Positions 1 through 64,000 of a stretch of 64,000 nucleotides of DNA are shown here, one piece after another. Source of the stretch: Rubrivivax sp. (GTDB lineage Bacteria > Pseudomonadota > Gammaproteobacteria > Burkholderiales > Burkholderiaceae_C); the NCBI GenBank assembly GCA_027484825.1, contig JAIXSE010000025.1, positions 186,001 through 250,000 on the forward strand. Direction: 5' to 3'. Under the pieces are notes generated by a model. The model was not told the DNA's origin and ran no database searches. It saw nothing but the letters and a program-made list of their open reading frames with translations. Each line of letters begins with the position of its first letter. Position 1 is the stretch's first letter. A program made the position numbers and the translations under genes.

Positions 1-817
1 AGAGCGTCGGCGCTTGGAATTGCGGCACTCGCCAATGGTCGTCCCAGTCCTTGCAAGGGATGTCCGCCAGCCCCAGTTGCGCAGCGTCGATGTCCAGGCC
101 GCCGAATACCGGGAAGGGGCTCACCTGCAAGCGCTGGCCATCGGACCGCAGATCAAAACTCAGCAGGCTGCCGTTCAGATTGAGCGCGTCCGGGATCACG
201 TTGTAGGGGAACTCCGGCTGCTCATCGAAGTCGGGGGCGCCCAGTTCCGGGCGGGCCGGGCGGAACATCGTGCGGTCCACCACCACGCCACCGTCCAGAG
301 CCGACACGCCCTGACGCTCGCGCAACTCCCTCAGCATCAGCCACAGCGCCGACCAGTCCAGGTCGGCGTCGGCCCCGCCCTTGAGGTAGAGCGGCGTGCG
401 CAGATGACCGTCCGGCGCCGGGGAGGTCGCAGCGGCGGACGGGTCTCCATCCACCAGCAGCTCGGTGCGGCCGCGGCTGTTGGGACCCAGCCGGTCCAGC
501 GCGGCGGCAGCGGTGAGCAGCTTCATGGTGGACGCGCCCTGCATCGGCCGGTCGGCATTCAGGCGCAGGCCACGGGTCGGCTGGTTCAGCGGATAGGCCA
601 CCACGGCCAGGGCGCTCAGCGGCACGCCGGTGGCGGCGTGCACGGCGGCGACCGGCGGTGGCAGCTCGCCGCCGGGCATGACGGCACATCCGCTCAGGGC
701 CAGGGCGGCAAACGCGGTCAATGCGACCAGTGCGGCCGGTGAGGCCAGTGCGGACTGCGCCGGGCGCTCGGCGGTGGCGGCGGGCGAGGTGAGCACGGTC
801 GGTCGAAGGGCTTGCAT
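1..817 (-). CDS. dacB: D-alanyl-D-alanine carboxypeptidase/endopeptidase (PBP4/DacB type, S13), 3' end outside window
   Basis: Penicillin-binding protein of the S13 family, expected to trim D-Ala from, or cleave cross-links of, peptidoglycan in the periplasm. I translated the minus strand from an ATG at 817; 272 residues are visible and the frame stays open at base 1. A hydrophobic stretch at about 28-42 is followed by L-S-G-C with Cys44, so it looks like a lipoprotein. The active-site SxxK motif is S96-T-M-K99 in a GASTMKLLT context, followed by a typical 'AALDRLG' helix. The SxN and KTG motifs would lie beyond the window edge. It is transcribed divergently from the TonB receptor gene. The lipoprotein leader is unusual for classic DacB, which has a cleaved signal. 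An earlier or later start cannot be excluded. The family call is firm; the exact activity is inferred. Confidence 0.85.
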   Translation of the reverse strand, partial: MQALRPTVLTSPAATAERPAQSALASPAALVALTAFAALALSGCAVMPGGELPPPVAAVHAATGVPLSALAVVAYPLNQPTRGLRLNADRPMQGASTMKLLTAAAALDRLGPNSRGRTELLVDGDPSAAATSPAPDGHLRTPLYLKGGADADLDWSALWLMLRELRERQGVSALDGGVVVDRTMFRPARPELGAPDFDEQPEFPYNVIPDALNLNGSLLSFDLRSDGQRLQVSPFPVFGGLDIDAAQLGLADIPCKDWDDHWRVPQFQAPTL

Positions 818-1065
818 GACCCGGACTTTATCGGTCCCGCGCCTTCACATTCCGTCCGGTTATACACAGACGACAAGCATTCATCGTGGCGTACACAACA
901 AACTCGTGACGGTCCTATGTCAGTGGAGCGACGGTGTGCTTGATCATGCTTTCAGCTCGCAAGCCAGAACGGCGGGCGGCCCGGGCCGGCCGCACCGCCA
1001 CGTCGTTGACAGCGCAGGCGTGTCCCAGGACCGACCGCGCCGGAATCGTTGACCAGGAGAAAGTC

Positions 1066-3876
1066 GTGAAACTCAAGCCGCTCGCTCGTTGCCTCATCGT
1101 CATGGGTCTGGGGGCACATGCCGCCACCTGGGCTCAGGAAGCCCAGAAAATCGAGCGTGTGGAGATCACCGGCTCGAGCATCAAGCGGCTCAAGGATGAA
1201 GGCGCCCTGCCCGTGCAGGTCATCACCGACAAGGAACTCGCCCGTAAAGGCATCACCAGCGCCGAGCAGATGCTGCGGCAACTGGGGGTGAACGGCACCG
1301 GCGCGGACAACGCCACCTCCAACAACAACGTCTTCGGGGCGGACACCGACCGGCTCACCGGTGGCACCGCCAGTGCCAACCTGCGCGGCCTGGGCCCGGG
1401 CAGCACGCTGGTGCTGCTCAACGGCCGCCGCGTCTCCACCTCCGGCATGAGCGGCGGCGCGGTGGACCTGAATGCCATTCCGATGGCGGCCATCCAGCGC
1501 GTGGAAATCCTCAAGGACGGCGCGTCCGCCATCTACGGCACCGATGCGGTGGGCGGCGTCATCAACTTCATCCTCAAGCGCGACTACCAGGGCGCCAGCG
1601 TCAGCCTGGACGCGTCCACGCCCTTCGAGTCCGGCGGCGGCCAGCAGCGCAAGGCGTCCATCACCGGCGGCTGGGGTTCGCTGGAGCGCGACGGCTACAA
1701 CATGATGGTGAGCCTGAGCCTGACGGACAACTCGATCCTGCGCGGTTCAGACCGTGACTGGGCGACCGGTTTCAATCCGGCGCTGGGTCTGTCGCCCAAC
1801 TCGTCCAGCAGCCCGTTTGCCAACATCATCAACGGCACCGGAACAGCCCTGGGCAGCGGCTCCGCCGTGACCGGCAGCGGGGATGCGGTCAAGTACACCC
1901 GCATCAACCTGCTGAGCCTGCAAGGCGCCTGCGACCAGGTCACGAACGGCGTGCAGTTCCAGCCTGGCCTGTGGACGCCGGCCTCCGCAAGCGCGGCCAC
2001 CAAGGCGGCCAACAATGCGAGTGGCCGTTACCTGTGCAACACCGACTACGGCAGCCAGTTCATGCTGGCCGCGCCCCGCAAGGCCGAGAACCTGGTGGGC
2101 CGGACCACCTTCAAGATCAGCGACAGTGCCGAGGCCTTCCTGGAAATCACCGCCTCCCGCAACCGGGTCAAGGCCGAGCTGACGCCCGCGCAGTTCAGCA
2201 CGTCGGCCAGCACCGGCACGCTCTATCCGGTCAATGGCCCCTACTACCTCAACCTCAAGAACTACGGCGTCACCGACTTCGATCCGACCAAGCCGATCGC
2301 CTATCGCTGGCGGGCGCAGGATTTCGGCAACCGGGTCATTGAGAACGTCGACGAAAACTCTCGCCTGCTGGCCGGTGTTGAGGGCGACATTGGCACCTAC
2401 AGCTACAAGCTGGGCGCCTCCATCGCCGGCGCCAAGGGTTACTCCAATCTGATCGACGGTTATGTCTACACCGCGCCGCTGGTGAATGCGCTGAGCCAGG
2501 GCCTGATCAATCCGTTTGTGATGCCGGGGCAGACCCAGAGCAAGCAGGCGATGGACCTGATCGAGTCGATGAAGGCCCGCGGCCGCCTGCAAGGGGGCGA
2601 GACCACGCTGCAGCAACTGGACGGCTCCATCAGCGGTGACCTGTTCCGCCTGCCCGCCGGCATGGTGCAGTTCGCCACCGGTGTCGACCTGCGGCACGAG
2701 ACCTATGAATTTGCGCCGGATGCCAACGGCTTCAGCTGCACCTCGTCGCTGACCGCCGGTGCGCGAGACGTCCTGCTGTGCCCGGGCAATACCGCGGTGC
2801 CGAAGGTGTCACGCAACATTGCTGCGGTGTATGGGGAACTGGCGGTCCCCGTGCTGAAGGACTTGGACCTGCAACTGGCGCTGCGGCATGACCAGTACAG
2901 CAAGATCGGCGGCACCACCAATCCGAAGGTGGGCTTCCGCTGGCAGCCGGCGCAGATGATCCTGTTCCGCGGCTCCTACAACACCGGTTTCAAGGCGCCG
3001 AGCTTCCAGCAACTGAGCCCCAACACGGCGCCGCGGGATTACACCGGCACCTGGAGCGACCCGGTGCGCTGCCCGTCGGACCCGACGCAGTGCTCGATCA
3101 TCGGGCTGGACTACACCGACAGCGGCAATCCCAATCTGAAGCCGGAGAAGTCCAAGCAGGGGACGTTTGGCGTGGTGGTGTCGCCGTTCGCCAACTTCAA
3201 CGCGTTTGCGGATTACTGGCGTGTGGATCTGGATCAGCGGATCCGCAAGCTGACGGTGGGGGACGTGCTGAACAACTACTCGCTGTTCTCGGATCGCATC
3301 CAGCGGGATGCGAGCGGCAATGCCACGCTGGTGCAGGCGGGCTGGATCAATGCGGCAGACAGCACCACCCGCGGCATCGACTGGGGCCTGAGCTATCAGT
3401 TCAAGCATGCCACGGGCACCTGGCTGGCCAACGTCAATGGCACGCACATGCTGCAGGCGAAGGAACGCACGATCTACGGGCAACCGCTGGTGGACTATGT
3501 GGGCAAATTCACCACTCGCACGCTGTATCTGCGGGACAAGCTCAATGCCGACCTGACCTGGTCCCGAGACAATTGGAGTGCGACGCTGAGCACGATCTAC
3601 AAGTCGGGCTACATGGACCAGGACATGACGGCCAAGGGCGTGCTGCCGGCCACAGCCAATACGCGGGTGGCGAGCTACACCACGTTTGATCTGTTCGGGA
3701 CTTACAGCGGATTCAAGAACACGACGCTGACGGTGGGCATCCGCAATCTGCTCGACCGCAATCCGCCGTTCACCCACCATGACGTGGATGATGTGGCGGG
3801 TGCTGGCTGGGATCCGCGGGTGGCCGACCCGTTCGGGCGGACCTTGGCGGTGTCGGTGAAGTACGACTTCAAGTGA
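1066..3876 (+). CDS. TonB-dependent outer membrane receptor
   Basis: Outer-membrane beta-barrel receptor that uses TonB-ExbB-ExbD energy to import a ligand. The GTG at 1066 is preferred because CAGGAG lies just upstream and the product then begins with a clean signal peptide (KPLARCLIVMGLGAHAATWAQE), giving 936 residues; the open frame extends back to 934. A TonB-box-like segment (ERVEITGSSIKR) follows the signal at about 30-41. The plug domain spans roughly 45-170 and includes the conserved LKDGASAIYGTDAVGGVINF region. The barrel fills the rest, ends in SVKYDFK and has the usual late 'NLLDRNPPF' segment. The style resembles the large receptors of polymer- and peptide-using Proteobacteria rather than a classic siderophore receptor. 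No neighbouring uptake genes identify the substrate. Confidence 0.93.
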   Translation: MKLKPLARCLIVMGLGAHAATWAQEAQKIERVEITGSSIKRLKDEGALPVQVITDKELARKGITSAEQMLRQLGVNGTGADNATSNNNVFGADTDRLTGGTASANLRGLGPGSTLVLLNGRRVSTSGMSGGAVDLNAIPMAAIQRVEILKDGASAIYGTDAVGGVINFILKRDYQGASVSLDASTPFESGGGQQRKASITGGWGSLERDGYNMMVSLSLTDNSILRGSDRDWATGFNPALGLSPNSSSSPFANIINGTGTALGSGSAVTGSGDAVKYTRINLLSLQGACDQVTNGVQFQPGLWTPASASAATKAANNASGRYLCNTDYGSQFMLAAPRKAENLVGRTTFKISDSAEAFLEITASRNRVKAELTPAQFSTSASTGTLYPVNGPYYLNLKNYGVTDFDPTKPIAYRWRAQDFGNRVIENVDENSRLLAGVEGDIGTYSYKLGASIAGAKGYSNLIDGYVYTAPLVNALSQGLINPFVMPGQTQSKQAMDLIESMKARGRLQGGETTLQQLDGSISGDLFRLPAGMVQFATGVDLRHETYEFAPDANGFSCTSSLTAGARDVLLCPGNTAVPKVSRNIAAVYGELAVPVLKDLDLQLALRHDQYSKIGGTTNPKVGFRWQPAQMILFRGSYNTGFKAPSFQQLSPNTAPRDYTGTWSDPVRCPSDPTQCSIIGLDYTDSGNPNLKPEKSKQGTFGVVVSPFANFNAFADYWRVDLDQRIRKLTVGDVLNNYSLFSDRIQRDASGNATLVQAGWINAADSTTRGIDWGLSYQFKHATGTWLANVNGTHMLQAKERTIYGQPLVDYVGKFTTRTLYLRDKLNADLTWSRDNWSATLSTIYKSGYMDQDMTAKGVLPATANTRVASYTTFDLFGTYSGFKNTTLTVGIRNLLDRNPPFTHHDVDDVAGAGWDPRVADPFGRTLAVSVKYDFK

Positions 3877-3927
3877 GGGAGCGAGCTGAACGACCTCGCC
3901 TGAGCGCTCGCTGAACCGGGGAGTGTC

Positions 3928-3947
3928 GGCACCTCCACTGAGGTGCC
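3928..3947. repeat. Perfect 8-bp inverted repeat downstream of the TonB receptor gene
   Basis: GGCACCTC (3928-3935), a 4-nt loop and GAGGTGCC (3940-3947), about 50 bp after the receptor stop. No T-run follows, so it is not a textbook terminator. It may be a Rho-dependent end, a transcript-stabilising hairpin or a copy of a dispersed palindrome. Confidence 0.5.
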
Positions 3948-3987
3948 TACGACATTCCAGCCCACCGTGAGGAAGTTGAGCCAAGCC

Positions 3988-4914
3988 ATGGCGACACGAG
4001 GCAGCCAGTATCCCCTGTTCGAGGCCGCTCAACCCATTCGGGTCGAGTCACCGACCGCCACGGCACCATGGTTAGGTGCTCCAGAGCGCCGCTTCAGCGA
4101 CTACGTTGTTTACGTGGATGAAAGCGGAGACCACTCACTCGCCAGCATCGATGCGGGCTACCCAGTCTTCGTCCTGGCTCTGTGCGTGTTTCATAAACGG
4201 CACTACAGCGAGAAGATCGTCCCGGCCATCGAGAAGCTGAAGTTCAACTACTTCGGCCATGACAGCGTGGTGCTGCACGAGACCGACATACGCAAGCAGA
4301 AAGGCGACTTTGCTTTCTTGAGCCATCGCCCCAAGCGGGACGAATTCATGTTCTGGCTGTCGGACATCATGGCGCAGAGCAACTTCGTCCTGATCGCCTG
4401 TGTGGTCGACAAGGCGCGGCTCAGTCGAAACGATGGCCTGGCCTCCAACCCATATCACCTCGCGCTGGACCTCTGCCTTCAGCGTTTGCATGAGTTCCTC
4501 GCCGAGAAGAGCCAACAGGGCTTGCAAACCCATGTGGTCGTGGAGTGCCGTGGCAAAAAGGAAGATCGCGAGCTGGAGTTGGAGTTCCGCCGCATCTGTA
4601 GCGGCAAGGGGGCGCAAATTGGCCCGCTCCCTTTTCACATCGTCTTCGCCGACAAGAAAACCAATTTGGCAGGCCTGCAACTCGCCGACTTGGTGGCACG
4701 GCCCGTAGGCCTGAGCTACCTACGTCCAGGTCAACGGAACCAGGCGTTCGACCTATTGAAGACGAAGTTCTTCTGCGAAGGGGGCCGCTCCAGGGTTGGC
4801 CAGGGGTACGACAACGTGGGACTGGTTCTTTATCCGCCCCAGAAAGCGAAAAGCCCCGATGAACCCACCGAGGCTGTAGCGCCGACCGGGAACCCCCAAT
4901 CCACTTGCGCGTGA
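3988..4914 (+). CDS. DUF3800 domain-containing protein
   Basis: Protein of 308 residues with the DUF3800 signature: the N-terminal strand DYVVYVDESGDHS at 39-50 with its acidic D-E-S motif, a HET-like segment (VVLHETDIRKQKGDF) and the C-terminal LQLADLVARPVG. DUF3800 is predicted to have an RNase H-like fold and often turns up in mobile or defence-associated loci, but its biochemical role is not settled. The ATG at 3988 has GAGGAAG upstream. An in-frame GTG at 3943 lies inside a hairpin and is less attractive. The gene looks less GC-biased at third positions than its neighbours, and it stands alone between the receptor gene and a pseudogene remnant, which suggests acquisition. Confidence 0.85.
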   Translation: MATRGSQYPLFEAAQPIRVESPTATAPWLGAPERRFSDYVVYVDESGDHSLASIDAGYPVFVLALCVFHKRHYSEKIVPAIEKLKFNYFGHDSVVLHETDIRKQKGDFAFLSHRPKRDEFMFWLSDIMAQSNFVLIACVVDKARLSRNDGLASNPYHLALDLCLQRLHEFLAEKSQQGLQTHVVVECRGKKEDRELELEFRRICSGKGAQIGPLPFHIVFADKKTNLAGLQLADLVARPVGLSYLRPGQRNQAFDLLKTKFFCEGGRSRVGQGYDNVGLVLYPPQKAKSPDEPTEAVAPTGNPQSTCA

Positions 4915-4991
4915 GTTTAACTGAAGAGGACAGTGCAGTCGAAACAACTAGCTGCGTCGCTCGGCTTTTTGGGACCACGACCTGGGACGTA

Positions 4992-5153
4992 TCAAGGGCC
5001 GAGGCCGTCTGACCACTGATTGCACCGCGGTCCTTCGAAGTCGCCTTTGCCAATTCGCACTCCAGCCTGAAGCAGCAGCGCGTGGATCATGGTGCGGTGA
5101 AAGTACGCATTCGGCAGCAGGTAGTCATGCAAAAGGGCCGGCAGCCGCGTGCC
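4992..5153 (-). pseudogene. Remnant of a DUF1993 family gene (C-terminal piece)
   Basis: Read on the minus strand directly after the stop of the 76-residue gene and in the same frame, about 53 codons can be translated before a TGA at 4994-4992. They contain LPALLHDYLLPNAYFHRTM followed by HALLLQAGVRIGKGDFEG. This matches the end of DUF1993 proteins as I remember it (LLxFxLPNFYFHVTTAYxIL..GVxLGKxDFLG). There is no start codon context and the N-terminal two thirds are absent, so this is a decayed fragment. Whether the neighbouring 76-residue gene replaced the missing part by insertion cannot be told from the sequence. The remaining 4915-4991 shows nothing I recognise. Confidence 0.55.
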
Positions 5154-5384
5154 TCAAGCTTTCGCAAGCATCGACCGCATCTGACTGCAGATGTTCTCGC
5201 CCGTGGTCGTCAGCCGCAGGCCGCCGCCGTTCCACTCCAGCCAATGCAGGGCCACGTAGTCGTCGATGTCTTCGCTGGGGATCTCGCTGGCGAGCCGGCG
5301 GTTGAGCAGGTCCACCGTCTGAAGAATCCTCTCCTGCAGGTCGGGGCGTCGTGATGCCAATGCCGTCTTGGTCATGGAAGTCAT
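5154..5384 (-). CDS. Small hypothetical protein (76 aa) paired with the trypsin-like protease
   Basis: I do not recognise a family. The ATG at 5384 has AGGAG at ideal spacing; the open frame runs seven codons further upstream but that start lacks a ribosome site. The product is a soluble helical protein with the segments RPDLQERILQTVDLLNRRL, a polar-acidic SEDIDDYVALHWLEWNG and a final LTTTGENICSQMRSMLAKA. The middle looks like a small winged-helix or alpha-helical fold, but I cannot place it. It starts 13 bp after the protease stop, so the two genes are almost certainly co-transcribed. It could be a partner, inhibitor or substrate of the protease. Confidence 0.6.
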   Translation of the reverse strand: MTSMTKTALASRRPDLQERILQTVDLLNRRLASEIPSEDIDDYVALHWLEWNGGGLRLTTTGENICSQMRSMLAKA

Positions 5385-5397
5385 GAAGTTCTCCTGT

Positions 5398-6390
5398 TCA
5401 TACAAGGCCTGTAGTCCCCACCGACTGCTCCGCCTGCAACGGCCCAGCAGTCAGCACCATCAGCACATCCGCATACCAGGCGCAGTTCAAGCCCAGTGAC
5501 TCGTCCAGTTCGCTGTTGCGGTTCGCCATGTCCATGCGGCTGGCATGAATGCCGAGCAGCCGCCAGCGCTGCCCGGTCGCGCCGCCATCCGCGGCAATCG
5601 CCAGCACTGGCGAGCCGCTGCAGCCCCGGTGCATGCGGGCATCCGTCAGAAAGTAGCCCGCGCCCTGGAACCGGACGCCGTAGCACGAGGCCACTGCGGC
5701 CTGACGCACCACGGGCAGGTGATGAAGGGTGTCGAAGAACCCCAGCGGGAAACCGGGGATCACCAGACGGTCCCCCACCTCCACGCCAAACGAGTCCTCT
5801 GGAAGATCCGCCGGCGTGAATGCCCGCACAAGGGCCCCGTCCGGCAGGGCCGCGGGGTCCAAGGCCAGCGCCGCCACGTCCACCGGGCCGGCGCTGTCCT
5901 GCGCCTGGATCCACTCGGCCTTGCCTTGGCGATACAGCAGCGCGGACAACACGCCGATCCGGGTCAGGTCGCGCGCATCGGTATGCAGCTCGATCTCGAT
6001 GCGGTCGGGGGCGTGACCCGTTGCGGCGTCGAAGAGGACATGACGGCTGGTGATCAGATAAAGGCGTCCGTCCCGCTCAAAGAAGAAGCCGCTGGCCGCT
6101 GTCAGGGAGATCGAGCCATTGAACGTCATCACCCGGGTGACGCCGAACAGCGCCTGGTCCTGCGCGGGCTCGCGAACCGCAGAGGCCGACTCCATCGCCC
6201 GCGGCACATCGATCTGCTGGGCGAGATGCCCCCGCGACCACGCATCGCGTCGATCGGACCAGGTTTTGGGACTCTCGCCGGTCGCATCCGGCTGATTGGC
6301 CGAATGGAGCATCGGATTCGTCAGCGCATGCTCGCCGCGCGCGGCAGCCTTTGCGCCCAGGCGCTGAAGCTCGGCATGCTCGTCGAACAT
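5398..6390 (-). CDS. Trypsin-like serine protease
   Basis: Chymotrypsin-fold peptidase of about 330 residues with a visible triad: His117 in LITSRHVLF, Asp171 in GPVDVAAL and Ser258 in HRGCSGSPVL. No signal peptide is evident, so it is probably cytosolic. It is a stand-alone protease without a PDZ domain, unlike DegP/HtrA. An N-terminal polar region of about 80 residues precedes the catalytic domain. The start is uncertain: the ATG at 6390 (MFDEHAEL) lacks a clear ribosome site, and the frame is open to a TTG at 6558. The 76-residue gene follows after 13 bp. Stand-alone trypsin-like proteins of this type are often found in conflict or effector systems; that role here is inference. Confidence 0.8.
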   Translation of the reverse strand: MFDEHAELQRLGAKAAARGEHALTNPMLHSANQPDATGESPKTWSDRRDAWSRGHLAQQIDVPRAMESASAVREPAQDQALFGVTRVMTFNGSISLTAASGFFFERDGRLYLITSRHVLFDAATGHAPDRIEIELHTDARDLTRIGVLSALLYRQGKAEWIQAQDSAGPVDVAALALDPAALPDGALVRAFTPADLPEDSFGVEVGDRLVIPGFPLGFFDTLHHLPVVRQAAVASCYGVRFQGAGYFLTDARMHRGCSGSPVLAIAADGGATGQRWRLLGIHASRMDMANRNSELDESLGLNCAWYADVLMVLTAGPLQAEQSVGTTGLV

Positions 6391-6681
6391 GGGGGATCTG
6401 GCGCGGGGCCGGGCGCCAGGGTCTGCAACGGTCAATGCCGTCGTGGCGTCTTCAGCAGGGGGTGGGGAGCGGTCGGACGTCAAGGAACACCTCGTGAAGA
6501 GGACTTGTCCCGTCAGGGGCGACGCTTCCGCCGGTGGCGCTTCAAGCAAGGGAGGCAAGGGGGCGTTCTTGGATCGAGCGTGCCCCGACAGTCTTCTAAT
6601 GTAGCGGTGTGCGGGGACAGGGTGCCGCTTTCTGAGTGGCTTTACACGCCTTGCCGCTGAACGGGGACAACAGGACGGGGG

Positions 6682-8340
6682 CTACTGGACACCGTTCACG
6701 GGCGCAGCGCTGCTGTCCGCAGGTGCCGCGGAATCGTCCTCGCCCAGGAGCGGAAGACGGATCACGAATTCACTGCCCTGGCCGATGCCTGCACTGTGGG
6801 CGGACACCGAGCCGCCGTGCAGCGCCACCAGGCTGCGCACCAGGGCCAGCCCGACACCCAGGCCGTCGGTGATCGCCCCCCCATCAACGCGCACCCGGAA
6901 GAACAGGTTGAAGACGTCGGGAAGCGCGGCTGCCGAGATGCCGCGCCCGTTGTCCTCCACCGCGATCAGCGCCTTGACGCCCTCCCGGCGCGTCGTCAGC
7001 TTGATGGCGCCTCCCGGCGGCGTGTACTTGGCGGCATTGAGGAGCAGGTTGGAGACGCATTGCGTGAGCCGGACCGGGTCGCCCCAGCAGGAAATCGCCT
7101 CCGACGAAGGGTGAAAGGCAAACTGCTGCTTGCGCTGCTCCATCATCGGCTGGGCCAGGGCGATGGCCTGATGCGCCACATGCGCCACCGGGACGCGCTC
7201 CATGCACAGCCCCACCTTGCCGGAGGCGATGATGGCGACGTCCTGCAGGTCATCCACCAGCCGGATCATGTGGCGGACTTGGCGGCGCATGCTGGCGTGC
7301 TCCACGGTGTCGTGACCGCCGCCCTGCAAGCGCAGCACGTCCAGCATGGTGAGCAGCGGAGCCAGAGGATTGCGCAGCTCGTGACCGAGCACGCTCAGGA
7401 ACTCGTCCTTGTTTTTGGCGGCGTCCCTGAGTTCAGTGAGCATTTGATCCTGCTGTTCCACCACCGCCGTCGCCGCCATCGCGGACAACACCAGCCGTTC
7501 ATTGGCATCGCGCAGGTTCACACTGCGCTCGTCCTGACGGGTGGGGGGTGCGTCCGGCGCAGGAGGCTCCTCCGGCGACAGGGGCTGCAGCGCAGAAAAG
7601 AAGCGGTGGCATCCCCCTCCGGCGCGTTTGCTGGCGTACATCGCACGATCCGCCGCGTCGATCAGGTGCTCGGCACTGCTGGCGTCGTCCGGATAGACGC
7701 TGATGCCGATGCTGGCCGACACCGGCGACGGGACGCGCCCCGCAGACGCCAGCGCCGCCAGGGACGCCTGCAGCTTGTCGGCCACGAGCCCTGCGTCCGC
7801 AACTTCTGCCACCTCGGTGAGCAGCAGCACGAATTCGTCGCCCCCCAGGCGACACACCGTGTCCTCGCCCCGCACGCCGTCCACCAGGCATTGCCCCACG
7901 GTACAGAGCACCTCGTCACCCACCAGGTGTCCGCGGCTGTCGTTGATCTCCTTGAAGCCATCCAGGTCCAGGAACAGCAGCGCGAGCCGGCCCTGGTTAC
8001 GCCGGGCGTGGGTCAGTCCCTGGGCCATGCGGTCGATCAGCAGCAGACGGTTGGGAAGCCGGGTGAGCGGGTCGAGTTCGCTGTTGCGGGTGAGCTCGGC
8101 CACCAGTTCCGCTGTGGACTCGGCGGCGCCGCGGGAGCGCATCGCGTCCAGCACCAGTTGCTCGTTGGCGGCCAGCAGCTGATGCATCTGATGACTGCCC
8201 ATCTGTGACTGGGCCTCCGCCAGGTCAGCCTGAACCTCAGCCAGTTCGGCGCGGGCTGCGGCCACCTTGCCCATGAGGACCGCCATCTCTTCCTGGAGCG
8301 CCTGGCGCCGGGTCGAATCGGGCTCTTGCTCGGGGTGCAT
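6682..8340 (-). CDS. GGDEF-histidine kinase fusion protein
   Basis: Cytosolic 552-residue fusion with no membrane segment. An N-terminal coiled coil (about 15-60) is followed by a helix with ANEQLVLDAM (58-67), then a GGDEF diguanylate cyclase domain (about 88-250) with intact GGDEF at 166-170 and an inhibitory RxxD site (RGED, 157-160). A second linker repeats the helix motif as ANERLVLSAM (279-288) and leads into a histidine kinase core: His320 in the H-box GHELRNPLAP, the N-box NLLLNAAKYTPPGG (431-444), DNGRG (463-467) and GLGVGL (493-498). Both activities look intact. There is no receiver or separate sensor domain, so the input probably comes from the KaiC-like protein encoded 27 bp upstream in the same operon. 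A cognate response regulator is not encoded nearby. Confidence 0.9.
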   Translation of the reverse strand: MHPEQEPDSTRRQALQEEMAVLMGKVAAARAELAEVQADLAEAQSQMGSHQMHQLLAANEQLVLDAMRSRGAAESTAELVAELTRNSELDPLTRLPNRLLLIDRMAQGLTHARRNQGRLALLFLDLDGFKEINDSRGHLVGDEVLCTVGQCLVDGVRGEDTVCRLGGDEFVLLLTEVAEVADAGLVADKLQASLAALASAGRVPSPVSASIGISVYPDDASSAEHLIDAADRAMYASKRAGGGCHRFFSALQPLSPEEPPAPDAPPTRQDERSVNLRDANERLVLSAMAATAVVEQQDQMLTELRDAAKNKDEFLSVLGHELRNPLAPLLTMLDVLRLQGGGHDTVEHASMRRQVRHMIRLVDDLQDVAIIASGKVGLCMERVPVAHVAHQAIALAQPMMEQRKQQFAFHPSSEAISCWGDPVRLTQCVSNLLLNAAKYTPPGGAIKLTTRREGVKALIAVEDNGRGISAAALPDVFNLFFRVRVDGGAITDGLGVGLALVRSLVALHGGSVSAHSAGIGQGSEFVIRLPLLGEDDSAAPADSSAAPVNGVQ

Positions 8341-8367
8341 GGTGGACCACCATTGTCTGGACGCTAG

Positions 8368-9831
8368 CTAGACCGTCTGGACCGGCGGCTGTCGCCCCCG
8401 GGTCGAAGGGCGACCGCCCAGCAGACCTTCCTGCAAGGGCAGCGGTTCCCCGATGCGCAGGCCGTCGGGGCCGATGGCATATTCGCGCAACTCGTCGGAA
8501 TGGGCGCTGTCGCGGACCTTGACGACGGCCATCAACCGACGCAGCCGGCTGTCCACCTCGATATAACGCTGCACGATGATGGCGTCCGTCATGAAGGCGG
8601 TGCCGTAGGGGCTGAAGCGCAGGTCGGTGTAGCGGTCTTCCAGCTCCGAGGTCATCAGCACCGTGACGCCCATGGCGGTCAGCGAGGTCACCAGGCGCAG
8701 CAGCGATTCACGGAAATCCTCGCGGAAGGACGGGCCCAGTGCGAGCTCGAAACCGGACAGCGAATCGATGACCACGCGGCTGGCCTTCAGCCGACGCACT
8801 TCGGCGCTCAGCATCTGCATGATCTCTTCGATGGAGATGTCCGGGGCGTGACTCTCCACCAGGCCGATGTGGCCCTGCGCAATGGCCTGGGCCAAGGCCG
8901 GATTGCGCAGCCGCGTGGGTCGGCGCTCGAAGGCGGCCAGCACACCGGTCTCGCCCGCCTGCACGCCGGCCTGCAAAAACGCCGCCGCCAGAATGCTCTT
9001 GCCGGACCCCGACGGTCCGGCCACCAGCAGCGAATAGCCGCGCGGCAGCCCACCGCCCATCATTTCGTCCAGGCCGGGCACGCCCATCGGGAGGCGCGGG
9101 CTGGCCGTCTCCGGGTCGGTGGCCGGGGCCGCCTTGGCGGGCACGAACACCTGCAGGCCGCTGCCGGTGATGCGGAACGCATGCAGGCCCGGCAGCGAGG
9201 GCTGGCCGCGCATCTTCATGATTTCCATCTTGCGCACCATGGCGTTGCGCTGCACGCTCTGGCGCAGCCAGATCAGGCCGTCGGCCACGGTGAAGACGGG
9301 GTTGGCGTCGGTATCGGTGAAGTATTCGCCGATCAGGAAGGTGGTGGCCTGCCAGCTGGTCATCAGCATGCCCAGCTGCTGCATGAAGCGCTGCAACTGC
9401 GCATGGCCATTGCCGTCCTCCTTGCTCGCCAGGACGACCGAGCGGAAGGAATCGACGAAGACAAAGGCAGGCTCGTGCGCGGCCACTTCATCGGTGATGC
9501 GGGCCAGCACGCCGTCCAGGTCGCCGGCCATGGCTTCGTCGCAGAGGTTGACGAAGCGAACGCTGCGGTTGATGGCGGCGGCGTCGAAGAAGGAGAACTG
9601 CTGCTGGTAGCGCAGCATCTTCAGCGGCGGCTCGCCCAGCACGGTGAAATAAAGCGCGGGGCGCTCCGGCGTGGCCAGCGAGAACATGATCTGGTGGGCC
9701 AGCGTGGTCTTGCCGCAGCCGGGCTGGCCGGCGATGAGGTTGAAGGAAAACTCCGGCAGCCCCCCGCCCAGCAAGTCGTCCAGGCCCGGCACTCCCGTGG
9801 CCAGGCTGTTGATCGTCACTTTGGTTGTCAT
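8368..9831 (-). CDS. Two-domain KaiC-like ATPase
   Basis: RecA-fold ATPase of 487 residues with two KaiC domains in tandem (about 5-235 and 245-475). Walker A motifs are GQPGCGKTT (35-43) and GPSGSGKSI (272-280); Walker B strands are FVFVDS (123-128) and RVVIDS (352-357). The catalytic glutamate pair of cyanobacterial KaiC is altered: domain 1 reads L-G-E (65-67) and domain 2 F-E-R (301-303). The ATG at 9831 (MTTKVTINSLATG) is chosen because the KaiC domain begins there and it overlaps the upstream stop as ATGA; the frame is open much further upstream only because of high GC. No KaiA or KaiB is nearby, so this is not a clock operon. KaiC-like proteins with kinases are thought to act in stress or light signalling. 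Function unproven. Confidence 0.9.
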   Translation of the reverse strand: MTTKVTINSLATGVPGLDDLLGGGLPEFSFNLIAGQPGCGKTTLAHQIMFSLATPERPALYFTVLGEPPLKMLRYQQQFSFFDAAAINRSVRFVNLCDEAMAGDLDGVLARITDEVAAHEPAFVFVDSFRSVVLASKEDGNGHAQLQRFMQQLGMLMTSWQATTFLIGEYFTDTDANPVFTVADGLIWLRQSVQRNAMVRKMEIMKMRGQPSLPGLHAFRITGSGLQVFVPAKAAPATDPETASPRLPMGVPGLDEMMGGGLPRGYSLLVAGPSGSGKSILAAAFLQAGVQAGETGVLAAFERRPTRLRNPALAQAIAQGHIGLVESHAPDISIEEIMQMLSAEVRRLKASRVVIDSLSGFELALGPSFREDFRESLLRLVTSLTAMGVTVLMTSELEDRYTDLRFSPYGTAFMTDAIIVQRYIEVDSRLRRLMAVVKVRDSAHSDELREYAIGPDGLRIGEPLPLQEGLLGGRPSTRGRQPPVQTV

Positions 9832-10259
9832 GGCTTGGGATCCTGCGCTGCAGGAGCGCTTGAAGAGGGCGACCAGACGGCTTGCAGCAGCTGTTCGGTC
9901 AACTGGGCACCGATGAGCGAGGTGAGCAGTTCTCGGAACGTCATGAAAAGCATGCCTCCCGCCTCCAGGGCTTGCGCGGGCGGCTGGGCGGCGAACAGCG
10001 CCTGGAGCTCCGGGAGGCCGCAGACGCCTTCCTCGCCGGCGACCTTGGCGGCCTCCAGCCAGACATGGCGGGAAGCGGTGCGGTGCAGCGAACGCTTGAA
10101 CAGGGCCGCGACGCCGCGTCGGCCGAACACGGGCTGCAGGGTGAGCTCGAGGTCGGTCCACATCGCGCCGATCGCGTCGGCTATCTGCCGGGAGTCGGCG
10201 CCCTTCGCCACGCGCAAGGCCAGAGGCGCCGTCAACCGGCTGCTCTCTCGGCTGTCCAT
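9828..10259 (-). CDS. Hypothetical protein, first gene of the KaiC operon
   Basis: A 143-residue protein I cannot assign to a family. It begins with a polar stretch and has the helical segments SRQIADAIGAMWTDLELTL, RRGVAALFKRSLHRTASRHVWL, and a C-terminal amphipathic helix with FMTFRELLTSLIGAQLTEQLL. The tail is rich in Pro and Ala. There is no signal peptide or convincing membrane span. Its stop overlaps the KaiC start by four bases (ATGA), indicating translational coupling and probably a roughly equal dose. By position it could be an adaptor, a sensor or a regulator for the ATPase. A divergent LysR gene starts 336 bp away. Confidence 0.8.
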   Translation of the reverse strand: MDSRESSRLTAPLALRVAKGADSRQIADAIGAMWTDLELTLQPVFGRRGVAALFKRSLHRTASRHVWLEAAKVAGEEGVCGLPELQALFAAQPPAQALEAGGMLFMTFRELLTSLIGAQLTEQLLQAVWSPSSSAPAAQDPKP

Positions 10260-10422
10260 GGGGCGAAAGCAGTAGTGGGGTGAGGTCGTCAGTGTACGTC
10301 CGGGGGGGAGGCGTTTCTCGCTAAATGAAAGCGATGGCTAGCCTCGGTGTACGGTTGGTGGGGAGCCGGCGCAGTGCAAGCGCTCAAACTGACGATGATT
10401 TGGCGAGGAAAGCGCGGGCATG

Positions 10423-10443
10423 GGTCTCTCACGTCGTGAGACC
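10423..10443. repeat. Imperfect hairpin in the 336-bp gap before the LysR gene
   Basis: The gap 10260-10595 between the KaiC operon and the LysR gene holds no convincing gene. The clearest structure is an inverted repeat: GGTC (10423-10426), a two-base bulge, TCAC, loop GTC, GTGA, GACC (to 10443). It could be an operator or leader hairpin for either divergent unit. Confidence 0.35.
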
Positions 10444-10595
10444 GAGGCCTTCATGCGTTCGCCTGCTGGGTATCGCCCGAGAGGCCCTGCGCGTTGACAA
10501 TCGCCGAAGCAGGTCGCCCGACGATTCCGCTGCCTCTTGCTGATGGCGCCCGGGCTGCTCTATGACCCATCCACCCTACCCTCCCGCATCATCCG

Positions 10596-11501
10596 ATGGA
10601 CCGGTTCTCCACCCTTCAACTCTACGTCCGCGTCTTTGAAAGCGGCAGCTTCACACGGGCTGCGCAGGAGATGGGGATCGGTCAGCCGGCCGTGAGCAAG
10701 CAGATCTCGGCGCTCGAAGCGCATCTGGGAGCGAGCCTGTTTGTCCGATCGCCGCGCGGTCTGCACGCCACGGCAGCGGGCTATGACTTCTACGACTCGG
10801 CCGTGAAATTGCTGGCGGGATTCGAAGAGGCCGAAAGCCGGATCGGGCGCGGTCACGTGGCGCCCGCAGGTCTGGTGCGGGTGGCGGTGCCGCCCGCGCT
10901 GGCCCGGATGTATCTCGTCCCTCGACTGCCCGCGTTCTTTTCAGAGTTTCCCGACATCGCTGTGGAAGTGTCGGTGTCGGAGCGGCATGTCGACCTGATC
11001 AAGGAAGGCATCGACGTGGCCCTGCGGATCGGCACGCTCAGTGATTCATCCCTCATCGCACGCAAGATCGGGAGCATGCATCTCTGCACCGTCGCCACTC
11101 CCGCCTACCTCGCGCAGCACGGCATTCCGCAAGATCCCTCACAGCTGCGTTTCCACAACCTGGTGACCGGCTACGCCAACAACCGCGCATTGGCGTGGCG
11201 ATTCGCAACGCCGGCAGGGCCGCTGGAAATCGAACCCAGCGGCAACGTTCGATCCAACGATGCCGAGGCCATTCGAGCGGCGGTGCTGTCCGGGATCGGC
11301 ATCGCTCACGACGCCCAAGCCATGTTCCAGGCGGACCTGGACAAAGGCAGGGTCGTGCCCATCCTGCAGGCGTTCAAGCCGATTCCGCGGGATATCCATG
11401 CCGTCACCTCCGGTGGCCGACGCCTGCCTCATCGGCTGCGCGTCTTCATCGATCTTTTGACCCGCATGGCCAATGAGGAACCGGGCCTGCGCGCGCATTG
11501 A
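10596..11501 (+). CDS. LysR family transcriptional regulator
   Basis: LysR-type regulator of 301 residues. The N-terminal winged helix-turn-helix (1-60) reads FSTLQLYVRVFESGSFTRAA then QPAVSKQISALEAHLG, and is followed by the two-lobed effector-binding domain. Its style (FvrVAEtGSFTRAA, 'LFVRSPRGLHAT') is that of the CrgA/DsdC-like subgroup that often controls an adjacent oxidoreductase. The SDR gene follows on the same strand after 104 bp and is the likeliest target, although most LysR regulators act on divergent genes and the KaiC operon lies on that side. The effector is unknown. Confidence 0.93.
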   Translation: MDRFSTLQLYVRVFESGSFTRAAQEMGIGQPAVSKQISALEAHLGASLFVRSPRGLHATAAGYDFYDSAVKLLAGFEEAESRIGRGHVAPAGLVRVAVPPALARMYLVPRLPAFFSEFPDIAVEVSVSERHVDLIKEGIDVALRIGTLSDSSLIARKIGSMHLCTVATPAYLAQHGIPQDPSQLRFHNLVTGYANNRALAWRFATPAGPLEIEPSGNVRSNDAEAIRAAVLSGIGIAHDAQAMFQADLDKGRVVPILQAFKPIPRDIHAVTSGGRRLPHRLRVFIDLLTRMANEEPGLRAH

Positions 11502-11605
11502 GCACCGTCATTCCTGCCAGGAATAGTCGTCAGTCTGAACGCTGGAGTACTGGTGGAGCGCCTGCACGGATACCGTGCAGGCCTCGACATCAGACAGGTT
11601 CATTC

Positions 11606-12367
11606 ATGCAGAAAACTCTCGAAGGCAAGGTCGTTCTCATCACCGGCGGATCCCGCGGTCTGGGCGCCGCACTGGCACAAGCGTTTGCCGATCAGGGCGC
11701 GCACGTGGCCATCAGCTATGCCGCCTCGGCGGCCAAGGCGGCCGCTGTCGTGGACACGCTCAAGGCCCAAGGCACACGGGCCATTGCGATCAAGAGCGAC
11801 CAGGCTGACCTGACATCGTCCAAGCCTTTGATCGATGCCGTCCTTGCGGAATTCGGCAAACTGGACATCCTCGTGAACAACGCCGGCATCGCCATTCAGG
11901 GCCATCTGGTGGACGATCCTGACCTGGACGGTGAGAAGTACAACCGCCAGTGGCAAGTGAATGTCATGGGGACGATTGCCAACACCCGAGCCGCTGCGCC
12001 TCGATTGACCGACGGAGGCCGAATCATCTTCATCGGATCACTGCTCGGTGCCTCGGTTCCATTCCCGGGCGTTGCCGACTACGCCGGGACCAAATGGGCC
12101 CTGGCCGGATACGCCCGAGGCATTGCGCGCGACCTGGGACGCCGCAACATCACCGTCAACGTGGTCCAGCCCGGCATCATGCCGACCGACATGGCCGCTG
12201 AGGTGGCCGGTGAACTTCCAAACCGCGACGCGATTCTCGATATGCATCCGATTCGGCGCATTGCGACTTTGGAGGAAGTTGCACAAACGGTGTGTTTCCT
12301 CGCCGGGCCTTCGGCGGGGTATATCAACGGTCAGGCGCTGAACATTGCAGGCGGACTGGCCATCTGA
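11606..12367 (+). CDS. SDR family oxidoreductase
   Basis: Classical short-chain dehydrogenase of 253 residues. It has the nucleotide-binding TGGSRGLG (13-20), NNAG (91-94) and the catalytic Ser145, Tyr159 and Lys163 (YAGTK), and it ends in the usual C-terminal GQALNIAGGLAI. The N-terminal glycine motif followed by an A-I-S-Y segment suggests NADP(H) preference, which is inference. The ATG at 11606 gives the standard N-terminus; the upstream open frame has no ribosome site. It lies downstream of the LysR gene and converges with the LD-carboxypeptidase gene. Confidence 0.93.
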   Translation: MQKTLEGKVVLITGGSRGLGAALAQAFADQGAHVAISYAASAAKAAAVVDTLKAQGTRAIAIKSDQADLTSSKPLIDAVLAEFGKLDILVNNAGIAIQGHLVDDPDLDGEKYNRQWQVNVMGTIANTRAAAPRLTDGGRIIFIGSLLGASVPFPGVADYAGTKWALAGYARGIARDLGRRNITVNVVQPGIMPTDMAAEVAGELPNRDAILDMHPIRRIATLEEVAQTVCFLAGPSAGYINGQALNIAGGLAI

Positions 12368-12393
12368 GCTTGCGCCAACACGACCGGCAATCA

Positions 12394-12416
12394 GGCTGGC
12401 GGCGTTGCTGCCAGCC
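12394..12416. terminator. Stem-loop between convergent SDR and ldcA genes
   Basis: GGCTGGC (12394-12400) pairs with GCCAGCC (12410-12416), with three more inner pairs (one wobble) closing a GTT loop. It lies between two convergent stops. There is no T-run, so intrinsic termination is uncertain. Confidence 0.4.
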
Positions 12417-12454
12417 GGGTCGCATGACTGCGCCGAATCAATGAATTCCTGAGG

Positions 12455-13396
12455 TCAAGCGCCCGCGATCCGGGCCGGCTGCACCTTCAAAGTCCGCCCG
12501 TTCGCATCCATCACCACGGTGGCCCCCAGCGGCAACGGCAGATTCGGCGTCGCATGCCCCGCTGGCCAGGCCGCCAGCACGGGCATGCCGAGCGGGTGAA
12601 GATAGTCCGCGAGCACCTCGTCCGGTGCATCGGCATCGCTGAAGCTGCCCAGCACCACGCCGGCCAGGTCATTCAGATGGCCGCCCAGTCGCAATTGGCA
12701 GAGCAGCCGGTCGATCTTGTAGGGGTCCTCGCCGACGTCCTCCAGGAACAGCACTCCCCCACGCAGGTCCGGCATGAAGGGCGTTCCCATCAAGGCCACC
12801 AGCACCGCCAGGTTGCCTCCGACGAGCGGGCCGCGCACCTCCGGACCACTGCGATTCAAGCGATGCGGCACCGGGGTCGGCCCCAGTACGTCGCCGGCTC
12901 TCAGGCCCTGCTGCAGGCAGGCCGTCAGTGCCAGCGCGTCCGCCCATCCTTCCTCGCCGCGATGCCAGTCGGACGCCGGCATCGGCGCGTGCCAGCCGAT
13001 CCGGCCCTGCCGCACCGCATGCAGGGCCGTCAGGTCGCTATATCCGATCAAGGGCTTGGGACTGGTCCGCAGCAGCGCCAGGTCCAGCTTGTCCAACAGC
13101 CGCATGCAGCCGTACCCCCCGCGCAAGCCGATGACTGCATCCACCTCAGGGTCGGTGAATGCGGCATGCAGGTCCTTCACACGCTGTTCATCGCTGGCCG
13201 CCAGATGACCGAGCACCGCCGGCCCGGCACACCCCGGGAACAGTTTTGTGCGCCATCCCAGACGCTCCATCATCGGCAGCACCTGTGTCAGCGTGCCCTC
13301 CCGGGGCGGTCCTGCCGGCGCGATCACGCCCAGGCAGGCGTCGGGCAACAACGGGGGCAGCAGCCAGTCGCCGCTCATGACACGTCCACGCGGCAT
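12455..13396 (-). CDS. ldcA: LD-carboxypeptidase (muramoyltetrapeptide carboxypeptidase, S66)
   Basis: Serine peptidase of family S66 that removes the terminal D-Ala from tetrapeptides during murein recycling in the cytoplasm. It has 313 residues from the ATG at 13396, or 307 from the ATG at 13378 (MSGDWLLPP). It shows the N-terminal VIAPAGPPREG, the nucleophile region LIGYSDLTALH with its Ser, the FLEDVGEDPYKIDR segment with the Glu, and the late GHATPNLPLPLGA with the His. The ATG at 13396 directly abuts the stop of the upstream D-amino acid dehydrogenase gene (TGAATG), so the two are translationally coupled. The D-Ala released here is a natural substrate for that dehydrogenase. Confidence 0.9.
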   Translation of the reverse strand: MPRGRVMSGDWLLPPLLPDACLGVIAPAGPPREGTLTQVLPMMERLGWRTKLFPGCAGPAVLGHLAASDEQRVKDLHAAFTDPEVDAVIGLRGGYGCMRLLDKLDLALLRTSPKPLIGYSDLTALHAVRQGRIGWHAPMPASDWHRGEEGWADALALTACLQQGLRAGDVLGPTPVPHRLNRSGPEVRGPLVGGNLAVLVALMGTPFMPDLRGGVLFLEDVGEDPYKIDRLLCQLRLGGHLNDLAGVVLGSFSDADAPDEVLADYLHPLGMPVLAAWPAGHATPNLPLPLGATVVMDANGRTLKVQPARIAGA

Positions 13397-14659
13397 TCAG
13401 GCCGCTCGTAGGTCAAGCCCGTCCAGGCCCAGCGGACTGGGTCGGCCAGAGACCAGATCCGCCACGATCCGTGCGGAACCGAAGGAGAAGGTGAAGCCCA
13501 GTGCGCCATGCCCCACATTGAGCCACAAGCCGCGCACCGGCGTGGCCCCGAGCATCGGCGCGCCGCTGGGGGTGGCCGGACGCAAGCCCGCCCACGGCAC
13601 GGCCCGTGAATAGTCGGCCGCCTTCGGAAAACTGGCCCGCACCGTGCGCTGCAGGGCCGCCAGGCGCGCCGGGTCCAGGCGGGTGTCCTCTCCCACCAGG
13701 TCCACCATGGCGGCCACACGCAGTTGCTGGCCGATGCGGGCATACAGGGTCTTGCGCTCGAAATCGGTGACGCTCACGGTGGGCGGACGATGATGTCCGG
13801 CAATCGGCGCCGACAGGCTGTAGCCCTTGAGCGGATACAGCGGCAGCCGAACGCCCAGCGGGGCCGCCAGCGCGGCGCTCTGCAGGCCCGCGGCCAGCAC
13901 CACGTCATCGGCGGAGATCTCGCCGGTGGACGTACGAACGGCCACCACCCGATCCCCCTGCATCAGAAAGCCCAGCGCCTGCGCCTGCACCACGCCGGCA
14001 AAACCAGGATGCTGCGCCAGGCGCTGCGCCAGTTGCAGACACAGCGCATGGCAGTCGGCCACCGCCTCGCCCGCCGTGAAGATGCCGCCGGCCAGCCACG
14101 GGGTCTCGCAGTCGCCCAGCGCCGGCTCCAGTGCCAGGCACTCGTCGCGGGACAAGGCCCGTTCGGGCCCGCGCCCGTCGGCACTTCGAGCCGCGCGGGC
14201 GAAGCCTTCGGGCTTGCGATAGACCACCAGCTTGCCAGGCGTGCGCAATTCGATGGCATTGAGCGCCGCCTCGCGCTGCAGGGTCATGAAGCTCTGCTGG
14301 CTGAAGGCGCCTAGCGCCAGCAGCCGGGCGGTGGTGCGGCGGTTGACGTCGCCCCGGCAGCGCGCGAGGAAGGCGGCCAGCCAGCGCCATTGCGCCAGGC
14401 TTCCGTCCGGGCGGAAACGCAGCGGCCCGTCGCGGTCCAGCAACCAGCCCAGGGCCTTGAGCGGCACCCCGGCATCGGCCAGCGGCGACACATACCGATA
14501 ACTCAGCTGTCCGCCATTGGCGCGGCTCGCGCCTTCCGCCAGCCCTTCGCAGCGTTCCACCAGGGTCACGCGGTGACCGGCCTGGACAAGCGCCCAGGCC
14601 GTCGTCAGCCCCACGACCCCTCCACCGATCACAACGACTTGTTTCATCCCTGCGGACAT
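13397..14659 (-). CDS. dadA: D-amino acid dehydrogenase small subunit (DadA family)
   Basis: FAD-dependent oxidoreductase of about 420 residues that oxidises D-amino acids, typically D-Ala, to the 2-oxo acid and ammonia and passes electrons to the respiratory chain. The dinucleotide-binding motif is VVVIGGGVVGLTTAW near the N-terminus, and the sequence has the DadA-type ANGGQLSYRYVSPLAD segment. The C-terminal part GLRPATPSGAPMLGAT and NVGHGALGFTFSFGSA is diagnostic of the DAO family. Start choices are the ATG at 14659 or the ATG at 14647 (MKQVVVIGGG); neither has a strong ribosome site. It is coupled to ldcA. Other D- or imino-acid substrates are possible. Confidence 0.9.
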   Translation of the reverse strand: MSAGMKQVVVIGGGVVGLTTAWALVQAGHRVTLVERCEGLAEGASRANGGQLSYRYVSPLADAGVPLKALGWLLDRDGPLRFRPDGSLAQWRWLAAFLARCRGDVNRRTTARLLALGAFSQQSFMTLQREAALNAIELRTPGKLVVYRKPEGFARAARSADGRGPERALSRDECLALEPALGDCETPWLAGGIFTAGEAVADCHALCLQLAQRLAQHPGFAGVVQAQALGFLMQGDRVVAVRTSTGEISADDVVLAAGLQSAALAAPLGVRLPLYPLKGYSLSAPIAGHHRPPTVSVTDFERKTLYARIGQQLRVAAMVDLVGEDTRLDPARLAALQRTVRASFPKAADYSRAVPWAGLRPATPSGAPMLGATPVRGLWLNVGHGALGFTFSFGSARIVADLVSGRPSPLGLDGLDLRAA

Positions 14660-14773
14660 TCCTGAACTGTCCGGCAGGGTAAGGAGTTGCGGCGGGATCA
14701 GCCAATGAAAGCCAGGGCCTCACCCATAACTGGGGCCTATGCAGGGCCTCCCGGCATGGGAGGCCTGGTGGCG

Positions 14774-15964
14774 TCAGATCACCTGGCTGATGGCGTGGGC
14801 CGTCGCCTCGACGTTGCGGGTGTTCAAGCCCGCCACGCACATGCGGCCCGAGCGCAGGATGTAGACGCCGAACTCCTCACGCAGCCGGTCCACCTGCGCC
14901 GGGCTCAAGCCGGTGTAGCTGAACATGCCGCGCTGGGTCAGGAAGTAGTCGAAATTGCGGCCCGGCACCTTGGCCGACAGCACGTCGAACAGGGCATTGC
15001 GCATGGCCAGGATGCGTTCACGCATTTCCTCGACCTCGCCTTCCCACAGCGTGCGCAGTTGCGGGTCGGACAGCACCTTGGCCACCACCTGGCCGCCGTG
15101 CTGCGGCGGGTTGGAATAGTTGCGGCGGATGGTGAACTTGAGCTGGCCCAGCACGTTGGCCGCCTGCGCGGCGTCCGGGCAGACCACCGACAGCGCCCCG
15201 CAGCGCTCGCCGTACAGGCTCATGTTCTTGGAGAAGCTGTTGGCCACCAGGAAGCTCAGGCCGGCATCGGCCAGCGCGCGGATGGCGAAGGTGTCGGCTT
15301 CCAGGCCGTCTCCATAACCCTGGTAGGCCAGGTCCAGGAAGGGAATCAGTTCGCGACTCTTGAGCACCGGGATCAGGGCATCCCACTGCAACTGGGTGAG
15401 GTCCACGCCGGTGGGGTTGTGGCAGCAAGCATGCAGCAGCACGATGCTGCGGGCCGGTGCCTCGGACAAGGCCTGCAGCATGTCGTCAAAACGCAGACCA
15501 CCAGTCTGGGCGTCGTAGTAGGGATAGGTGCGGCATTCAACGCCGGAGCCTTCGAAGACGGCGCGGTGGTTGTCCCAGGTGGGATCGGACAGATAGATGC
15601 TGCTGTCCGGGAAATAGCGCTTGAGGAAATCGGCACCGACCTTCAGGCCACCCGAAGAGCCCACGCCCTGGATGATGGCCACCCGCTGCTCCCGCAGCGC
15701 GGCGCTGTCCGCACCGAAGAGCAGCTTGCCGACCTCGGCACGGAAATTGGCAGCGCCTTCCATTGGCAGGTAGGGCCGTGCACCGGCCTGCTCCACCACG
15801 GCGAGTTCGGCGCGGCGCACCGAGTCCAGCATCGGGATGCGCCCGTCGTCATCGAAATAGATGCCGATGGACAGGTTGATCTTGGCCGTGCGGGGATCCT
15901 TCTGGAAGGCCTCGTTGAGGCTGAGGATGGGATCGCCGGGGTAGGCGTCGACGTGCTGGAACAT
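14774..15964 (-). CDS. tyrB: Aromatic amino acid aminotransferase
   Basis: PLP-dependent class I aminotransferase of 396 residues, of the aspartate/aromatic subfamily Iα (TyrB/AspC). Visible landmarks are the N-terminal [15 protein letters not shown], the substrate-binding [22 protein letters not shown], and [16 protein letters not shown] with the PLP lysine. It transfers amino groups between aromatic or dicarboxylic amino acids and 2-oxoglutarate. The ATG at 15964 gives the family N-terminus ([12 protein letters not shown]). It is divergent from the thioesterase gene and 114 bp upstream of dadA on the same strand. The TyrB versus AspC distinction is by resemblance. Confidence 0.92.
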
Positions 15965-16149
15965 GCTGATCTCCACGATGCGGACAAAGGGCCGATCCGC
16001 ATTATCCCCAGGTCCGGCAGGCACCCGGCCATCGCTCGAAAGGGGTCCCTCTTCGCGTCGCCCCGGGGAGGGATCCGGACCGGGGTCGCCAGCACCGACA
16101 ATGTCCCCATGGCGCTGCGGCGCCCAAGACTTGAGAGACCTATTCATCC

Positions 16150-16557
16150 ATGATTGATCAGAAGGCATTCAACGAACGTGGCGCGGCCTGCCTCCCCGGC
16201 CACATGGGCATCGAGATTCTCGAGGTCCGCGCCGGCGAAGTGACGGCACGCATGCCGGTGCGCCAGGCCGTGATGGCGCCCAACGGCTATCTGCACGCCG
16301 GCAGCGTGGTGACGCTGGCCGACACCTGCTGCGGCTATGGCTGCATCGCCAGCCTGCCAGACGGTGCGCAGAGCTTCACCACGGTGGAGCTGAAGTCCAA
16401 CCATCTGGGCACCGCCCGGGAGGGGGTGATCGAGTGCCGCGCCACCGCCGTCCACATGGGCCGCACCACGCAGGTGTGGGACGCACTCGTCACCCACAAC
16501 GGCAAGACGATTGCGCTGTTCCGCTGCACCCAGATGCTGCTCTATCCGAAGGCCTGA
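16150..16557 (+). CDS. PaaI family hotdog-fold thioesterase
   Basis: Hotdog-fold protein of 135 residues, expected to hydrolyse acyl- or aryl-CoA thioesters. The signature region is [19 protein letters not shown], with the helix residues used by PaaI/4HBT-type enzymes, followed by [13 protein letters not shown]. Homologues with this N-terminus ([11 protein letters not shown]) are usually annotated as PaaI-type or DUF4442-like thioesterases. It is divergent from tyrB with a 185-bp gap and converges with the M20 peptidase gene. The substrate is not indicated. Confidence 0.88.
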
Positions 16558-16587
16558 GCGCGGTCCGACGCGTCGGCATCCAGGCCC

Positions 16588-18030
16588 TCAGGGCTTGGAC
16601 GCCTGGGTCCCCGAACGGTCCTGCTTGCCCAGCATCATCAAGGTGCGTGCCACCAGCACCATCTTCGGCGCGATGCTGTCCAGTTGCACGAATTCCGCCT
16701 GAGTGCTGTGCGCGCCAAAGCCCCGCACACCGAAACCCTCCACCACCGGCGCCTGGGTGGCGGCGGCCGCAAAGGCCGCGTCCGTCCCCCCGCCGGTGGG
16801 CACGTCCTTCACCGTGAGCGGTAGTCCCTGCTCCGCGGCCAGCGACTGGAGCCGCTCGGCCATGGACCGGGACGCCGGCGATGCGTGCAGCGGCGGGCGG
16901 CGGCGCTCGAAGCTGAGTGACACCTCCGCCTCCGGCAGCAGCTTGTTCTGGATGCGTCGGCGCAGCTCGGCTTCGACCCAGTCGAAGTCCTCCACCCGCT
17001 CCACCCGCACATCGGCCGATGCTTCCGCGCTGGGCGGAATCATGTTGCGCACCACCCCGGACTTCGACACCGTCCAATGCACCTGACGTCCCACCTTGGG
17101 ATCGGACAGGTCCCGGGCCTGCAGCACCTGATGCGACAGCTCATACAGCGCATTCACGCCCCGCTCCGGGGCGGCGCCGGCATGGGAGGAGCGGCCCTTG
17201 ACCGTCAAGGTGGCGGCGCCGATGCCGCTGGTGGCCAGCCGCAGCGTGTCCGGGCCGTCCGGGCCCCCGCCGCCCTCGAAGGACAGCACTGCATCATGCT
17301 CGCTGCCCAGTTGCGTGATGCGGTGGCGGGACGCGGGAGAGCTGATCTCCTCGTCTCCATTGATCAGCACAGTGATCTCGCCGCAGTCCTTCCAGCCCAC
17401 CGACTTCAGCAGCGCCAGCACATGCAAGATGGTGGCCACCCCCTGTTTGTCGTCGGCAATACCCAGGCCGTAGGCCCGCTGGCCCTCGATGCGGAAAGGC
17501 TGCTGCGCCAGCATGCCGCGCGGGTAGACCGTGTCCATGTGGGCAATCAGCAGCACCTTGCTGCGACCACCGCCGCCCTTGAACCGGGCCTGCACCATCG
17601 GGCCTGGCTTCTGGGGGGTGTCGAACATCCGGTAGAGGTCGCTGCCGGGCTCCAGCATGGTGACCTCCCCGCCCAGCTCCTTCAGGCGCTGCGCGATGAC
17701 CGTTGCAATGCGCTCCAGCCCTTCGCGGTCGGAACTGCCCGATTCGATCTCGACGAGTTGCTGCAGCGTCTTGAGCATCGCAGGCTGCTCTCGGGCGGCC
17801 AGCGCCTGGACTTCGTTCAGCGGAATGGACGAGGTGGCGCTGACGGTGGTCGTGGCACTGGCGGGAGCCGACGTGCCGCCCGTCTGCGCGTGGACCGACG
17901 CGGCACCGACGCTCAGGCACAAGGCGGCAAGCAGCTGGGGGGACAACGGGGCAGACCTCAACCGGGCCAGCGGGCGAAGCGACAGGCCGGACAGCGAGGC
18001 GATCGGAAGACGGAGCGCGGGCAGCGACAT
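16588..18030 (-). CDS. M20 family metallopeptidase (glutamate carboxypeptidase-like), exported
   Basis: Zinc peptidase of 480 residues resembling carboxypeptidase G2, which removes C-terminal glutamate from folates or small peptides. A long Arg-rich leader with a hydrophobic core (about 31-48, ending VHA-Q) indicates export to the periplasm. Metal ligands are His164 and Asp166 in AHMDTVYPRG, the GIADDKQG segment (190-197), Glu227/Glu228 in GDEEISS and a late His in FGAHSTQAEF. The dimerisation domain SSHAGAAPERGVNA is present. The substrate is inferred from family only. It is divergent from the ABM monooxygenase gene; the 268-bp gap between them shows no clear element. Confidence 0.9.
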   Translation of the reverse strand: MSLPALRLPIASLSGLSLRPLARLRSAPLSPQLLAALCLSVGAASVHAQTGGTSAPASATTTVSATSSIPLNEVQALAAREQPAMLKTLQQLVEIESGSSDREGLERIATVIAQRLKELGGEVTMLEPGSDLYRMFDTPQKPGPMVQARFKGGGGRSKVLLIAHMDTVYPRGMLAQQPFRIEGQRAYGLGIADDKQGVATILHVLALLKSVGWKDCGEITVLINGDEEISSPASRHRITQLGSEHDAVLSFEGGGGPDGPDTLRLATSGIGAATLTVKGRSSHAGAAPERGVNALYELSHQVLQARDLSDPKVGRQVHWTVSKSGVVRNMIPPSAEASADVRVERVEDFDWVEAELRRRIQNKLLPEAEVSLSFERRRPPLHASPASRSMAERLQSLAAEQGLPLTVKDVPTGGGTDAAFAAAATQAPVVEGFGVRGFGAHSTQAEFVQLDSIAPKMVLVARTLMMLGKQDRSGTQASKP

Positions 18031-18298
18031 GGGCGGGCACCTTCACCTTCTGTGGACAGATCCACCGATGCTAGGTCAGCCAGCCGACTGTCGGGTGGGG
18101 GCGCCGTCAGCGATGTGCGAAGACGGGGCAGCGGTTTCCCGCAGGGGCGGGACGGCAGGGCCATCGGCCAGGCTCTCGTCCCGCCGTGCCCGATCCATCC
18201 TCAATCCTGCATTGAAACTGTCTCCCTCCAAGGGGGTGCGGGGACATCCGCCGTGCGCTTAGCATGGCCGCCATTGCCTCTCTCCTCCCCGGCTCATC

Positions 18299-18613
18299 AT
18301 GACTCAAGACGCTTCCTCTGCCCCTCCCATCAGCTTCATCGCCGTCCTCCAGGCCCGTCCGGGCATGCGGGACGCCCTGTGCGACGCCCTTCAGGCACTG
18401 GTGATGCCGACGCGGCTGGAACCCGGCTGCCTGGACTATCAGCTGTTCGAGCTGACCGATGTGTCAGGCACCTTCTACATGCGGGAATCGTTCAAGGACG
18501 AACTGGCGCTGGAAGCCCACCGCGAATCCCCCCATTTCCAGGCCTTTGCAGCGCAGGCCGATGGCTGGCTGGTGAAGCCGCCGGAGCTGATCCGTCTGAC
18601 GGCCATCCGCTGA
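18299..18613 (+). CDS. Antibiotic biosynthesis monooxygenase (ABM) domain protein, putative quinol monooxygenase
   Basis: Small 104-residue ABM ferredoxin-like fold protein of the YgiN type. It has the typical ISFIAVLQARPGMRDAL start, a central EPGCLDYQLFELTD and the FYMRESFKDELALEAH helix with the conserved His, then HFQAFA. Relatives oxidise quinols or act as small cofactor-free monooxygenases. It stands alone; the next genes are a possible small membrane peptide and convergent glutathione peroxidase. Confidence 0.88.
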   Translation: MTQDASSAPPISFIAVLQARPGMRDALCDALQALVMPTRLEPGCLDYQLFELTDVSGTFYMRESFKDELALEAHRESPHFQAFAAQADGWLVKPPELIRLTAIR

Positions 18614-18787
18614 GGCAGCGGGTCCCCTGCACGAGTCCGGTGCACCAAAGCCCGCCCTCCATCAGGGTCAACAGCTTAGGGGTGGCAGGCGCGGCACGCA
18701 TCGGGCACTCTGCTGGCAGGAGAAGTCGCTCCGCGCTTCCCGCGCGGCGCCGACCTGCGGATCACCTCAGTTCGTCAGGGGGATACC

Positions 18788-18898
18788 ATGCGCCTCACAT
18801 TGGCTCCGCCGTTCAAGGCCACTGCGGCTACAGCGCTTGTCATCACATTGGCGGTCGCGGCGTTTGTCGTGCTGGCCGCTTGGCCGTCTCCGATCTAG
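18788..18898 (+). CDS. Possible small single-span membrane peptide (36 aa)
   Basis: A short frame from the ATG at 18788 to the TAG at 18896-18898, with an AGGGGG run at good distance upstream. The product is a short N-terminal segment with one Lys, a hydrophobic stretch of about 22 residues (ATALVITLAVAAFVVLAAW) and PSPI at the end, so it could be a single-pass membrane peptide. It is the only thing resembling a gene in the 390-bp gap 18614-19003. It has no family match I know, and GC-rich DNA produces such frames by chance. Confidence 0.35.
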   Translation: MRLTLAPPFKATAATALVITLAVAAFVVLAAWPSPI

Positions 18899-19003
18899 GG
18901 ACGCGCTTGCCCGCGTCCGCCAGATGGGCACGCCAGTGCAGCCGCCGTGGCGGCGCCAGCTGGACCGTGCGCCCGTCGCCGCGCGCTGCGCCATGCGGGC
19001 GGG

Positions 19004-19492
19004 TCACCGCCCCAGCGCCGTTTCAATGTCAGCGCGAAGGTTCGCGGGGGTGTCGTTGGGCGCGTAGCGCTTGATGACCTGACCGTCGCGGCCCACCAGG
19101 AACTTGGTGAAGTTCCATTTGATCACCTGCGTCCCCAGGATGCCGGGCTTCTCGCCCTTGAGCCAGCGCCACAGCGGATGCGCCTCCGCACCGTTGACCT
19201 TGGTCTTGCCCATCATCGGGAAGCTCACGCCATAGTTGAGCTGGCAGAAGGAGGCGATGTCTTCATTGCTGCCCGGATCCTGGCCGCCGAATTCATTGCT
19301 CGGAAAACCGACGATCACCAGGCCCCGCGCCTGGAATTCCCGCCACAGCTCTTCCAGACCCTTGAACTGCGGGGTGAAGCCACATTCACTGGCTGTGTTG
19401 ACCACCAGCATCACGCGCCCGCGGTATTGCGACAGGGACACGGCCTCTCCGGTGATGCTGACGGCGTCGAAGTCAAATGCTGTTTGGCTCAT
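19004..19492 (-). CDS. Glutathione peroxidase (thioredoxin-fold peroxidase)
   Basis: Peroxidase of 162 residues that reduces hydrogen peroxide or lipid hydroperoxides. Catalytic residues are Cys37 (NTASECGFTPQ), Gln71 (FPSNEFGGQDPG) and Trp126 (IKWNFTKFLV). It uses cysteine rather than selenocysteine, as most bacterial members do, which often use thioredoxin as reductant. There is no signal peptide. It follows the DMT transporter gene on the same strand after 82 bp, so it may be co-transcribed with it, and it converges with the ABM gene. Confidence 0.95.
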   Translation of the reverse strand: MSQTAFDFDAVSITGEAVSLSQYRGRVMLVVNTASECGFTPQFKGLEELWREFQARGLVIVGFPSNEFGGQDPGSNEDIASFCQLNYGVSFPMMGKTKVNGAEAHPLWRWLKGEKPGILGTQVIKWNFTKFLVGRDGQVIKRYAPNDTPANLRADIETALGR

Positions 19493-19574
19493 GGAAATCC
19501 TCTCCCAACGTAATGCGGCGATCGTAGCGCGGGGAGCTTGTCAGTGTCCGCACAAGGTTGTGAGCAGGGGTCGG

Positions 19575-20486
19575 TCAGCCCGGCCGACGCTCCCACGCCG
19601 CCAGCATGGCGGCCGCCAGAATGGCCAGACCGCCCACGGCCGTGGGCAGGTTCAGGGAACCGCCGCCCAGCCAGAGCGCGGACAACGCGGCCACCGGCAC
19701 TTCGGTCAGCATCACCACCGCCGTCACATTGGCCGGCAAGCGGGTCGCCCCGTACTGCAAGGACATGTTGGAGGCGAAGAACAGCAGCGCCATGCCCAGC
19801 AGCGGCAGCCACCACAGCAGGGACGGAAGGGCCGGCCAGCCGACCAGTCCGCGCCCGGCCATGATGCAGGCCGACACGCCCGCCACGATCACCCCGCCGC
19901 TGAACATGGCCAGGGCGCGAGCGCCCGCGCTACTGGCCGCCTGACGGCGCAGCATCACATTGTTGAAGGCAAAGGTCAGCCCCCCCAGCAGCCCCAGGCC
20001 GTCGGCCAGGGTGCGGGGCACCGGCCAGCCGCCGCCCGAGGGCGCCAGCACCACCAGGGCGCCGCCCAGCGCCAGGGCAATGCGCACCCCGGCCATGAGG
20101 GTCAGTGGCTCCTTGAGCACCACCCGGGCCAGCAGCACGGCCCACAGCGGCATGAGATAGAACAGCAGCACCACGCGCACCACGTCGCCGGTGGCCACGC
20201 CCCAGTTGAAGGCGGTGTTGGTGGTGCCGGCGGCCAGCAGCACCAGCCACAAGCCCGGCGAGCGCAGCAGCTCCGCGGCGGCGCCCCGCTGGGACACCAG
20301 GACCACGACCCAGGACAAGGCGTACATGATCACCGTCGTCCACAGTGGATGCAGACCTGCCGCCTCAAACTGGCGGAACGGCCACCAGGAGAGCCCCCAG
20401 ACGGTGGCATTGAACATCAGGGCCAGGATGGGCAGCGGCACGGGCAAGCGAGGGGCGGCGGAGGCGGAAGGGACAGCAGCGGACAA
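19575..20486 (-). CDS. EamA family (DMT) transporter
   Basis: Inner-membrane protein of about 303 residues with ten hydrophobic segments in two EamA repeats. Landmarks are ATVWGLSWWPFRQFEAAGL at the N-terminus and LTEVPVAALSALWLGGG in the second repeat. Such DMT proteins export amino acids, metabolites or drugs; no substrate is indicated. The frame starts with TTG at 20486, and an internal ATG at 20417 is the alternative, but the longer form keeps the first helix intact. It is upstream of glutathione peroxidase on the same strand. Confidence 0.88.
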   Translation of the reverse strand: MSAAVPSASAAPRLPVPLPILALMFNATVWGLSWWPFRQFEAAGLHPLWTTVIMYALSWVVVLVSQRGAAAELLRSPGLWLVLLAAGTTNTAFNWGVATGDVVRVVLLFYLMPLWAVLLARVVLKEPLTLMAGVRIALALGGALVVLAPSGGGWPVPRTLADGLGLLGGLTFAFNNVMLRRQAASSAGARALAMFSGGVIVAGVSACIMAGRGLVGWPALPSLLWWLPLLGMALLFFASNMSLQYGATRLPANVTAVVMLTEVPVAALSALWLGGGSLNLPTAVGGLAILAAAMLAAWERRPG

Positions 20487-20721
20487 GATGGGCAGAGCTC
20501 AGAAAAACGGGGCAAACGTGATGAGGAGCAGGGCCAAGCGCGGCCCTGTCCACAAGGTGTCCGACATTTCGTCTCATTCTTCTCTCCCACCCTCTCAAAA
20601 AGCGAGTAGAAAGGGCCAATGAGGCGAAGGGCAGCAAGATGGCAGCGAGCCGGAAGTGACTCGGCAGCGTCGGCCGGCAACGTCTACCTGCAGTGTCGGC
20701 CAGTTGGGTCACCCGACGGTG

Positions 20722-20771
20722 TCGTCCGGCGGTATCGTCCGGCGGAGTCGTCCGGCGCGCTCGCCGGCCGA
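20722..20771. repeat. 13-bp tandem repeat in the 519-bp gap 20487-21005
   Basis: TCGTCCGGCGG begins at 20722 and 20735, a near copy begins at 20748 and a degenerate fourth near 20761, giving a period of 13. The rest of the gap between the DMT gene and the SGNH gene holds no gene that I would support. Confidence 0.5.
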
Positions 20772-21005
20772 TGCGCCGATTGTGTCAATGACGACGTCGC
20801 TGTTTGTCGGGATACGGCCCCTGGGGGCTTGGAAGCAGCGGTCTGCTGGCAAACAATCCCCAGGGTTTATAGCATGGCGCAAGCCCTGACCCTGACCTAC
20901 AACCGGGTCGCCTCGCGCCTGTCATTCGAGGGGCATACCCTTGGCTGACAGGCGTCGATCGCGCCATGACGAGAATCACCACTCGAGCTATAGGGAGACT
21001 GCCTC

Positions 21006-21947
21006 TTGGACCACCTGGCCTGTTTTGCCCCGGAAGACATCCACGCCGCGCAGGCGCCCGACCTGCAAGGCTTTCACTGGCGCCTTCTGGCGCAAGGGGA
21101 TTCCTGGTTCTCCACCGCCCAGGCCAAGCTGAGCGCCCACGCCAATCTGCTGCAGGAACTGGTGCTGTCCAAGCGCACCGCTGCAGTGAACTGTGCCGGC
21201 CAGCGGGAGAGCCTGGCCCGCCTGGTGGAACTGGCCTCGGTGCCCGAATTCGTGGACCTGCTGACTGGCCCCGCCGCGCCCGTGTGGGACGGCATTTTGC
21301 TGTCGGTGGGCGGCAATGACCTGATCAAGGCGGCGCAGACGCCCAGCCAGATCGACGGCCAACCGGTGCCGCTGGAGCTGCGCCTGCTGCGCCGTCAGAC
21401 GGAATGGGGCCCTCCTTCGGCGGGGGTGGGCCGGTATTTCTCCGAGCCGGGCTGGGCTACCTTTGCCACCTACCTGAGGGCCAACCTGCAGCATCTGCTG
21501 TCGCTGCGGGACCAGGGCCCCTCGGCCGGCAAACCGGTCTTCATGCACTGTTACGCCGTGCCGGTGCCACGCCCCGCCGGTGCGGAGGACGCCGGCCACG
21601 GCCCCTGGCTGTATCCGGCCCTGAAGGCCTATGCCATTCCGTCGGCCGACTGGGCCGCCGTCAGCCGGCTGATGCTGATGCATCTGGCTCAGTTCCTGAA
21701 GGGCTTGATGGCCGACAAGGCCGCCTTCCCGGGCCTGTTCGTGTTCGACTCCACCGCCGTCCCCCTGGCTCCTGCGGCGCCTGGCGCCAGCGGCATCAGC
21801 GGCGACTGGCACAACGAGATCCACCTCAACCACAGCGGCTGCTTCAAGATCGGCCGGGCCTGGTCCGAACATATCGAGCAGGTGCTCACCACTGGTGGGC
21901 TGGTGCAGGACTCGCCCGGCGGCAAGGGACGCCAGAGTCGGCGCTGA
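21006..21947 (+). CDS. SGNH/GDSL-type hydrolase
   Basis: Protein of 313 residues with SGNH hydrolase landmarks: block I GDSW (31-34) with the nucleophilic Ser, block III GGND (102-105), and a late D-W-H-N-E-I-H-L-N-H cluster that supplies the Asp and His. It is probably an esterase or lipase, or acts on an acylated carbohydrate. There is no signal peptide, so it is likely cytosolic. A TTG at 21006 with AGGGAGA about 8 bp upstream fits as the start; no ATG is available near the N-terminus. A strong terminator follows the gene. Confidence 0.8.
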   Translation: MDHLACFAPEDIHAAQAPDLQGFHWRLLAQGDSWFSTAQAKLSAHANLLQELVLSKRTAAVNCAGQRESLARLVELASVPEFVDLLTGPAAPVWDGILLSVGGNDLIKAAQTPSQIDGQPVPLELRLLRRQTEWGPPSAGVGRYFSEPGWATFATYLRANLQHLLSLRDQGPSAGKPVFMHCYAVPVPRPAGAEDAGHGPWLYPALKAYAIPSADWAAVSRLMLMHLAQFLKGLMADKAAFPGLFVFDSTAVPLAPAAPGASGISGDWHNEIHLNHSGCFKIGRAWSEHIEQVLTTGGLVQDSPGGKGRQSRR

Positions 21948-22005
21948 AGCACGCGGAAGCAGTGCGGGCGGCCGCCGCCCCGCCGGTGAACACGCCGCCC
22001 CAATG

Positions 22006-22036
22006 AACAAACCCGCCATTCGGCGGGTTTGTTGTT
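22006..22036. terminator. Bidirectional intrinsic terminator
   Basis: A perfect 12-bp stem, AACAAACCCGCC (22006-22017) pairing with GGCGGGTTTGTT (22022-22033) around a 4-nt loop, with T-richness after it on both strands. It separates the convergent SGNH hydrolase and lplT genes. Confidence 0.9.
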
Positions 22037-22059
22037 TCTGGTGAGGCGGCCGTCCGGGC

Positions 22060-23337
22060 TCAGTGCTTGTCGCTCCGGGCGATGGCCAGCAGGCGCTCCA
22101 TCTCTTCCGGGTAGCGCCGCATGTTGCTCCGGTGCCAGCGGCCCACCAGCACCATGATGCCGGCCACCGTCAGGCCGAAGACGGTGATCGAGCCGAAGGC
22201 CGACACACCGAACCGGGTGAGGATGGTGTAGAGCGCGCCCAGGCCCAGGATGCAGGCCTGTTCATTGAAATTCTGCACGGCGATGGAGCGGCCGGCCCCC
22301 ATCAGGTTGTGACCCCGATGCTGCAGCAGCGCATTCATCGGCACCACCAGGTAGCCCCCCACGCCGCCCAGCAGGATCAGGAAGGGAACCGCCAGCCAGA
22401 GCTGGTCGATGAAATTCAGCACCAGCATCAGCAGGCCCATGGCCACGCCCAGCGGGATGACATTGGTGGCCTTGTCCAGCCGCACGGCCATGGACGCCAC
22501 CACCGCGCCGACGGCAGTCCCGATGGCCACCACGCCGGCCAGCGCCGACGCCTGCGTCGTGCCGTACCCCAGCGCCGCAGCGGCCCAGGCGAAGACGATG
22601 TAGCGCATGTTGCCGGACACGCCCCAGAACAGCGTGGTCATGCCCAGCGAGATCTGACCCAGCTTGTCCTGCCACAGCCGGGAGTTGCAGCTGGCAAATT
22701 CACGCACCAGCCCCGTGGCGCCATGGGCCAGCGGCTGCAAGGGTGCGTCAGTGCGCGGGATGCGCAGATTGAACAGGGCGGCAATGCCGTACAGCACCAC
22801 CATGAAGGCGATGGCGGCTTCCGGTGCGGTGTCGATGCCGGTGTCGATGAGCGGCAGGTCGAAGCTCAGCAGCACCGAGCTGGCCCGCTCGCCCAGCAGT
22901 TGTCCGCCGAAAACTGCGCCCAGGATGATGGACGTGATGGTCAGGCCTTCGATCCAGCCGTTGGCCTTCACCAATTGGGAGGGCGGCAGCAGTTCGGTCA
23001 GGATGCCGTACTTGGCCGGGGAGTAGGCGGCTGCGCCCAGGCCGACGATGGCATAGGCCGCCAGCGGATGCACGCCCACCAGCATGCTCAGACATCCCAC
23101 CACCTTGATGGAGTTGGAGATGAACATGACCTTGCCCTTGGGAACCGCGTCGGCAAATGCACCCACAAAAGGCGCCAGAACGACATAGAAAAGGGCGAAC
23201 ATGGGCACCAGCGCGGCACGCTGCCACTCGGCGGAGCCATTGGTCCGCAACATCTCGACGGCAGCCACGAACAACGCGTTATCAGCCAGCGAGCTGAAGA
23301 ACTGCGCTGACATGATGGTGTAGAAACCTTTTTTCAT
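22060..23337 (-). CDS. lplT: Lysophospholipid transporter LplT
   Basis: Major facilitator superfamily protein of 425 residues with 12 predicted spans. The N-terminus MKKGFYTIMSAQFFSSLADNALF is characteristic of LplT, which flips lysophospholipids across the inner membrane for re-acylation. Other family segments are GAFADAVPKGKVMF, GAAAYSPAKYGILTELLP and the central KANGWIEG. In enterics lplT is coupled to the acyltransferase gene aas; here no aas is adjacent and it is divergent from alr, the usual arrangement in Burkholderiales as I recall it. Confidence 0.93.
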   Translation of the reverse strand: MKKGFYTIMSAQFFSSLADNALFVAAVEMLRTNGSAEWQRAALVPMFALFYVVLAPFVGAFADAVPKGKVMFISNSIKVVGCLSMLVGVHPLAAYAIVGLGAAAYSPAKYGILTELLPPSQLVKANGWIEGLTITSIILGAVFGGQLLGERASSVLLSFDLPLIDTGIDTAPEAAIAFMVVLYGIAALFNLRIPRTDAPLQPLAHGATGLVREFASCNSRLWQDKLGQISLGMTTLFWGVSGNMRYIVFAWAAAALGYGTTQASALAGVVAIGTAVGAVVASMAVRLDKATNVIPLGVAMGLLMLVLNFIDQLWLAVPFLILLGGVGGYLVVPMNALLQHRGHNLMGAGRSIAVQNFNEQACILGLGALYTILTRFGVSAFGSITVFGLTVAGIMVLVGRWHRSNMRRYPEEMERLLAIARSDKH

Positions 23338-23588
23338 GGACCCGGGCTACCTGGAACTGCGGCTGGCGTCGACTTGCGGCGGAAAACGCTGGTCCACGGA
23401 GGTCAGCAGCGCTGCGGCGGGTTTATAGCATGCGCTTCTTTTGGTAAAGGCGATGGGCGCCACCTCGTCTGTGTGATAAGCGTGACCGCCTCCCCCCTCC
23501 CACCGAGCTTGGGGGGGCAGGGTGGTGGCCGACTGGTCGCGTGTTGGGGGGCGTGTCCGGGGCCGGAGCGGGAAGGCACAATCACGCC

Positions 23589-24692
23589 ATGCCGCGTCCC
23601 ATTGAAGCCCTCATCCATCAGCCCGCCCTGGCCCACAACCTGCACCGGGCCCGCGACTGCGCCCCCGATGCGCAGGTGTTCGCCGTCGTCAAGGCCAATG
23701 CCTACGGCCATGGCATCGACCGTGTGTTTGACGCTTTTCGTGCGGCGGACGGCTTCGCCCTGCTGGACCTGGATGAAGCCCAGCGCATCCGCGACCTTGG
23801 CTGGCGCGGCCCCATCCTGCTGCTGGAAGGCTGTTTCGAGCCGCGGGACCTGGAACTGTGCTCCCGCCTGCGCCTGTGGCATGCGGTGCATTGCGAACAG
23901 CAGATCGACTGGCTGGCCATGCACAAGACCCATGAGCCGCACCGCGTCTTCCTCAAGCTCAACAGCGGCATGAACCGGCTGGGCTTCTCGCCCAGCGGCT
24001 TCCGCGCCGCCTGGACCCGGCTCAACGCCCTGCCCCAGGTGGACGAGATCTCCCTGATGACCCACTTCTCGGATGCCGACGGCCCCAAGGGCATCGACCG
24101 GCAGCTGGCGGTGTTCCAGGAAGCGACGGCGGACCTGCCGGGTGAGCGCTCGCTCAGCAACAGCGCCGCCGTGCTGCGGCACAGCGAACGGGCGGGCGTG
24201 CGGGCCGACTGGGTGCGGGCCGGCATCATGAGTTATGGCAGCGCCCCAGATTTTCCGGAGCACGACATCCACCACTGGCAGCTGCAACCCACCATGACCC
24301 TGCGCAGCCGGGTGCTGGCGGTGCAGTCGCTGCAGGCGGGTGAGACCGTCGGCTACGGCAGCACCTTCGTCGCCGACCGCCCGATGCGCATCGGCACCGT
24401 CGCCTGCGGTTATGCGGACGGATACCCGCGCCATGCGGGCACCGGCACCCCGGTGCTGGTGGGCGGTCAGCGCACCCGCACGCTCGGACGGGTGTCCATG
24501 GACATGCTGGCGGTGGACCTGACCGATCTGCCACAGCAAGGCGCCGGCAGCGAGGTCACGCTCTGGGGTCAGGGCCCGAACGGCAGCGTGTTGTCGATCG
24601 ATGAGGTGGCGGCCGCTGCCGGCACCATCGGTTATGAGCTGATGTGCGCCCTGGCGCGCCGGGTGCCGGTGCACCTGGACCCGCTGACCTGA
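23589..24692 (+). CDS. alr: Alanine racemase
   Basis: PLP enzyme of 367 residues interconverting L- and D-Ala, supplying D-Ala for peptidoglycan. The PLP lysine is Lys35 in [11 protein letters not shown]. The second catalytic base is the Tyr in [21 protein letters not shown] and [11 protein letters not shown] are conserved C-terminal-domain segments. The ATG at 23589 is chosen because it gives the standard N-terminus; the upstream frame is GC-driven. It is followed after 16 bp by arfB, so the two are likely co-transcribed. Confidence 0.95.
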
Positions 24693-24708
24693 CGCAGCGG
24701 CCTCGCTC

Positions 24709-25116
24709 ATGCATTTGGCGTGGACGCCTGCCGACTGGGAACTGGACGTCTCCGCCATCCGGGCCAGTGGTCCGGGCGGCCAGAACGTCAACAAGGTCTC
24801 CAGCGCCGTTCATCTGCGCTTTGACATCCGCCGCTCCAGCCTGCCGGCGGTCATCAAGGAGCGGCTGCTTGCGCTCTCCGACCAGCGCATCACCGCCGAG
24901 GGCATTGTGGTGATCAAGGCCCAGGAGTCCCGCAGCCAGGAGCAGAACCGGGCGGATGCGGTGGCCCGGCTGATCGCCCTGGTGCAAAGCGTGGCCCATA
25001 CCCCCAAGACGCGTCGTCCGACCCGTCCGACCTTTGGTTCCCAGCAGCGCAGGCTGGCGGGCAAGGCCCAGCGCGGAGAAGTCAAATCCGGGCGTGGCAA
25101 GATTCAGTGGGACTGA
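24709..25116 (+). CDS. arfB: Alternative ribosome-rescue factor ArfB (peptidyl-tRNA hydrolase)
   Basis: Release-factor-like protein of 135 residues that hydrolyses peptidyl-tRNA on stalled ribosomes. It has the GGQ catalytic motif at 23-25 (SGPGGQNVNKVSS), a compact catalytic domain and a basic C-terminal tail (KTRRPTRPTF, QQRRLAGKAQRGEVKSGRGKI) that in ArfB/YaeJ inserts into the empty mRNA channel. The length matches the family. One base separates its stop from the next start (TGACATG), so translation is coupled. Confidence 0.93.
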   Translation: MHLAWTPADWELDVSAIRASGPGGQNVNKVSSAVHLRFDIRRSSLPAVIKERLLALSDQRITAEGIVVIKAQESRSQEQNRADAVARLIALVQSVAHTPKTRRPTRPTFGSQQRRLAGKAQRGEVKSGRGKIQWD

Positions 25117-25117
25117 C

Positions 25118-25888
25118 ATGTTCAAGGTTTTTCGCATCTTCGTGCTGCTGGTGATCCTGGCGGTGGTGGCGTCCACCGCCCTGATGCAGCGCTGGCAGGC
25201 CCAGTCCTGGCAGCGGATCCAGGTGATCACGGTCTATCCGATCAATCTGCAAGGGGATGCGGCGACCGACACCTACATCGACCAGCTCAACGACAGCGCC
25301 TTCGCCGACATCGCGCCCTACTTCCAGGCGCAGGCGCGGCAATTCGGACTGCCGTTGAGCACGCCGGTCCAGGTGGTGCTGGGACGGCGGGTGCGAGACC
25401 TGCCGCCGCCCGTGCCACAGCAAGGCGGCGTGCTGTCCGCCATGACCTGGAGCCTGAAGATGCGCTGGTGGGCCTGGCGCAAGACGCCGCCGAGCTCCCC
25501 GGTGCCGGATGTGCGGCTGTATCTGCTCTACCACCCGGGTGACTTCAACGGTCCCCTGCCCCACTCCACAGGGCTGGAGAAGGGGCGCATGGGGCTGGTC
25601 CACCTGTTTGCCAGCCGCGCGCAGCAGGGGCCCAACCAGGTGGTGATCGCCCACGAAGCCCTGCACACGTTCGGCGCGTCGGACAAGTACGACCCTGCCA
25701 CACTGATGCCGGCCTTCCCGGACGGCTATGCCGCCCCCGACCAGCAGCCGACGCTGCCCCAGGATCAGGCGGAACTGATGGCCGGACGCATCCCGGTGCG
25801 GCCCACCGAGGCCCGCATGCCGGCCAGCCTGGCCCAGACGGTGATCGGGCGGCGCACGGCCGAAGAGATCAACTGGCTGCGGCGCTAA
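25118..25888 (+). CDS. Membrane-anchored putative zinc metallopeptidase
   Basis: A 256-residue protein with an N-terminal membrane anchor (about 4-22) and a periplasmic domain. It contains an HExxH zinc motif, HEALH at 179-183, in the context VVIAHEALHTFGASDKYD, where the downstream D or Y may supply a further ligand. A short hydrophobic and Trp-rich patch (MTWSLKMRWWAWRK, 109-122) precedes it. I do not know a named family, but this arrangement is common in hypothetical proteins of Betaproteobacteria. It is coupled to arfB by a one-base gap. Confidence 0.75.
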   Translation: MFKVFRIFVLLVILAVVASTALMQRWQAQSWQRIQVITVYPINLQGDAATDTYIDQLNDSAFADIAPYFQAQARQFGLPLSTPVQVVLGRRVRDLPPPVPQQGGVLSAMTWSLKMRWWAWRKTPPSSPVPDVRLYLLYHPGDFNGPLPHSTGLEKGRMGLVHLFASRAQQGPNQVVIAHEALHTFGASDKYDPATLMPAFPDGYAAPDQQPTLPQDQAELMAGRIPVRPTEARMPASLAQTVIGRRTAEEINWLRR

Positions 25889-25898
25889 CTGCCGGTTT

Positions 25899-25980
25899 GG
25901 CTGAGGCGCTCAGCCGGCTCGCGGTGTTGCAGCCTTGCGGTTCTGCGATGGTCCGGACCGCGCGCTGAGGGCGCTCAGCC
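25899..25980. repeat. Two copies of a GGCTGAG-CTCAGCC palindrome between convergent genes
   Basis: GGCTGAG-GCG-CTCAGCC lies at 25899-25915, and a second copy, GCTGAG-GGCG-CTCAGC, lies at 25964-25979. Both are between the metallopeptidase and EamA stops. They may act as transcript ends for the two convergent genes; no T-run accompanies them. Confidence 0.45.
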
Positions 25981-25983
25981 GCC

Positions 25984-26865
25984 TCAGCGCATCCGCGTCG
26001 CGACATAGATGCTGCCCAGGCACAAGCCCATGCCGGCCACCGACAGCACGCTGGGCTGCCAGCCTTCCAGCAGCGCGGACAGCACCAGCGCGATCACCGG
26101 AATCACCACGCCAGTCAGCGCCGCCCGCGCCGGACCTTGCCGCTGCGCCAGCTTGAAATACAGCACAAAGGCCACGACCGAGCCAAAGACCGACAAATAC
26201 AGCAGCGACCCCACATAGGACAGCTCCCACGAGAACCGCATGCCCTGGCCGCTCACGAAGGACATCACCGTCAGGAACACCGCCCCGTATCCCATGCTCC
26301 AGGCCAGCACCGGCACGAGCGCCAGCCCGCGTCGGGTCAGGGTGAGGGTCAGCACATTGCCGATGCAGGCCGCCAGCACGGCCGCCAGCCCCATCAGCAG
26401 ACCGTAGGCAGCGGTCGGCCGGGCACCGGTGGACGCAATCTCCGGCCAGAAGATCATCACCACCCCCAGCACCCCGCCCACTGAGGCGGTGAGGAAGCGC
26501 ACCGACACCCGCTGCCCGAAGAACACCCGGCCCGACAGCGCATTGCCAAACACCATCAGGCAGAAAAGCACCGCCACCAGACCGGACGGAATGTGGCGCT
26601 CCGCCTCATAGACCGAGTAGTAGTTGCCGCTGTATTGGACGATGCCGGTGGCCAGCATCAGGCCGTGGGCCGACAGCGGCAGACGCAGGGACAGCCCCTG
26701 CCACTTGGTCAGTGCCACCAGGATCAGCGCCGCGATGCCAAAGCGCCAGGCCACTGAATTGAGCACCGGCACGCCGGACGCCAGCTGGTACAGGATGATG
26801 TGCCAGGTGCTGGCCCAGATGAGGGTGGGGCCCCAGAACAACCAACGATTGGACAGTGTGGACAT
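25984..26865 (-). CDS. EamA family (DMT) transporter
   Basis: Ten-span DMT carrier of 293 residues starting at the ATG at 26865 (MSTLSNRWLFWGPTLIWASTW). The upstream open frame carries a repetitive, unlikely leader and is discounted. The two EamA repeats end in QPSVLSVAGMGLCLGSIYVATRMR. The substrate is unknown. It is distinct in sequence from the DMT transporter at 19.6-20.5 kb. Confidence 0.88.
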   Translation of the reverse strand: MSTLSNRWLFWGPTLIWASTWHIILYQLASGVPVLNSVAWRFGIAALILVALTKWQGLSLRLPLSAHGLMLATGIVQYSGNYYSVYEAERHIPSGLVAVLFCLMVFGNALSGRVFFGQRVSVRFLTASVGGVLGVVMIFWPEIASTGARPTAAYGLLMGLAAVLAACIGNVLTLTLTRRGLALVPVLAWSMGYGAVFLTVMSFVSGQGMRFSWELSYVGSLLYLSVFGSVVAFVLYFKLAQRQGPARAALTGVVIPVIALVLSALLEGWQPSVLSVAGMGLCLGSIYVATRMR

Positions 26866-26982
26866 CGCAAGGAAACCGGAAGGAAACCAGAAGACATCGG
26901 CCCCGGGGTGCGGGGCCGTGAGGGGAGCAGGACGGGAAGTGCGGGGAGCGCTGGTGGTACCGGGGGCACCCGGAGCACCCTC

Positions 26983-27018
26983 CTGAAGTGCCAGTTGAAG
27001 TGCCAGCTGAAGCGCCAC
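26983..27018. repeat. Three 12-bp tandem copies upstream of the EamA gene
   Basis: CTGAAGTGCCAG, TTGAAGTGCCAG and CTGAAGCGCCAC follow one another. They lie in the 289-bp gap 26866-27154, which otherwise shows no gene. Confidence 0.6.
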
Positions 27019-27154
27019 CTGAGAAGGAAGAAGGCGCCGCACCCAAGCGGCAAGCTGGGCCCAGCGGCACGGCAGCGGATGATGTGATGTCAGCCAGCCC
27101 TGCCGCGTCCCCACGCTCAGCGGTGGGCGCCGGAAGCAGCGGCGCGCGCGGGTA

Positions 27155-27781
27155 TCAGCCTCGCTTGAAGGTGGCCAAGATGGCGCCCGCCGCCACGAAG
27201 AGCGACCCGAACACCCGGTTCAACATCTTGAGGTGGGCCTCCGAGCGCAGCGCCGACAGCACGCGCGAGGCCAGCGCCGTGTAACCGGCCATCACCACGG
27301 CGTCGGTGAACGACAGCGTGGCGGCGATGACGGCGTACTGCGCGCCCAGATGCTGATTCAGGTCGAGGAACTGCGGCACCACGGCCAGCAGGAACACGGT
27401 GCCCTTGGGATTCACCGCATTGATGCCCCAGCCGCGCATGACGAGCTGGCGTCGGGTGACCGGCTTGTTGTCGGTGGTCTGCGCCACCAGCGGCTTGCCG
27501 GGGGAGCGCCATTGCTGCACGCCCAGATAGACGAGATAGGCCACACCGGCCCACTTGACCACCAGAAAGGCGGTCTCGGACGCCTTGATCAGGGCCCCGA
27601 GGCCGGCGCCGACCAGCACGATCTGGGTCAGGATGCCCAGGATCAAGCCGATGACGGTGAAGTACCCGCGCTTGAAACCGTGGTTGAGTCCGGAGCTCAT
27701 GGCGGCGATGGCCCCCGCGCCCGGGGACAGGCTGATGGCCCACGAGGCCGCGAAAAACCCCAGCCAGACTGAGAACTCCAT
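27155..27781 (-). CDS. LysE/RhtB family amino acid exporter
   Basis: Exporter of 208 residues with six predicted helices. It has the family N-terminus FAASWAISLSPGAGAIAAMSSGLNHG with its SPGP-like loop, then GWGINAVNPKGTVFLLA and a final GAILATFKRG. LysE/RhtB proteins expel amino acids such as lysine, homoserine or threonine. The ATG at 27781 is the natural start. It is divergent from radA with a 154-bp gap. Confidence 0.9.
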   Translation of the reverse strand: MEFSVWLGFFAASWAISLSPGAGAIAAMSSGLNHGFKRGYFTVIGLILGILTQIVLVGAGLGALIKASETAFLVVKWAGVAYLVYLGVQQWRSPGKPLVAQTTDNKPVTRRQLVMRGWGINAVNPKGTVFLLAVVPQFLDLNQHLGAQYAVIAATLSFTDAVVMAGYTALASRVLSALRSEAHLKMLNRVFGSLFVAAGAILATFKRG

Positions 27782-27935
27782 GATCGACTCCTTGAGGAGT
27801 CGGGTTTTTAGCATGCCGACTTCGTATTGACGATGGTCACGGCAAGTCAATTGTTGGGGGTTGTGGCGGCCCGCGCGATGCAGCGCGAGGCTCCGTGCCA
27901 CAGTTGGCATCCGCCGCAGCGGCGACAATCCGGCC

Positions 27936-29297
27936 ATGGCTTCCCCCAAGACCCAATACGTCTGCTCCGAATGCGGCGCCACCAGCGCCAAGTGGCTGGG
28001 CCGCTGCCCGTCCTGCAGCGCCTGGAACACCCTGGTCGAGACCGTCGCCGAGAGCGCCGGGGCCGGAAAGAATCGTTACCAATCCCTGGCGCGCAGCCAG
28101 CCGGTGGCGACGCTGTCGGAGATCGAGGCCAAGGATTTCGACCGCACGCCCACCTCGCTGGAGGAACTGGACCGGGTGCTGGGGGGTGGCATCGTCACCG
28201 GCGGGGTGGTGCTGATCGGCGGCGATCCCGGCATCGGCAAGTCCACCTTGCTGCTGCAGGCGGTGGACGCCCTCTCCCGCCAGATGAAGGTGCTGTATGT
28301 GACCGGGGAAGAGTCCGGCGCGCAGGTCGCCATGCGCTCGCGCCGGCTCGGGCTGGACGGCAGCCAGGTGCGGGTACTGGCCGAGATCGGCCTGGAGAAG
28401 ATCCTGGCCACCATCGAGGTGGAAGCGCCGGATTTCTGCGTCATCGACTCCATCCAGACCCTGTATTCCGAACAGCTCTCGTCCGCCCCGGGCTCGGTGG
28501 CGCAGGTGCGGGAATGCGCCGCGCAGCTCACCCGCACCGCCAAGGCCACCGGCTGCGCCATGGTGCTGGTGGGCCACGTGACCAAGGAAGGCGCGCTGGC
28601 CGGGCCGCGCGTGCTGGAACACATCGTGGACACGGTGCTCTATTTCGAGGGGGACACCCACAGCAGTTACCGGCTGGTGCGGGCCATCAAGAACCGGTTT
28701 GGCGCGGTCAACGAGATTGGCGTGTTCGCCATGACGGAAAAAGGCCTCAAGGGCGTCACCAACCCGAGCGCGATTTTTCTGTCCACCCACGGCGAGCCGG
28801 TGCCGGGCTCCTGCGTGCTGGTGACGCTGGAAGGCACCCGGCCGCTGCTGGTGGAGCTGCAAGCCCTGGTGGATGGCGGCGGACCCAGCCCACGGCGGCT
28901 GTCGGTCGGCCTGGACCGGGACCGGCTGGCCATGCTGCTGGCCGTGCTGCATCGCCATGCGGGGGTCGCGACCATGGACCAGGATGTGTTTGTGAATGCA
29001 GTGGGCGGTGTGCGGATCACCGAACCGGCCGCCGACCTGGCCGTGCTGCTGGCCATCCAGAGTTCGCTGCGCGGCAAGGCGCTGCCCAAGGGCTTCATCG
29101 CCTTCGGCGAAGTGGGCCTGGCCGGTGAAGTACGCCCGGCGCCGCGCGGCCAGGAACGGCTGAAGGAAGCGGCCAAGCTGGGCTTTTCCGTGGCCGTCGT
29201 GCCGCAGGCCAACGCCCCCAAGAAACCCATCGACGGGCTGACCGTGCACGCCGTGGCCCGCATTGAGGACGCCATCGAGATCCTGCGCGGCATGTGA
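27936..29297 (+). CDS. radA: DNA repair protein RadA (Sms)
   Basis: RecA-like branch-migration helicase of 453 residues acting in recombination and repair. Four N-terminal cysteines (10, 13, 24, 27) form the zinc finger (CSECGATSAKWLGRCPSC). The Walker A motif is GDPGIGKST (96-104), the RadA-specific KNRFG is at 252-256, and a Lon-like C-terminal domain completes the protein (GGVRITEPAADLAVLLA). All key motifs are intact. It begins a same-strand run toward ilvE. Confidence 0.97.
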   Translation: MASPKTQYVCSECGATSAKWLGRCPSCSAWNTLVETVAESAGAGKNRYQSLARSQPVATLSEIEAKDFDRTPTSLEELDRVLGGGIVTGGVVLIGGDPGIGKSTLLLQAVDALSRQMKVLYVTGEESGAQVAMRSRRLGLDGSQVRVLAEIGLEKILATIEVEAPDFCVIDSIQTLYSEQLSSAPGSVAQVRECAAQLTRTAKATGCAMVLVGHVTKEGALAGPRVLEHIVDTVLYFEGDTHSSYRLVRAIKNRFGAVNEIGVFAMTEKGLKGVTNPSAIFLSTHGEPVPGSCVLVTLEGTRPLLVELQALVDGGGPSPRRLSVGLDRDRLAMLLAVLHRHAGVATMDQDVFVNAVGGVRITEPAADLAVLLAIQSSLRGKALPKGFIAFGEVGLAGEVRPAPRGQERLKEAAKLGFSVAVVPQANAPKKPIDGLTVHAVARIEDAIEILRGM

Positions 29298-29321
29298 CAC
29301 TTCGGGGCCTGCGGGCCCAGG

Positions 29322-29353
29322 TTCAGGCCCGCCGTGTCGTTCAGGCCCGCCGT
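29322..29353. repeat. Two direct copies of TTCAGGCCCGCCGT
   Basis: The copies are at 29322-29335 and 29340-29353 (period 18), in the 216-bp gap after radA. A GGGCC-rich inverted repeat lies just before them. I see no gene in this gap. Confidence 0.4.
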
Positions 29354-29513
29354 CACGTATTGCCAGCACAGCCAGCACTGCCATGCGCCCCGAATTCCCC
29401 GTTCAGTTCCTCTCTCCGTCTCCCCATCACGCCGTGATCTTCAGAAGTCAGCGCCCCCTCTCCCCACCCGATAACGGCCCTGGCGCCGACTCCGCTGCGC
29501 ACGGAGGCCAGGC

Positions 29514-29951
29514 ATGAACCGCTGGTTTGGCATTGCACTGGCGGTGGCGGCAGTGGTGAGCGGCATCGCGCTGTTTGGCTGGAAGGGCGCGATCCTGGCG
29601 CTGTCGCTGATCGTGTTCTGGCTGCTGCTTCAGTTCAGCCAGTTGATGAAGGTGATGCGCACAGCCAATGAGTCGCCGCTGGGCCACGTCAGCAGCGCGC
29701 TGATGCTGCAGTCCCGCCTGCATCCCGGCATGACACTGGTGCAGCTGATCCGGCTGTGCCGCTCGCTGGGGGTGAAGGTCGCCCCCGACACCTACCGCTG
29801 GGCCGATGCCGGCGGTGACGCGGTGGAAGTGGTGCTCAAGGGCGGCAAGGTCACCCACTGGACGCTCATCCGGGCGCAGGGTGACGCGGTCGTGGACGCC
29901 GCGGACACCGCCAGCGCACCACCGCCCCCATCCCCGGACCGGCTTGCATAA
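29514..29951 (+). CDS. Small membrane protein of unknown function
   Basis: A 145-residue protein with two hydrophobic N-terminal helices (about 4-22 and 25-43) and a soluble C-terminal part (HPGMTLVQLIRLCRSLGVKV; TYRWADAGGDAVEVVLKGGKV). The ribosome site GGAGG is good. It sits between radA and ilvE and is 31 bp from ilvE. I do not recognise a family. It ends in a Pro-rich tail. Confidence 0.75.
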   Translation: MNRWFGIALAVAAVVSGIALFGWKGAILALSLIVFWLLLQFSQLMKVMRTANESPLGHVSSALMLQSRLHPGMTLVQLIRLCRSLGVKVAPDTYRWADAGGDAVEVVLKGGKVTHWTLIRAQGDAVVDAADTASAPPPPSPDRLA

Positions 29952-29982
29952 AATCCAGGCCTTTGACGCACAAGGAATTCCC

Positions 29983-30906
29983 ATGTCTTTGGACGACCGC
30001 GACGGCAAGATCTGGATGGACGGCGAGCTGGTGGACTGGCGCGACGCCAAGATCCATGTGCTGAGCCACACCCTGCACTACGGCTGCGGCGCCTTTGAAG
30101 GCGTGCGGGCCTATCAGACCGACAAGGGCACGGCCATCTTCCGGCTGCGGGAGCACACCGAGCGCCTGTTCAACAGCGCCAAGATCCTGCGCATGAAGCT
30201 GCCCTTCACCGTCGAGCAGGTGGAAGAGGCCCAGAAGCAGGTCGTGCGCGAGAACAAACTGGCCAGCTGCTACCTGCGTCCGCTGACCTGGATCGGCAGC
30301 GAGAAGCTGGGGGTCAGCCCCAAGGGCAACAAGATCCACCTGATGGTGGCGGCCTGGGCCTGGGGTGCCTACCTGGGCGAGGAAGGTCTCAAGCGCGGCA
30401 TCCGCGTCAAGACCAGCAGCTACACCCGCCACCACGTCAACATCACCATGACGCAGGCCAAGGCGGTGAGCAACTACACCAACTCGATCCTGGCCAACAT
30501 GGAGGCCACCGACGACGGCTACGACGAGGCCCTGCTGCTGGACGCCTCCGGGTTTGTCTCCGAAGGCGCGGGCGAGAACCTCTTCGTGATCAAGAACGGC
30601 GTGGTCTACACCCCGGACCTGTCGGCCGGCGCGCTCAACGGCATCACCCGCAACACCATCTTCCACATCTGCCAGGACCTGGGCCTGAAGCTGGTGGAAA
30701 AGCGCATCACCCGTGACGAGGTCTATATCGCCGACGAAGCCTTCTTCACCGGCACGGCGGCCGAAGTCACCCCCATCCGCGAGCTGGACCGCATCGAGAT
30801 CGGCATCGGCAGCCGTGGGCCGATCACCGAGAAAATCCAGGCCGCCTTCTTTGACATCGTCAACGGCCGCAATCCCCGTTATGCGCACTGGCTGACGCTG
30901 GTGTGA
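29983..30906 (+). CDS. ilvE: Branched-chain amino acid aminotransferase
   Basis: Fold-type IV PLP enzyme of 307 residues catalysing the last step of Leu, Ile and Val synthesis. It begins DRDGKIWMDGELVDWRDAK, with HTLHYGCGAFEGVRAY typical of IlvE. The PLP lysine is Lys160 in NITMTQAKAVSNYTNS, followed by GFVSEGAGENLF and FFTGTAAEVTPIREL. The ATG at 29983 has AAGGA upstream. It lies at the head of a tight cluster with zf-CHCC, NTF2-like and YheT genes (13-, 13- and 8-bp gaps). Confidence 0.95.
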   Translation: MSLDDRDGKIWMDGELVDWRDAKIHVLSHTLHYGCGAFEGVRAYQTDKGTAIFRLREHTERLFNSAKILRMKLPFTVEQVEEAQKQVVRENKLASCYLRPLTWIGSEKLGVSPKGNKIHLMVAAWAWGAYLGEEGLKRGIRVKTSSYTRHHVNITMTQAKAVSNYTNSILANMEATDDGYDEALLLDASGFVSEGAGENLFVIKNGVVYTPDLSAGALNGITRNTIFHICQDLGLKLVEKRITRDEVYIADEAFFTGTAAEVTPIRELDRIEIGIGSRGPITEKIQAAFFDIVNGRNPRYAHWLTLV

Positions 30907-30919
30907 GAGAGACCGCATC

Positions 30920-31126
30920 ATGACCCAACCCAAATCCGTCGTTGAAGTCACCGCCAAGGACCTGCAAGGCCCCGGCGTGGTGTTCTGCCCCAATCCGAAG
31001 ATGCCGCTGTGGAGCAACCATCCGCGCGTGTTCATCGACCTGAGCCATGGCGGCGAGGGCCAGTGCGCCTACTGCGGCACCGCCTACCGCCTCAAGGCCG
31101 GCGAAATGCTGCCCGCCGGCCACTGA
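30920..31126 (+). CDS. zf-CHCC zinc-finger protein
   Basis: A 68-residue protein with the zf-CHCC pattern: Cys in VVFCPNPKMPLW, His in RVFIDLSHGG and the pair CAYCG. This is the bacterial relative of mitochondrial complex I subunit NDUFS6. It is probably a small zinc-binding accessory protein. It follows ilvE after 13 bp. Confidence 0.9.
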   Translation: MTQPKSVVEVTAKDLQGPGVVFCPNPKMPLWSNHPRVFIDLSHGGEGQCAYCGTAYRLKAGEMLPAGH

Positions 31127-31139
31127 CCCAGTCGGGCCC

Positions 31140-31601
31140 ATGGTGCGCAAGTCCCAGTCCGCTTTGCTGCTGGCCACCCCGGAAGATTCCGAGGCGCAGT
31201 TCTATGAGGCCTTGCAGACGGCCGACCTGGAACGGCTGATGGCGATCTGGGGCGACGAAGACGAAGTGGCCTGCGTGCATCCGGGCGGCCCCCGGGTGGT
31301 GGGCGTGGCGGCCATCCGGGCCAGCTTCGAGGCCATTTTTGCGCGCGGCGCCATCCCTGTGCATGCGCAATGCCAGCGGCGTCTGGTGGTGGGCGACACG
31401 GCCATCCACCATGTCCTGGAGCGGGTGGAGATTGCCAGCGCGGCAGGCACGGAAAGTGCCTGGGTGGTGGCGACCAATGTCTACCTCAAAACCGCTCTGG
31501 GCTGGCGCATGGTGTTGCACCATGCCAGTCCGGGCACGACGCAGGACGTGAAGCAGGAACCGTCGATCGTCTCCTCGGGATCGCCCACGACACTGCACTG
31601 A
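31140..31601 (+). CDS. NTF2-like (SnoaL/DUF4440-type) protein
   Basis: A 153-residue protein with an NTF2-like cone fold: SEAQFYEALQTADLERLMAIW, then CVHPGGPRVVGVAAIRASFE, and a final AWVVATNVYLKTALGWRMVLHHASP. Related proteins are common beside ilvE and zf-CHCC in Betaproteobacteria. There is no catalytic evidence. The ATG at 31140 is 13 bp after the zinc-finger stop. Confidence 0.82.
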   Translation: MVRKSQSALLLATPEDSEAQFYEALQTADLERLMAIWGDEDEVACVHPGGPRVVGVAAIRASFEAIFARGAIPVHAQCQRRLVVGDTAIHHVLERVEIASAAGTESAWVVATNVYLKTALGWRMVLHHASPGTTQDVKQEPSIVSSGSPTTLH

Positions 31602-31609
31602 AAGTCGCC

Positions 31610-32683
31610 ATGCAGTATCACGCACCGTCCTGGCTGCCGGGCGGTCATGCCCAGACCATCTGGCCCGTGCTGTTTTCCAAGCGCTTCACCGGGCCCGCGC
31701 CTCAGTTCAGACGTGAGCGCTGGACCACGCCGGACGGTGATTTCGTGGATGTGGAACGCCTGGTGCAAACCGGCCCGGCCACGGACACGGCGGCGGACGG
31801 CTCACCGGTGGCCGTCCTGTCCGCAGCATCGGGCGGTCGTAGGGTGGCCGGGGCCCCTTCCGCCGCCGCCGCCGACATTGGTTCGGAGCGCCCGCTGCTG
31901 GTGCTGTTCCATGGCCTGGAAGGCAGTGTCGACAGCCAGTATGTGCAGGCCTTTGCCGCCGTTGCGGCCGAGCGGGGCTGGGCGTTTGCCATGCCGTATT
32001 TCCGGGGCTGCTCGGGGGAGCTGAATCTGGCGCCGCGCGCCTACCATTCCGGCGACTACGAAGAAATCGGCTGGATGCTGGGCCAGCTGCGCGCGGCCCA
32101 TCGCGGCCCGATGATCGCGGCCGGGGTGTCGCTGGGCGGCAATGCCCTGCTGCGCTGGGCCCAGGAGGCCGGCGAGGATGCTCGGCGGACGGTGCAGGCG
32201 GTGTGCTCCATCTGTTCGCCGCTGGACCTGACGGCATCCGGCCATGCCATCGGCAAGGGCTTCAACTACTGGGTCTACACCCGGATGTTCCTCAAGACCA
32301 TGCGGCCCAAGGCGCTGAAGAAGCTGCGCCAGCATCCCGGGCTGTTTGATGAAGAGAAGCTGCGGCGTGCCCGCAATCTCTATGAATTCGACAACATCTT
32401 CACCGCGCCCCTGCACGGGTTCCGCGATGTGGATGACTACTGGCTGCGGGCCTCCGCCAAGCCGCATCTGGCCCGCATCCGCGTGCCGGCGCTGGTGCTC
32501 AATGCCCGCAACGATCCGTTTGTGCCGGCGCACAGCTTGCCGGAGCAGAGCCATGTGGGTCCGTGCGTCACCTTGTGGCAGCCGCAGGACGGTGGCCATG
32601 TCGGCTTCCCGTCGGGCAAGCCGCCGGGCCATGTACGGACCATGCCCAACAAGGTCTGCGACTGGCTGGCCTGTGCGCTCTGA
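31610..32683 (+). CDS. Alpha/beta hydrolase, YheT family
   Basis: Hydrolase of 357 residues with the YheT N-terminus PSWLPGGHAQTIWP, the oxyanion region LVLFHGLEGS, PYFRGCSGE and the nucleophile elbow GVSLGGNALLRW. The Asp/His pair is represented by NARNDPFVP and QDGGHVGF. A low-complexity Ala/Ser loop (about 65-95) interrupts the N-terminal part. Substrate unknown. It is 8 bp downstream of the NTF2-like gene. Confidence 0.88.
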   Translation: MQYHAPSWLPGGHAQTIWPVLFSKRFTGPAPQFRRERWTTPDGDFVDVERLVQTGPATDTAADGSPVAVLSAASGGRRVAGAPSAAAADIGSERPLLVLFHGLEGSVDSQYVQAFAAVAAERGWAFAMPYFRGCSGELNLAPRAYHSGDYEEIGWMLGQLRAAHRGPMIAAGVSLGGNALLRWAQEAGEDARRTVQAVCSICSPLDLTASGHAIGKGFNYWVYTRMFLKTMRPKALKKLRQHPGLFDEEKLRRARNLYEFDNIFTAPLHGFRDVDDYWLRASAKPHLARIRVPALVLNARNDPFVPAHSLPEQSHVGPCVTLWQPQDGGHVGFPSGKPPGHVRTMPNKVCDWLACAL

Positions 32684-32706
32684 CCCCTTCCGGAGGTAAA
32701 ACGGCC

Positions 32707-33231
32707 ATGGATCCCATTGTTGAAGCGGCGCTGAAGAAGTGGCCGAATGTGCCGCATTGCTACGGATGGCTGGCGCTGGATGCGCGCGGCGACTGGTACA
32801 TGCGGGATGAACGCATCCAGGCGGCGGGGCCTTTCCCTGCGGTCAAGGGCAGCCGGATCACCCACGACAAGCTGATCGGCTTCATCCAGCGCAACTATGC
32901 AGTGGATGAGCACGGCTGCTGGTTCTTCCAGAACGGGCCGCAGCGGGTGTATGTGCAGCTGGAGGCGGCGCCATGGGTCTGGCGGCTTCAGCCGGACGGC
33001 CGGGTGCTCAGCCACACCGGTCAGGCGGCGCAGGTGGAATCGGGCTGGCTGGATGAGCAGGAACGGCTGTTCCTGATCGCCGACATCGGCCTGGGACTGG
33101 TCCATACCCAGGACATGGGCCCGGCGGCTGATGCGATTGAGGCGGGCGTGTGGTCGGTGGAAACGACCACGCACGCGGCGCTGCTGTCGCGCTGCGGGGT
33201 CGTGCTGGCGCCGACGCCCGCGGGCGCCTGA
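32707..33231 (+). CDS. Conserved protein of unknown function (probably DUF2946/DUF2944-type)
   Basis: Soluble 174-residue protein with many aromatic residues: NVPHCYGWLALDARGDWYMRD, an internal HDKLIGFIQRNYAVDEHGCWFFQNGPQRVYV and WRLQPDGRVLSHTG. It is a Betaproteobacterial family of unknown function; I am not certain of the DUF number. GGAGG lies upstream of the ATG at 32707. Only three bases separate it from the convergent cytochrome gene. Confidence 0.78.
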   Translation: MDPIVEAALKKWPNVPHCYGWLALDARGDWYMRDERIQAAGPFPAVKGSRITHDKLIGFIQRNYAVDEHGCWFFQNGPQRVYVQLEAAPWVWRLQPDGRVLSHTGQAAQVESGWLDEQERLFLIADIGLGLVHTQDMGPAADAIEAGVWSVETTTHAALLSRCGVVLAPTPAGA

Positions 33232-33234
33232 GGC

Positions 33235-33795
33235 TTATTGCGAAGCAGCGGACGCCGCGACCGGCGCCTTGGGTTCTTCCAGCTTGGCGCCGGCGTTGTT
33301 GGCCATGTAGACCACCGCGCGGGCGATTTCGTAGTCGCTGGCTTCACCGCCGCCCTGCGGGGGCATGGCGCCCTTGCCCTTCAGGGCGGAATGCAGCAGG
33401 GTGTCAAAGCCGGTTTTCAGGCGGGGGGCCCAGGCGTCAGCGTCGCCGAACTTGGGCGCGCCCATCGTGCCGTTGGCGTGGCAGGCCGAGCATTGGGCCT
33501 TGAAGAGTTCCTCGCCGGTGCGGAAGACCGCAGGGCCGGACATGTCCTTCAGGTCGATGGTGCCGACGGGCTGGATGCGGGCGGCGACGGCTTCGGCATC
33601 GGTGATGTCGCTGCCGGCGGCGGGCTTGACGTCGCTGGAGACGTAGTTGGCAGCCAGCACCAGCACCGCGATGGGAATCACGAAGGCGAAGAACACGGCG
33701 GCGATCAGCTGCTTGGGCGTCTTGATCGGCCCTTCATGTGCGTCGTGCGCCTCGGCGGCGTGCGTGGCGGGAGACTGATCGTGGGTTCCGCTCAT
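33235..33795 (-). CDS. Cytochrome c5 family c-type cytochrome, membrane-anchored
   Basis: Mono-haem cytochrome of 186 residues. The N-terminal 27 residues are polar and His-rich, followed by a membrane anchor (about 29-50). Haem attachment is C102-S-A-C-H106, with Met144 in GKGAMPPQGG as the likely axial ligand. Features such as FRTGEELFKAQCSACHANG match cytochrome c5. It is probably an electron carrier on the periplasmic face. The ATG at 33795 is used. The 411-bp gap upstream to the tRNA (33796-34206) shows no gene I can support. Confidence 0.93.
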   Translation of the reverse strand: MSGTHDQSPATHAAEAHDAHEGPIKTPKQLIAAVFFAFVIPIAVLVLAANYVSSDVKPAAGSDITDAEAVAARIQPVGTIDLKDMSGPAVFRTGEELFKAQCSACHANGTMGAPKFGDADAWAPRLKTGFDTLLHSALKGKGAMPPQGGGEASDYEIARAVVYMANNAGAKLEEPKAPVAASAASQ

Positions 33796-34206
33796 GGAGT
33801 CCTCGTTGCGATGGGCGTGGGGCGAGAAAGGAGCTGCCCGGCGGAACGGGTCCACCGGCTGGCCCGGTGCAAAGAACCGGGCGAAAAACCGAACAAAGTA
33901 TAGCCAGCGCACCTGTTTGGCACCCTGGGGCTTTCGTCAAGAACGAGCGATGTTGGTGCGTGGCTTTGCGAACAATGCAGGGTCGTGGGGTCCGGTCTTG
34001 ACGGGAAGTGCCTTGCGGGCCCGCACGGGTGCGGCAACCGGGGCGCCCGGATTCGAGGCCAGCGCCGGGGTGCATAAGGGGGTCGGGGGGGCCGTTGATG
34101 TGGGCGTTCGGGTGGATGTTCCGGTGGCCGTTTGATGCTGCCAACCGGCCTTGTTGCGGCGAATGCGTGAGCAGGGCTCAGAACATGGCTAGAATGCGAG
34201 TCTGCC

Positions 34207-34281
34207 GCGACCGTGGTGAAGTGGATATCATTGGGCCCTCCGAAGGCCTAGTCGCAAGTTCGATTCTTGCCGGTCGCACCA
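34207..34281 (+). tRNA. tRNA-Arg (anticodon CCG)
   Basis: Cloverleaf of 75 nt including an encoded CCA. The acceptor strands are GCGACCG and CGGTCGC with an A discriminator. The D-arm is GTGA/TCAT around a GG-containing loop. The anticodon stem GGGCC/GGCCT surrounds the loop CTCCGAA (anticodon CCG at 34-36). There is a four-base variable loop, and the T-arm is GCAAG-TTCGATT-CTTGC. A TAGAAT box at 34190-34195 is a fair -10 element. It decodes the CGG arginine codon, which is frequent in such GC-rich genes. Confidence 0.93.
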
Positions 34282-34506
34282 GCTGCCCCTCGTCTGGCCT
34301 TGTCACAAGGCTCTGGACTGACGGACGAAGCCCCTCATCTCTCTGATGACCACGGGTTTCCGTCACTCGAATCGCCTCGATTCAGTTCCCCCTGTTCTGC
34401 TTGGATTCGCTGACCTCCCGGAAGACGGAAGGCTTTGGCCCCGATTCGAAGCGCCCACACCGCCCTTTTCAGCACTGTTTTCAGCGATGTGCTGGGCGTC
34501 GCGACC

Positions 34507-34923
34507 TCAGCCGAACATCAAACGATCCGCGATCGGTGATGCGAAGGAAACGGCGAGCGTTGCGCCGTTCAAGAGCAACGACAGTTCATAAAACAGCACA
34601 TAGGGCCTTGAAAGTACGTGGGGAGCATCCACCACCGACAGCCAGGTCCAGCAAACGCTCAAGATCAGATAGACAGGCGCGCTTCCTGGAATGAACAAGG
34701 CCATTGCGGCCAGCGCGGCGAAGTAGCCCAAGACCAGTGACAGGCGCAGGGCTGTCACGAGTGGCTTCCGCTTGCTGGCATCCACCACCGCGGCTTTTAA
34801 TCGCAGGCGTTCAAGCTTCAGGGGTTCGGGCAACCCACGCGCTCCGATCTCATCCGCCATGATGGCGCCCAAGGTCGCCACCGCAGCGCCCAAAATCAGC
34901 AGGCGAAAGCCAAGTTCGGTCAT
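34507..34923 (-). CDS. Multi-span membrane protein of unknown function
   Basis: A 138-residue hydrophobic protein with three or four predicted helices (about 4-22, 55-78, 80-98 and 110-132), separated by a basic loop LKLERLRLKAAVVDASKRK. There is no family I recognise. It is convergent with the tRNA and divergent from the first lipoprotein gene (277-bp gap). Confidence 0.7.
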   Translation of the reverse strand: MTELGFRLLILGAAVATLGAIMADEIGARGLPEPLKLERLRLKAAVVDASKRKPLVTALRLSLVLGYFAALAAMALFIPGSAPVYLILSVCWTWLSVVDAPHVLSRPYVLFYELSLLLNGATLAVSFASPIADRLMFG

Positions 34924-35093
34924 CCCTTTGTCCCTGTCGTCCTGGAAGCGCTGATGTTAGGTTTCTTGCAACCTTCATCAGGTGGCTGAGCGATACGCTT
35001 TGGACGCAGGTCGGCGTTTTGTCAGCGGCCACCCAACCGCGACTTTCGTCTCAGCTTTGTGAGGCAACTTGAAGTTGTTCAGCGCCCCCCTCC

Positions 35094-35099
35094 TATACT
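35094..35099 (+). promoter_or_regulatory. -10-like box TATACT upstream of the first lipoprotein gene
   Basis: It is embedded in CCCTCCTATACTGCGC, a 16-bp string that recurs exactly before the second copy (box at 36433-36438). A TTGAAG at 35069-35074 could be a weak -35 element, but its spacing (19 bp) is long. Confidence 0.45.
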
Positions 35100-35200
35100 G
35101 CGCGCCGCCCCAAAGTCCAGCCGGACTTCAACATCAGCCCTGCGAACCGAGCAGCGCACACCAAGCCATGGGCAGGCCAGCATTTCGGGAGGAATCCAAT

Positions 35201-36268
35201 ATGTCATTCAATCGCCGATCGGCGTGTGTACTCGCGGCCATCGCCGCCCTGCTGACTGCCTGCGGCGGGGGCAGTTCCGACAACGACGGCGTCAAGCCGA
35301 CCAATCCCACCCTGAGCGCCAACCAAGCCGCTTTCGAAGAATTCCTGCTGACGCCGGGCGGCGGCAGCTATTTGCTGCACTGGTCGGTCAGCTTCACGTC
35401 GGCCAAGGGCTCGCTCAAGACGCTCTATTCCGACTCGAGCACCCTGGCGGCCTCGCCGCTGACCAGCGGCCCGCAAATCAGCATTCAGACCGACCCGGTC
35501 AACCTGACCACCGCGCTGCCCGCGGCGACGGTCACCCCCACCCGCGTGCTCAAGGACGGCACGATCCTCGTGGTGCCGGCCAAGGGCGTGGTCAACCGCA
35601 TCACCTATGTCGGCAATGACGTCCGCGTCGATGCGCTGGCCGAGGACAAGACGACCATCGCGTATTCCGCCATTCGCAGCAACTTCGAAACCGTGGCGCT
35701 GACCGGCCCGATCGTCAGTGCGCCGCAGGACTTCCTGCGTTTCCACGACTCGATCCTGGTCAATCCGAATGTGACCGATCCGGCCGCCACCTACCTGCCG
35801 GGCGCCAAGTACACGAAGTTCACCAAGACCAATCTGGGTGATCGCTACAACGCCTTCGACTGCCAGGCCGCCACCACGACGGCCAACATTTCGCCCTGCG
35901 CCACCAATACGACGCTGACGGCCGCGTTGACCACCGGCCTGACCTCCAACAGCGACGGCGTGACCTACCGTCTGTCGAATGGCACGCTTCGTACCGTCGG
36001 CGGCGTGCAGATCTGGGTGGCCACGTCCCCGCGTCCGAAGTCGGCCAACCTGACCTATCACGACGAATACCGCATCTACTTCGAGATGGGCGGCAACGTC
36101 TACACCGGCGCGCTGATCAAGGACGGTGCCGTGATGGGCGGCAGCTTCTACGTGTCCAACCCGAACAGCACCTCGACGTCGGTGGTGGACTTCATCACGC
36201 CGCTGTCCTACGACATCCGCCTGAACAAGGCTGCGCACGACAGCATCGTCAGCGCCATCAAGCTCTGA
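35201..36268 (+). CDS. Putative secreted lipoprotein, paralogue 1
   Basis: A 355-residue lipoprotein: signal with SACVLAAIAALLTA, lipobox L-T-A-C (Cys21) and a CGGGSS linker. The mature part is an unrecognised, probably beta-rich domain with segments SANQAAFEEFLL, YSDSSTLAASPLTSGPQISI and IYFEMGGNVYTGALIKDGA. Two cysteines in FDCQAATTTANISPC may form a disulfide. GGGAGGA precedes the ATG at 35201. The next gene is a paralogue (about two thirds identical by eye) with the same landmarks, so this is a tandem duplication. Likely exported to the cell envelope; function unknown. Confidence 0.85.
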   Translation: MSFNRRSACVLAAIAALLTACGGGSSDNDGVKPTNPTLSANQAAFEEFLLTPGGGSYLLHWSVSFTSAKGSLKTLYSDSSTLAASPLTSGPQISIQTDPVNLTTALPAATVTPTRVLKDGTILVVPAKGVVNRITYVGNDVRVDALAEDKTTIAYSAIRSNFETVALTGPIVSAPQDFLRFHDSILVNPNVTDPAATYLPGAKYTKFTKTNLGDRYNAFDCQAATTTANISPCATNTTLTAALTTGLTSNSDGVTYRLSNGTLRTVGGVQIWVATSPRPKSANLTYHDEYRIYFEMGGNVYTGALIKDGAVMGGSFYVSNPNSTSTSVVDFITPLSYDIRLNKAAHDSIVSAIKL

Positions 36269-36312
36269 TTTGACTGCAGGGCCGACAAGGCCCTGTGTTT
36301 GTCGTCACGCCC

Positions 36313-36339
36313 AAAGGCCTCCCCACGGAGGCCTTTTTT
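36313..36339. terminator. Intrinsic terminator after lipoprotein paralogue 1
   Basis: Stem AAAGGCCTCC (36313-36322) pairs with GGAGGCCTTT (36327-36336) around the loop CCAC and is followed by more T. It closes paralogue 1 and isolates it from paralogue 2. Confidence 0.9.
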
Positions 36340-36432
36340 GTATCCGCTTGGAGCCTCCCGGTCTGCGCCGCCATCCAAGACCCCCGAATGCACGACCCGT
36401 CTGGATTTCGACGTTCTTTCATTCCGCCCTCC

Positions 36433-36438
36433 TATACT
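36433..36438 (+). promoter_or_regulatory. -10-like box TATACT upstream of the second lipoprotein gene
   Basis: It lies in the same CCCTCCTATACTGCGC string found before the first paralogue, followed in both by a GC-rich CAAAG segment. This supports duplication of the gene together with its promoter. Confidence 0.45.
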
Positions 36439-36508
36439 GCGCCCGCCTCAAAGCCCGGCCGGTCACTGCACCGGACAACGGGCAGGCATTCACCAAAGGG
36501 AGGATTTC

Positions 36509-37615
36509 ATGATGTCATTCAATCGCCAATCGGCGTGTGTAGTCGCGGCCGTCGCCGCATTGCTGACGGCCTGCGGTGGCGGCTCTGATTCAACGGCCGA
36601 CACCAAGAGCGTGGCAACGTCCGCTGTCCGTTCAGAAGCGGCCACTTCTTCACCTGCCACGACCCTGAGCGCCAACCAGGCCGCCTTCGAAGAGTTCCTG
36701 GTGTCGCCGGCCACCGGCAGCTATCTGCTGCATTGGTATCAGGTGTATTCGGGGGGCCAGCCCTACCTCGTCAATGTCTATTCCGACTCAAGCACGCTGC
36801 CTGCGTCGCCGCTGACCGCGGGTCCTCAGATCAGCGTGCAGTCAGCGCCGCTCAACATCACCAAGACACTGGGCGATCCGACGCTGTTGCCCACGCGGGT
36901 GCTCAAGGGCGGCAAGATCCTGGTGGTGCCGTCAAAAGGCTTGGTGAACCGCACCTCCTACGTCGGTGATGACGTGCAGGTGGATGCCCTCGCCGACGAC
37001 AACACCACCGTCGCCTACTCGGCCATCCGCAGCCACTACGAGACGGTACCGCTCACCGGCACGCTCGCCACCTCACCCGCCGACTTCGCGCAGTTCCACG
37101 ACCCGCTGTTTGGCCGCGTCGGTGTGCTGGATACCACCGCGTCCTACGCGCCCGACTCCAAGTACATCAAGTTCACCAAGACCAATCTGGGGGACCGCTA
37201 CAACGCGGGTGACTGCGGCGCGGCAACGACCACCGCCAATGTGTCCCCATGCCGCACCGGCACGACCCTGTCCGCAGCACTGACCGCCGGCCAGCGGTCG
37301 AGCAGTGACGGCGTGACCTACTACCTGGCTGATGGCACGGTGCGCACCGTGGATGGGGTGCAGATCTGGGTGGCCAATGCCCCGCGACCCAAGTCCGCGA
37401 CGCTGAGCTACACCCAGGAATTCCGCATCTACTTCGAGCTGGGCGGCAACGTCTACACCGGCTCGCTGATCAAGGACGGCACGGTGCTGGGCGGGAGCTA
37501 TTACGTGTCCAACCCAAGCGCCACGGTGCTGGTGGACCGGCTGACCTTCCTGCCCTACGACATCCGCCTGAACAAGGCTGCGCACGACAGCATCGTGGCC
37601 GCCGTGAAGATCTGA
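36509..37615 (+). CDS. Putative secreted lipoprotein, paralogue 2
   Basis: A 368-residue lipoprotein with a signal containing SACVVAAVAALLTA and lipobox L-T-A-C (Cys22). Its linker is about 13 residues longer than paralogue 1 because of a Ser/Ala/Thr-rich insertion (about 27-50). The mature domain shares SANQAAFEEFL, YSDSSTLPASPLTAGPQIS, KFTKTNLGDRYNAGDC and the C-terminal YDIRLNKAAHDSIVAAVKI. Two ATGs (36509, 36512) are possible. It has its own TATACT box and terminator, so it can be expressed independently. Function unknown. Confidence 0.85.
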   Translation: MMSFNRQSACVVAAVAALLTACGGGSDSTADTKSVATSAVRSEAATSSPATTLSANQAAFEEFLVSPATGSYLLHWYQVYSGGQPYLVNVYSDSSTLPASPLTAGPQISVQSAPLNITKTLGDPTLLPTRVLKGGKILVVPSKGLVNRTSYVGDDVQVDALADDNTTVAYSAIRSHYETVPLTGTLATSPADFAQFHDPLFGRVGVLDTTASYAPDSKYIKFTKTNLGDRYNAGDCGAATTTANVSPCRTGTTLSAALTAGQRSSSDGVTYYLADGTVRTVDGVQIWVANAPRPKSATLSYTQEFRIYFELGGNVYTGSLIKDGTVLGGSYYVSNPSATVLVDRLTFLPYDIRLNKAAHDSIVAAVKI

Positions 37616-37662
37616 GGGGACATCCGGGCTGCCAAGGCCCGGTGGTGCTCATCTCTCGCACA

Positions 37663-37687
37663 GGGTCTCCTGACGGAGGCCCCTTTT
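37663..37687. terminator. Intrinsic terminator after lipoprotein paralogue 2
   Basis: GGGTCTCC (37663-37670) pairs with GGAGGCCC (37675-37682), with one wobble, around the loop TGAC, then CTTTT. It parallels the terminator of paralogue 1. Confidence 0.85.
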
Positions 37688-37784
37688 CGTTGCCGGGCCC
37701 CTCTTCAAGCCCCTTGGCCTGCCGGGACTTTGCTGCTTCACTTAGGGTGCGTGTTCTCACCCTCACACTCACAGGAAGGCAGTC

Positions 37785-38816
37785 ATGGACTATCGACAAC
37801 TGGGCCGCTCCGGCCTGAAGGTACCGGCACTCAGCCTGGGCACCGGCACCTTCGGCGGCAGCGGCGAATTCTTCGAGCGCTGGGGCAGTACGCAGGTCGA
37901 CGAAGCCCGGCGCATGGTGGACCTGTGCCTGGAGCACGGCCTGAACTTCTTCGACACCGCCGATGTGTACTCCGCCGGTCGCTCGGAAGAGGTGCTGGGC
38001 CAGGCCTTGAAGGGCCGCCGCGACAAGGTGCTGATCTCCAGCAAGGGCACCTTCACCATGGGCACCGGCCCCAACGACGTGGGCTCCTCCCGCTATCACA
38101 TCACGCGCGCCGTCGAGGCCAGCCTGCAGCGCCTGGGCACCGATCACATCGACCTGTATTTCATGCACGGCTTCGACGCCCTGACCCCGGTGGACGAAAC
38201 CCTGCGCGCGCTGGACGACCTCATCACCGCCGGCAAGATCGGCTACATCGGCGCGTCCAACTTCTCCGGCTGGCATCTGATGAAGTCGCTGGCCACGTCG
38301 GAAAAATACGGGCTGGGTCGCTATGTGGCCTACCAGGGCTACTACTCCCTGATCGGCCGGGACTATGAATGGGAGCTGATGCCCCTGGCCCTGGACCAGG
38401 GCGTGGGCACGATGGTGTGGAGCCCGCTGGGCTGGGGACGGCTGACCGGCAAGATCCGGCGCGGTCAGGACCACAGCAGCGGGCGCATCGCCTCCGGCGG
38501 TGCGGTCGGCGGCCCGCCGGTGGATGACGAGCACCTCTTCCGCGTGGTGGACGTGCTGGACGACATCGCCCGTCAGCGTGAGAAGACGGTGGCGCAAGTG
38601 GCGCTGAACTGGGTGCTGCGGCGGCCGTCCGTGGCCAATGTGGTGATCGGCGCGCGCAATCAGGAGCAGCTTCAGCAGAACCTGGGTGCGCTCGGCTGGG
38701 AGCTGTCCCCTGACGACATCGCCCGGCTGGACGACGCCAGCCACAAGGAACCGGCCTATCCCTACTGGCATCAGAAGGGCTTCGCGTCGCGCAATCCCAA
38801 ACCGACTCGCTGGTGA
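37785..38816 (+). CDS. Aldo/keto reductase
   Basis: NADPH-dependent AKR of 343 residues with the catalytic tetrad Asp57 (FFDTADVY), Tyr62, Lys87 (ISSKG) and His128 (YFMHGFD). Cofactor-binding landmarks follow: WSPLGWGRLTGKIRR, and a C-terminal VIGARNQEQLQQNLGA. This resembles the AKR type often annotated as an aryl-alcohol or potassium-channel-like reductase (AKR6/AKR12). It lies convergent with the AraC regulator gene, 19 bp apart. Confidence 0.93.
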   Translation: MDYRQLGRSGLKVPALSLGTGTFGGSGEFFERWGSTQVDEARRMVDLCLEHGLNFFDTADVYSAGRSEEVLGQALKGRRDKVLISSKGTFTMGTGPNDVGSSRYHITRAVEASLQRLGTDHIDLYFMHGFDALTPVDETLRALDDLITAGKIGYIGASNFSGWHLMKSLATSEKYGLGRYVAYQGYYSLIGRDYEWELMPLALDQGVGTMVWSPLGWGRLTGKIRRGQDHSSGRIASGGAVGGPPVDDEHLFRVVDVLDDIARQREKTVAQVALNWVLRRPSVANVVIGARNQEQLQQNLGALGWELSPDDIARLDDASHKEPAYPYWHQKGFASRNPKPTRW

Positions 38817-38835
38817 GCGTTCCGCAGCGCTTCGG

Positions 38836-39762
38836 TCAGGCCGCGACGGCCCGCTGGTGCCGGACGAAGCGGCCCGGCGGCTGACCGACATGGCGGGTGA
38901 AGGCCACGCCAAATGCACTGACCGAGCGGTATCCCACCCGCTCCGCCACTTCGGCGACCGGCTGGCCGTCCTTCACCAGCATCTGCCGCGCCAGCGCCAT
39001 GCGCCAGGAGAGTAGATATTCCTGAGGCGCCACCCCCACCACGCGGCCAAAGCGTTCAAAGAAGGCGGACCGGGACATCGCCGCCCGCCGCGCCAGTTCC
39101 TGCACCGTCCAGGCGGTGTCGGGATGCTCGTGGATGGCCCGCAGGGCCTGAGCCAGGCGCGGATCACTCAGCCCGCGCACCAGCCCGGGCGTGGAGGCGG
39201 TCTGGGCCGAGGCGCGGAAGGCCTCGATCAGCATCACCTCGAGCAGTCGCGCCGTGATCCAGTCGCGGCCCGGGCGCTGGGCGCGGGCCTCGTCGCCCAG
39301 CAACTGGACGAGGCTGGCCAGCCGTGCATCGCCGCGCACATGGATCCAGCGCGGCAGCAGCGACACCAGCAGCGAGGCATCGGCTGCGCCAAATTCGCAA
39401 CTGCCCACCAGCAGCCGGGTGTCTACCGGACCTTCAGGATCGCCCACACGGGCTCCGCCTGCGATGGCTTCAATCGGGGTGAGGACAACCTCGTCCGGCG
39501 CCGGTGGCAACCGGTCCAGACTGGACGTGGCAAAGCCCTGGGAGGCGGGCAGCAGGACAAAGTCGCCTGCGCCAAGGGTCAAGGTCTCGCCAGACGCATC
39601 GTCATCCACTCGCAAGTGGCATCCGCCTTCCAGCACCACAAGATAAAACGGCCGTCCCAGTTCCGAGCGGCGCACCGCCCACGGCGCGGTGGCCATCACC
39701 TGTTTGGAGAACGGCGCGGTCGGCTGCAGCAAGGACACCACCTCGGCCAAGGGATCGATCAT
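38836..39762 (-). CDS. AraC family transcriptional regulator
   Basis: A 308-residue regulator with an N-terminal cupin-like sensor (MIDPLAEVVSLLQPTAPFSK; WAVRRSELGRPFYLVV) and a C-terminal AraC/XylS double HTH, whose second helix region reads VAEVAERVGYRSVSAFGVAFTRHVGQPPGRF. The cupin family (AraC_binding/cupin_6) commonly senses small aromatic or organic molecules. It is divergent from the SDR gene (100-bp gap), which is the prime candidate target. The aldo/keto reductase gene is next to it. Confidence 0.92.
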   Translation of the reverse strand: MIDPLAEVVSLLQPTAPFSKQVMATAPWAVRRSELGRPFYLVVLEGGCHLRVDDDASGETLTLGAGDFVLLPASQGFATSSLDRLPPAPDEVVLTPIEAIAGGARVGDPEGPVDTRLLVGSCEFGAADASLLVSLLPRWIHVRGDARLASLVQLLGDEARAQRPGRDWITARLLEVMLIEAFRASAQTASTPGLVRGLSDPRLAQALRAIHEHPDTAWTVQELARRAAMSRSAFFERFGRVVGVAPQEYLLSWRMALARQMLVKDGQPVAEVAERVGYRSVSAFGVAFTRHVGQPPGRFVRHQRAVAA

Positions 39763-39862
39763 CTGGACGATCTCGACAAAATGCTGGAGCTTGCAGTGTA
39801 GTCAGTCCAGGCATCGACCCATATCGTCAGGGACGTCTTCACTTCTACCTGCAAAGGCCGCC

Positions 39863-40702
39863 ATGACCGCTCCCTTCATCGCTCCCTTGACCGCTCCCTC
39901 GACCGTCCTCATCACCGGCTGCTCCTCCGGCTTCGGCCTCGAGACCGCACGGCTCTTCCTGGACCGCGGCTGGCAGGTGGTCGCCACCATGCGCAAGCCC
40001 GACCCTGATCTGCTGCCCCGCTCCGATCGCCTGCGGCTGCTGCCGCTGGACGTGACCCAGCCGGACAGCATCGCGGCATGCATCCGCCATGCGGGGCCCA
40101 TCGACGCCTTGGTCAACAACGCCGGCGTGGGCATGCTGGCGCCGCTGGAAGGCACGTCGCTGGCCTCGGCCCACGAGCTGTTCCAGACCAACACCCTGGG
40201 CACCATCGCCATGACGCAGGCCGTGCTGCCGCAGTTCCGCCAGCGACGCGCCGGCGTCGTGGTGAATGTGACCTCCAGCGTCACCCTCAAGCCCTTGCCG
40301 CTGCTTTCGGTCTACACGGCCAGCAAGGCGGCGGTGAATGCCTTCACCGAATCCCTGGCCCTGGAATTGGCGCCCTTCGATGTGCGGGTGCGTCTGGTGT
40401 TGCCGGGCCGCGCGCCGACCACCCGCTTCGGGGCCAATGCGCAGGCCCGCATGGCGGGTCAGGTGCCGCAGGCGTATGCAGATTTCGTGCAGGCGGTGTT
40501 TGCTTCGGTGCGCAGCGGTGACGCCCCCACCACCCAGGGCACCGACGTGTCGGAAGCGGTCTGGCGCGCCGTCACCGATCCGTCAGCGCCGATGCGCCTT
40601 CCGGCAGGCGCGGATGCCGTGGCGCTGGCGGAAGGATCCGGCCTTCGGCCAGATGCAAGGTCTGTTCCCCGAATCGGTCCAGATCAGCCGGGTCGTGGGT
40701 AA
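39863..40702 (+). CDS. SDR family oxidoreductase
   Basis: Short-chain dehydrogenase of 279 residues. It shows TVLITGCSSGFGLETARLFL near the N-terminus, NNAGVG and the active-site YTASKAAVNAF with Tyr and Lys. The N-terminus is extended by 12 residues of Pro/Ala/Thr repeats. Its C-terminal end is unusual: after the normal LPAGADAVALAE the frame runs on for about 24 residues, opposite the end of modC, giving a 131-bp convergent overlap. This tail may be a stop-codon loss. It is probably controlled by the divergent AraC regulator. Confidence 0.9.
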   Translation: MTAPFIAPLTAPSTVLITGCSSGFGLETARLFLDRGWQVVATMRKPDPDLLPRSDRLRLLPLDVTQPDSIAACIRHAGPIDALVNNAGVGMLAPLEGTSLASAHELFQTNTLGTIAMTQAVLPQFRQRRAGVVVNVTSSVTLKPLPLLSVYTASKAAVNAFTESLALELAPFDVRVRLVLPGRAPTTRFGANAQARMAGQVPQAYADFVQAVFASVRSGDAPTTQGTDVSEAVWRAVTDPSAPMRLPAGADAVALAEGSGLRPDARSVPRIGPDQPGRG

Positions 40703-41306
40703 TCATCAGCATCGGAATGCCGATGTCATCCAGCAGCGCCTGCAGCTCCGCACGGGTGTGCTCACGCAGGGACGGGTCCAGCGCGGAGAACGGTTCATCC
40801 AGCAGCAGCGCGCGCGGTTCGTTGACCAGGGCTCGCGCCAGAGCCGTCCGCTGCCGCTGCCCGCCGGAGAGCTGGTGCGGCCACTGGTCCGCCACTCGGT
40901 CCAGGCCCAGGGCGTGCAGCCAGCGGTCGACCGCCGGATGGCGCGTGGAGGGGCGCGGATTGAGCCATCCGCGTTGCAGGCCAAAAGCGATGTTCTGCCG
41001 CACGCTCAGGTGAGGAAACAAGGCGTAGTCCTGGAACAGGTAGCCGAGCTTTCGCGCACGGGCCGGCACATCGATGCGGCGGGCGACGTCCAACACGGGC
41101 TCGCCCTCGACGAGGATGTGGCCTTCATCCGGCCGAAGCAGCCCCGCCACCGCCTGCAGCGTCAGGCTCTTACCGGCGCCGGAAGGCCCGAAGATCACCG
41201 TGCGACGGGCATGGGTGCGGAAACAGACTTCCAGGTCGAATGACCGCCCCGCCCCACCAACACGCTTGCGGACGTCCACCTCAAAGCTGATCGGTGCGCC
41301 GCTCAT
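40572..41306 (-). CDS. modC: Molybdate ABC transporter ATP-binding protein, short form
   Basis: ABC ATPase of 244 residues with Walker A GPSGAGKS (40-47), Q-loop LFQDYALFPHLSV, signature QLSGGQRQRTALARAL, Walker B LLLDEPFSALDP and the H-loop MITHDPADLD. The C-terminal TOBE/molybdate-binding domain that makes usual ModC about 350 residues long is missing. ATGA overlap with modB shows translational coupling. The 3' end overlaps the SDR gene on the other strand by 131 bp. Confidence 0.9.
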   Translation of the reverse strand: MSGAPISFEVDVRKRVGGAGRSFDLEVCFRTHARRTVIFGPSGAGKSLTLQAVAGLLRPDEGHILVEGEPVLDVARRIDVPARARKLGYLFQDYALFPHLSVRQNIAFGLQRGWLNPRPSTRHPAVDRWLHALGLDRVADQWPHQLSGGQRQRTALARALVNEPRALLLDEPFSALDPSLREHTRAELQALLDDIGIPMLMITHDPADLDRFGEQTLHLAEGRILPPAPRHPRLPEGASALTDR

Positions 41307-41971
41307 GCCAGGCTCCTGGGCCGCGCCAGCCGTCCGGCGCTGAGCAGGACCGCCACGCAGGTGACCGAGATGATGATCACCAGCAGATTGGCCGTGTCGT
41401 CCTGGCCGGCCTGCACGGCTTCGTAGACGGCAATCGACAGCGTCTGCGTCTTGCCGGGAATGCTGCCCGCCACCATCAAGGTGGCGCCGAACTCTCCCAG
41501 CGCGCGGGCGAAGGCCAGCAGCACGCCCGCCAGCACACCGCGCCAGGCCATCGGCAAGGTGACCCGGAAGAACAGCGCCCATTCGCCCAGGCCCAGCACG
41601 CGCGCGGCCTTTTCCAGCTGCGGATCCACGCCTTCGAAGGCGGCACGGGCCGACTTGGCCACCAGCGGGAACGACACGATGGCCGCCGCCAGTACCGCCC
41701 CCTGCCAGGTGAAGATCAGTTGCACGCCGAAGTGCTCATACAACCAGCCGCCCAGCCAGCCGCGTCGGCCGATCACCACCAGCAGGTAGTAGCCCAGCAC
41801 CGTCGGCGGCAACACCATGGGCAGGGTGAGCACGGCATCGGCCAACTCCCGGCCCGGAAAACGCCAGCGCGCCAATGCAAATCCCGCCGCCAACCCGAAG
41901 ACCAGGTTCAGCAGCGTGGCCCACCCGGCCACCTTCAGGGACAGGGACAGTGCAATCCAGGCCGCATCCAT
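41303..41971 (-). CDS. modB: Molybdate ABC transporter permease
   Basis: Inner-membrane permease of 222 residues with five to six spans. It carries the N-terminal WIALSLSLKVAGWATLLNLVF and the EAA-type coupling loop FEGVDPQLEKAARVLGLGEWALFFRVTLP. PMVLPPTVLGYYLL is typical of ModB. It is co-transcribed between modA (10-bp gap) and modC (ATGA overlap). Confidence 0.93.
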   Translation of the reverse strand: MDAAWIALSLSLKVAGWATLLNLVFGLAAGFALARWRFPGRELADAVLTLPMVLPPTVLGYYLLVVIGRRGWLGGWLYEHFGVQLIFTWQGAVLAAAIVSFPLVAKSARAAFEGVDPQLEKAARVLGLGEWALFFRVTLPMAWRGVLAGVLLAFARALGEFGATLMVAGSIPGKTQTLSIAVYEAVQAGQDDTANLLVIIISVTCVAVLLSAGRLARPRSLA

Positions 41972-41981
41972 GCCGATGCGG

Positions 41982-42839
41982 TCAGGGTTTGCCGAAGCCG
42001 TACTTCGCCAGCACGGCCTGGCCGTCGGCGGACAGGGCGAAGTCGATGAAGGCCTTGGCGCCCACCGGATTGGGACCTTGCTGCACCACGGCCATCGGGT
42101 AGCGGATCGGCACCTCCGTGGGCACCGTCAGCACGATGCGCACTTTGGTGTTCTGCACCAGCGCATCCGTGCCATAGACAAAGCCGGCCTCGGCTTCGCC
42201 GCGCGCCACATAGTCCAAGGCCTGGCGCACGTTCTGCGCATAGACCGCCTTGGGCTCGACCGCCGTCCACAAACGGGCGGCTTCCAGAGCGCCCTTCGCA
42301 TAGCGCCCGGCCGGCACGCCTTCGGGCTTGCCCACGGCAACGCGCTTCACGCCCGCCTGCTGCAAGTCCGCCAGCGAGCGCAGCGGCAGTCCGCCCTCCA
42401 GGGGCGTGATCAACACCAGGGAGTTGCTGACGAAGTCGCGCCGACTTCCCGGAGCGAGCAACTGCTGTTGCTGCGCCCGGTCCATGGTCTCCTGGTCGGC
42501 GGATGCGAACACGTCCACCGGGGCGCCCTTGGCGATCTGGGCCAGCAGGGCATCGGACGCCGCGAAGTTGAGCAGCAGCTTACTGCCGGGGTGACGGGCC
42601 TCAAAGGCGGGGGCCAGTTCCTTGAATGCATTGGTCAGGCTGGCGGCCGCGGAGACGGTGATGTCGGCCGCCCGAGCGGCGACGCCAGTCAGACTCAAGC
42701 CCAGGCCCATGCCAAGCACCAACATCGCCGACAGGGCCGTGCGACGTCCGGATGAGCGCCGGCTCAGTGAAGAGGTTTCCGGCCAAGCCCGGGTGGGGGT
42801 CTGGTGATTCAACGGGGCTGGTCGCTGCAGTCGGGTCAT
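41982..42839 (-). CDS. modA: Molybdate ABC transporter substrate-binding protein
   Basis: Periplasmic molybdate-binding protein of 285 residues. A long N-terminal region with an export signal (LSAMLVLGMGLGLSLTGVAARA-ADI) leads to the mature ITVSAAASLTNAFKELAPAFE. Molybdate-contact segments are AAASLTNAF, FAASDALLAQIAKGAPVDVFASAD and FVYGTDALVQ. AGGAG lies just upstream of the ATG at 42839. A candidate ModE-type operator lies about 45-70 bp upstream. Confidence 0.93.
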   Translation of the reverse strand: MTRLQRPAPLNHQTPTRAWPETSSLSRRSSGRRTALSAMLVLGMGLGLSLTGVAARAADITVSAAASLTNAFKELAPAFEARHPGSKLLLNFAASDALLAQIAKGAPVDVFASADQETMDRAQQQQLLAPGSRRDFVSNSLVLITPLEGGLPLRSLADLQQAGVKRVAVGKPEGVPAGRYAKGALEAARLWTAVEPKAVYAQNVRQALDYVARGEAEAGFVYGTDALVQNTKVRIVLTVPTEVPIRYPMAVVQQGPNPVGAKAFIDFALSADGQAVLAKYGFGKP

Positions 42840-42881
42840 GGGCGCTCCTGAAAACACCGGCGGACAGGGGCGCGATGTCGG

Positions 42882-42909
42882 AGCGCAATATATCGCAGGA
42901 TATGACGCC
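42882..42909. promoter_or_regulatory. Candidate ModE box upstream of modA
   Basis: An 11-6-11 arrangement: AGCGCAATATA (42882-42892), a 6-base spacer and GATATGACGCC (42899-42909). It is close to the ModE consensus ATCGCTATATA-N6-TATATAACGAT, matching 9 of 11 and about 7 of 11. The AT-rich core is a stark contrast to the GC-rich surroundings. It lies between the modA start and the downstream end of the SDR gene, so repression of modABC by molybdate-bound ModE is a fair inference. Confidence 0.6.
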
Positions 42910-42945
42910 GGGTGCATCCAGGGCCACCGGCGTCACTGTCCGTCC

Positions 42946-43698
42946 TCAGACCTGGGCCATGCCGCCGTCCACGAACAGCTCGATGCCGTTGATGAAGCTG
43001 GACGCGTCGGAGGCGAGAAACGCCACCACGCTCCCGACTTCAGACGGCTGGCCCAGACGCCCCAGCGGCACCTGCGAGCTGAGATAGTTGAACAGGACCT
43101 GGCGGGAGGCATCGTCCTGCGCCAGCCCACTCAGGCCCGGCGTGTGGATCGGGCCCGGGCTGACCGCATTCACGCGGATGCCGCGGTCCTTCAGTTCCAC
43201 CGCCCAGGACCGCGCGAAGTTGCGAACGGCGGCCTTGCTGGCGCTGTAGACGCTGAAGCTGGCGCCGCCCTGCACCGAGGTGGTGGACGAGGTCAGGATG
43301 ATCGACGCCCCTTCGCTCAGCAGCGGCAAGGCCTTTTGCACGGTGAACAGGACGCCGCGCACATTGGTGCCGAAGATGCGGTCGAAGTGCTCTTCCGTGA
43401 TGGCGCCCAGCGGCAGCATGTCGCCGCCTCCGGCGTTGGCAAACAGAATGTCGATGCGACCGGCGCGTTTGGCGATGTCTGCATAGACGCGGTCCAGATC
43501 ACCCAAGACCGAGGCGTCCGCCCGGATGCCGGAGGCCTGCGGGCCGATGTCGGCAACGGCGGCGTCCAGTTCCGCCTGACGGCGGCCAGTGATGAAGACA
43601 CGCGCACCCTGGGCGGCCAACTCCTTGGCGGACGCCAGGCCGATGCCGGTGCTGCCGCCGGTGACCAGCGCGATCTTCGATTCAAGAGACTTGTTCAT
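42946..43698 (-). CDS. SDR family oxidoreductase
   Basis: Classical SDR of 250 residues with VTGGSTGIGLASAKEL, NAGGGDMLPLG, the catalytic Ser (TSSTTS) and YSASKAAVRNFARSW. It ends DASSFINGIELFVDGGMAQV. The ATG at 43698 has GGAG upstream; the four codons before it come from a GTG at 43710. It is divergent from a LysR regulator (150-bp gap), the usual pair in which the regulator controls the reductase. It is on the same strand as modABC but belongs to a separate unit. Confidence 0.93.
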   Translation of the reverse strand: MNKSLESKIALVTGGSTGIGLASAKELAAQGARVFITGRRQAELDAAVADIGPQASGIRADASVLGDLDRVYADIAKRAGRIDILFANAGGGDMLPLGAITEEHFDRIFGTNVRGVLFTVQKALPLLSEGASIILTSSTTSVQGGASFSVYSASKAAVRNFARSWAVELKDRGIRVNAVSPGPIHTPGLSGLAQDDASRQVLFNYLSSQVPLGRLGQPSEVGSVVAFLASDASSFINGIELFVDGGMAQV

Positions 43699-43848
43699 GG
43701 TGAGCTCCACAAGGAAGGTTGAGGGGAAGGTGCGGCGGGTGGCCGCATGTCTTCAATGTAGGCAGGCTCGATTGATCCAGAAAGAGCGTTAAATCGAAAT
43801 GACTATTCATGGCTGTAGATAATCCGGACCGTCACTCCCTCATGACTC

Positions 43849-44772
43849 ATGGACCAACTGCAAGCCATCCGCGTTCTGGCGCGCGTCATCGAAACCGGCA
43901 GCTTCACCCGCGCGGCGGATTCGCTGAGCCTGCCCATCGCCACGGTGAGCAAGCTGGTGAGGGACCTGGAGTCGCATCTGGGCGTGCGGCTGCTGCAGCG
44001 CACCACCCGGCGGGTCACGGTGACCCCGGAAGGCGAGGCCTATTACGCCCGCAGCGGCCGCATCCTTCGCGATCTGGAGGACATCGACGGCGCCTTCAGC
44101 GCGGTTCGGGGCAAGCCGCGTGGGCAGCTGCGCATCGATGTGGGCGGATCCACCGCCCGCGACGTGCTCATCCCCTTGCTGCCGGATTTCGTCCGGCGCT
44201 TTCCGGACATCCGCATCGACCTGAGCGTGTCGGATCGGTCCGTGAACCTGATCGGTGACAACGTCGACTGCGTAATCCGGGGCGGGAGTCTGGCCAATTC
44301 CTCATTGGTGGCCAGGCCGCTGGGTGCGGCGGTCATGGTCACCTGCGCCTCGCCGCTGTATCTGAAGCAGGCCGGCGTCCCCAGCACACCGGACGAGTTG
44401 AAGAACGGCCACCGGCTGATCGCCTACCTGTCCAGCGACACCGGCCGGCCCTTCCCTTTCCGCTTCGAGCGGGAGGGAGACAAGACGGAGATCAAGCTGG
44501 ATCACCGCATCGGGGTGAATGAAAGCAACGCGCACCTGGCGGCCTGCATCGCTGGGCTGGGGATCGTGCAGACCTTCGGCTACGCCGCAGCGCAGGCCCT
44601 GCGTGAAGGGCGTCTGGTCGAAATCCTTCAACCGTGGCGCCCGTCGCCCTACCCGTTCCACGTGGTGTACCCGCAGGCGCGGCACGTCACGCCGCGCCTG
44701 CGCGTGTTCATGGACTGGCTGCTGGAGGTGTTCCCGCAGCCGCTGAGCCAGCCGGGCGCCCCAGCACATTGA
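43849..44772 (+). CDS. LysR family transcriptional regulator
   Basis: A 307-residue LysR regulator with an HTH at residues 5-60 (QAIRVLARVIETGSFTRAA; ATVSKLVRDLESHLGVRLLQR) and a C-terminal effector domain. It belongs to the subfamily with TRRVTVTPEGEAYYAR and DVGGSTARDVLIPLL. It is divergent from the SDR gene and probably regulates it. Its 3' end overlaps the convergent MBL-fold gene by 65 bp. Confidence 0.93.
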   Translation: MDQLQAIRVLARVIETGSFTRAADSLSLPIATVSKLVRDLESHLGVRLLQRTTRRVTVTPEGEAYYARSGRILRDLEDIDGAFSAVRGKPRGQLRIDVGGSTARDVLIPLLPDFVRRFPDIRIDLSVSDRSVNLIGDNVDCVIRGGSLANSSLVARPLGAAVMVTCASPLYLKQAGVPSTPDELKNGHRLIAYLSSDTGRPFPFRFEREGDKTEIKLDHRIGVNESNAHLAACIAGLGIVQTFGYAAAQALREGRLVEILQPWRPSPYPFHVVYPQARHVTPRLRVFMDWLLEVFPQPLSQPGAPAH

Positions 44773-45625
44773 GCGGAATCTTCAGATAACTCACGCCGTC
44801 CTGCTCCGCCGGCGGCATCTGTCCGGCGCGGATGTTCACCTGCAGCGACGGCAGGATGAGGGTGGGCACCTCGAGCGTGGCGTCCCGCGCGGTGCGCATG
44901 CGCACGAACTCGTCCTCGCTGACACCATCGTGCACATGGATGTTGCGGGCCCGCTGCTCGGCGACGGTGGTCTCCCAGGCGGGCGCGCGGCCCGCGGGCG
45001 GATAGTCGTGGCAGACAAACACGCGGGTCCGCTCCGGCAAGGCCAGCAGACGGCGCACCGACCGGTAGAGCTGCCGGGCATCGCCACCGGGGAAATCCGC
45101 GCGCGCCGTGCCGACATCGGGCATGAAGAGCGTGTCGCCCACAAAGGCCGCATCGTCCATCAGATAGGCCATGTCCGCCGGGGTGTGCCCCGGCACCAGC
45201 ACCGCCTGCGCTTCCATCTGGCCGATGGTGAAGATCTCGCCGTCCCGGAACAGATGATCGAACTGGGTGCCGTCCGGGATGAAGTGGCGGTCCAGGTGGT
45301 AGAGGCGCTTGAAGGTGCTCTGCACCTGCGTGATCTGCTCACCAATCGCGATACGGCCGCCCACCTGCTCCCGGATGTAGTGCGCGCCCGAGAGATGGTC
45401 CGCATGGGCATGGGTCTCCAGGATCCATTGCACCGTCAGGTCGTTGTGGCGGATGTAGGCCAGCAGCCGGTCCGCCTGTTGGGTGGCGGTGCGGCCCGAC
45501 TTCATGTCGAAGTCCAGCACCGGATCGATCACGGCTGCGCAGCGGGTGGCGTTGTCGCTGACGACGTAGGAGACGGTCCAGGTGCTGTCGTCGAAAAATG
45601 CTTGCACGGTGGCACGAGCGGACAT
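44708..45625 (-). CDS. MBL-fold metallo-hydrolase, persulfide dioxygenase-like (Blh/ETHE1 type)
   Basis: A 305-residue enzyme with the metal motif T-H-A-H-A-D-H (71-77) and further ligands in VPGHTPADMAY (His147), FVGDTLF (Asp164) and VFVCHDY (His206). It matches the ETHE1-like dioxygenases that oxidise glutathione persulfide, and the Blh group linked to BigR-type regulators. It is divergent from the ArsR repressor gene with an operator-like gap. The ATG at 45625 follows GAAGGAG; a GTG three bases earlier is out of favour. A Gly/Pro/Ala-rich tail overlaps the LysR gene. Confidence 0.88.
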   Translation of the reverse strand: MSARATVQAFFDDSTWTVSYVVSDNATRCAAVIDPVLDFDMKSGRTATQQADRLLAYIRHNDLTVQWILETHAHADHLSGAHYIREQVGGRIAIGEQITQVQSTFKRLYHLDRHFIPDGTQFDHLFRDGEIFTIGQMEAQAVLVPGHTPADMAYLMDDAAFVGDTLFMPDVGTARADFPGGDARQLYRSVRRLLALPERTRVFVCHDYPPAGRAPAWETTVAEQRARNIHVHDGVSEDEFVRMRTARDATLEVPTLILPSLQVNIRAGQMPPAEQDGVSYLKIPLNVLGRPAGSAAAGTPPAASP

Positions 45626-45633
45626 CACATCTC

Positions 45634-45676
45634 CTTCAATCTATTGATTGATAGTTTATTGATTGATATATTGAAG
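45634..45676. promoter_or_regulatory. Palindromic AT-rich operator between MBL and arsR genes
   Basis: An inverted repeat CTTCAAT (45634-45640) and ATTGAAG (45670-45676) frames two direct copies of TATTGATTGATA (45642-45653 and 45657-45668). A local dyad TCAATC-TATT-GATTGA (45636-45651) is visible too. This is the likely binding site of the BigR-type repressor, controlling both directions from a 72-bp gap. Confidence 0.7.
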
Positions 45677-45697
45677 TCAAGTTCACGGAGCTTCTCC

Positions 45698-46060
45698 ATG
45701 CTGACCTCTCCATCGCCCGAATCAGTCGGCACCGCCGATCCTGAAGTTCCTCCGCATGCGCTGGACATCGAAGCCCTGCGCGCCGCCGCCGGTCCGGCGG
45801 TGAAGGCGCTCAAGGTGATGGCCAATGAAGACCGGTTGCTGCTGCTGTGCCAGTTGTCACAGGGTGAGATGAGTGTCGGCGAACTGGAGGCGGCCTTGGG
45901 CATTCATCAACCCACCTTGTCCCAGCAACTGGGGGTGCTGCGCAATGAAGGCGTGGTGACCACCCGGCGAGACGGCAAGCGCATCTGCTACAGCCTGGCC
46001 GACCCGCGCCTGCTGCAGCTCATGCAGCTGATGCATGCGCTGTACTGCCCCAAGGACTGA
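45698..46060 (+). CDS. bigR: ArsR family repressor, BigR/SqrR type
   Basis: A 120-residue winged-helix repressor. The DNA-reading segment is VGELEAALGIHQPTLSQQLGVLRNEGVV. Cys51 (LLLLCQL) and Cys117 (ALYCPK) are 66 residues apart, the same spacing as the persulfide-sensing pair of BigR and SqrR; Cys97 is extra. Reactive sulfur probably forms a disulfide or tetrasulfide that releases DNA. The ATG at 45698 has GGAG upstream. It is followed after 3 bp by pmpA-like and pmpB-like genes. Confidence 0.85.
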   Translation: MLTSPSPESVGTADPEVPPHALDIEALRAAAGPAVKALKVMANEDRLLLLCQLSQGEMSVGELEAALGIHQPTLSQQLGVLRNEGVVTTRRDGKRICYSLADPRLLQLMQLMHALYCPKD

Positions 46061-46063
46061 CCC

Positions 46064-46513
46064 ATGACGCTGGACCTGGCTTCCTTCACCCCCTGGACGT
46101 CGCTGGCCGGTGGCGTGCTCATCGGCGTGGCGGCGGCGATGCTGGCGCTGCTCAATGGTCGGATCGCCGGCATCAGCGGCATCGTCGGTGGGCTGCTGTC
46201 GCCGCGTCCGCAGGAGACCTCCTGGCGGCTGGCCTTTGTGCTGGGCCTGATGGCCTCGCCGGCGGTCTACGCCTGGGGGGCGACCCTGCCCGAGCTGTCC
46301 ATGCAGGCGAGCGGGCCATGGCTGGTGGCGGCCGGACTGCTGGTGGGCATCGGCACCCGGTATGCATCCGGCTGCACCAGCGGGCATGGCGTCTGCGGAC
46401 TGTCGCGCCGGTCGCCGCGCTCGCTGGCTGCCACGCTCGCCTTCATGGGTGCCGGCTTTGTGACCGTCTTCATCGTCCGCCACCTGCTGGCATTTGGACC
46501 GGAGCTGCCATGA
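46064..46513 (+). CDS. YeeE/YedE family half-transporter, first subunit
   Basis: A 149-residue membrane protein with four predicted helices of the YeeE/YedE fold, which imports thiosulfate or other sulfur compounds. The characteristic Cys motif is RYASGCTSGHGVCGLSR, with GRIAGISGIVGGLL in the first half. With the next gene it makes a two-gene split version (PmpA/PmpB style). It is encoded 3 bp after the BigR-type repressor and is likely repressed by it. Confidence 0.88.
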   Translation: MTLDLASFTPWTSLAGGVLIGVAAAMLALLNGRIAGISGIVGGLLSPRPQETSWRLAFVLGLMASPAVYAWGATLPELSMQASGPWLVAAGLLVGIGTRYASGCTSGHGVCGLSRRSPRSLAATLAFMGAGFVTVFIVRHLLAFGPELP

Positions 46514-46935
46514 GCCTCTTCACTGCCTTGCTCGCCGGGCTTGTGTTCGGACTGGGCCTGCTGCTGTCCGGCATGGCGTCGCCGGCCAAGGTGCTCGGTT
46601 TTCTGGACCTGGCCGGGGCGTGGGATCCGTCCCTGGCGCTGGTGATGCTGGGGGCCATCAGCGTCGGGCTGATCGCATTCGGTGTGGCCGGGCGGCGGTC
46701 CCGCTCGCTGCTGGACCTGCCGATGCAGCTTCCGTCCCAGCGCAGCATCGATCGACGGCTCATCGGCGGCAGTGTGCTGTTCGGCATCGGCTGGGGCCTG
46801 GCCGGGTTCTGCCCCGGACCGGCCCTGGTGGCGCTGGGCACGGGCAGCGGGCCGGCGCTGGTGTTTGTGGGGGCCATGCTGGTCGGCATGAAGGGGGTCG
46901 ACTGGCTGGAACGACGGCGCTCGCCCTCCCCCTGA
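46510..46935 (+). CDS. YeeE/YedE family half-transporter, second subunit
   Basis: A 141-residue membrane protein of DUF6691/YeeE type. It has GLVFGLGLLLSGMASPAKVLGFLD and the C-terminal GIGWGLAGFCPGPALVALG with its conserved Cys. Its start overlaps the first subunit's stop by four bases, indicating coupled translation. Together the two halves resemble one full YeeE. It ends 132 bp before the convergent ModE-like gene. Confidence 0.88.
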   Translation: MSLFTALLAGLVFGLGLLLSGMASPAKVLGFLDLAGAWDPSLALVMLGAISVGLIAFGVAGRRSRSLLDLPMQLPSQRSIDRRLIGGSVLFGIGWGLAGFCPGPALVALGTGSGPALVFVGAMLVGMKGVDWLERRRSPSP

Positions 46936-47067
46936 ATGGCCGTTCGCCGCTTGACGGGCGCTGCCGGGACCGGCCCGCCTGCCACCGGTCATGGGTCGCC
47001 GGTCACCAGCCATCAGTTGCCTGCAAACGTGCGCCCGCAGAGTTCTGCCGGGCGGCTCGCTCCCGCC

Positions 47068-47436
47068 TCAATCCGCCAGCATCTTCATCAGTTCCCCGAT
47101 ATCGCTGGCGCAATGCGCCTGCGCCCGTGCCTCGATCTGCCGGTACAGCGTCACCAGCGCACGGCCGCTGGCCGTCAGCACACTGCCGCCGCCTTGGGCG
47201 CCCCCGGCGGCCGTGGCCACCGCCGGCTCGCGCAGCGACTGATTCAGCTCATCGATCAGCAACCAGGCCCGCCGATAGGACATGCCCAGGGCCTTGGCCG
47301 CTGCGGTGATGGAGCCGGCCTCATCCAGCGCCTCCAGCAACGCGATCTTGCCGGGTCCGATGGCCACCAGCTCGCCCTGCGTGATGCGCATGCGCAGCTT
47401 GAAGACCGGCTGGGGCACAGGCTTTGGCGCGCTCAT
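47068..47436 (-). CDS. modE: ModE-like winged-helix regulator (DNA-binding domain only)
   Basis: A 122-residue LysR-type HTH protein that matches the N-terminal half of ModE: GPGKIALLEALDEAGSITAAAKALGMSYRRAWLLIDELNQ (start 27), where SYRRAW is diagnostic, then VLTASGRALVTLYRQIEARA. The C-terminal molybdate-binding TOBE/MopI domains are absent, so it cannot bind molybdate in the usual way. It overlaps the stop of the GGDEF gene as ATGA. It may act on the candidate box near modA, 4.5 kb away. Confidence 0.83.
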   Translation of the reverse strand: MSAPKPVPQPVFKLRMRITQGELVAIGPGKIALLEALDEAGSITAAAKALGMSYRRAWLLIDELNQSLREPAVATAAGGAQGGGSVLTASGRALVTLYRQIEARAQAHCASDIGELMKMLAD

Positions 47437-49595
47437 CCCCAGGGCGTTTCCGTCGATGCCGGTGCCGCTGGCGGCGCCATGTGCCAACGCCCGCGACCGG
47501 CCGCCTTGGCGGCATACAGCGCGTCATCCGCGCGGGCCAGGAAGGCCACGTCGCTTTCGGCGTCCGCCGTCGTGCAGGCCACGCCGATGCTGGTGGACAG
47601 CTGCACGGCGGATCCCATCACCTCCAGCGGCGCCTGCACGGCGGCGAGCAGCTTCTGAGCCAGCACTCCGGCCTCGGCAGCGTCGTTCAGGTTCTCCACG
47701 ATCAGCACGAACTCGTCGCCCGCCAGGCGGCACAGCACGTCGGTCTCCCGCACGGCGCTGCGCACCCGCGCTGCAAAAGTCTGGAGCACCACATCGCCGG
47801 CCGCATGGCCCAGGGTGTCGTTGATCTGCTTGAAGCGGTCCAGGTCCATGAACATCAGCGCCAGTATCTGCCCGCTGCGGCGGGCGCGGGCCAGGGCCTC
47901 GGACAGGCGCTGATCAAACTGGCGCCGGTTGGGCAGTCCTGTCAGCGGGTCGACCCGGCTCAGTTGGTCCAGCTCCCGCTCCACCTGCTTGAAGGCGGTC
48001 ACATCGGTGCTGAGGGTGTAGACCCCCGCCACCGTGCCGTCCGCGCGCAGATCGGGCACATATTCGGTCAGCAGGTCCCGCATCACACCGTTGGATTCCG
48101 AGCGCGTCTCAAAGCGCTGCCGCACGCCGGCCAGCGCGCCCTTGAGCGCCGGCTGGCGCTGCTCGTACAGCACCGGGCCGATGGTCTCCAGCAGCGTCTT
48201 GCCGATGACCGCGTCCGGCTCGGTCCCCAGCCAGGTGCGGAAGGTGGCGTTGAGGAAACGCAGTCGCTGCTGGTCGTCGATGTAGGAGATCAGCACCGGC
48301 AGGTTGTCGGTGATGGTGCGCAGCCGGCGTTCGCTGGCTTCCTGGCGCTGCATCGCATCTTCCAGCGCCAGCGTGCGGGAGCGCACCCGCTCCTCCAGCG
48401 ACGCATTGAGCTGCGCCAGGGAGGCCTCCTGCTGGGCCTGGCGCCGGGCCAGCTCGGTCAGCGCATGTGAGAGCACGGCCGCTTCACGATAGCCGCCCAC
48501 CTGCGGCAGGGCCTCGTCAGTGAGGTGCTGCCGCCGTGCAATGGCGCGCGACAGCTGCTTCAGCGGCTGGGCCAGCCGACGCGCCTGCCACCAGCACAGC
48601 GGCACGGCCAGCGCCATCAGGATGAGCGCCGTGTAGAAAATCTGGCGGCGCAGACGGTAGTAGTCCTCCAGCGCAACGCTCACCGGCTGGCGCACCATGA
48701 CTGTCCAGCCCAGGCCCGGATAAGGCCCATAGCCCTGGGTCGGCACGGCCACGGCGAAATAGTCGGTGCCGTCGTAGGTCTGACGCCGCAGCGCGGGGGA
48801 CGAGGCGTCCAGCATGGGCAGCTTCTTGCCTTCCATGTTGGCGGGTCCCAGGATGACCGCGCCGTCCCGCGACAGAATCAGCGCATCCGCCTGATGGCTC
48901 GCCATGGTGGCGTCAATCAGCTCCGCCTTGATCTGCCGGGCCCAGCTCCAGCTGAGGTGGGCGCCGAACACGCCGCGCGGCTGGCCGTTGTTGTCCATCA
49001 GCGGAATGGCGAAGTCCACGAATCGCCAAGGGTCGCTCTGGCGCGGCAGCAGGCGCTCCAGCAGCACGGCCGAATGCACATCGCCCACAAACGGCCCGCG
49101 CTGGGCGCCCTGGAACCAGGGGCGCTGCGACACATTCACCCCGTCCAGCAATCCGCCAGCGGCGGCCAGCACCTTGCCTTGCGGGTCGGCCACGCCGAGC
49201 CACGCGAAATGGTCAAAGCCGATCTGGATCTGATCCAGCGCCCGGCGCATGTCGGCTGGGCTGCCGCCGCGGAAGGTGTCCAGCTGGGCCAGCACCCTCA
49301 CCTCCTTGAACTGCTGGGCCATGCCGCGGTCCAGCGCGTCGCGGAAGTCAATGCCCACCTGCCGCAGCGACTGCACCGCCCGGCGCTCCGCATGGGCGCG
49401 GGCAAAGGTTTCGATCAGCACCGCCGACGCCAGGATCGCCACCGCAACGGCCGTCAGCACCACGGCCGTCAGCCAGCGGCCCATGGAGGCCCGTGAGCCC
49501 CGCTCGGGGACAAAACGGTCCTCCTCGCTCTGGGCAGGGGTCGCGGCAGGGGCCGCAGAGGTGCTTGCGGCTTCGGCCAGGGTCGGAGTCTGCAT
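47433..49595 (-). CDS. Membrane diguanylate cyclase with CACHE, PAS and GGDEF domains
   Basis: A 720-residue protein. TM1 (about 42-62) and TM2 (about 319-337) flank a periplasmic dCACHE sensor (about 65-315), typical of small-molecule or amino acid sensing. A coiled coil (380-420), a PAS domain (421-540; TITDNLPVLISYIDDQQRLRF) and a GGDEF domain (545-710) follow. The signature is AGDEF (625-629), with Ala in the first Gly position, but it keeps the RxxD site RETD (616-619). Such A-variants can be active. The ATG at 49595 is used; longer N-terminal choices lack support. The ModE-like gene follows with an ATGA overlap. Confidence 0.92.
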   Translation of the reverse strand: MQTPTLAEAASTSAAPAATPAQSEEDRFVPERGSRASMGRWLTAVVLTAVAVAILASAVLIETFARAHAERRAVQSLRQVGIDFRDALDRGMAQQFKEVRVLAQLDTFRGGSPADMRRALDQIQIGFDHFAWLGVADPQGKVLAAAGGLLDGVNVSQRPWFQGAQRGPFVGDVHSAVLLERLLPRQSDPWRFVDFAIPLMDNNGQPRGVFGAHLSWSWARQIKAELIDATMASHQADALILSRDGAVILGPANMEGKKLPMLDASSPALRRQTYDGTDYFAVAVPTQGYGPYPGLGWTVMVRQPVSVALEDYYRLRRQIFYTALILMALAVPLCWWQARRLAQPLKQLSRAIARRQHLTDEALPQVGGYREAAVLSHALTELARRQAQQEASLAQLNASLEERVRSRTLALEDAMQRQEASERRLRTITDNLPVLISYIDDQQRLRFLNATFRTWLGTEPDAVIGKTLLETIGPVLYEQRQPALKGALAGVRQRFETRSESNGVMRDLLTEYVPDLRADGTVAGVYTLSTDVTAFKQVERELDQLSRVDPLTGLPNRRQFDQRLSEALARARRSGQILALMFMDLDRFKQINDTLGHAAGDVVLQTFAARVRSAVRETDVLCRLAGDEFVLIVENLNDAAEAGVLAQKLLAAVQAPLEVMGSAVQLSTSIGVACTTADAESDVAFLARADDALYAAKAAGRGRWHMAPPAAPASTETPWG

Positions 49596-49791
49596 GCCGC
49601 ATTGTGACGAGTTGCCACGGGCCGACGCAACGCGGGATAGTGCCAGCGCACCACACCGGCGCCTGTGTGCACCGGCACACATTGAGCGATCGCCAAGCGC
49701 ACCAATTTCGGTCATGCTGGGGTGCCCCACACTGGGCACGCCCCTTGCAATCCCCCGGACCGGCCTCTCATGGCCCGTCTCTGGAGCCTTC

Positions 49792-51231
49792 ATGCATGCG
49801 CTGACCCTGCCGCCTTCCGGCCATTACGACGAAATGTTGCTGCAAAGTGGTGCCATCCGGCCCAGTTACCAGGCATTCGCGGAGTGGCTGCACGCACAGA
49901 CCCCGGACGCCCTGGCCAAGAAGCGGTCCGAAGCGGCCCTGCTGTTCCACAAGGTCGGCATCACCTTCGCCGTGTATGGGGACGAGGCCGGCGCGGAGCG
50001 GTTGATCCCCTTCGACACCGTTCCCCGCATCGTGCCGGCGGACGAGTGGGCGATGCTGGAAAAAGGGCTGCGCCAGCGCGTCAATGCCCTCAACCGCTTC
50101 CTCTGGGACATCTATCACGACCATGAAATCGTCAAGGCCGGTCTGATCCCGGCCGAGCAGATCTTCGCCAATGCCCAGTACCAGCCCGCCATGCAGGGGC
50201 TGGACCTGCCGCTGGGGGTCTACGCCCACATCACCGGGGTGGACCTGATCCGGCATGCCGACGGCGGGTACTACGTGCTGGAGGACAACCTGCGGGTGCC
50301 CTCCGGCGTGAGCTACATGCTGGAAAACCGCAAGATGATGATGCGGCTGTTCCCGGAGCTGTTCGCGCGCTACTCCATCGCCCCGGTGGCCCACTACCCG
50401 GCCTTGCTGCTGACAACGCTGCGCCAGGCCAGCCCCGCAGAAAATCCAACGGTTGTGGTGCTGACCCCCGGCCCCTTCAATTCCGCCTACTTTGAACACG
50501 CCTTCCTGGCGCAGCAGATGGGCGTGGAGCTGGTGGAAGGCCAGGACCTGTTCGTGAAGGACGGCTTCGTCTTCATGCGCACGACCGTCGGCCCCAAGCG
50601 GGTGGATGTGATCTACCGCCGCATCGACGACGCCTTCCTGGACCCGCTCGCCTTCCGCGCCGACTCGATGCTGGGCGTGCCCGGGCTGCTGTCGGTCTAC
50701 AAGCAGGGCCATGTGGTGCTGGCCAATGCCATCGGCACCGGCGTGGCGGACGACAAGTCCATCTACCCCTATGTGCCGGACATGATCCGCTTCTACCTCG
50801 GCGAAGAACCCATCCTGCACAACGTGCCGACCTGGCAGTGCCGCAAGCCGCAGGACCTGGATCATGTGCTGAACCACATGGCCGACCTGGTGGTGAAGGA
50901 AGTGCACGGAGCGGGCGGCTACGGCATGCTGGTGGGCCCGGCCGCCACCGCCGCCGAGGTGGCCGACTTCAAGGAGCGGGTGAAGGCCAATCCGTCCAAC
51001 TACATTGCGCAGCCGACGCTGTGCCTGTCCAGCTGCCCGACCTTCGTGGAACGCGGCATCGCGCCGCGCCACATCGACCTGAGACCGTTTGTGCTGTCCG
51101 GGCGGGAGGTGAACATGGTGGCGGGCGGCCTGACGCGGGTGGCCCTGAAGGCCGGCTCGCTGGTGGTGAATTCGTCGCAGGGCGGCGGCACCAAGGACAC
51201 CTGGATCCTCGAGAGGAGCGCCGCATGCTGA
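49792..51231 (+). CDS. Circularly permuted ATP-grasp type 2 protein
   Basis: First gene of the Anbu operon, 479 residues. It has the CP_ATPgrasp_2 landmarks VNALNRFLWDIYHDHEIVKAG, GYYVLEDNLRVPSGVSYMLENR, VVLTPGPFNSAYFEH, and a late YGMLVGPAA with VNSSQGGGTKDTW. Such proteins are predicted amide- or peptide-bond ligases with an ATP-grasp fold. The ATG at 49792 gives the known N-terminus, 196 bp from the divergent GGDEF gene. Its stop overlaps the alpha-E start by seven bases. Confidence 0.93.
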   Translation: MHALTLPPSGHYDEMLLQSGAIRPSYQAFAEWLHAQTPDALAKKRSEAALLFHKVGITFAVYGDEAGAERLIPFDTVPRIVPADEWAMLEKGLRQRVNALNRFLWDIYHDHEIVKAGLIPAEQIFANAQYQPAMQGLDLPLGVYAHITGVDLIRHADGGYYVLEDNLRVPSGVSYMLENRKMMMRLFPELFARYSIAPVAHYPALLLTTLRQASPAENPTVVVLTPGPFNSAYFEHAFLAQQMGVELVEGQDLFVKDGFVFMRTTVGPKRVDVIYRRIDDAFLDPLAFRADSMLGVPGLLSVYKQGHVVLANAIGTGVADDKSIYPYVPDMIRFYLGEEPILHNVPTWQCRKPQDLDHVLNHMADLVVKEVHGAGGYGMLVGPAATAAEVADFKERVKANPSNYIAQPTLCLSSCPTFVERGIAPRHIDLRPFVLSGREVNMVAGGLTRVALKAGSLVVNSSQGGGTKDTWILERSAAC

Positions 51232-52193
51232 GCCGTACCGCCGCGCAGCTCTACTGGATGAGCCGCTATCTGGAGCGGGCCGAGAACCTGGTCCGCATGC
51301 TGGATGTGACGCACTCGCTCTCCCTGCTGCCGCAAAGCCGGGGTGCCGTGACCGAGCTGGCCGCCCCGCTGGCCGTGACCGGCACGCTCGAAGCCTTCCA
51401 GGCCCGGCTGCCGCGGCTCAGCGCCGAGGAGCTGTTCCGCTTCATGGGCATTGATCTGGAGAATCCGGCGTCGGTGCTGTCCTGCATTCGTCAGGCACGG
51501 GAGAACGCCCACGCGGTGCGCGGACAGATCACCGCCGAAATGTGGGAGGCGATCAACACCAGCTGGCTGGAAGCCCGCGAACTGGCCCGGCGCGGGGTGG
51601 TGGACCCGTCCTCCTTCTTCGACTGGGTGAAGGAGCGCTCCCACCTCTTCCGCGGCGCCACCTATGGCACGCTGCAGCGCAACGACGCCTACTGCTTCAT
51701 CCGGCTGGGCACCTTCATCGAGCGGGCCGACAACACGGCGCGGCTGCTGGATGTGAAGTCGCAGCTGATCGCCCCGGCGGTGGACTCACTGGCGCCGGTG
51801 GACGTGCCCAGCGAAAGCGCTCCCGACTTCTATGCCTGGAATGCGCTGCTGCGCTCGCTCTCGGCCTTCGAGGCCTACCATGCGGCCTATCGCGACAGCC
51901 TCAACGGCCGCCGCGTGACCGAGCTGCTGATCCTGCGCCCTGACGTGCCCCGCTCGCTGCGCGCCTGCTGCGACGAGATCCGGTCCATCCTGCCGCAGAT
52001 CGAATCGCGCGAAGGGGCGCTGGATGCGGGCCGCATCGTCAAGCAGCTGGCCGGTGAACTGGCGCTGCGGCTGGAATACGGCTCGGTGGACGAGATCCTG
52101 GCCGCCGGTCTGCACCCGTGGCTGACCGGCTTCCTGGAAGACTCCGCCCGCCTGGGCGTGGCCATCCAGCGGGCCTACTTCGAGGCGCAGTGA
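51225..52193 (+). CDS. Alpha-E domain protein (DUF403)
   Basis: An all-helical protein of 322 residues with the family start SRTAAQLYWMSRYLERAENL and conserved LGTFIERADNTARLLDVK. It always accompanies the ATP-grasp protein and is thought to function with it as one enzyme, with no known assay. Its translation is coupled to the ATP-grasp gene by a 7-bp overlap. The transglutaminase gene follows after 7 bp. Confidence 0.94.
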   Translation: MLSRTAAQLYWMSRYLERAENLVRMLDVTHSLSLLPQSRGAVTELAAPLAVTGTLEAFQARLPRLSAEELFRFMGIDLENPASVLSCIRQARENAHAVRGQITAEMWEAINTSWLEARELARRGVVDPSSFFDWVKERSHLFRGATYGTLQRNDAYCFIRLGTFIERADNTARLLDVKSQLIAPAVDSLAPVDVPSESAPDFYAWNALLRSLSAFEAYHAAYRDSLNGRRVTELLILRPDVPRSLRACCDEIRSILPQIESREGALDAGRIVKQLAGELALRLEYGSVDEILAAGLHPWLTGFLEDSARLGVAIQRAYFEAQ

Positions 52194-52200
52194 GGCGCTC

Positions 52201-53037
52201 ATGCACCTGCACATCTCGCATGAAACGGTCTACAGCTATGCGGCGCCGCTGAGTCGCAGCACCCAATATCTGCGGCTGACGCCTCGGCGCAGCCCGGGGA
52301 TGCGGGTGCTGCACTGGGGCCTGCGGCTGCCGGCCGAGGCCAGCGTCTGCAAGGATGCGTTCGGCAACACCATGCATGTGCTGAGTCTGGACGGCCCGCG
52401 CGGAGAGATCCATCTGCAGGCCGTGGGGGAAGTCGACACCGAGGACGGCCCGCCCCGCCCCGATCCCCACGACGAGTTCCCGCCGCCGGTCTTCCTGCGA
52501 GACACCACCCTCACCCGCGCCGATGCGGCCCTGCACAGCTTCGCCCAGGGGTTTGCCGAAGCTGCCCGTCAGGATGCGCATGCGGCCTTGATGGCGATGA
52601 TGGCGGCGGTGGTCGAGCGCATGCCCTATGTGAAGGGCTTCACCGACGCTGCCACCCCGGCCGCCGAGGCCTTCGCCTCCGGCCGCGGCGTCTGCCAGGA
52701 CCATGCCCAGGTCTTTGCCTGCTGCGCCCGGCTGCTGGGCCTGCCGGCCCGGTATGTCTCCGGATATCTGGCGACCGATGCGGAGCATGTGGCCAGCCAC
52801 GCCTGGACCGAAGTGCGTTTGCCGGACGGCGGCGCCCACTTTCCGGACGCGCCGGACGGCGGCTGGCTCGGCTACGACATCAGCAACCAATGCCTGGCCG
52901 ATGGTCACCATGTGAAACTGGCCATCGGTGCCGACTATCTGGACGCCTGCCCGGTGCGCGGCGTGCGCCTGGGCGGGGGCACCGAGACGATGAGAGCCCA
53001 GGTCCTCGTGAAACCCGGCACGCCGGACCAGCAATGA
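52201..53037 (+). CDS. Transglutaminase-like cysteine peptidase family protein
   Basis: A 278-residue protein with the transglutaminase core: Cys in GRGVCQDHAQVFA, His in ASHAWTEVRL and Asp in LGYDISNQ. An N-terminal immunoglobulin-like domain starts HLHISHETVYSYAAPL. It is the third member of the Anbu operon and probably cleaves or forms an isopeptide or amide bond. No signal peptide is seen, so it is cytosolic. Confidence 0.92.
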   Translation: MHLHISHETVYSYAAPLSRSTQYLRLTPRRSPGMRVLHWGLRLPAEASVCKDAFGNTMHVLSLDGPRGEIHLQAVGEVDTEDGPPRPDPHDEFPPPVFLRDTTLTRADAALHSFAQGFAEAARQDAHAALMAMMAAVVERMPYVKGFTDAATPAAEAFASGRGVCQDHAQVFACCARLLGLPARYVSGYLATDAEHVASHAWTEVRLPDGGAHFPDAPDGGWLGYDISNQCLADGHHVKLAIGADYLDACPVRGVRLGGGTETMRAQVLVKPGTPDQQ

Positions 53038-53089
53038 TGGTGACGGGCACCCTGCCGGGCCTGCTGGTGATGCGCTAACCTGTCGCGCC

Positions 53090-53842
53090 ATGACTTACTG
53101 TGTTGCCATGCGGCTGCGCGTCGGCCTGCTGTTCGCCTCGGACTCGCGTACCAACGCGGGCGTGGACCACATCGCCACCTTCCGCAAGATGAACATCTTC
53201 GAGGTGCCGGGCGAGCGGATGATCACGCTGCTCAATGCCGGCAACTTGGCCACCACGCAGAGCGTGATCAGCCTGCTGCGCCAGCGCGCCAGCGGCGGCG
53301 GCCGCCACCTGCTGAATCTGGCCTCGATGTATGACGTGGCCGAGCTGGTCGGCCGCACCGTCAAGGAAGTGGTGGCGCGGGACAGCGACGGCGGCGGACA
53401 GCTCAACCAGGGCGTGGACTTCGGCGCCAACTTCATCGTGGGTGGGCAGATCCGGGGCGAGGCACCGCGCCTGTTCCATGTCTATCCGCAGGGCAACTTC
53501 ATCGAAGCGACGGAAGACACCCCCTACTTGCAGATCGGCGAATCCAAATACGGCAAGCCCATCATCGACCGGGTCATCGACTTCGACAGCAGCCTGACCG
53601 AAGCGACCAAGTGCGCGCTGATCTCGTTTGATTCGACCATCCGCAGCAATCTGTCGGTGGGTCTGCCGCTGGACATGCTGCTCTACCGCACCGACAGCTT
53701 CGCGCCCGCGCGCCCGCACCGCGTCACTGGTGAAGATCCCTACTTCAACCGGCTGCGTCAGGGCTGGGGGGGCGGGCTCAAGCGGGTCTTCGAGCAACTG
53801 CCCGATGACGACTGGTTCCTGCCCGATCAGGTGGGCGGCTGA
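53090..53842 (+). CDS. anbu: Anbu proteasome-like peptidase
   Basis: Ntn-hydrolase of 250 residues, the ancestral beta-subunit (Anbu), a bacterial relative of proteasome beta and HslV. Thr2 follows the initiator Met (MTYCVAM) and can become the catalytic N-terminal nucleophile. Conserved segments include ASDSRTNAGVDHIATFRKM, FIVGGQIRGEAPRLFHVYPQGNFIEAT and YGKPIIDRVI. Anbu assembles into a large ring or helix; substrates are not known. Two bases separate its stop from the convergent ABC ATPase gene. Confidence 0.94.
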   Translation: MTYCVAMRLRVGLLFASDSRTNAGVDHIATFRKMNIFEVPGERMITLLNAGNLATTQSVISLLRQRASGGGRHLLNLASMYDVAELVGRTVKEVVARDSDGGGQLNQGVDFGANFIVGGQIRGEAPRLFHVYPQGNFIEATEDTPYLQIGESKYGKPIIDRVIDFDSSLTEATKCALISFDSTIRSNLSVGLPLDMLLYRTDSFAPARPHRVTGEDPYFNRLRQGWGGGLKRVFEQLPDDDWFLPDQVGG

Positions 53843-53844
53843 GC

Positions 53845-54610
<766 letters not shown>

Positions 54611-54627
<17 letters not shown>

Positions 54628-55264
54628 GGCGATTCCTTTCAAGGTGACGGGCCAGCAGACTGACCGGGAAACACAGGACGAAATACATGAGGGCCACGCA
54701 GCCGAAGACGAGGAAGGGCTTGAAGCTGGCGTTGGCCATCATGCTGCCGGTCTTGGTGAGCTCCACAAAGCCGATGACCGACGCCAGGGCCGTCCCCTTG
54801 ATGACCTGCACCAGGAATCCCACCGTCGGTGCAATGGCCAGGCGCAGGGCCTGCGGCAGCACCACATGGCGCATCTGCTCGCCGAAGTTCATGGCCAGGC
54901 TTTTTGCGGCCTCCCACTGCCCCTTGGGCACGGCCTCCACACAGCCGCGCCAGATCTCGACCAGGTAGGCGCTGGTGTAGAGCGTGAGCGCGCAGCTGGC
55001 CGCCGTCCAGGCCGAGACTTCCACGCCCAGCAGCGACATGCCGAAGTAGGCCAGGAACAGCTGCATCAGCAAAGGCGTGCCCTGGAAGACCTGCACATAC
55101 AGGCCGACGATGCGCGCGGTCCAGCGCCCGCCGGCCAGCCGCAGGCACAGCAGCAGCGCGCCCACCAGGCCACCGCCAACGAAGGCGATCAGCGACAGCA
55201 CCACCGTCCAGCGCAGCGCCAGCAGCAGGTTGCGCACGATGTCCCACAGGGTGAACTCAACCAT
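54611..55264 (-). CDS. Polar amino acid ABC transporter permease 2
   Basis: A 217-residue HisM/GlnP-type permease with FQGTPLLMQLFLAYFG, the EAA loop GQWEAAKSLAMNFGEQMRHVVLPQA and VIKGTALASVIGFVEL. Five membrane spans are predicted. It overlaps its neighbours (8 bp upstream, 17 bp downstream) and is translationally coupled. Confidence 0.93.
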
Positions 55265-55973
55265 GGCGGGCTCCCAGCCAGCGGCGCATCCGCGCGGGAC
55301 GGACGGTGAGCGCAGGCGCGCTGCCGAAGAGGAAGCGCGTCCCCACCCACAGCAGCAGATGACGCACCGCGATGCTCAGCACCAGGTACAGGCCCACGGC
55401 GATGAAGGTGGCCTCGAAGGCGCGGAAGTTGCGGCTGTGGATGAGGTTGGTGGCGTAGCTCAGCTCCTCAGTGGAGATCTGGCCGCAGACGGCGGTGCCC
55501 AGCATCACGATGATGATCTGGCTGGTCATGGCCGGCCAGACCCGCTTGAAGGCCGGCGGCAGGATGACCCGCACAAAGGTCTGCACCGGTCCCATCGCCA
55601 GGCTGTAGGCCGCTTCCCACTGGCCCTTGGGCGCCGCCTGGATGCCGGCACGCAGGATCTCGGTGCCGTAGGCGCCCAGGTTCAGCGTCATGGCGATCAC
55701 GGAGGCGGTCGCCGGGGAGAGCTTCACCCCCAGCGACGGCAGGCCGAAGAAGATGAAGAACAGCTGCACGATGAAGGGGGTGTTGCGCAGCAACTCCACA
55801 TAGACCCCCACCAGCCGCCCCAGTCCGCGGGGCCCGCAGGCCCGCGCCCAGGCGCCCAGCGTGGCCGCCATCAGGCCCAGCGGTACCGCCACCGCCGTCA
55901 GGCCGACGGTCCAGCCCAGGCCGCGCAGCAGCAGGGGCCATTCCGCCAGCACGGCGCCGAAGTCAAACTCCAT
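55257..55973 (-). CDS. Polar amino acid ABC transporter permease 1
   Basis: A 238-residue permease of the same HisMQ family with LLRNTPFIVQLFFIFFGLP, the EAA loop GQWEAAYSLAMGPVQTFVRVILPPA and a C-terminal basic tail (ARMRRWLGARHG). It pairs with permease 2 to form the transmembrane dimer. The 96-bp gap to the binding-protein gene is the widest in the operon. Confidence 0.93.
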   Translation of the reverse strand: MEFDFGAVLAEWPLLLRGLGWTVGLTAVAVPLGLMAATLGAWARACGPRGLGRLVGVYVELLRNTPFIVQLFFIFFGLPSLGVKLSPATASVIAMTLNLGAYGTEILRAGIQAAPKGQWEAAYSLAMGPVQTFVRVILPPAFKRVWPAMTSQIIIVMLGTAVCGQISTEELSYATNLIHSRNFRAFEATFIAVGLYLVLSIAVRHLLLWVGTRFLFGSAPALTVRPARMRRWLGARHG

Positions 55974-56069
55974 CGCAGCGTCCTTGTCCGTGGGGTCTTC
56001 AATCGGGGAGGCCGCTCGCCAGGGCCGTTTTGCGCAGGGGCATTGGCAAGCGGCAGCGGTCCTTGGGCG

Positions 56070-56909
56070 TCAGAGCGGCAGCTCGCCGGTGCCGCGGCCC
56101 AGCCACTTCTTCGACAGCGCTTCCAGCTCGCCGGCCTGCTTCGCGGCGGCGATGATGGCGTTGACCTTGGCCAGCAGCGCGTCCTCGCCCTTGGCCACGC
56201 CCACATAGCAGGGGCTGTCCTTGAGCAGCAGCTTGTATTCGATGTTCAGGCCCGGGTTGCGCTGCATCAGATTGGCCGCGACCGCGGCGCTGGTGGCCAG
56301 CACCTGGGTCTGGCCCGCGGAGAAGGCAGCGATGGTGGCGTTGTTGTCCTCAAAGCGCTTGAACTCCAGCGACGCGGGCGCCACCTTGCCCAGCTCCTGG
56401 TCTTCCATGGCGCCGCGGGTCACGGCCACCGTCTTGCCGGCCAGGTCCGCAAAGGACTTGATGCTCATGCTCTTGGGGGCAAACACCGCCTGGTAGAACG
56501 GCGCATAGGCCGCGCTGAAGCTGATGACCTTCTCCCGCTCCGGGTTCTTGCCCAGCGAGGAGATGACCAGGTCGGCCTTCTTGGTCTGCAGATAGGGAAT
56601 GCGGTTGGCACTGGTGACCGGCAGCAGTTCCACCTTCACGCCCAGCTTGGCGGCGATCAGCTCGGCCATGGCGATGTCCAGACCCTGCGGCTTCATGTCG
56701 GGGCCGACGAAGCCGTAAGGCGGATAGTCGGTCGGCACGGCAATGCGCACCGTCTTGGTCTTGGCGATGGTGTCCAGGGCTGTCTGGGCCTGCACACCCG
56801 CCACGGCCAGCCCCAGGCCGGCGGCCAGCAGCAGGCGGCGCGTCAGGGACGCAGGGTTCCGGGTCACGGACAGGCGATGCAGGCGGGCGCGGGAAGCGGC
56901 GAGGCTCAT
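56070..56909 (-). CDS. Polar amino acid ABC transporter substrate-binding protein
   Basis: Periplasmic binding protein of 279 residues. The Arg-containing leader (SLTRRLLLAAGLGLAVAGVQAQ) is an export signal. The binding-site sequence is IAVPTDYPPYGFVGPDMKPQG, then DIAMAELIAAKLGV and KKADLVISSLGKNPEREKVISFS with the conserved Arg contacting the substrate carboxylate. It is a class-3 amino acid binder; the exact ligand is unknown. Its start overlaps the GntR stop by four bases. Confidence 0.93.
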   Translation of the reverse strand: MSLAASRARLHRLSVTRNPASLTRRLLLAAGLGLAVAGVQAQTALDTIAKTKTVRIAVPTDYPPYGFVGPDMKPQGLDIAMAELIAAKLGVKVELLPVTSANRIPYLQTKKADLVISSLGKNPEREKVISFSAAYAPFYQAVFAPKSMSIKSFADLAGKTVAVTRGAMEDQELGKVAPASLEFKRFEDNNATIAAFSAGQTQVLATSAAVAANLMQRNPGLNIEYKLLLKDSPCYVGVAKGEDALLAKVNAIIAAAKQAGELEALSKKWLGRGTGELPL

Positions 56910-57688
56910 AACAAGGCTCCTAGGTAGGCGGCGGGGGGATCGGATTCAGACGCGTCAGGCGATGCGGAGGCGGTGGAAGCGGTGGAGGCCGAGGACGCCG
57001 AGGGGGCCCCCTGCACCGGCGCCAGCGCCTGACGCAGCTGATGCAGCGGGTCACTGTTGGCGGGCAGTTGCAGGCCCGCCTGGACATGGGTGAGGTGGTC
57101 GGCCATCAGCGCCTCGGCCGCCGCGAGATCACCACGCTCCAGCGCATCCACGATGGCGACATGCTCCTGGCAGGACTGCGCCGCATCATGTGAGGACTGA
57201 TAGAGCATGGCGGTGAGCGTCGTGCGGGCGGTGAAGTCGCGCAGCGTGTCGGCCAGCAGGCTGTTGCCCAGGCATTCGGCCAGGCAGACATGAAAGTCGC
57301 CCAGCAGGAAGCTGCGCGTGCCGACATCGTCGCCGTTCACTGCGGCGCGCTCCTGCTGCAGATGGCGGCGCAGGCGGGCCAGCCCCGCGGGGTCCAGACC
57401 GCCCTGCCCCGGCTGACTGCGGATCAGCCCCAGCTCAATGACACGGCGGGCCTCGAAGGCTTCCCGGGCTTCATCCTGACTGGGGGCGATGAGATACCAG
57501 CCCCGCCGCGCACTGACGGTGACGATGCCGCGCGCCGCCAGCCGGGTCAGCGCCTCACGGACGATGGTGCGGCTGCAGTCGAACAGCAAGGCCAGCTGCT
57601 GCTCCCCCAGCCGGGTGGCGGGCGGCAGCTTCTGGGCCAGCACGGCTTCGATGATGCGCTGGCTGATGTCGGTGGCGGTGGTGCCCAT
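56906..57688 (-). CDS. GntR family regulator (FCD/FadR subfamily)
   Basis: A 260-residue regulator with an N-terminal winged helix (LALLFDCSRTIVREALTRLAARGIV at about 32-56) and an FCD helical ligand domain, where metal-binding residues such as HVCLAECLGN and EHVAIVDALERGD are seen. The C-terminal 35 residues are Ala/Ser/Thr low complexity. It is coupled by ATGA to the substrate-binding gene, so it is likely the operon's autoregulator, sensing the transported ligand. Confidence 0.93.
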   Translation of the reverse strand: MGTTATDISQRIIEAVLAQKLPPATRLGEQQLALLFDCSRTIVREALTRLAARGIVTVSARRGWYLIAPSQDEAREAFEARRVIELGLIRSQPGQGGLDPAGLARLRRHLQQERAAVNGDDVGTRSFLLGDFHVCLAECLGNSLLADTLRDFTARTTLTAMLYQSSHDAAQSCQEHVAIVDALERGDLAAAEALMADHLTHVQAGLQLPANSDPLHQLRQALAPVQGAPSASSASTASTASASPDASESDPPAAYLGALL

Positions 57689-57887
57689 GCCGCAGGCTTT
57701 GCAGCTTCCGTGCCAGGGCGTTCATCTGTCTTGTATGCAAGCCATGCGCACAGGCTTGGTGTGCGGCCCGGGCGGTGGAAAGGCTGGCGGCCCATCGCGG
57801 GGCATGGGGATGCACTGGGTCGGTGCCGGCGTCCCGGTGGCACCTGATCCAGGGATCAGCGGTTCATCGGATCTGCGGACGAGCCGG

Positions 57888-58748
57888 TCAGCCGTCCACG
57901 CGCATCGAATAGTCGATGGCCTTCACATCCTTGGTCAGGCGACCCACCGAAATCCGGTCCACGCCGGTGGCGGCAATCCAGCGCAGCTGATCCAGCGCGA
58001 CGCCGCCGGAGACTTCCAGCAGCGCGCGGCCTGCTGTTACGGCCACAGCCTCGCGCATCATCGGCTCGGTGAAGTTGTCCAGCAGCACGCTGACCGCGCC
58101 GGCGGCCAGCGCCTCGCGGAGCTGGTCCAGCGTCTCCACTTCCACCTGGATGGTCACGCCCGCCTGCAGCGCCTGCGCCTGTTGCAGCGCCTGGGTCACC
58201 CCACCCGCTGCGGCGATGTGGTTTTCTTTGATGAGGATGCCGTCATACAGCGCCAGCCGCTGGTTGGCGCCGCCGCCCACCCGCACCGCGTATTTTTGGG
58301 CCAGGCGCAGGCCGGGCAGTGTCTTGCGCGTGTCCAGCACCACGCAACCGCGGGGATTGGGGCTGGCCCCTTCGATGGCCCGTGCATGGGCCCGAGTCAC
58401 CGTGGCGGTGGCGGAGAGCAGCTGAAGGAAATTCAGCGCCGGCCGCTCGGCCGACAGCAGGGAGCGGCCGTCCGCCTCGATCCGGCAGACCACCGTGTCC
58501 GCCGCCATGTCCGCGCCTTCGTCATACAGCCATTCGATCCGGCTGTTGGCGTCGATCTGGCGGAAGACACCCTCGAACCAGTCCCGGCCGCACAGCACCG
58601 CCGCTTCACGCACCCGCACATGGGCCTTCACCGGCCGGTCGGCCGGCACCAGGCGGGCCGTCCAGTCAGCCAGGCCGATGTCCTCGAACAGGGCATCGCG
58701 GATGTTGCGCGCCCGGGCTTCTTCCAGGCTTTCGTTATGGTCAAACAT
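57888..58748 (-). CDS. nadC: Nicotinate-nucleotide pyrophosphorylase (carboxylating), QPRTase
   Basis: A 286-residue enzyme of NAD synthesis that converts quinolinate and PRPP to nicotinate mononucleotide and CO2. Family landmarks are ADTVVCRIEADGRSLLSAERPALNF, VVLDTRKTLPGLRLAQKYAVRVGGG with its Arg and Lys, IKENHI, VEVETLDQ, LLDNF and LEVSGGV. The set is complete. nadA and nadB are not in the window. It follows the FAH gene after 31 bp and precedes the GntR operon by 199 bp with no element I can identify. Confidence 0.94.
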   Translation of the reverse strand: MFDHNESLEEARARNIRDALFEDIGLADWTARLVPADRPVKAHVRVREAAVLCGRDWFEGVFRQIDANSRIEWLYDEGADMAADTVVCRIEADGRSLLSAERPALNFLQLLSATATVTRAHARAIEGASPNPRGCVVLDTRKTLPGLRLAQKYAVRVGGGANQRLALYDGILIKENHIAAAGGVTQALQQAQALQAGVTIQVEVETLDQLREALAAGAVSVLLDNFTEPMMREAVAVTAGRALLEVSGGVALDQLRWIAATGVDRISVGRLTKDVKAIDYSMRVDG

Positions 58749-58779
58749 GGCGGGGCTATGCGGTTCGGGTCTGGCGAGC

Positions 58780-59478
58780 TTATTGAGCCTCGCCGATGGT
58801 GATCTGCAGCGTGCCGAAACCTTCGATCACGCCTTCGATCTGGTCGCCGGGCTTGACCGGGCCGACGCCTTCGGGCGTGCCGGTGTAGATCAGGTCGCCC
58901 GGCTCCAGGTGATAGAACTGCGACAGGTTGGCCACCAGCTCCGGAATGCTCCAGATCATGTCGGAGAGGTCGCCGCGCTGCTTCTCCGTGCCGTTCACGC
59001 TCAGGGTGATGGCGCCGGACTTGAGCTCGCCCAGCTCGCTGCGGGGCACCAGCGGGGTGATGACGGCGGAATGCTCGAAGCCCTTGCCCAGGTCCCACGG
59101 GCGGCCGATGGCCTTGGCTTCGTTCTGCAGGTCGCGGCGGGTCATGTCCAGGCCCGCGGCATAGCCCCAGACGGCCTCGGCGGCCTGCTCGGGCGTGGCG
59201 CGGAAGACCGGTTGGCCGATGGCCACCACCAGCTCCATCTCATAGTGCAGGTTCTTGGTGCCCGGCGCGTAGGGGATGGTGCCGCCCGACGGCGCCAGGG
59301 CGCTGGCCGGCTTGGTGAAGTAGAACGGCGGCTCGCGGTCGGGGTCGCTCCCCATCTCCCGGGCGTGTGCGGCGTAGTTGCGGCCCACGCAGAAGATGCG
59401 GCTGACGGCGTAACGGGCGTCGGTGCCGCGCACGGCCACACTGGCCTGCGGGGCGGGAGGGAAGATGTAGGAGCTCAT
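58780..59478 (-). CDS. Fumarylacetoacetate hydrolase family protein (fumarylpyruvate hydrolase-like)
   Basis: A 232-residue FAH-fold hydrolase: IFCVGRNYAAHAREMGSDP, PPFYFTKPASAL, the metal-binding LHYEMELVVAIG (two Glu) and GLDMTRRDLQ (Asp). The short length and start are most like fumarylpyruvate or acylpyruvate hydrolases of aromatic degradation, but no such pathway is nearby. The ATG at 59478 is followed by the family N-terminus; the frame upstream is not credible. It is divergent from rlpA. Confidence 0.88.
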   Translation of the reverse strand: MSSYIFPPAPQASVAVRGTDARYAVSRIFCVGRNYAAHAREMGSDPDREPPFYFTKPASALAPSGGTIPYAPGTKNLHYEMELVVAIGQPVFRATPEQAAEAVWGYAAGLDMTRRDLQNEAKAIGRPWDLGKGFEHSAVITPLVPRSELGELKSGAITLSVNGTEKQRGDLSDMIWSIPELVANLSQFYHLEPGDLIYTGTPEGVGPVKPGDQIEGVIEGFGTLQITIGEAQ

Positions 59479-59578
59479 GGCTGGACGGTGGTGTGGGGGT
59501 GGAAACCAAACGTTCGAAAGCACGAACCCGTGCAGCATAACCTTGGCAAAAGCAGGCCAGGTTGCTAGGGTTGCGGCC

Positions 59579-61006
59579 ATGTTTGAAGCCCGCCCCGCCG
59601 GCCAGCGTCTGGCCGTCCTGACGAGTGCCCTGTTGCTGGCCGCCTGTGCCAGCCGTGCTCCTGCCCCCACCGACCGCCCCGCCACCCCGGTGCCGGGCAG
59701 TCCCAAGGTGACTCAATGGCCGTCCAAGGACGGCCCGGAAGCCGTGGTGCCGGCCGACCTGGACAAGCTGCCGGACGCCCTGCCCCGCGTTGAAAGCATC
59801 CGCAAGGGCGGCCCGAACAAACCCTATGCCGTCGCCGGCCAGCGCTACGAGCCGCTCACCGATGACGACCCGCTGGTGCAGCGCGGCCTGGCCTCCTGGT
59901 ATGGACGCAAGTTCCATGGCCGCCCGACCGCCAGCGGCGAGCTCTACAACATGTATGCGATGACGGCCGCGCATCCGACCATGCCCATCCCGAGCTATGC
60001 CCGGGTGCGCAATCCCAAAAATGGCCGGGAAGTGATCGTGCGGATCAACGACCGGGGGCCGTTTCACAGCAGCCGCATCATCGACCTGAGCTACACCGCC
60101 GCCCTGAAGCTGGACCTGCTGCGCGGCGTGGCGGAGGTGGAGGTGGAGCGCATCACCTACGAGGACATCCGCACCGGCGCCTGGCTGCGGGGCAAGGAGC
60201 CGCCGGCCCAGCCGGGCGACCGGGCGATTCCGCAGGCGCCGCTGTATGCGGCGGCAACGCCCAACGGGGCGCCGGAGGTCACCACCGGCAGTCAGATGCG
60301 GGAGGCGGACCCGTCGCCTGCGGCATCGGTGGGCCGCAACCGGGGCCGGGGCACTGCGACTGCAGCCGCTGGTGCTGGCGTTGCTGCCACGAACGTCTCC
60401 ACAACAGGCAGCGAGTCCGCGCCCAATGAATCGGCGAGTGGTCGGCCACTGCCCGGGGCCGGCTCCAGTCCCCAGTCTGGCGCTGGTGCAGTGCGGTCGT
60501 CCTCGGGCGGCCTGGCTTCGGCGACCTCTCGCGCAGGCACCGCCAGCGCTTCCGCAACCCCTGCGCCGGCAAGCGGCGGCCTGGTGCCCATCCCCGTGGT
60601 CGCCCTGCCCCCAGGCACCGACCTGGACAGCCGCCGGGACCTGCCGGTCGTGGCCGCTCCCGCCACTTCCGTGGCGTCCGCAGCGCCGACACCCGTCACC
60701 GCCGCTCAGGCCGAGAGCGCCGCCCCCGCCAGCCCGGACGCCGCAGTGCCTGCGATGAAACTCGCCGCCGCCCCCGGCTTCTGGCTGCAACTGGGCGCCT
60801 TCTCCCGCCTGGAGGGCGCGGAAACCCTGCGGGAGCAGTTCAACCGCAACCTGGACTGGATGGCGCCGATGCTGACCATCTTCAAGGACAAGCAGCTGCA
60901 CCGCCTGCAGGCCGGTCCCTTCAGCAGCCGGGAGGACGCCCGGGCCGCCGCCGACAAGGTGCGCACGGCCATGGCGCTGACGCCGGTCCTGGTCGAGCGG
61001 CGCTGA
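59579..61006 (+). CDS. rlpA: Septal ring lytic transglycosylase RlpA lipoprotein
   Basis: A 475-residue lipoprotein with lipobox L-A-A-C (Cys23). It has the DPBB (double-psi beta barrel) domain at about 95-200 (QRGLASWYGRKFHGRPTASGE; VRINDRGPFHSSRIIDLSYTAA) with the active-site Asp in NDRGP, then a long Ala/Ser/Pro-rich linker (about 215-400) and a C-terminal SPOR domain (about 405-475; WLQLGAFSRLEGAETLREQF). RlpA cuts glycan strands lacking stem peptides at the septum. The linker is unusually long. Confidence 0.94.
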   Translation: MFEARPAGQRLAVLTSALLLAACASRAPAPTDRPATPVPGSPKVTQWPSKDGPEAVVPADLDKLPDALPRVESIRKGGPNKPYAVAGQRYEPLTDDDPLVQRGLASWYGRKFHGRPTASGELYNMYAMTAAHPTMPIPSYARVRNPKNGREVIVRINDRGPFHSSRIIDLSYTAALKLDLLRGVAEVEVERITYEDIRTGAWLRGKEPPAQPGDRAIPQAPLYAAATPNGAPEVTTGSQMREADPSPAASVGRNRGRGTATAAAGAGVAATNVSTTGSESAPNESASGRPLPGAGSSPQSGAGAVRSSSGGLASATSRAGTASASATPAPASGGLVPIPVVALPPGTDLDSRRDLPVVAAPATSVASAAPTPVTAAQAESAAPASPDAAVPAMKLAAAPGFWLQLGAFSRLEGAETLREQFNRNLDWMAPMLTIFKDKQLHRLQAGPFSSREDARAAADKVRTAMALTPVLVERR

Positions 61007-61051
61007 TCCCCCGGACGGGGGACGCGATTGTGTGCGGGGGTGGGCTTTGCG

Positions 61052-62215
61052 ATGATGCCGCCAATGCCTGCCCTGGACGCCGCCACCCTCTTGATGGTGC
61101 TCACCATGGTCGACGGCTTTGCCTGCGTGGTGTGGCTGCTGCTGGGCGAGGTGCTGCGCATCGCTCCCCGGGCCGCCCGGCGCGTGGCCTTGCATCACGG
61201 CCTGCTGGTGCTGGCCTGGTGGCCCACTCTCCCAGCGTGGACCGAGCCGGTGCTCAGCCTGCCGCTGTCCCTGGTCTGCGCCGGCCTGCTGACGGCCGGG
61301 GTGCGCGGCCTGATGCGGCTGCAGCACGGGCTGACCGACGTGATCGCGGTCGTGGTGATGGGGCTGGTGATCCTGGCGGCGGTGTCTCCGGACCTCAGCA
61401 CGGCCCGCGCCGTGCTCAACCTGGGCTCCTGCACGCTGGCCCTCATGGCGGTGGCGGACATTCTGCGCGGCACCGGTTTCCGATTCGGCGTCACCGGACT
61501 GCTGGTGCTGCCCTATCTCGTGCTGGCCGGCGCCGGACTCTGGCGGGCCGGCGGCCTGCTGGGCTGGATACCGGCCGGCATGGGCCTGCAAGGCCTGTCG
61601 TTCAATGCTCCCCTGGCGCTGTTGCGGCTGGTGGTGAACCTGGGGGTGACGACCGGGCTGGTGGCGCTGGTGCTGCAGCGGCTGATCGCCCGGGTGCGAC
61701 ACCTCACCCGCCGGGACCCGCTCACCGGGCTGCTCAATCGCCGCGCCCTGGAGGAACAGTTGCAACGGCTGCAGGCGCAGGTCGATCGCGGCCGATCGCA
61801 TGCGCTGCTGATCCTGGACGTGGACCACTTCAAGCGCATCAACGACGAACTGGGCCATGCGGGCGGTGACGCAGCCCTGCGTCACCTGGCCCAGGTGCTG
61901 GGCGAAGCGCTGCGCACCACCGACAACTTCGGCCGACTCGGCGGCGAGGAATTTGCGGTGCTGATGCCGGACACGGACGAGCCGGGCGCGGTGCTGGTGG
62001 CCGAGCGGCTGCGTCGCCTTCTGCAGGAACGTCCGCTGACCTGGGAAGACAAGATCTGGCCGATGAGCGCCAGCATCGGCGTGGCGGCCATGCGGCCGCA
62101 GGATGCCCACGGGCATGATGCGCTGGCGCGGGCCGACGCCGCCATGTATGCGGCCAAGGCCGCCGGACGCAACCGGGTGCAGCGGGCGGCCATGGCCGTG
62201 AAGGTGCCGGCATGA
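61052..62215 (+). CDS. Membrane diguanylate cyclase (GGEEF)
   Basis: A 387-residue protein with six hydrophobic helices (about 12-210) and a C-terminal GGDEF domain (220-385) carrying an intact GGEEF (297-301) and the RxxD product-inhibition site RTTD (288-291). It is expected to make cyclic-di-GMP from GTP. The start is unclear: ATGs at 61052, 61055 and 61064 are all possible. Its stop overlaps the next cyclase gene by four bases, so the two are co-translated. Confidence 0.9.
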   Translation: MMPPMPALDAATLLMVLTMVDGFACVVWLLLGEVLRIAPRAARRVALHHGLLVLAWWPTLPAWTEPVLSLPLSLVCAGLLTAGVRGLMRLQHGLTDVIAVVVMGLVILAAVSPDLSTARAVLNLGSCTLALMAVADILRGTGFRFGVTGLLVLPYLVLAGAGLWRAGGLLGWIPAGMGLQGLSFNAPLALLRLVVNLGVTTGLVALVLQRLIARVRHLTRRDPLTGLLNRRALEEQLQRLQAQVDRGRSHALLILDVDHFKRINDELGHAGGDAALRHLAQVLGEALRTTDNFGRLGGEEFAVLMPDTDEPGAVLVAERLRRLLQERPLTWEDKIWPMSASIGVAAMRPQDAHGHDALARADAAMYAAKAAGRNRVQRAAMAVKVPA

Positions 62216-63429
62216 CGTCCAACGATCCGGTCACCATGGTCGCCGCCCTGCTGGCGGTGATGGGCGTGGCCACCGTCATCTGGCTGCTGATTGCGGCGGG
62301 CATGCGGGAATGCGCGGCGGCCTGCCTGTGCCTGGCCGGTGCCAATGCGCTGCAGGCGCTGGCCCTGGTGCTGCGATGGATCCCGGAAGCGCAGCTGCAC
62401 ACCCCGGCGCTGGTGGCCGACCTGCTGCTGCTGGGCGCCTTTGCCCTGCTGCATCTGTCCGTGCCGCTCATGGACGACCGACCGTCCCGCTGGCCGCTGC
62501 TGCTGGCCGGCCTGGCGATTGTGGCGGCACTGCTGACCCAGATGCCGCGCGGCAGCAGCCCGGTTGCTCACCATCTGGCGGTCAACGGCACCGGCGGCCT
62601 GCTGTGCTTCTTCGCCGCACGCAACACGGCCCGGCTGCTTCGGCACCGCGACCTGAAGCCGGCCCTGTGCCTGCTGTTCGGCCTGCCCTTTGTCGTGATC
62701 GGCGGCCTGCTGCTGGTCCGGCCCCTGGCGACCTTGTGGATGCCTGAGGTGCCGGCCTCGCTGGACACGCGGGGCGCCTTCAATGTCGTGTGGCTGTGGA
62801 CCGCGCTGGTCATGACGCTCACCGTCAACGGCACCCTGGCCTTCCTGCTGATGCTCAAGCTGGTGCTGCAGATCCGGCGGCTCACCCTGCGCGACCCGCT
62901 GACCGACGCCCTGAACCGCCGCGCCATGGCCGAGGCCATGGCGACTGAACATCAGCGGGTGCGGCGCGGCCACACCTATGCCCTGGTGCTGCTGGACATG
63001 GACCGCTTCAAGCAGCTCAACGACACCCTGGGCCATGCGGCCGGGGATGCCGCGCTCAAGACGCTGGTGGAGCTGCTCAAGCCCTGTCTGCGGGAAGTGG
63101 ACCTGCTGGGCCGGCTGGGCGGCGAGGAGTTCTGCGCCCTGCTGCCCTACACCGACATCGCAGGCGCGGCCCTGGTGGCCGAGCGCATGCGCCATCTGCT
63201 GGAGCGAAGCGACTTTCAGTGGAACGGGCAGTCGTGGCCGCTGAGCGCGAGCTTCGGCATCACCGAGTCGGTGGCGACGGATGCGGACCCGACCGAAGTG
63301 CTGCGCCGCGCGGACGAGGCGCTCTACCGGGCCAAGGCCCAGGGACGGAATCTGGTGCAGGCGGTGGAAGCGGCCGACCAGCGGCCACGTCCCGCGGTCT
63401 CAGGCCAGGGCGACCCGGTTGCGTCCTAG
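62212..63429 (+). CDS. Membrane diguanylate cyclase (GGEEF)
   Basis: A 405-residue protein with a similar layout: seven hydrophobic helices (about 8-218) and GGDEF at 225-390, with GGEEF (303-307) and REVD (294-297). The membrane part is different in sequence, so each protein may sense a different signal. It is coupled to the previous gene and overlaps the convergent third GGDEF gene by 30 bp. Confidence 0.92.
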   Translation: MTSNDPVTMVAALLAVMGVATVIWLLIAAGMRECAAACLCLAGANALQALALVLRWIPEAQLHTPALVADLLLLGAFALLHLSVPLMDDRPSRWPLLLAGLAIVAALLTQMPRGSSPVAHHLAVNGTGGLLCFFAARNTARLLRHRDLKPALCLLFGLPFVVIGGLLLVRPLATLWMPEVPASLDTRGAFNVVWLWTALVMTLTVNGTLAFLLMLKLVLQIRRLTLRDPLTDALNRRAMAEAMATEHQRVRRGHTYALVLLDMDRFKQLNDTLGHAAGDAALKTLVELLKPCLREVDLLGRLGGEEFCALLPYTDIAGAALVAERMRHLLERSDFQWNGQSWPLSASFGITESVATDADPTEVLRRADEALYRAKAQGRNLVQAVEAADQRPRPAVSGQGDPVAS

Positions 63430-64000
63430 GTGCTTGGCCCGCTGGACCGCCTGGGTGGCACGGGCCACCAGCAGGTCGGTGGCGTAGGGAGGTGCGCTGG
63501 CCAGGCCCATGCTCAGGGTCACGTCCAGGCCCGCCGACAGCCGCTGCCACGGATGCACCGACACACTGGCGCGGATGCGCTCGCAGACCTCGAAGCCGCG
63601 GTCGGCAATGGTGTCGGGGAAGACGATCAGGAATTCCTCGCCGCTCCAGCGCAGGGTCAGGTCGCTGGTGCGGGTGTTCTCCCGCAGCAGCTGGGCCAGC
63701 TCCTGCAGCACCCGGTCGCCGATGTCGCGGCCGTGTCGCTCATTGATCTGCTCCAGGCCGTCGGCATCGATCAGGGCGACGGTCAGCGGCCGGTCTTCCT
63801 GCTCGGCCGCGCGCAGCAGCGGCGGCAGGCGGGTCTCCAGGCATCGGCGGTTGCCAAGGCCGGTGAGGGGGTCGCGGAAGGTGGCGGGGTCGCGGTCGGC
63901 GCAAGCGCCGCCGTCCACCTGGATCTCGGCTTCCAGTCGCGAGACGAAGTAGTGGGACTGGGCCATCAGCTGCAGCACGCCGCGGCGCCGTTCAACCGCC
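63400..64000 (-). CDS. Diguanylate cyclase domain protein, 5' part outside window
   Basis: The minus-strand frame is open to the window end and encodes at least 200 residues: RDPLTGLGNRRCLE, ALIDADGLEQINERHG, the signature S-G-E-E-F in RWSGEEFLI, the RxxD site RTSD and final VQRAKHLGRNRVALA. Ser replaces the first Gly of GGEEF, so activity is uncertain. A GTG at 63978 is an apparent start but the frame continues (AVERRRGVL) past the window edge, so the gene is treated as partial. Confidence 0.85.
   Translation of the reverse strand, partial: AVERRRGVLQLMAQSHYFVSRLEAEIQVDGGACADRDPATFRDPLTGLGNRRCLETRLPPLLRAAEQEDRPLTVALIDADGLEQINERHGRDIGDRVLQELAQLLRENTRTSDLTLRWSGEEFLIVFPDTIADRGFEVCERIRASVSVHPWQRLSAGLDVTLSMGLASAPPYATDLLVARATQAVQRAKHLGRNRVALA

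Follow-up and report, generated by a model that had tools for sequence, protein, structure and literature searches.

A small helical protein, U143, as the constant neighbour of a clade of KaiC-like ATPases that lacks the clock phosphosites, with a recurrent helix motif in the associated output proteins

The 143-residue protein U143, which is encoded together with a KaiC-like ATPase and a GGDEF-kinase in the window (the whole stretch of 64,000 nucleotides that was analysed), represents an undescribed family and is the constant neighbour of one KaiC clade. The output proteins of this operon carry a recurrent helix motif, ANExLVLxAL, which we regard as a candidate docking site. The first-pass annotation had listed U143 as an unknown protein, and this holds in so far as it fits no known family, but U143 is the defining partner of the KaiC clade.

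Results

Three minus-strand genes, joined first by an ATGA overlap and then by 27 bp, had been described at this locus, and all of the ORFs were found at the positions claimed (Table 1), with an overlap of 4 bp between U143 and kaiC and the 27-bp gap between kaiC and the GGDEF-kinase gene. The longest frame of the KaiC-like ORF begins at an upstream GTG; we chose the ATG at 9831, which yields the ATGA overlap. The same three ORFs were chosen by a home-made coding-score gene caller. The overlap suggests translational coupling of U143 and kaiC. No sigma-70-like promoter was found between 6300 and 10700, and the only terminator-like site in this region is located inside kaiC, with shuffled sequences giving as many.

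Table 1. Positions of the genes, domains and sites of the operon in the window.
Feature	Position	Strand	Basis
U143	9828-10259	-	ORF, 143 aa
ATGA stop/start overlap of U143 and kaiC	9828-9831	-	seen in sequence
KaiC-like double-domain ATPase	8368-9831	-	ORF, 487 aa; PF06745
KaiC A412-F413, equivalent to clock phosphosite positions S431-T432	8593-8598	-	alignment to KaiC chains
GGDEF-HisKA-HATPase_c output protein	6682-8340	-	ORF, 552 aa; Pfam
Motif copy 1, residues 54-66 (LLAANEQLVLDAM), before GGDEF; candidate docking site	8143-8181	-	
GGDEF domain, residues 89-242	7615-8076	-	PF00990, E 3.3e-44
Motif copy 2, residues 275-287 (LRDANERLVLSAM), before kinase; candidate docking site	7480-7518	-	
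HisKA domain, residues 311-372, H320	7225-7410	-	PF00512, E 6.9e-10
HATPase_c domain, residues 420-531	6748-7083	-	PF02518, E 2.3e-23

The recurrence of the three genes is well above what chance would give. At 101 of 121 distinct U143 loci, one strand encodes U143, KaiC and a kinase and/or cyclase, and the set spans Burkholderiales, Pseudomonas, Lysobacteraceae and Rhodanobacteraceae. The operon is thus conserved, and the condition under which the earlier idea of a system was to fall, a gene order confined to one strain, does not apply. KaiC is present at 112 of the 121 loci, and in 98 of these 112 the exact ATGA is found in frame with KaiC. The same trio is carried by a Caballeronia plasmid, where the RefSeq labels read hypothetical protein, ATPase domain-containing protein and diguanylate cyclase. 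Two false U143 matches (L080 and L082) were removed, as were seven duplicate records before the tallies of the 121 loci, the U143 core and the ATGA overlap; the duplicates were retained in the KaiC site counts (n = 111), the motif counts and the output-type tree. At three U143-KaiC loci (L078, L116 and L162) the stretch examined contained no recognisable output, and at L059 the output is a weak kinase fragment only. The sole downstream output is convergent at L044, L074 and L158; the convergent outputs of L158 and L074 are without the motif by pattern, and at L074 a motif-bearing kinase is located just upstream of U143.

U143 itself had no match in Pfam up to an E-value of 10, and searches against NCBIfam, PADLOC, PDB sequences and PDB folds gave nothing usable. 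Assignment to a known family was also rejected for the 50 members searched, as their commonest Pfam matches are scattered and weak (FCD and sorting nexin C in 4 of 50 each, with best E-values of 0.006 and 0.022, respectively). The AF2 model is all-helical (pLDDT 80, pTM 0.71), with predicted helices at residues 23-62, 66-73, 82-90, 94-116 and 118-129. Matches to U143 were obtained in 47 of the 399 genomes of the source organism's family, one of them false. The core residues G46, G49, R56, G117 and L120 are 97-100% conserved in 95 aligned sequences and are present in the window U143, which also sits directly before kaiC as expected for the family. Six loci have an open U143 frame without KaiC and a motif-bearing output adjoining U143. 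The core residues are kept in the five of these loci that were aligned, and dN/dS of U143 between two KaiC-less loci is 0.27. The number of such loci is small and KaiC may have been lost from them recently, and the dN/dS of this pair may mostly reflect the time preceding that loss.

The window KaiC matches PF06745 in two stretches (E 5.5e-67, 226 bits) and both P-loops are present. Within the clade, the P-loops and the Walker B Asp are invariant or nearly so in 111 KaiCs and one catalytic-type Glu per domain is invariant (111/111), while at the clock phosphosite positions 108 of the 111 members have Ala and 107 have Phe. By these residues, the clade keeps two intact nucleotide sites and has, nearly throughout, no clock phosphosites. 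Among the best three candidates from each of the 399 family genomes, 44 genes belong to the clade with at least 58% identity and 53 others reach at most 35%; by these values, the KaiC of the U143 loci is a separate clade. U143 adjoins all 41 unbroken clade KaiC genes of this set whose start lies on the contig. Further clade genes are split over contigs with the first piece beside U143 (G274), stop at the contig end (G403) or are a broken remnant without U143 (G320). KaiB (PF07689) had no match at E ≤1 in the source genome, which is 95% complete. The replacement of the clock phosphosites by Ala-Phe argues against a phosphorylation clock, and together with the missing KaiB match it bears out the earlier statement that this is not the KaiABC clock; the term “circadian-type” used for the ATPase in the same annotation is overstated, as the phosphosites are replaced in nearly the whole clade. 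A defence system was considered and rejected, since PADLOC matched the KaiC only through its P-loops, over short lengths or weakly.

The output protein begins with a predicted coiled coil followed by the GGDEF domain, whose signature is intact at residues 166-170 and is preceded, 5 residues ahead, by an RxxD at residues 157-160, which we take to be the I-site. The H-box HELRNP is intact and H320 is invariant in 23 GGDEF-HK proteins. With GGDEF, RxxD, H320 and HATPase_c all present, the description of a kinase carrying an intact diguanylate cyclase is borne out by the sequence, and the operon and the Pfam domains likewise support the joining of a KaiC-family ATPase to both kinds of output, histidine kinase and diguanylate cyclase. 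In all three proteins every 19-residue segment has a mean hydropathy of ≤1.7, which is in line with soluble proteins.

The two motif copies are located in predicted helices that are continuous with the output domains: copy 1 in helix 49-87, which runs into GGDEF, and copy 2 in helix 268-338, which continues into the His-bearing helix. N59 and L62 of copy 1 and N280 and L283 of copy 2 are invariant in the 23 GGDEF-HK proteins, as is L55, and no further residue outside the catalytic domains is. In the operon outputs, the strict motif pattern precedes 59 of 69 GGDEF and 83 of 89 kinase domains, and the distance from the motif to the first position of the domain model is mostly exactly 26 residues (GGDEF) or 22 residues (kinase). 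The pattern was failed by ten GGDEF and six kinase domains, of which nine and two, respectively, have a close variant by eye. Among the other failures, L173 and L113 are truncated, and for L034, L073 and L118 inspection by eye showed no motif at the expected place before the kinase domain. At 21 KaiC loci without U143 (20 chosen from 52 rows plus the source genome's own), the motif was found in none of 19 HK/GGDEF proteins. As the histidine kinases beside these KaiCs are without the motif, it tracks U143 and not KaiC in general. It was also found in none of the four other kinases of the source genome that were looked at.

The outputs comprise HK, HK-REC, GGDEF, GGDEF-EAL, GGDEF-HK and GGDEF-HK-REC types, and the KaiC tree requires at least 15-20 changes between them (a minimum of 20 with all rows, 19 without L043 and L173 and 15 without seven doubtful rows), with output-type labels that rest on tail length. 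One of two copies in Aquabacterium terrae lacks, in frame, the GGDEF domain between its two motifs except for the first residues of that domain, and the close relative of the output protein in Roseateles depolymerans has a receiver fused to it. Read on this tree, output domains are often swapped while U143 and the motif persist. Both domains of the kinase-cyclase named in the first-pass annotation are there, but GGDEF is not a fixed part of the system and is one of several interchangeable outputs.

Discussion

KaiC homologues are widespread outside the cyanobacteria and mostly of no known function. With U143 and the ANExLVL helix, a large KaiC clade gains a constant partner and a constant candidate for the contact to its effectors, and, given the near family-wide phosphosite loss as well, three soluble proteins would suffice for a direct test of a non-clock role.

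We tentatively favour a reading in which KaiC and U143 form a cytosolic ATP-driven hub that acts via U143 on each motif. KaiC would assemble as a double-ring hexamer, with the ATP/ADP state and not a phosphorylation cycle as the switch, and U143, made in step with KaiC, would bind KaiC and, by taking hold of the ANExLVL helices, connect it with the outputs, so that in the window protein one hub would drive two outputs in parallel. It would turn the helix entering the diguanylate cyclase and the helix bearing the kinase histidine; the kinase would signal to an unlinked response regulator and the cyclase to c-di-GMP. KaiC may supply the sensor that the kinase itself is missing. A metabolic cue from the cytosol is the probable input, such as the nucleotide state, perhaps oxygen or redox, a guess based on the Crp/Fnr genes near many copies, though these are absent at the window locus. 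If true, one ATPase state would set phosphorelay and c-di-GMP alike. Control by partner proteins is known for GGDEF and GGDEF-EAL enzymes, and the window protein resembles these in its intact GGDEF with RxxD and in the coiled coil before the domain, but differs in its link to a KaiC-family ATPase and to a small protein that is undescribed.

It is also conceivable, if rather unlikely, that the ANExLVL helices are bound by KaiC itself and that U143 only regulates KaiC, taking the functional place of KaiA or KaiB and setting the ATPase state. Such an arrangement would suit the presence of KaiC at 112 of the 121 distinct loci, the overlap of U143 with kaiC and not with the output gene, and the occurrence of unbroken clade KaiCs only beside U143 (399 genomes, best three candidates each), but the six KaiC-less loci keep a motif-bearing output, with the U143 core kept in the five aligned, and the motif count beside U143-less KaiCs (0/19) associates the motif with U143 and not with KaiCs at large. 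We consider it improbable that the output is a soluble two-component/cyclase protein of the ordinary sort, with the motif as a signalling coiled coil that does its own sensing and with KaiC and U143 merely co-transcribed and acting elsewhere: the motif does lie in predicted helices that run on into the output domains, in the manner of signalling helices, but it tracks U143 and neither KaiC nor kinases generally, as the four other kinases of the genome illustrate, and the association stays through all of the output-type changes (at least 15-20).

In the cyanobacterial KaiABC-SasA clock, a KaiC with two ATPase domains acts on its output via a histidine kinase. The window system shares the KaiC fold, the two ATPase domains and the histidine kinase output, but has no KaiB match, replaced phosphosites, a cyclase output and U143. 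An hourglass or circadian timer, which has KaiC homology in its favour, is very improbable and was ruled out as the main reading by the Ala-Phe pair at the S431/T432 positions in nearly the whole clade (Ala 108/111, Phe 107/111) and the unmatched KaiB; in addition, the timer-type KaiC-kinase group of De Luca et al. (2011), as far as the available part of that paper describes it, looks represented in the genome by another locus, L182 (Thr-Tyr).

Judged from the available parts of the two papers considered here, KaiC-kinase operons are the closest in print to the U143-KaiC-output unit. De Luca et al. (2011; PMC3164672) describe kaiC-histidine kinase operons without kaiB, their “second kaiC-context”, in Ramlibacter and others, propose KaiC and the kinase as signalling partners, report co-transcription by RT-PCR and propose an hourglass or circadian timer role for the pair. 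The likeness to the window is a kaiC directly followed by a kinase gene and no kaiB. The KaiCs of that context have the phosphorylatable pairs SY, TY and SF, and the kinases have a conserved N-terminal domain, RtaNt, that is likened to SasA/KaiB, whereas the window KaiC is AF and thus of the kind placed in a heterogeneous third group of non-phosphorylatable KaiCs, for which the legend of Fig. S6 lists AF. The upstream partner of such KaiCs is not discussed in the available part of the paper. The second KaiC of the source genome (L182; 33% identity, with an HK-REC without the ANExLVL motif) looks like the second-context type. For Pseudomonas putida, the available part of Soriano et al. (2010; PMC2949598) describes a KaiC with a kinase and a response regulator and suggests a signalling role, the likeness being a KaiC homologue encoded with a kinase. 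Nine U143-less loci, in which KaiC is followed by a gene of 118-131 aa and which have neither U143 nor the motif, may be of this type.

Going beyond the window, it is possible, albeit doubtful, that U143 is an adaptor family by which a clock-related ATPase ring controls any enzyme that carries a short ANExLVL helix in the proper register. Free exchange of cyclases, phosphodiesterases, kinases and receivers would then be possible, and the kinase-cyclase of the window would be driven at two tags at once, with phosphorelay and c-di-GMP under the same ATPase state. If true, the helix would offer a modular tag of natural origin by which enzymes could be coupled to a switch.

Genes with a Crp-type HTH account for 12 of 148 flanking genes, and the genomes carry 3-19 copies each (10 genomes); as the 148 genes are the remainder of 216 after length and coding-score limits, the base rate allows only a rough comparison. 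According to coordinates read by eye, G170, G378, G047, G211, G157 and G118 have a Crp-type gene at most about 5 kb away from the operon, G236 has one about 10 kb from U143, and G000, G188 and G045 have none near the operon.

Gene order and conservation of the operon

The U143-KaiC-output operon is a real and conserved signalling unit, which is undescribed as far as our searches reach. KaiC with a kinase partner is already known as a kind; new to the searches made are the partner U143, the motif ANExLVLxAL ahead of the output domains and the interchangeable outputs, and the mechanism of the unit is inferred. The open reading frames of U143, kaiC and the kinase-cyclase lie where the first-pass annotation had placed them, and the diguanylate cyclase that it had called intact does retain both GGDEF and RxxD, as the kinase retains its H-box.

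Features of the operon in the window
Feature	Position	Strand	Content
U143	9828-10259	minus	open reading frame as first annotated
ATGA overlap, U143 stop with kaiC start	9828-9831	minus	
kaiC	end at 8368, start within ATGA 9828-9831	minus	two KaiC stretches (Pfam)
kinase-cyclase gene	8340-6682	minus	GGDEF, HisKA and HATPase_c (Pfam)

None of the three proteins contains a transmembrane-like stretch, and U143 has no family match in Pfam or NCBIfam. The KaiC scores far under the NCBIfam cut-offs for clock KaiC (217.7 vs. 408 bits and 137.8 vs. 546 bits), and a KaiB search of the window's genome gave no match, in agreement with the earlier statement that kaiB is absent.

The proposed search for the three-gene order was carried out on 121 distinct U143 loci, tallied by six-frame search after dropping seven duplicates and two false hits. 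U143, KaiC and an output share one strand in 101 of them, where a same-strand output was counted if its frame starts at most 3.2 kb from the U143 stop. The others comprise U143-KaiC with only a convergent output (3/121) or without any output (3/121), loci in which the contig ends after or within KaiC (5/121), loci with an output but without KaiC (7/121, among them L081 with a U143 fragment only), one U143 fragment with neither partner and one locus cut at the end of U143. The gene caller had missed the output in five of the 101 loci, four of which (L117, L125, L128, L164) gave strong domain matches and one (L059) a weak kinase fragment only. The exact ATGA overlap with KaiC in frame was present in 98 of 112 KaiC-bearing loci and GTGA in one more; a longer overlap was seen by eye in six (L055, L067, L111, L112, L113, L117).

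Distribution of U143

Counting the window's own genome, relatives of U143 were detected in at least 2 of 16 genomes at genus level and, by profile search, in at least 18 of 300 at order and 4 of 398 at phylum level. At family level at least 47 of 399 genomes (27 of 141 genera) gave matches, or 46 without a false one (G344, locus L082). Named genomes, scanned for a single ten-residue pattern, gave 61 loci; the genera included Pseudomonas, Stutzerimonas, Lysobacter, Luteimonas, Rhodanobacter, Xanthomonas, Roseateles, Ramlibacter, Rhizobacter, Zoogloea, Aquabacterium and Caballeronia. The nearest relative of the window is Roseateles depolymerans (L032/L149), with 94% KaiC identity. Among 72,556 plasmid records three, all from Caballeronia, carry a U143 relative, one of them the whole operon. 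This patchy distribution together with the plasmid-borne relatives makes horizontal movement or frequent loss of the operon likely. In Caballeronia sp. SBC2 (L252, L253) the operon is carried by pSBC2-6, and pSBC2-3 has a U143 gene close to an IS110 transposase, which points to mobility.

A separate KaiC clade

A search of these 399 family genomes with the window KaiC (best three candidates per genome) separated two groups without intermediates, 44 genes at 58-100% identity vs. 53 other rows at 35% or less; one of the 44 is split over contigs and occupies two rows. By comparison of coordinates 41 of the 44 adjoin U143, including that of G364, which a contig end truncates further along. The KaiC of G274 lies over two contigs, the first piece adjoining U143; that of G403 stops where its contig does; and that of G320 is a broken-frame remnant, with neither U143 nor GGDEF nor a kinase in the 6.2 kb examined.

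The P-loop Gly-Lys residues as well as E67 (CI) and E302 (CII) are retained in all 111 U143-linked KaiCs, the other Glu of each pair being replaced in nearly all. Phosphosites were mapped by alignment to KaiC chains and are given in cyanobacterial numbering: S431 is Ala in 108, T432 is Phe in 107 and T426 is Ser in 110 of the 111. A second KaiC of the window's genome (L182, another contig, 7606-10730) is 33% identical, carries Thr-Tyr in place of the phosphosite pair and has an HK-REC partner whose gene overlaps its own; the locus resembles the kaiC-kinase context of De Luca et al. (2011; PMC3164672). Nine U143-less KaiCs (L232-L239, L241) are followed at a distance of at most 24 bases by a gene whose product of 118-131 aa may be a single-domain receiver, and six of the nine have a kinase just upstream.

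Outputs and their common motif

The 108 output loci, duplicates included, comprise GGDEF-HK (47), HK (30), GGDEF (13), HK-REC (9), GGDEF-EAL (6) and GGDEF-HK-REC (3), the EAL and REC labels resting on tail length and confirmed by Pfam in L047, L049, L066, L072, L114, L111 and L032. L(R/L)(E/D)ANExLVLxAL precedes each output domain in nearly all outputs. The strict pattern stands ahead of 59 of 69 GGDEF domains (exactly 26 residues before 54) and of 83 of 89 kinase domains (exactly 22 residues before 78). Nine of the ten GGDEF and two of the six kinase misses are close variants by eye, including the window's own copy 1 (LLAANEQLVLDAM); the misses in L173 and L113 are proteins cut short, and in L034, L073 and L118 the motif is missing from the expected place before the kinase domain.

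Other proteins of the same loci carry the motif ahead of 2 of 16 GGDEF and 4 of 23 kinase domains. These six are a convergent output (L044), a kinase just upstream of U143 (L074), an additional output that follows the first in each of L111 and L151, and two elsewhere in the L044 and L103 loci. As a control, 21 loci from the 53 U143-less KaiC rows were examined, 20 selected by score and coverage and L182 in addition; even a looser pattern was found in none of the 19 HK/GGDEF proteins near their KaiCs. When the window's genome was searched with a motif-plus-HisKA query, the window kinase alone matched from the first query residue; 17 other places matched further along, and the four inspected lack the motif.

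Across 23 GGDEF-HK proteins L55, N59, L62, N280 and L283 are the sole invariant residues outside the catalytic domains. In the AlphaFold2 model (pLDDT 78, pTM 0.41), whose domain arrangement is unreliable, helix 49-87 holds copy 1 and runs into the GGDEF domain, and helix 268-338 holds copy 2 and continues into the helix of H320.

A quick KaiC tree (112 rows, LG+G4, SH-aLRT), in which several branches are long and the outgroup is very distant, requires at least 20 changes of output type and at least eight in GGDEF presence; leaving out two short rows gives 19 and 8, and leaving out seven doubtful rows 15 type changes. Many HK-only outputs carry two motif copies without an intervening domain. 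One of two operon copies in Aquabacterium terrae lacks GGDEF in frame between the motif copies with the first domain residues remaining, which suggests that the domain was lost there. The R. depolymerans kinase has a C-terminal receiver that the window kinase lacks; the DNA of the two is otherwise collinear, at 81-85% identity, and differs here by about 360 bp. Against L032 the receiver gap falls at window 6390-6682.

U143 without KaiC

Six loci (L049, L051, L057, L069, L079, L171) have an open U143 frame followed by a motif-bearing output and no KaiC. A search of the genomes that hold the first five of these loci (best three candidates each) gave no U143-type KaiC in G256, G054, G398 or G281 and one, at another locus, in G364. 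The U143 core (G46, G49, R56, G117, L120) is retained in the five KaiC-less loci aligned, a set without L079, with L53 changed to Val in one, and dN/dS for L049 vs. L051 is 0.27, similar to the 0.21, 0.21, 0.25 and 0.31 of KaiC-bearing pairs. As this KaiC was not found unbroken without U143, yet U143 sometimes occurs without KaiC, U143 would sit between KaiC and the output in the signalling chain. Its model (50 sequences; pLDDT 80, pTM 0.71) is predicted to be all helical, with the invariant P43, G46, G49 and R56 in a 40-residue helix (23-62), and Foldseek gave no match in the PDB at E ≤0.001.

Relation to published work and genomic surroundings

Full-text search of the open-licence literature, in the passages retrieved, returned no description of U143, the motif or the three-gene unit, and the string ANEQLV had no match in such texts. 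The closest work in print among these passages is De Luca et al. (2011; PMC3164672), where KaiCs are grouped by neighbours and phosphosites and non-phosphorylatable KaiCs near kinases and GGDEF/EAL proteins are included; the small gene may appear in a supplementary figure there, labelled "hypothetical protein". KaiC homologues outside cyanobacteria are treated in Soriano (2010; PMC2949598), the review PMC6627678, PMC5520375 and PMC11832031, and the unit is absent from the passages available of these four. PMC13001216 reports effects of c-di-GMP on the cyanobacterial clock and judges them indirect.

Flanking genes vary, with Crp-type regulators the commonest (12 of 148), followed by hemerythrin, OmpA and DUF4398 (five each). 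Crp/Fnr-type genes stand close to the operon in many genomes; in L046, L105 and L106 one lies within a few bases behind the output, and the next gene in L054 begins alike. These neighbours are a hint of oxygen or stress control in other species, with little weight for the window copy, which has no such gene nearby. Downstream of it, a protein with a trypsin-like peptidase domain (PF13365; 5398-6390) is encoded in a stretch collinear with R. depolymerans, and at 61064-63429 the window holds two tandem genes whose products, of 383 and 405 aa, resemble each other at the N-terminus.
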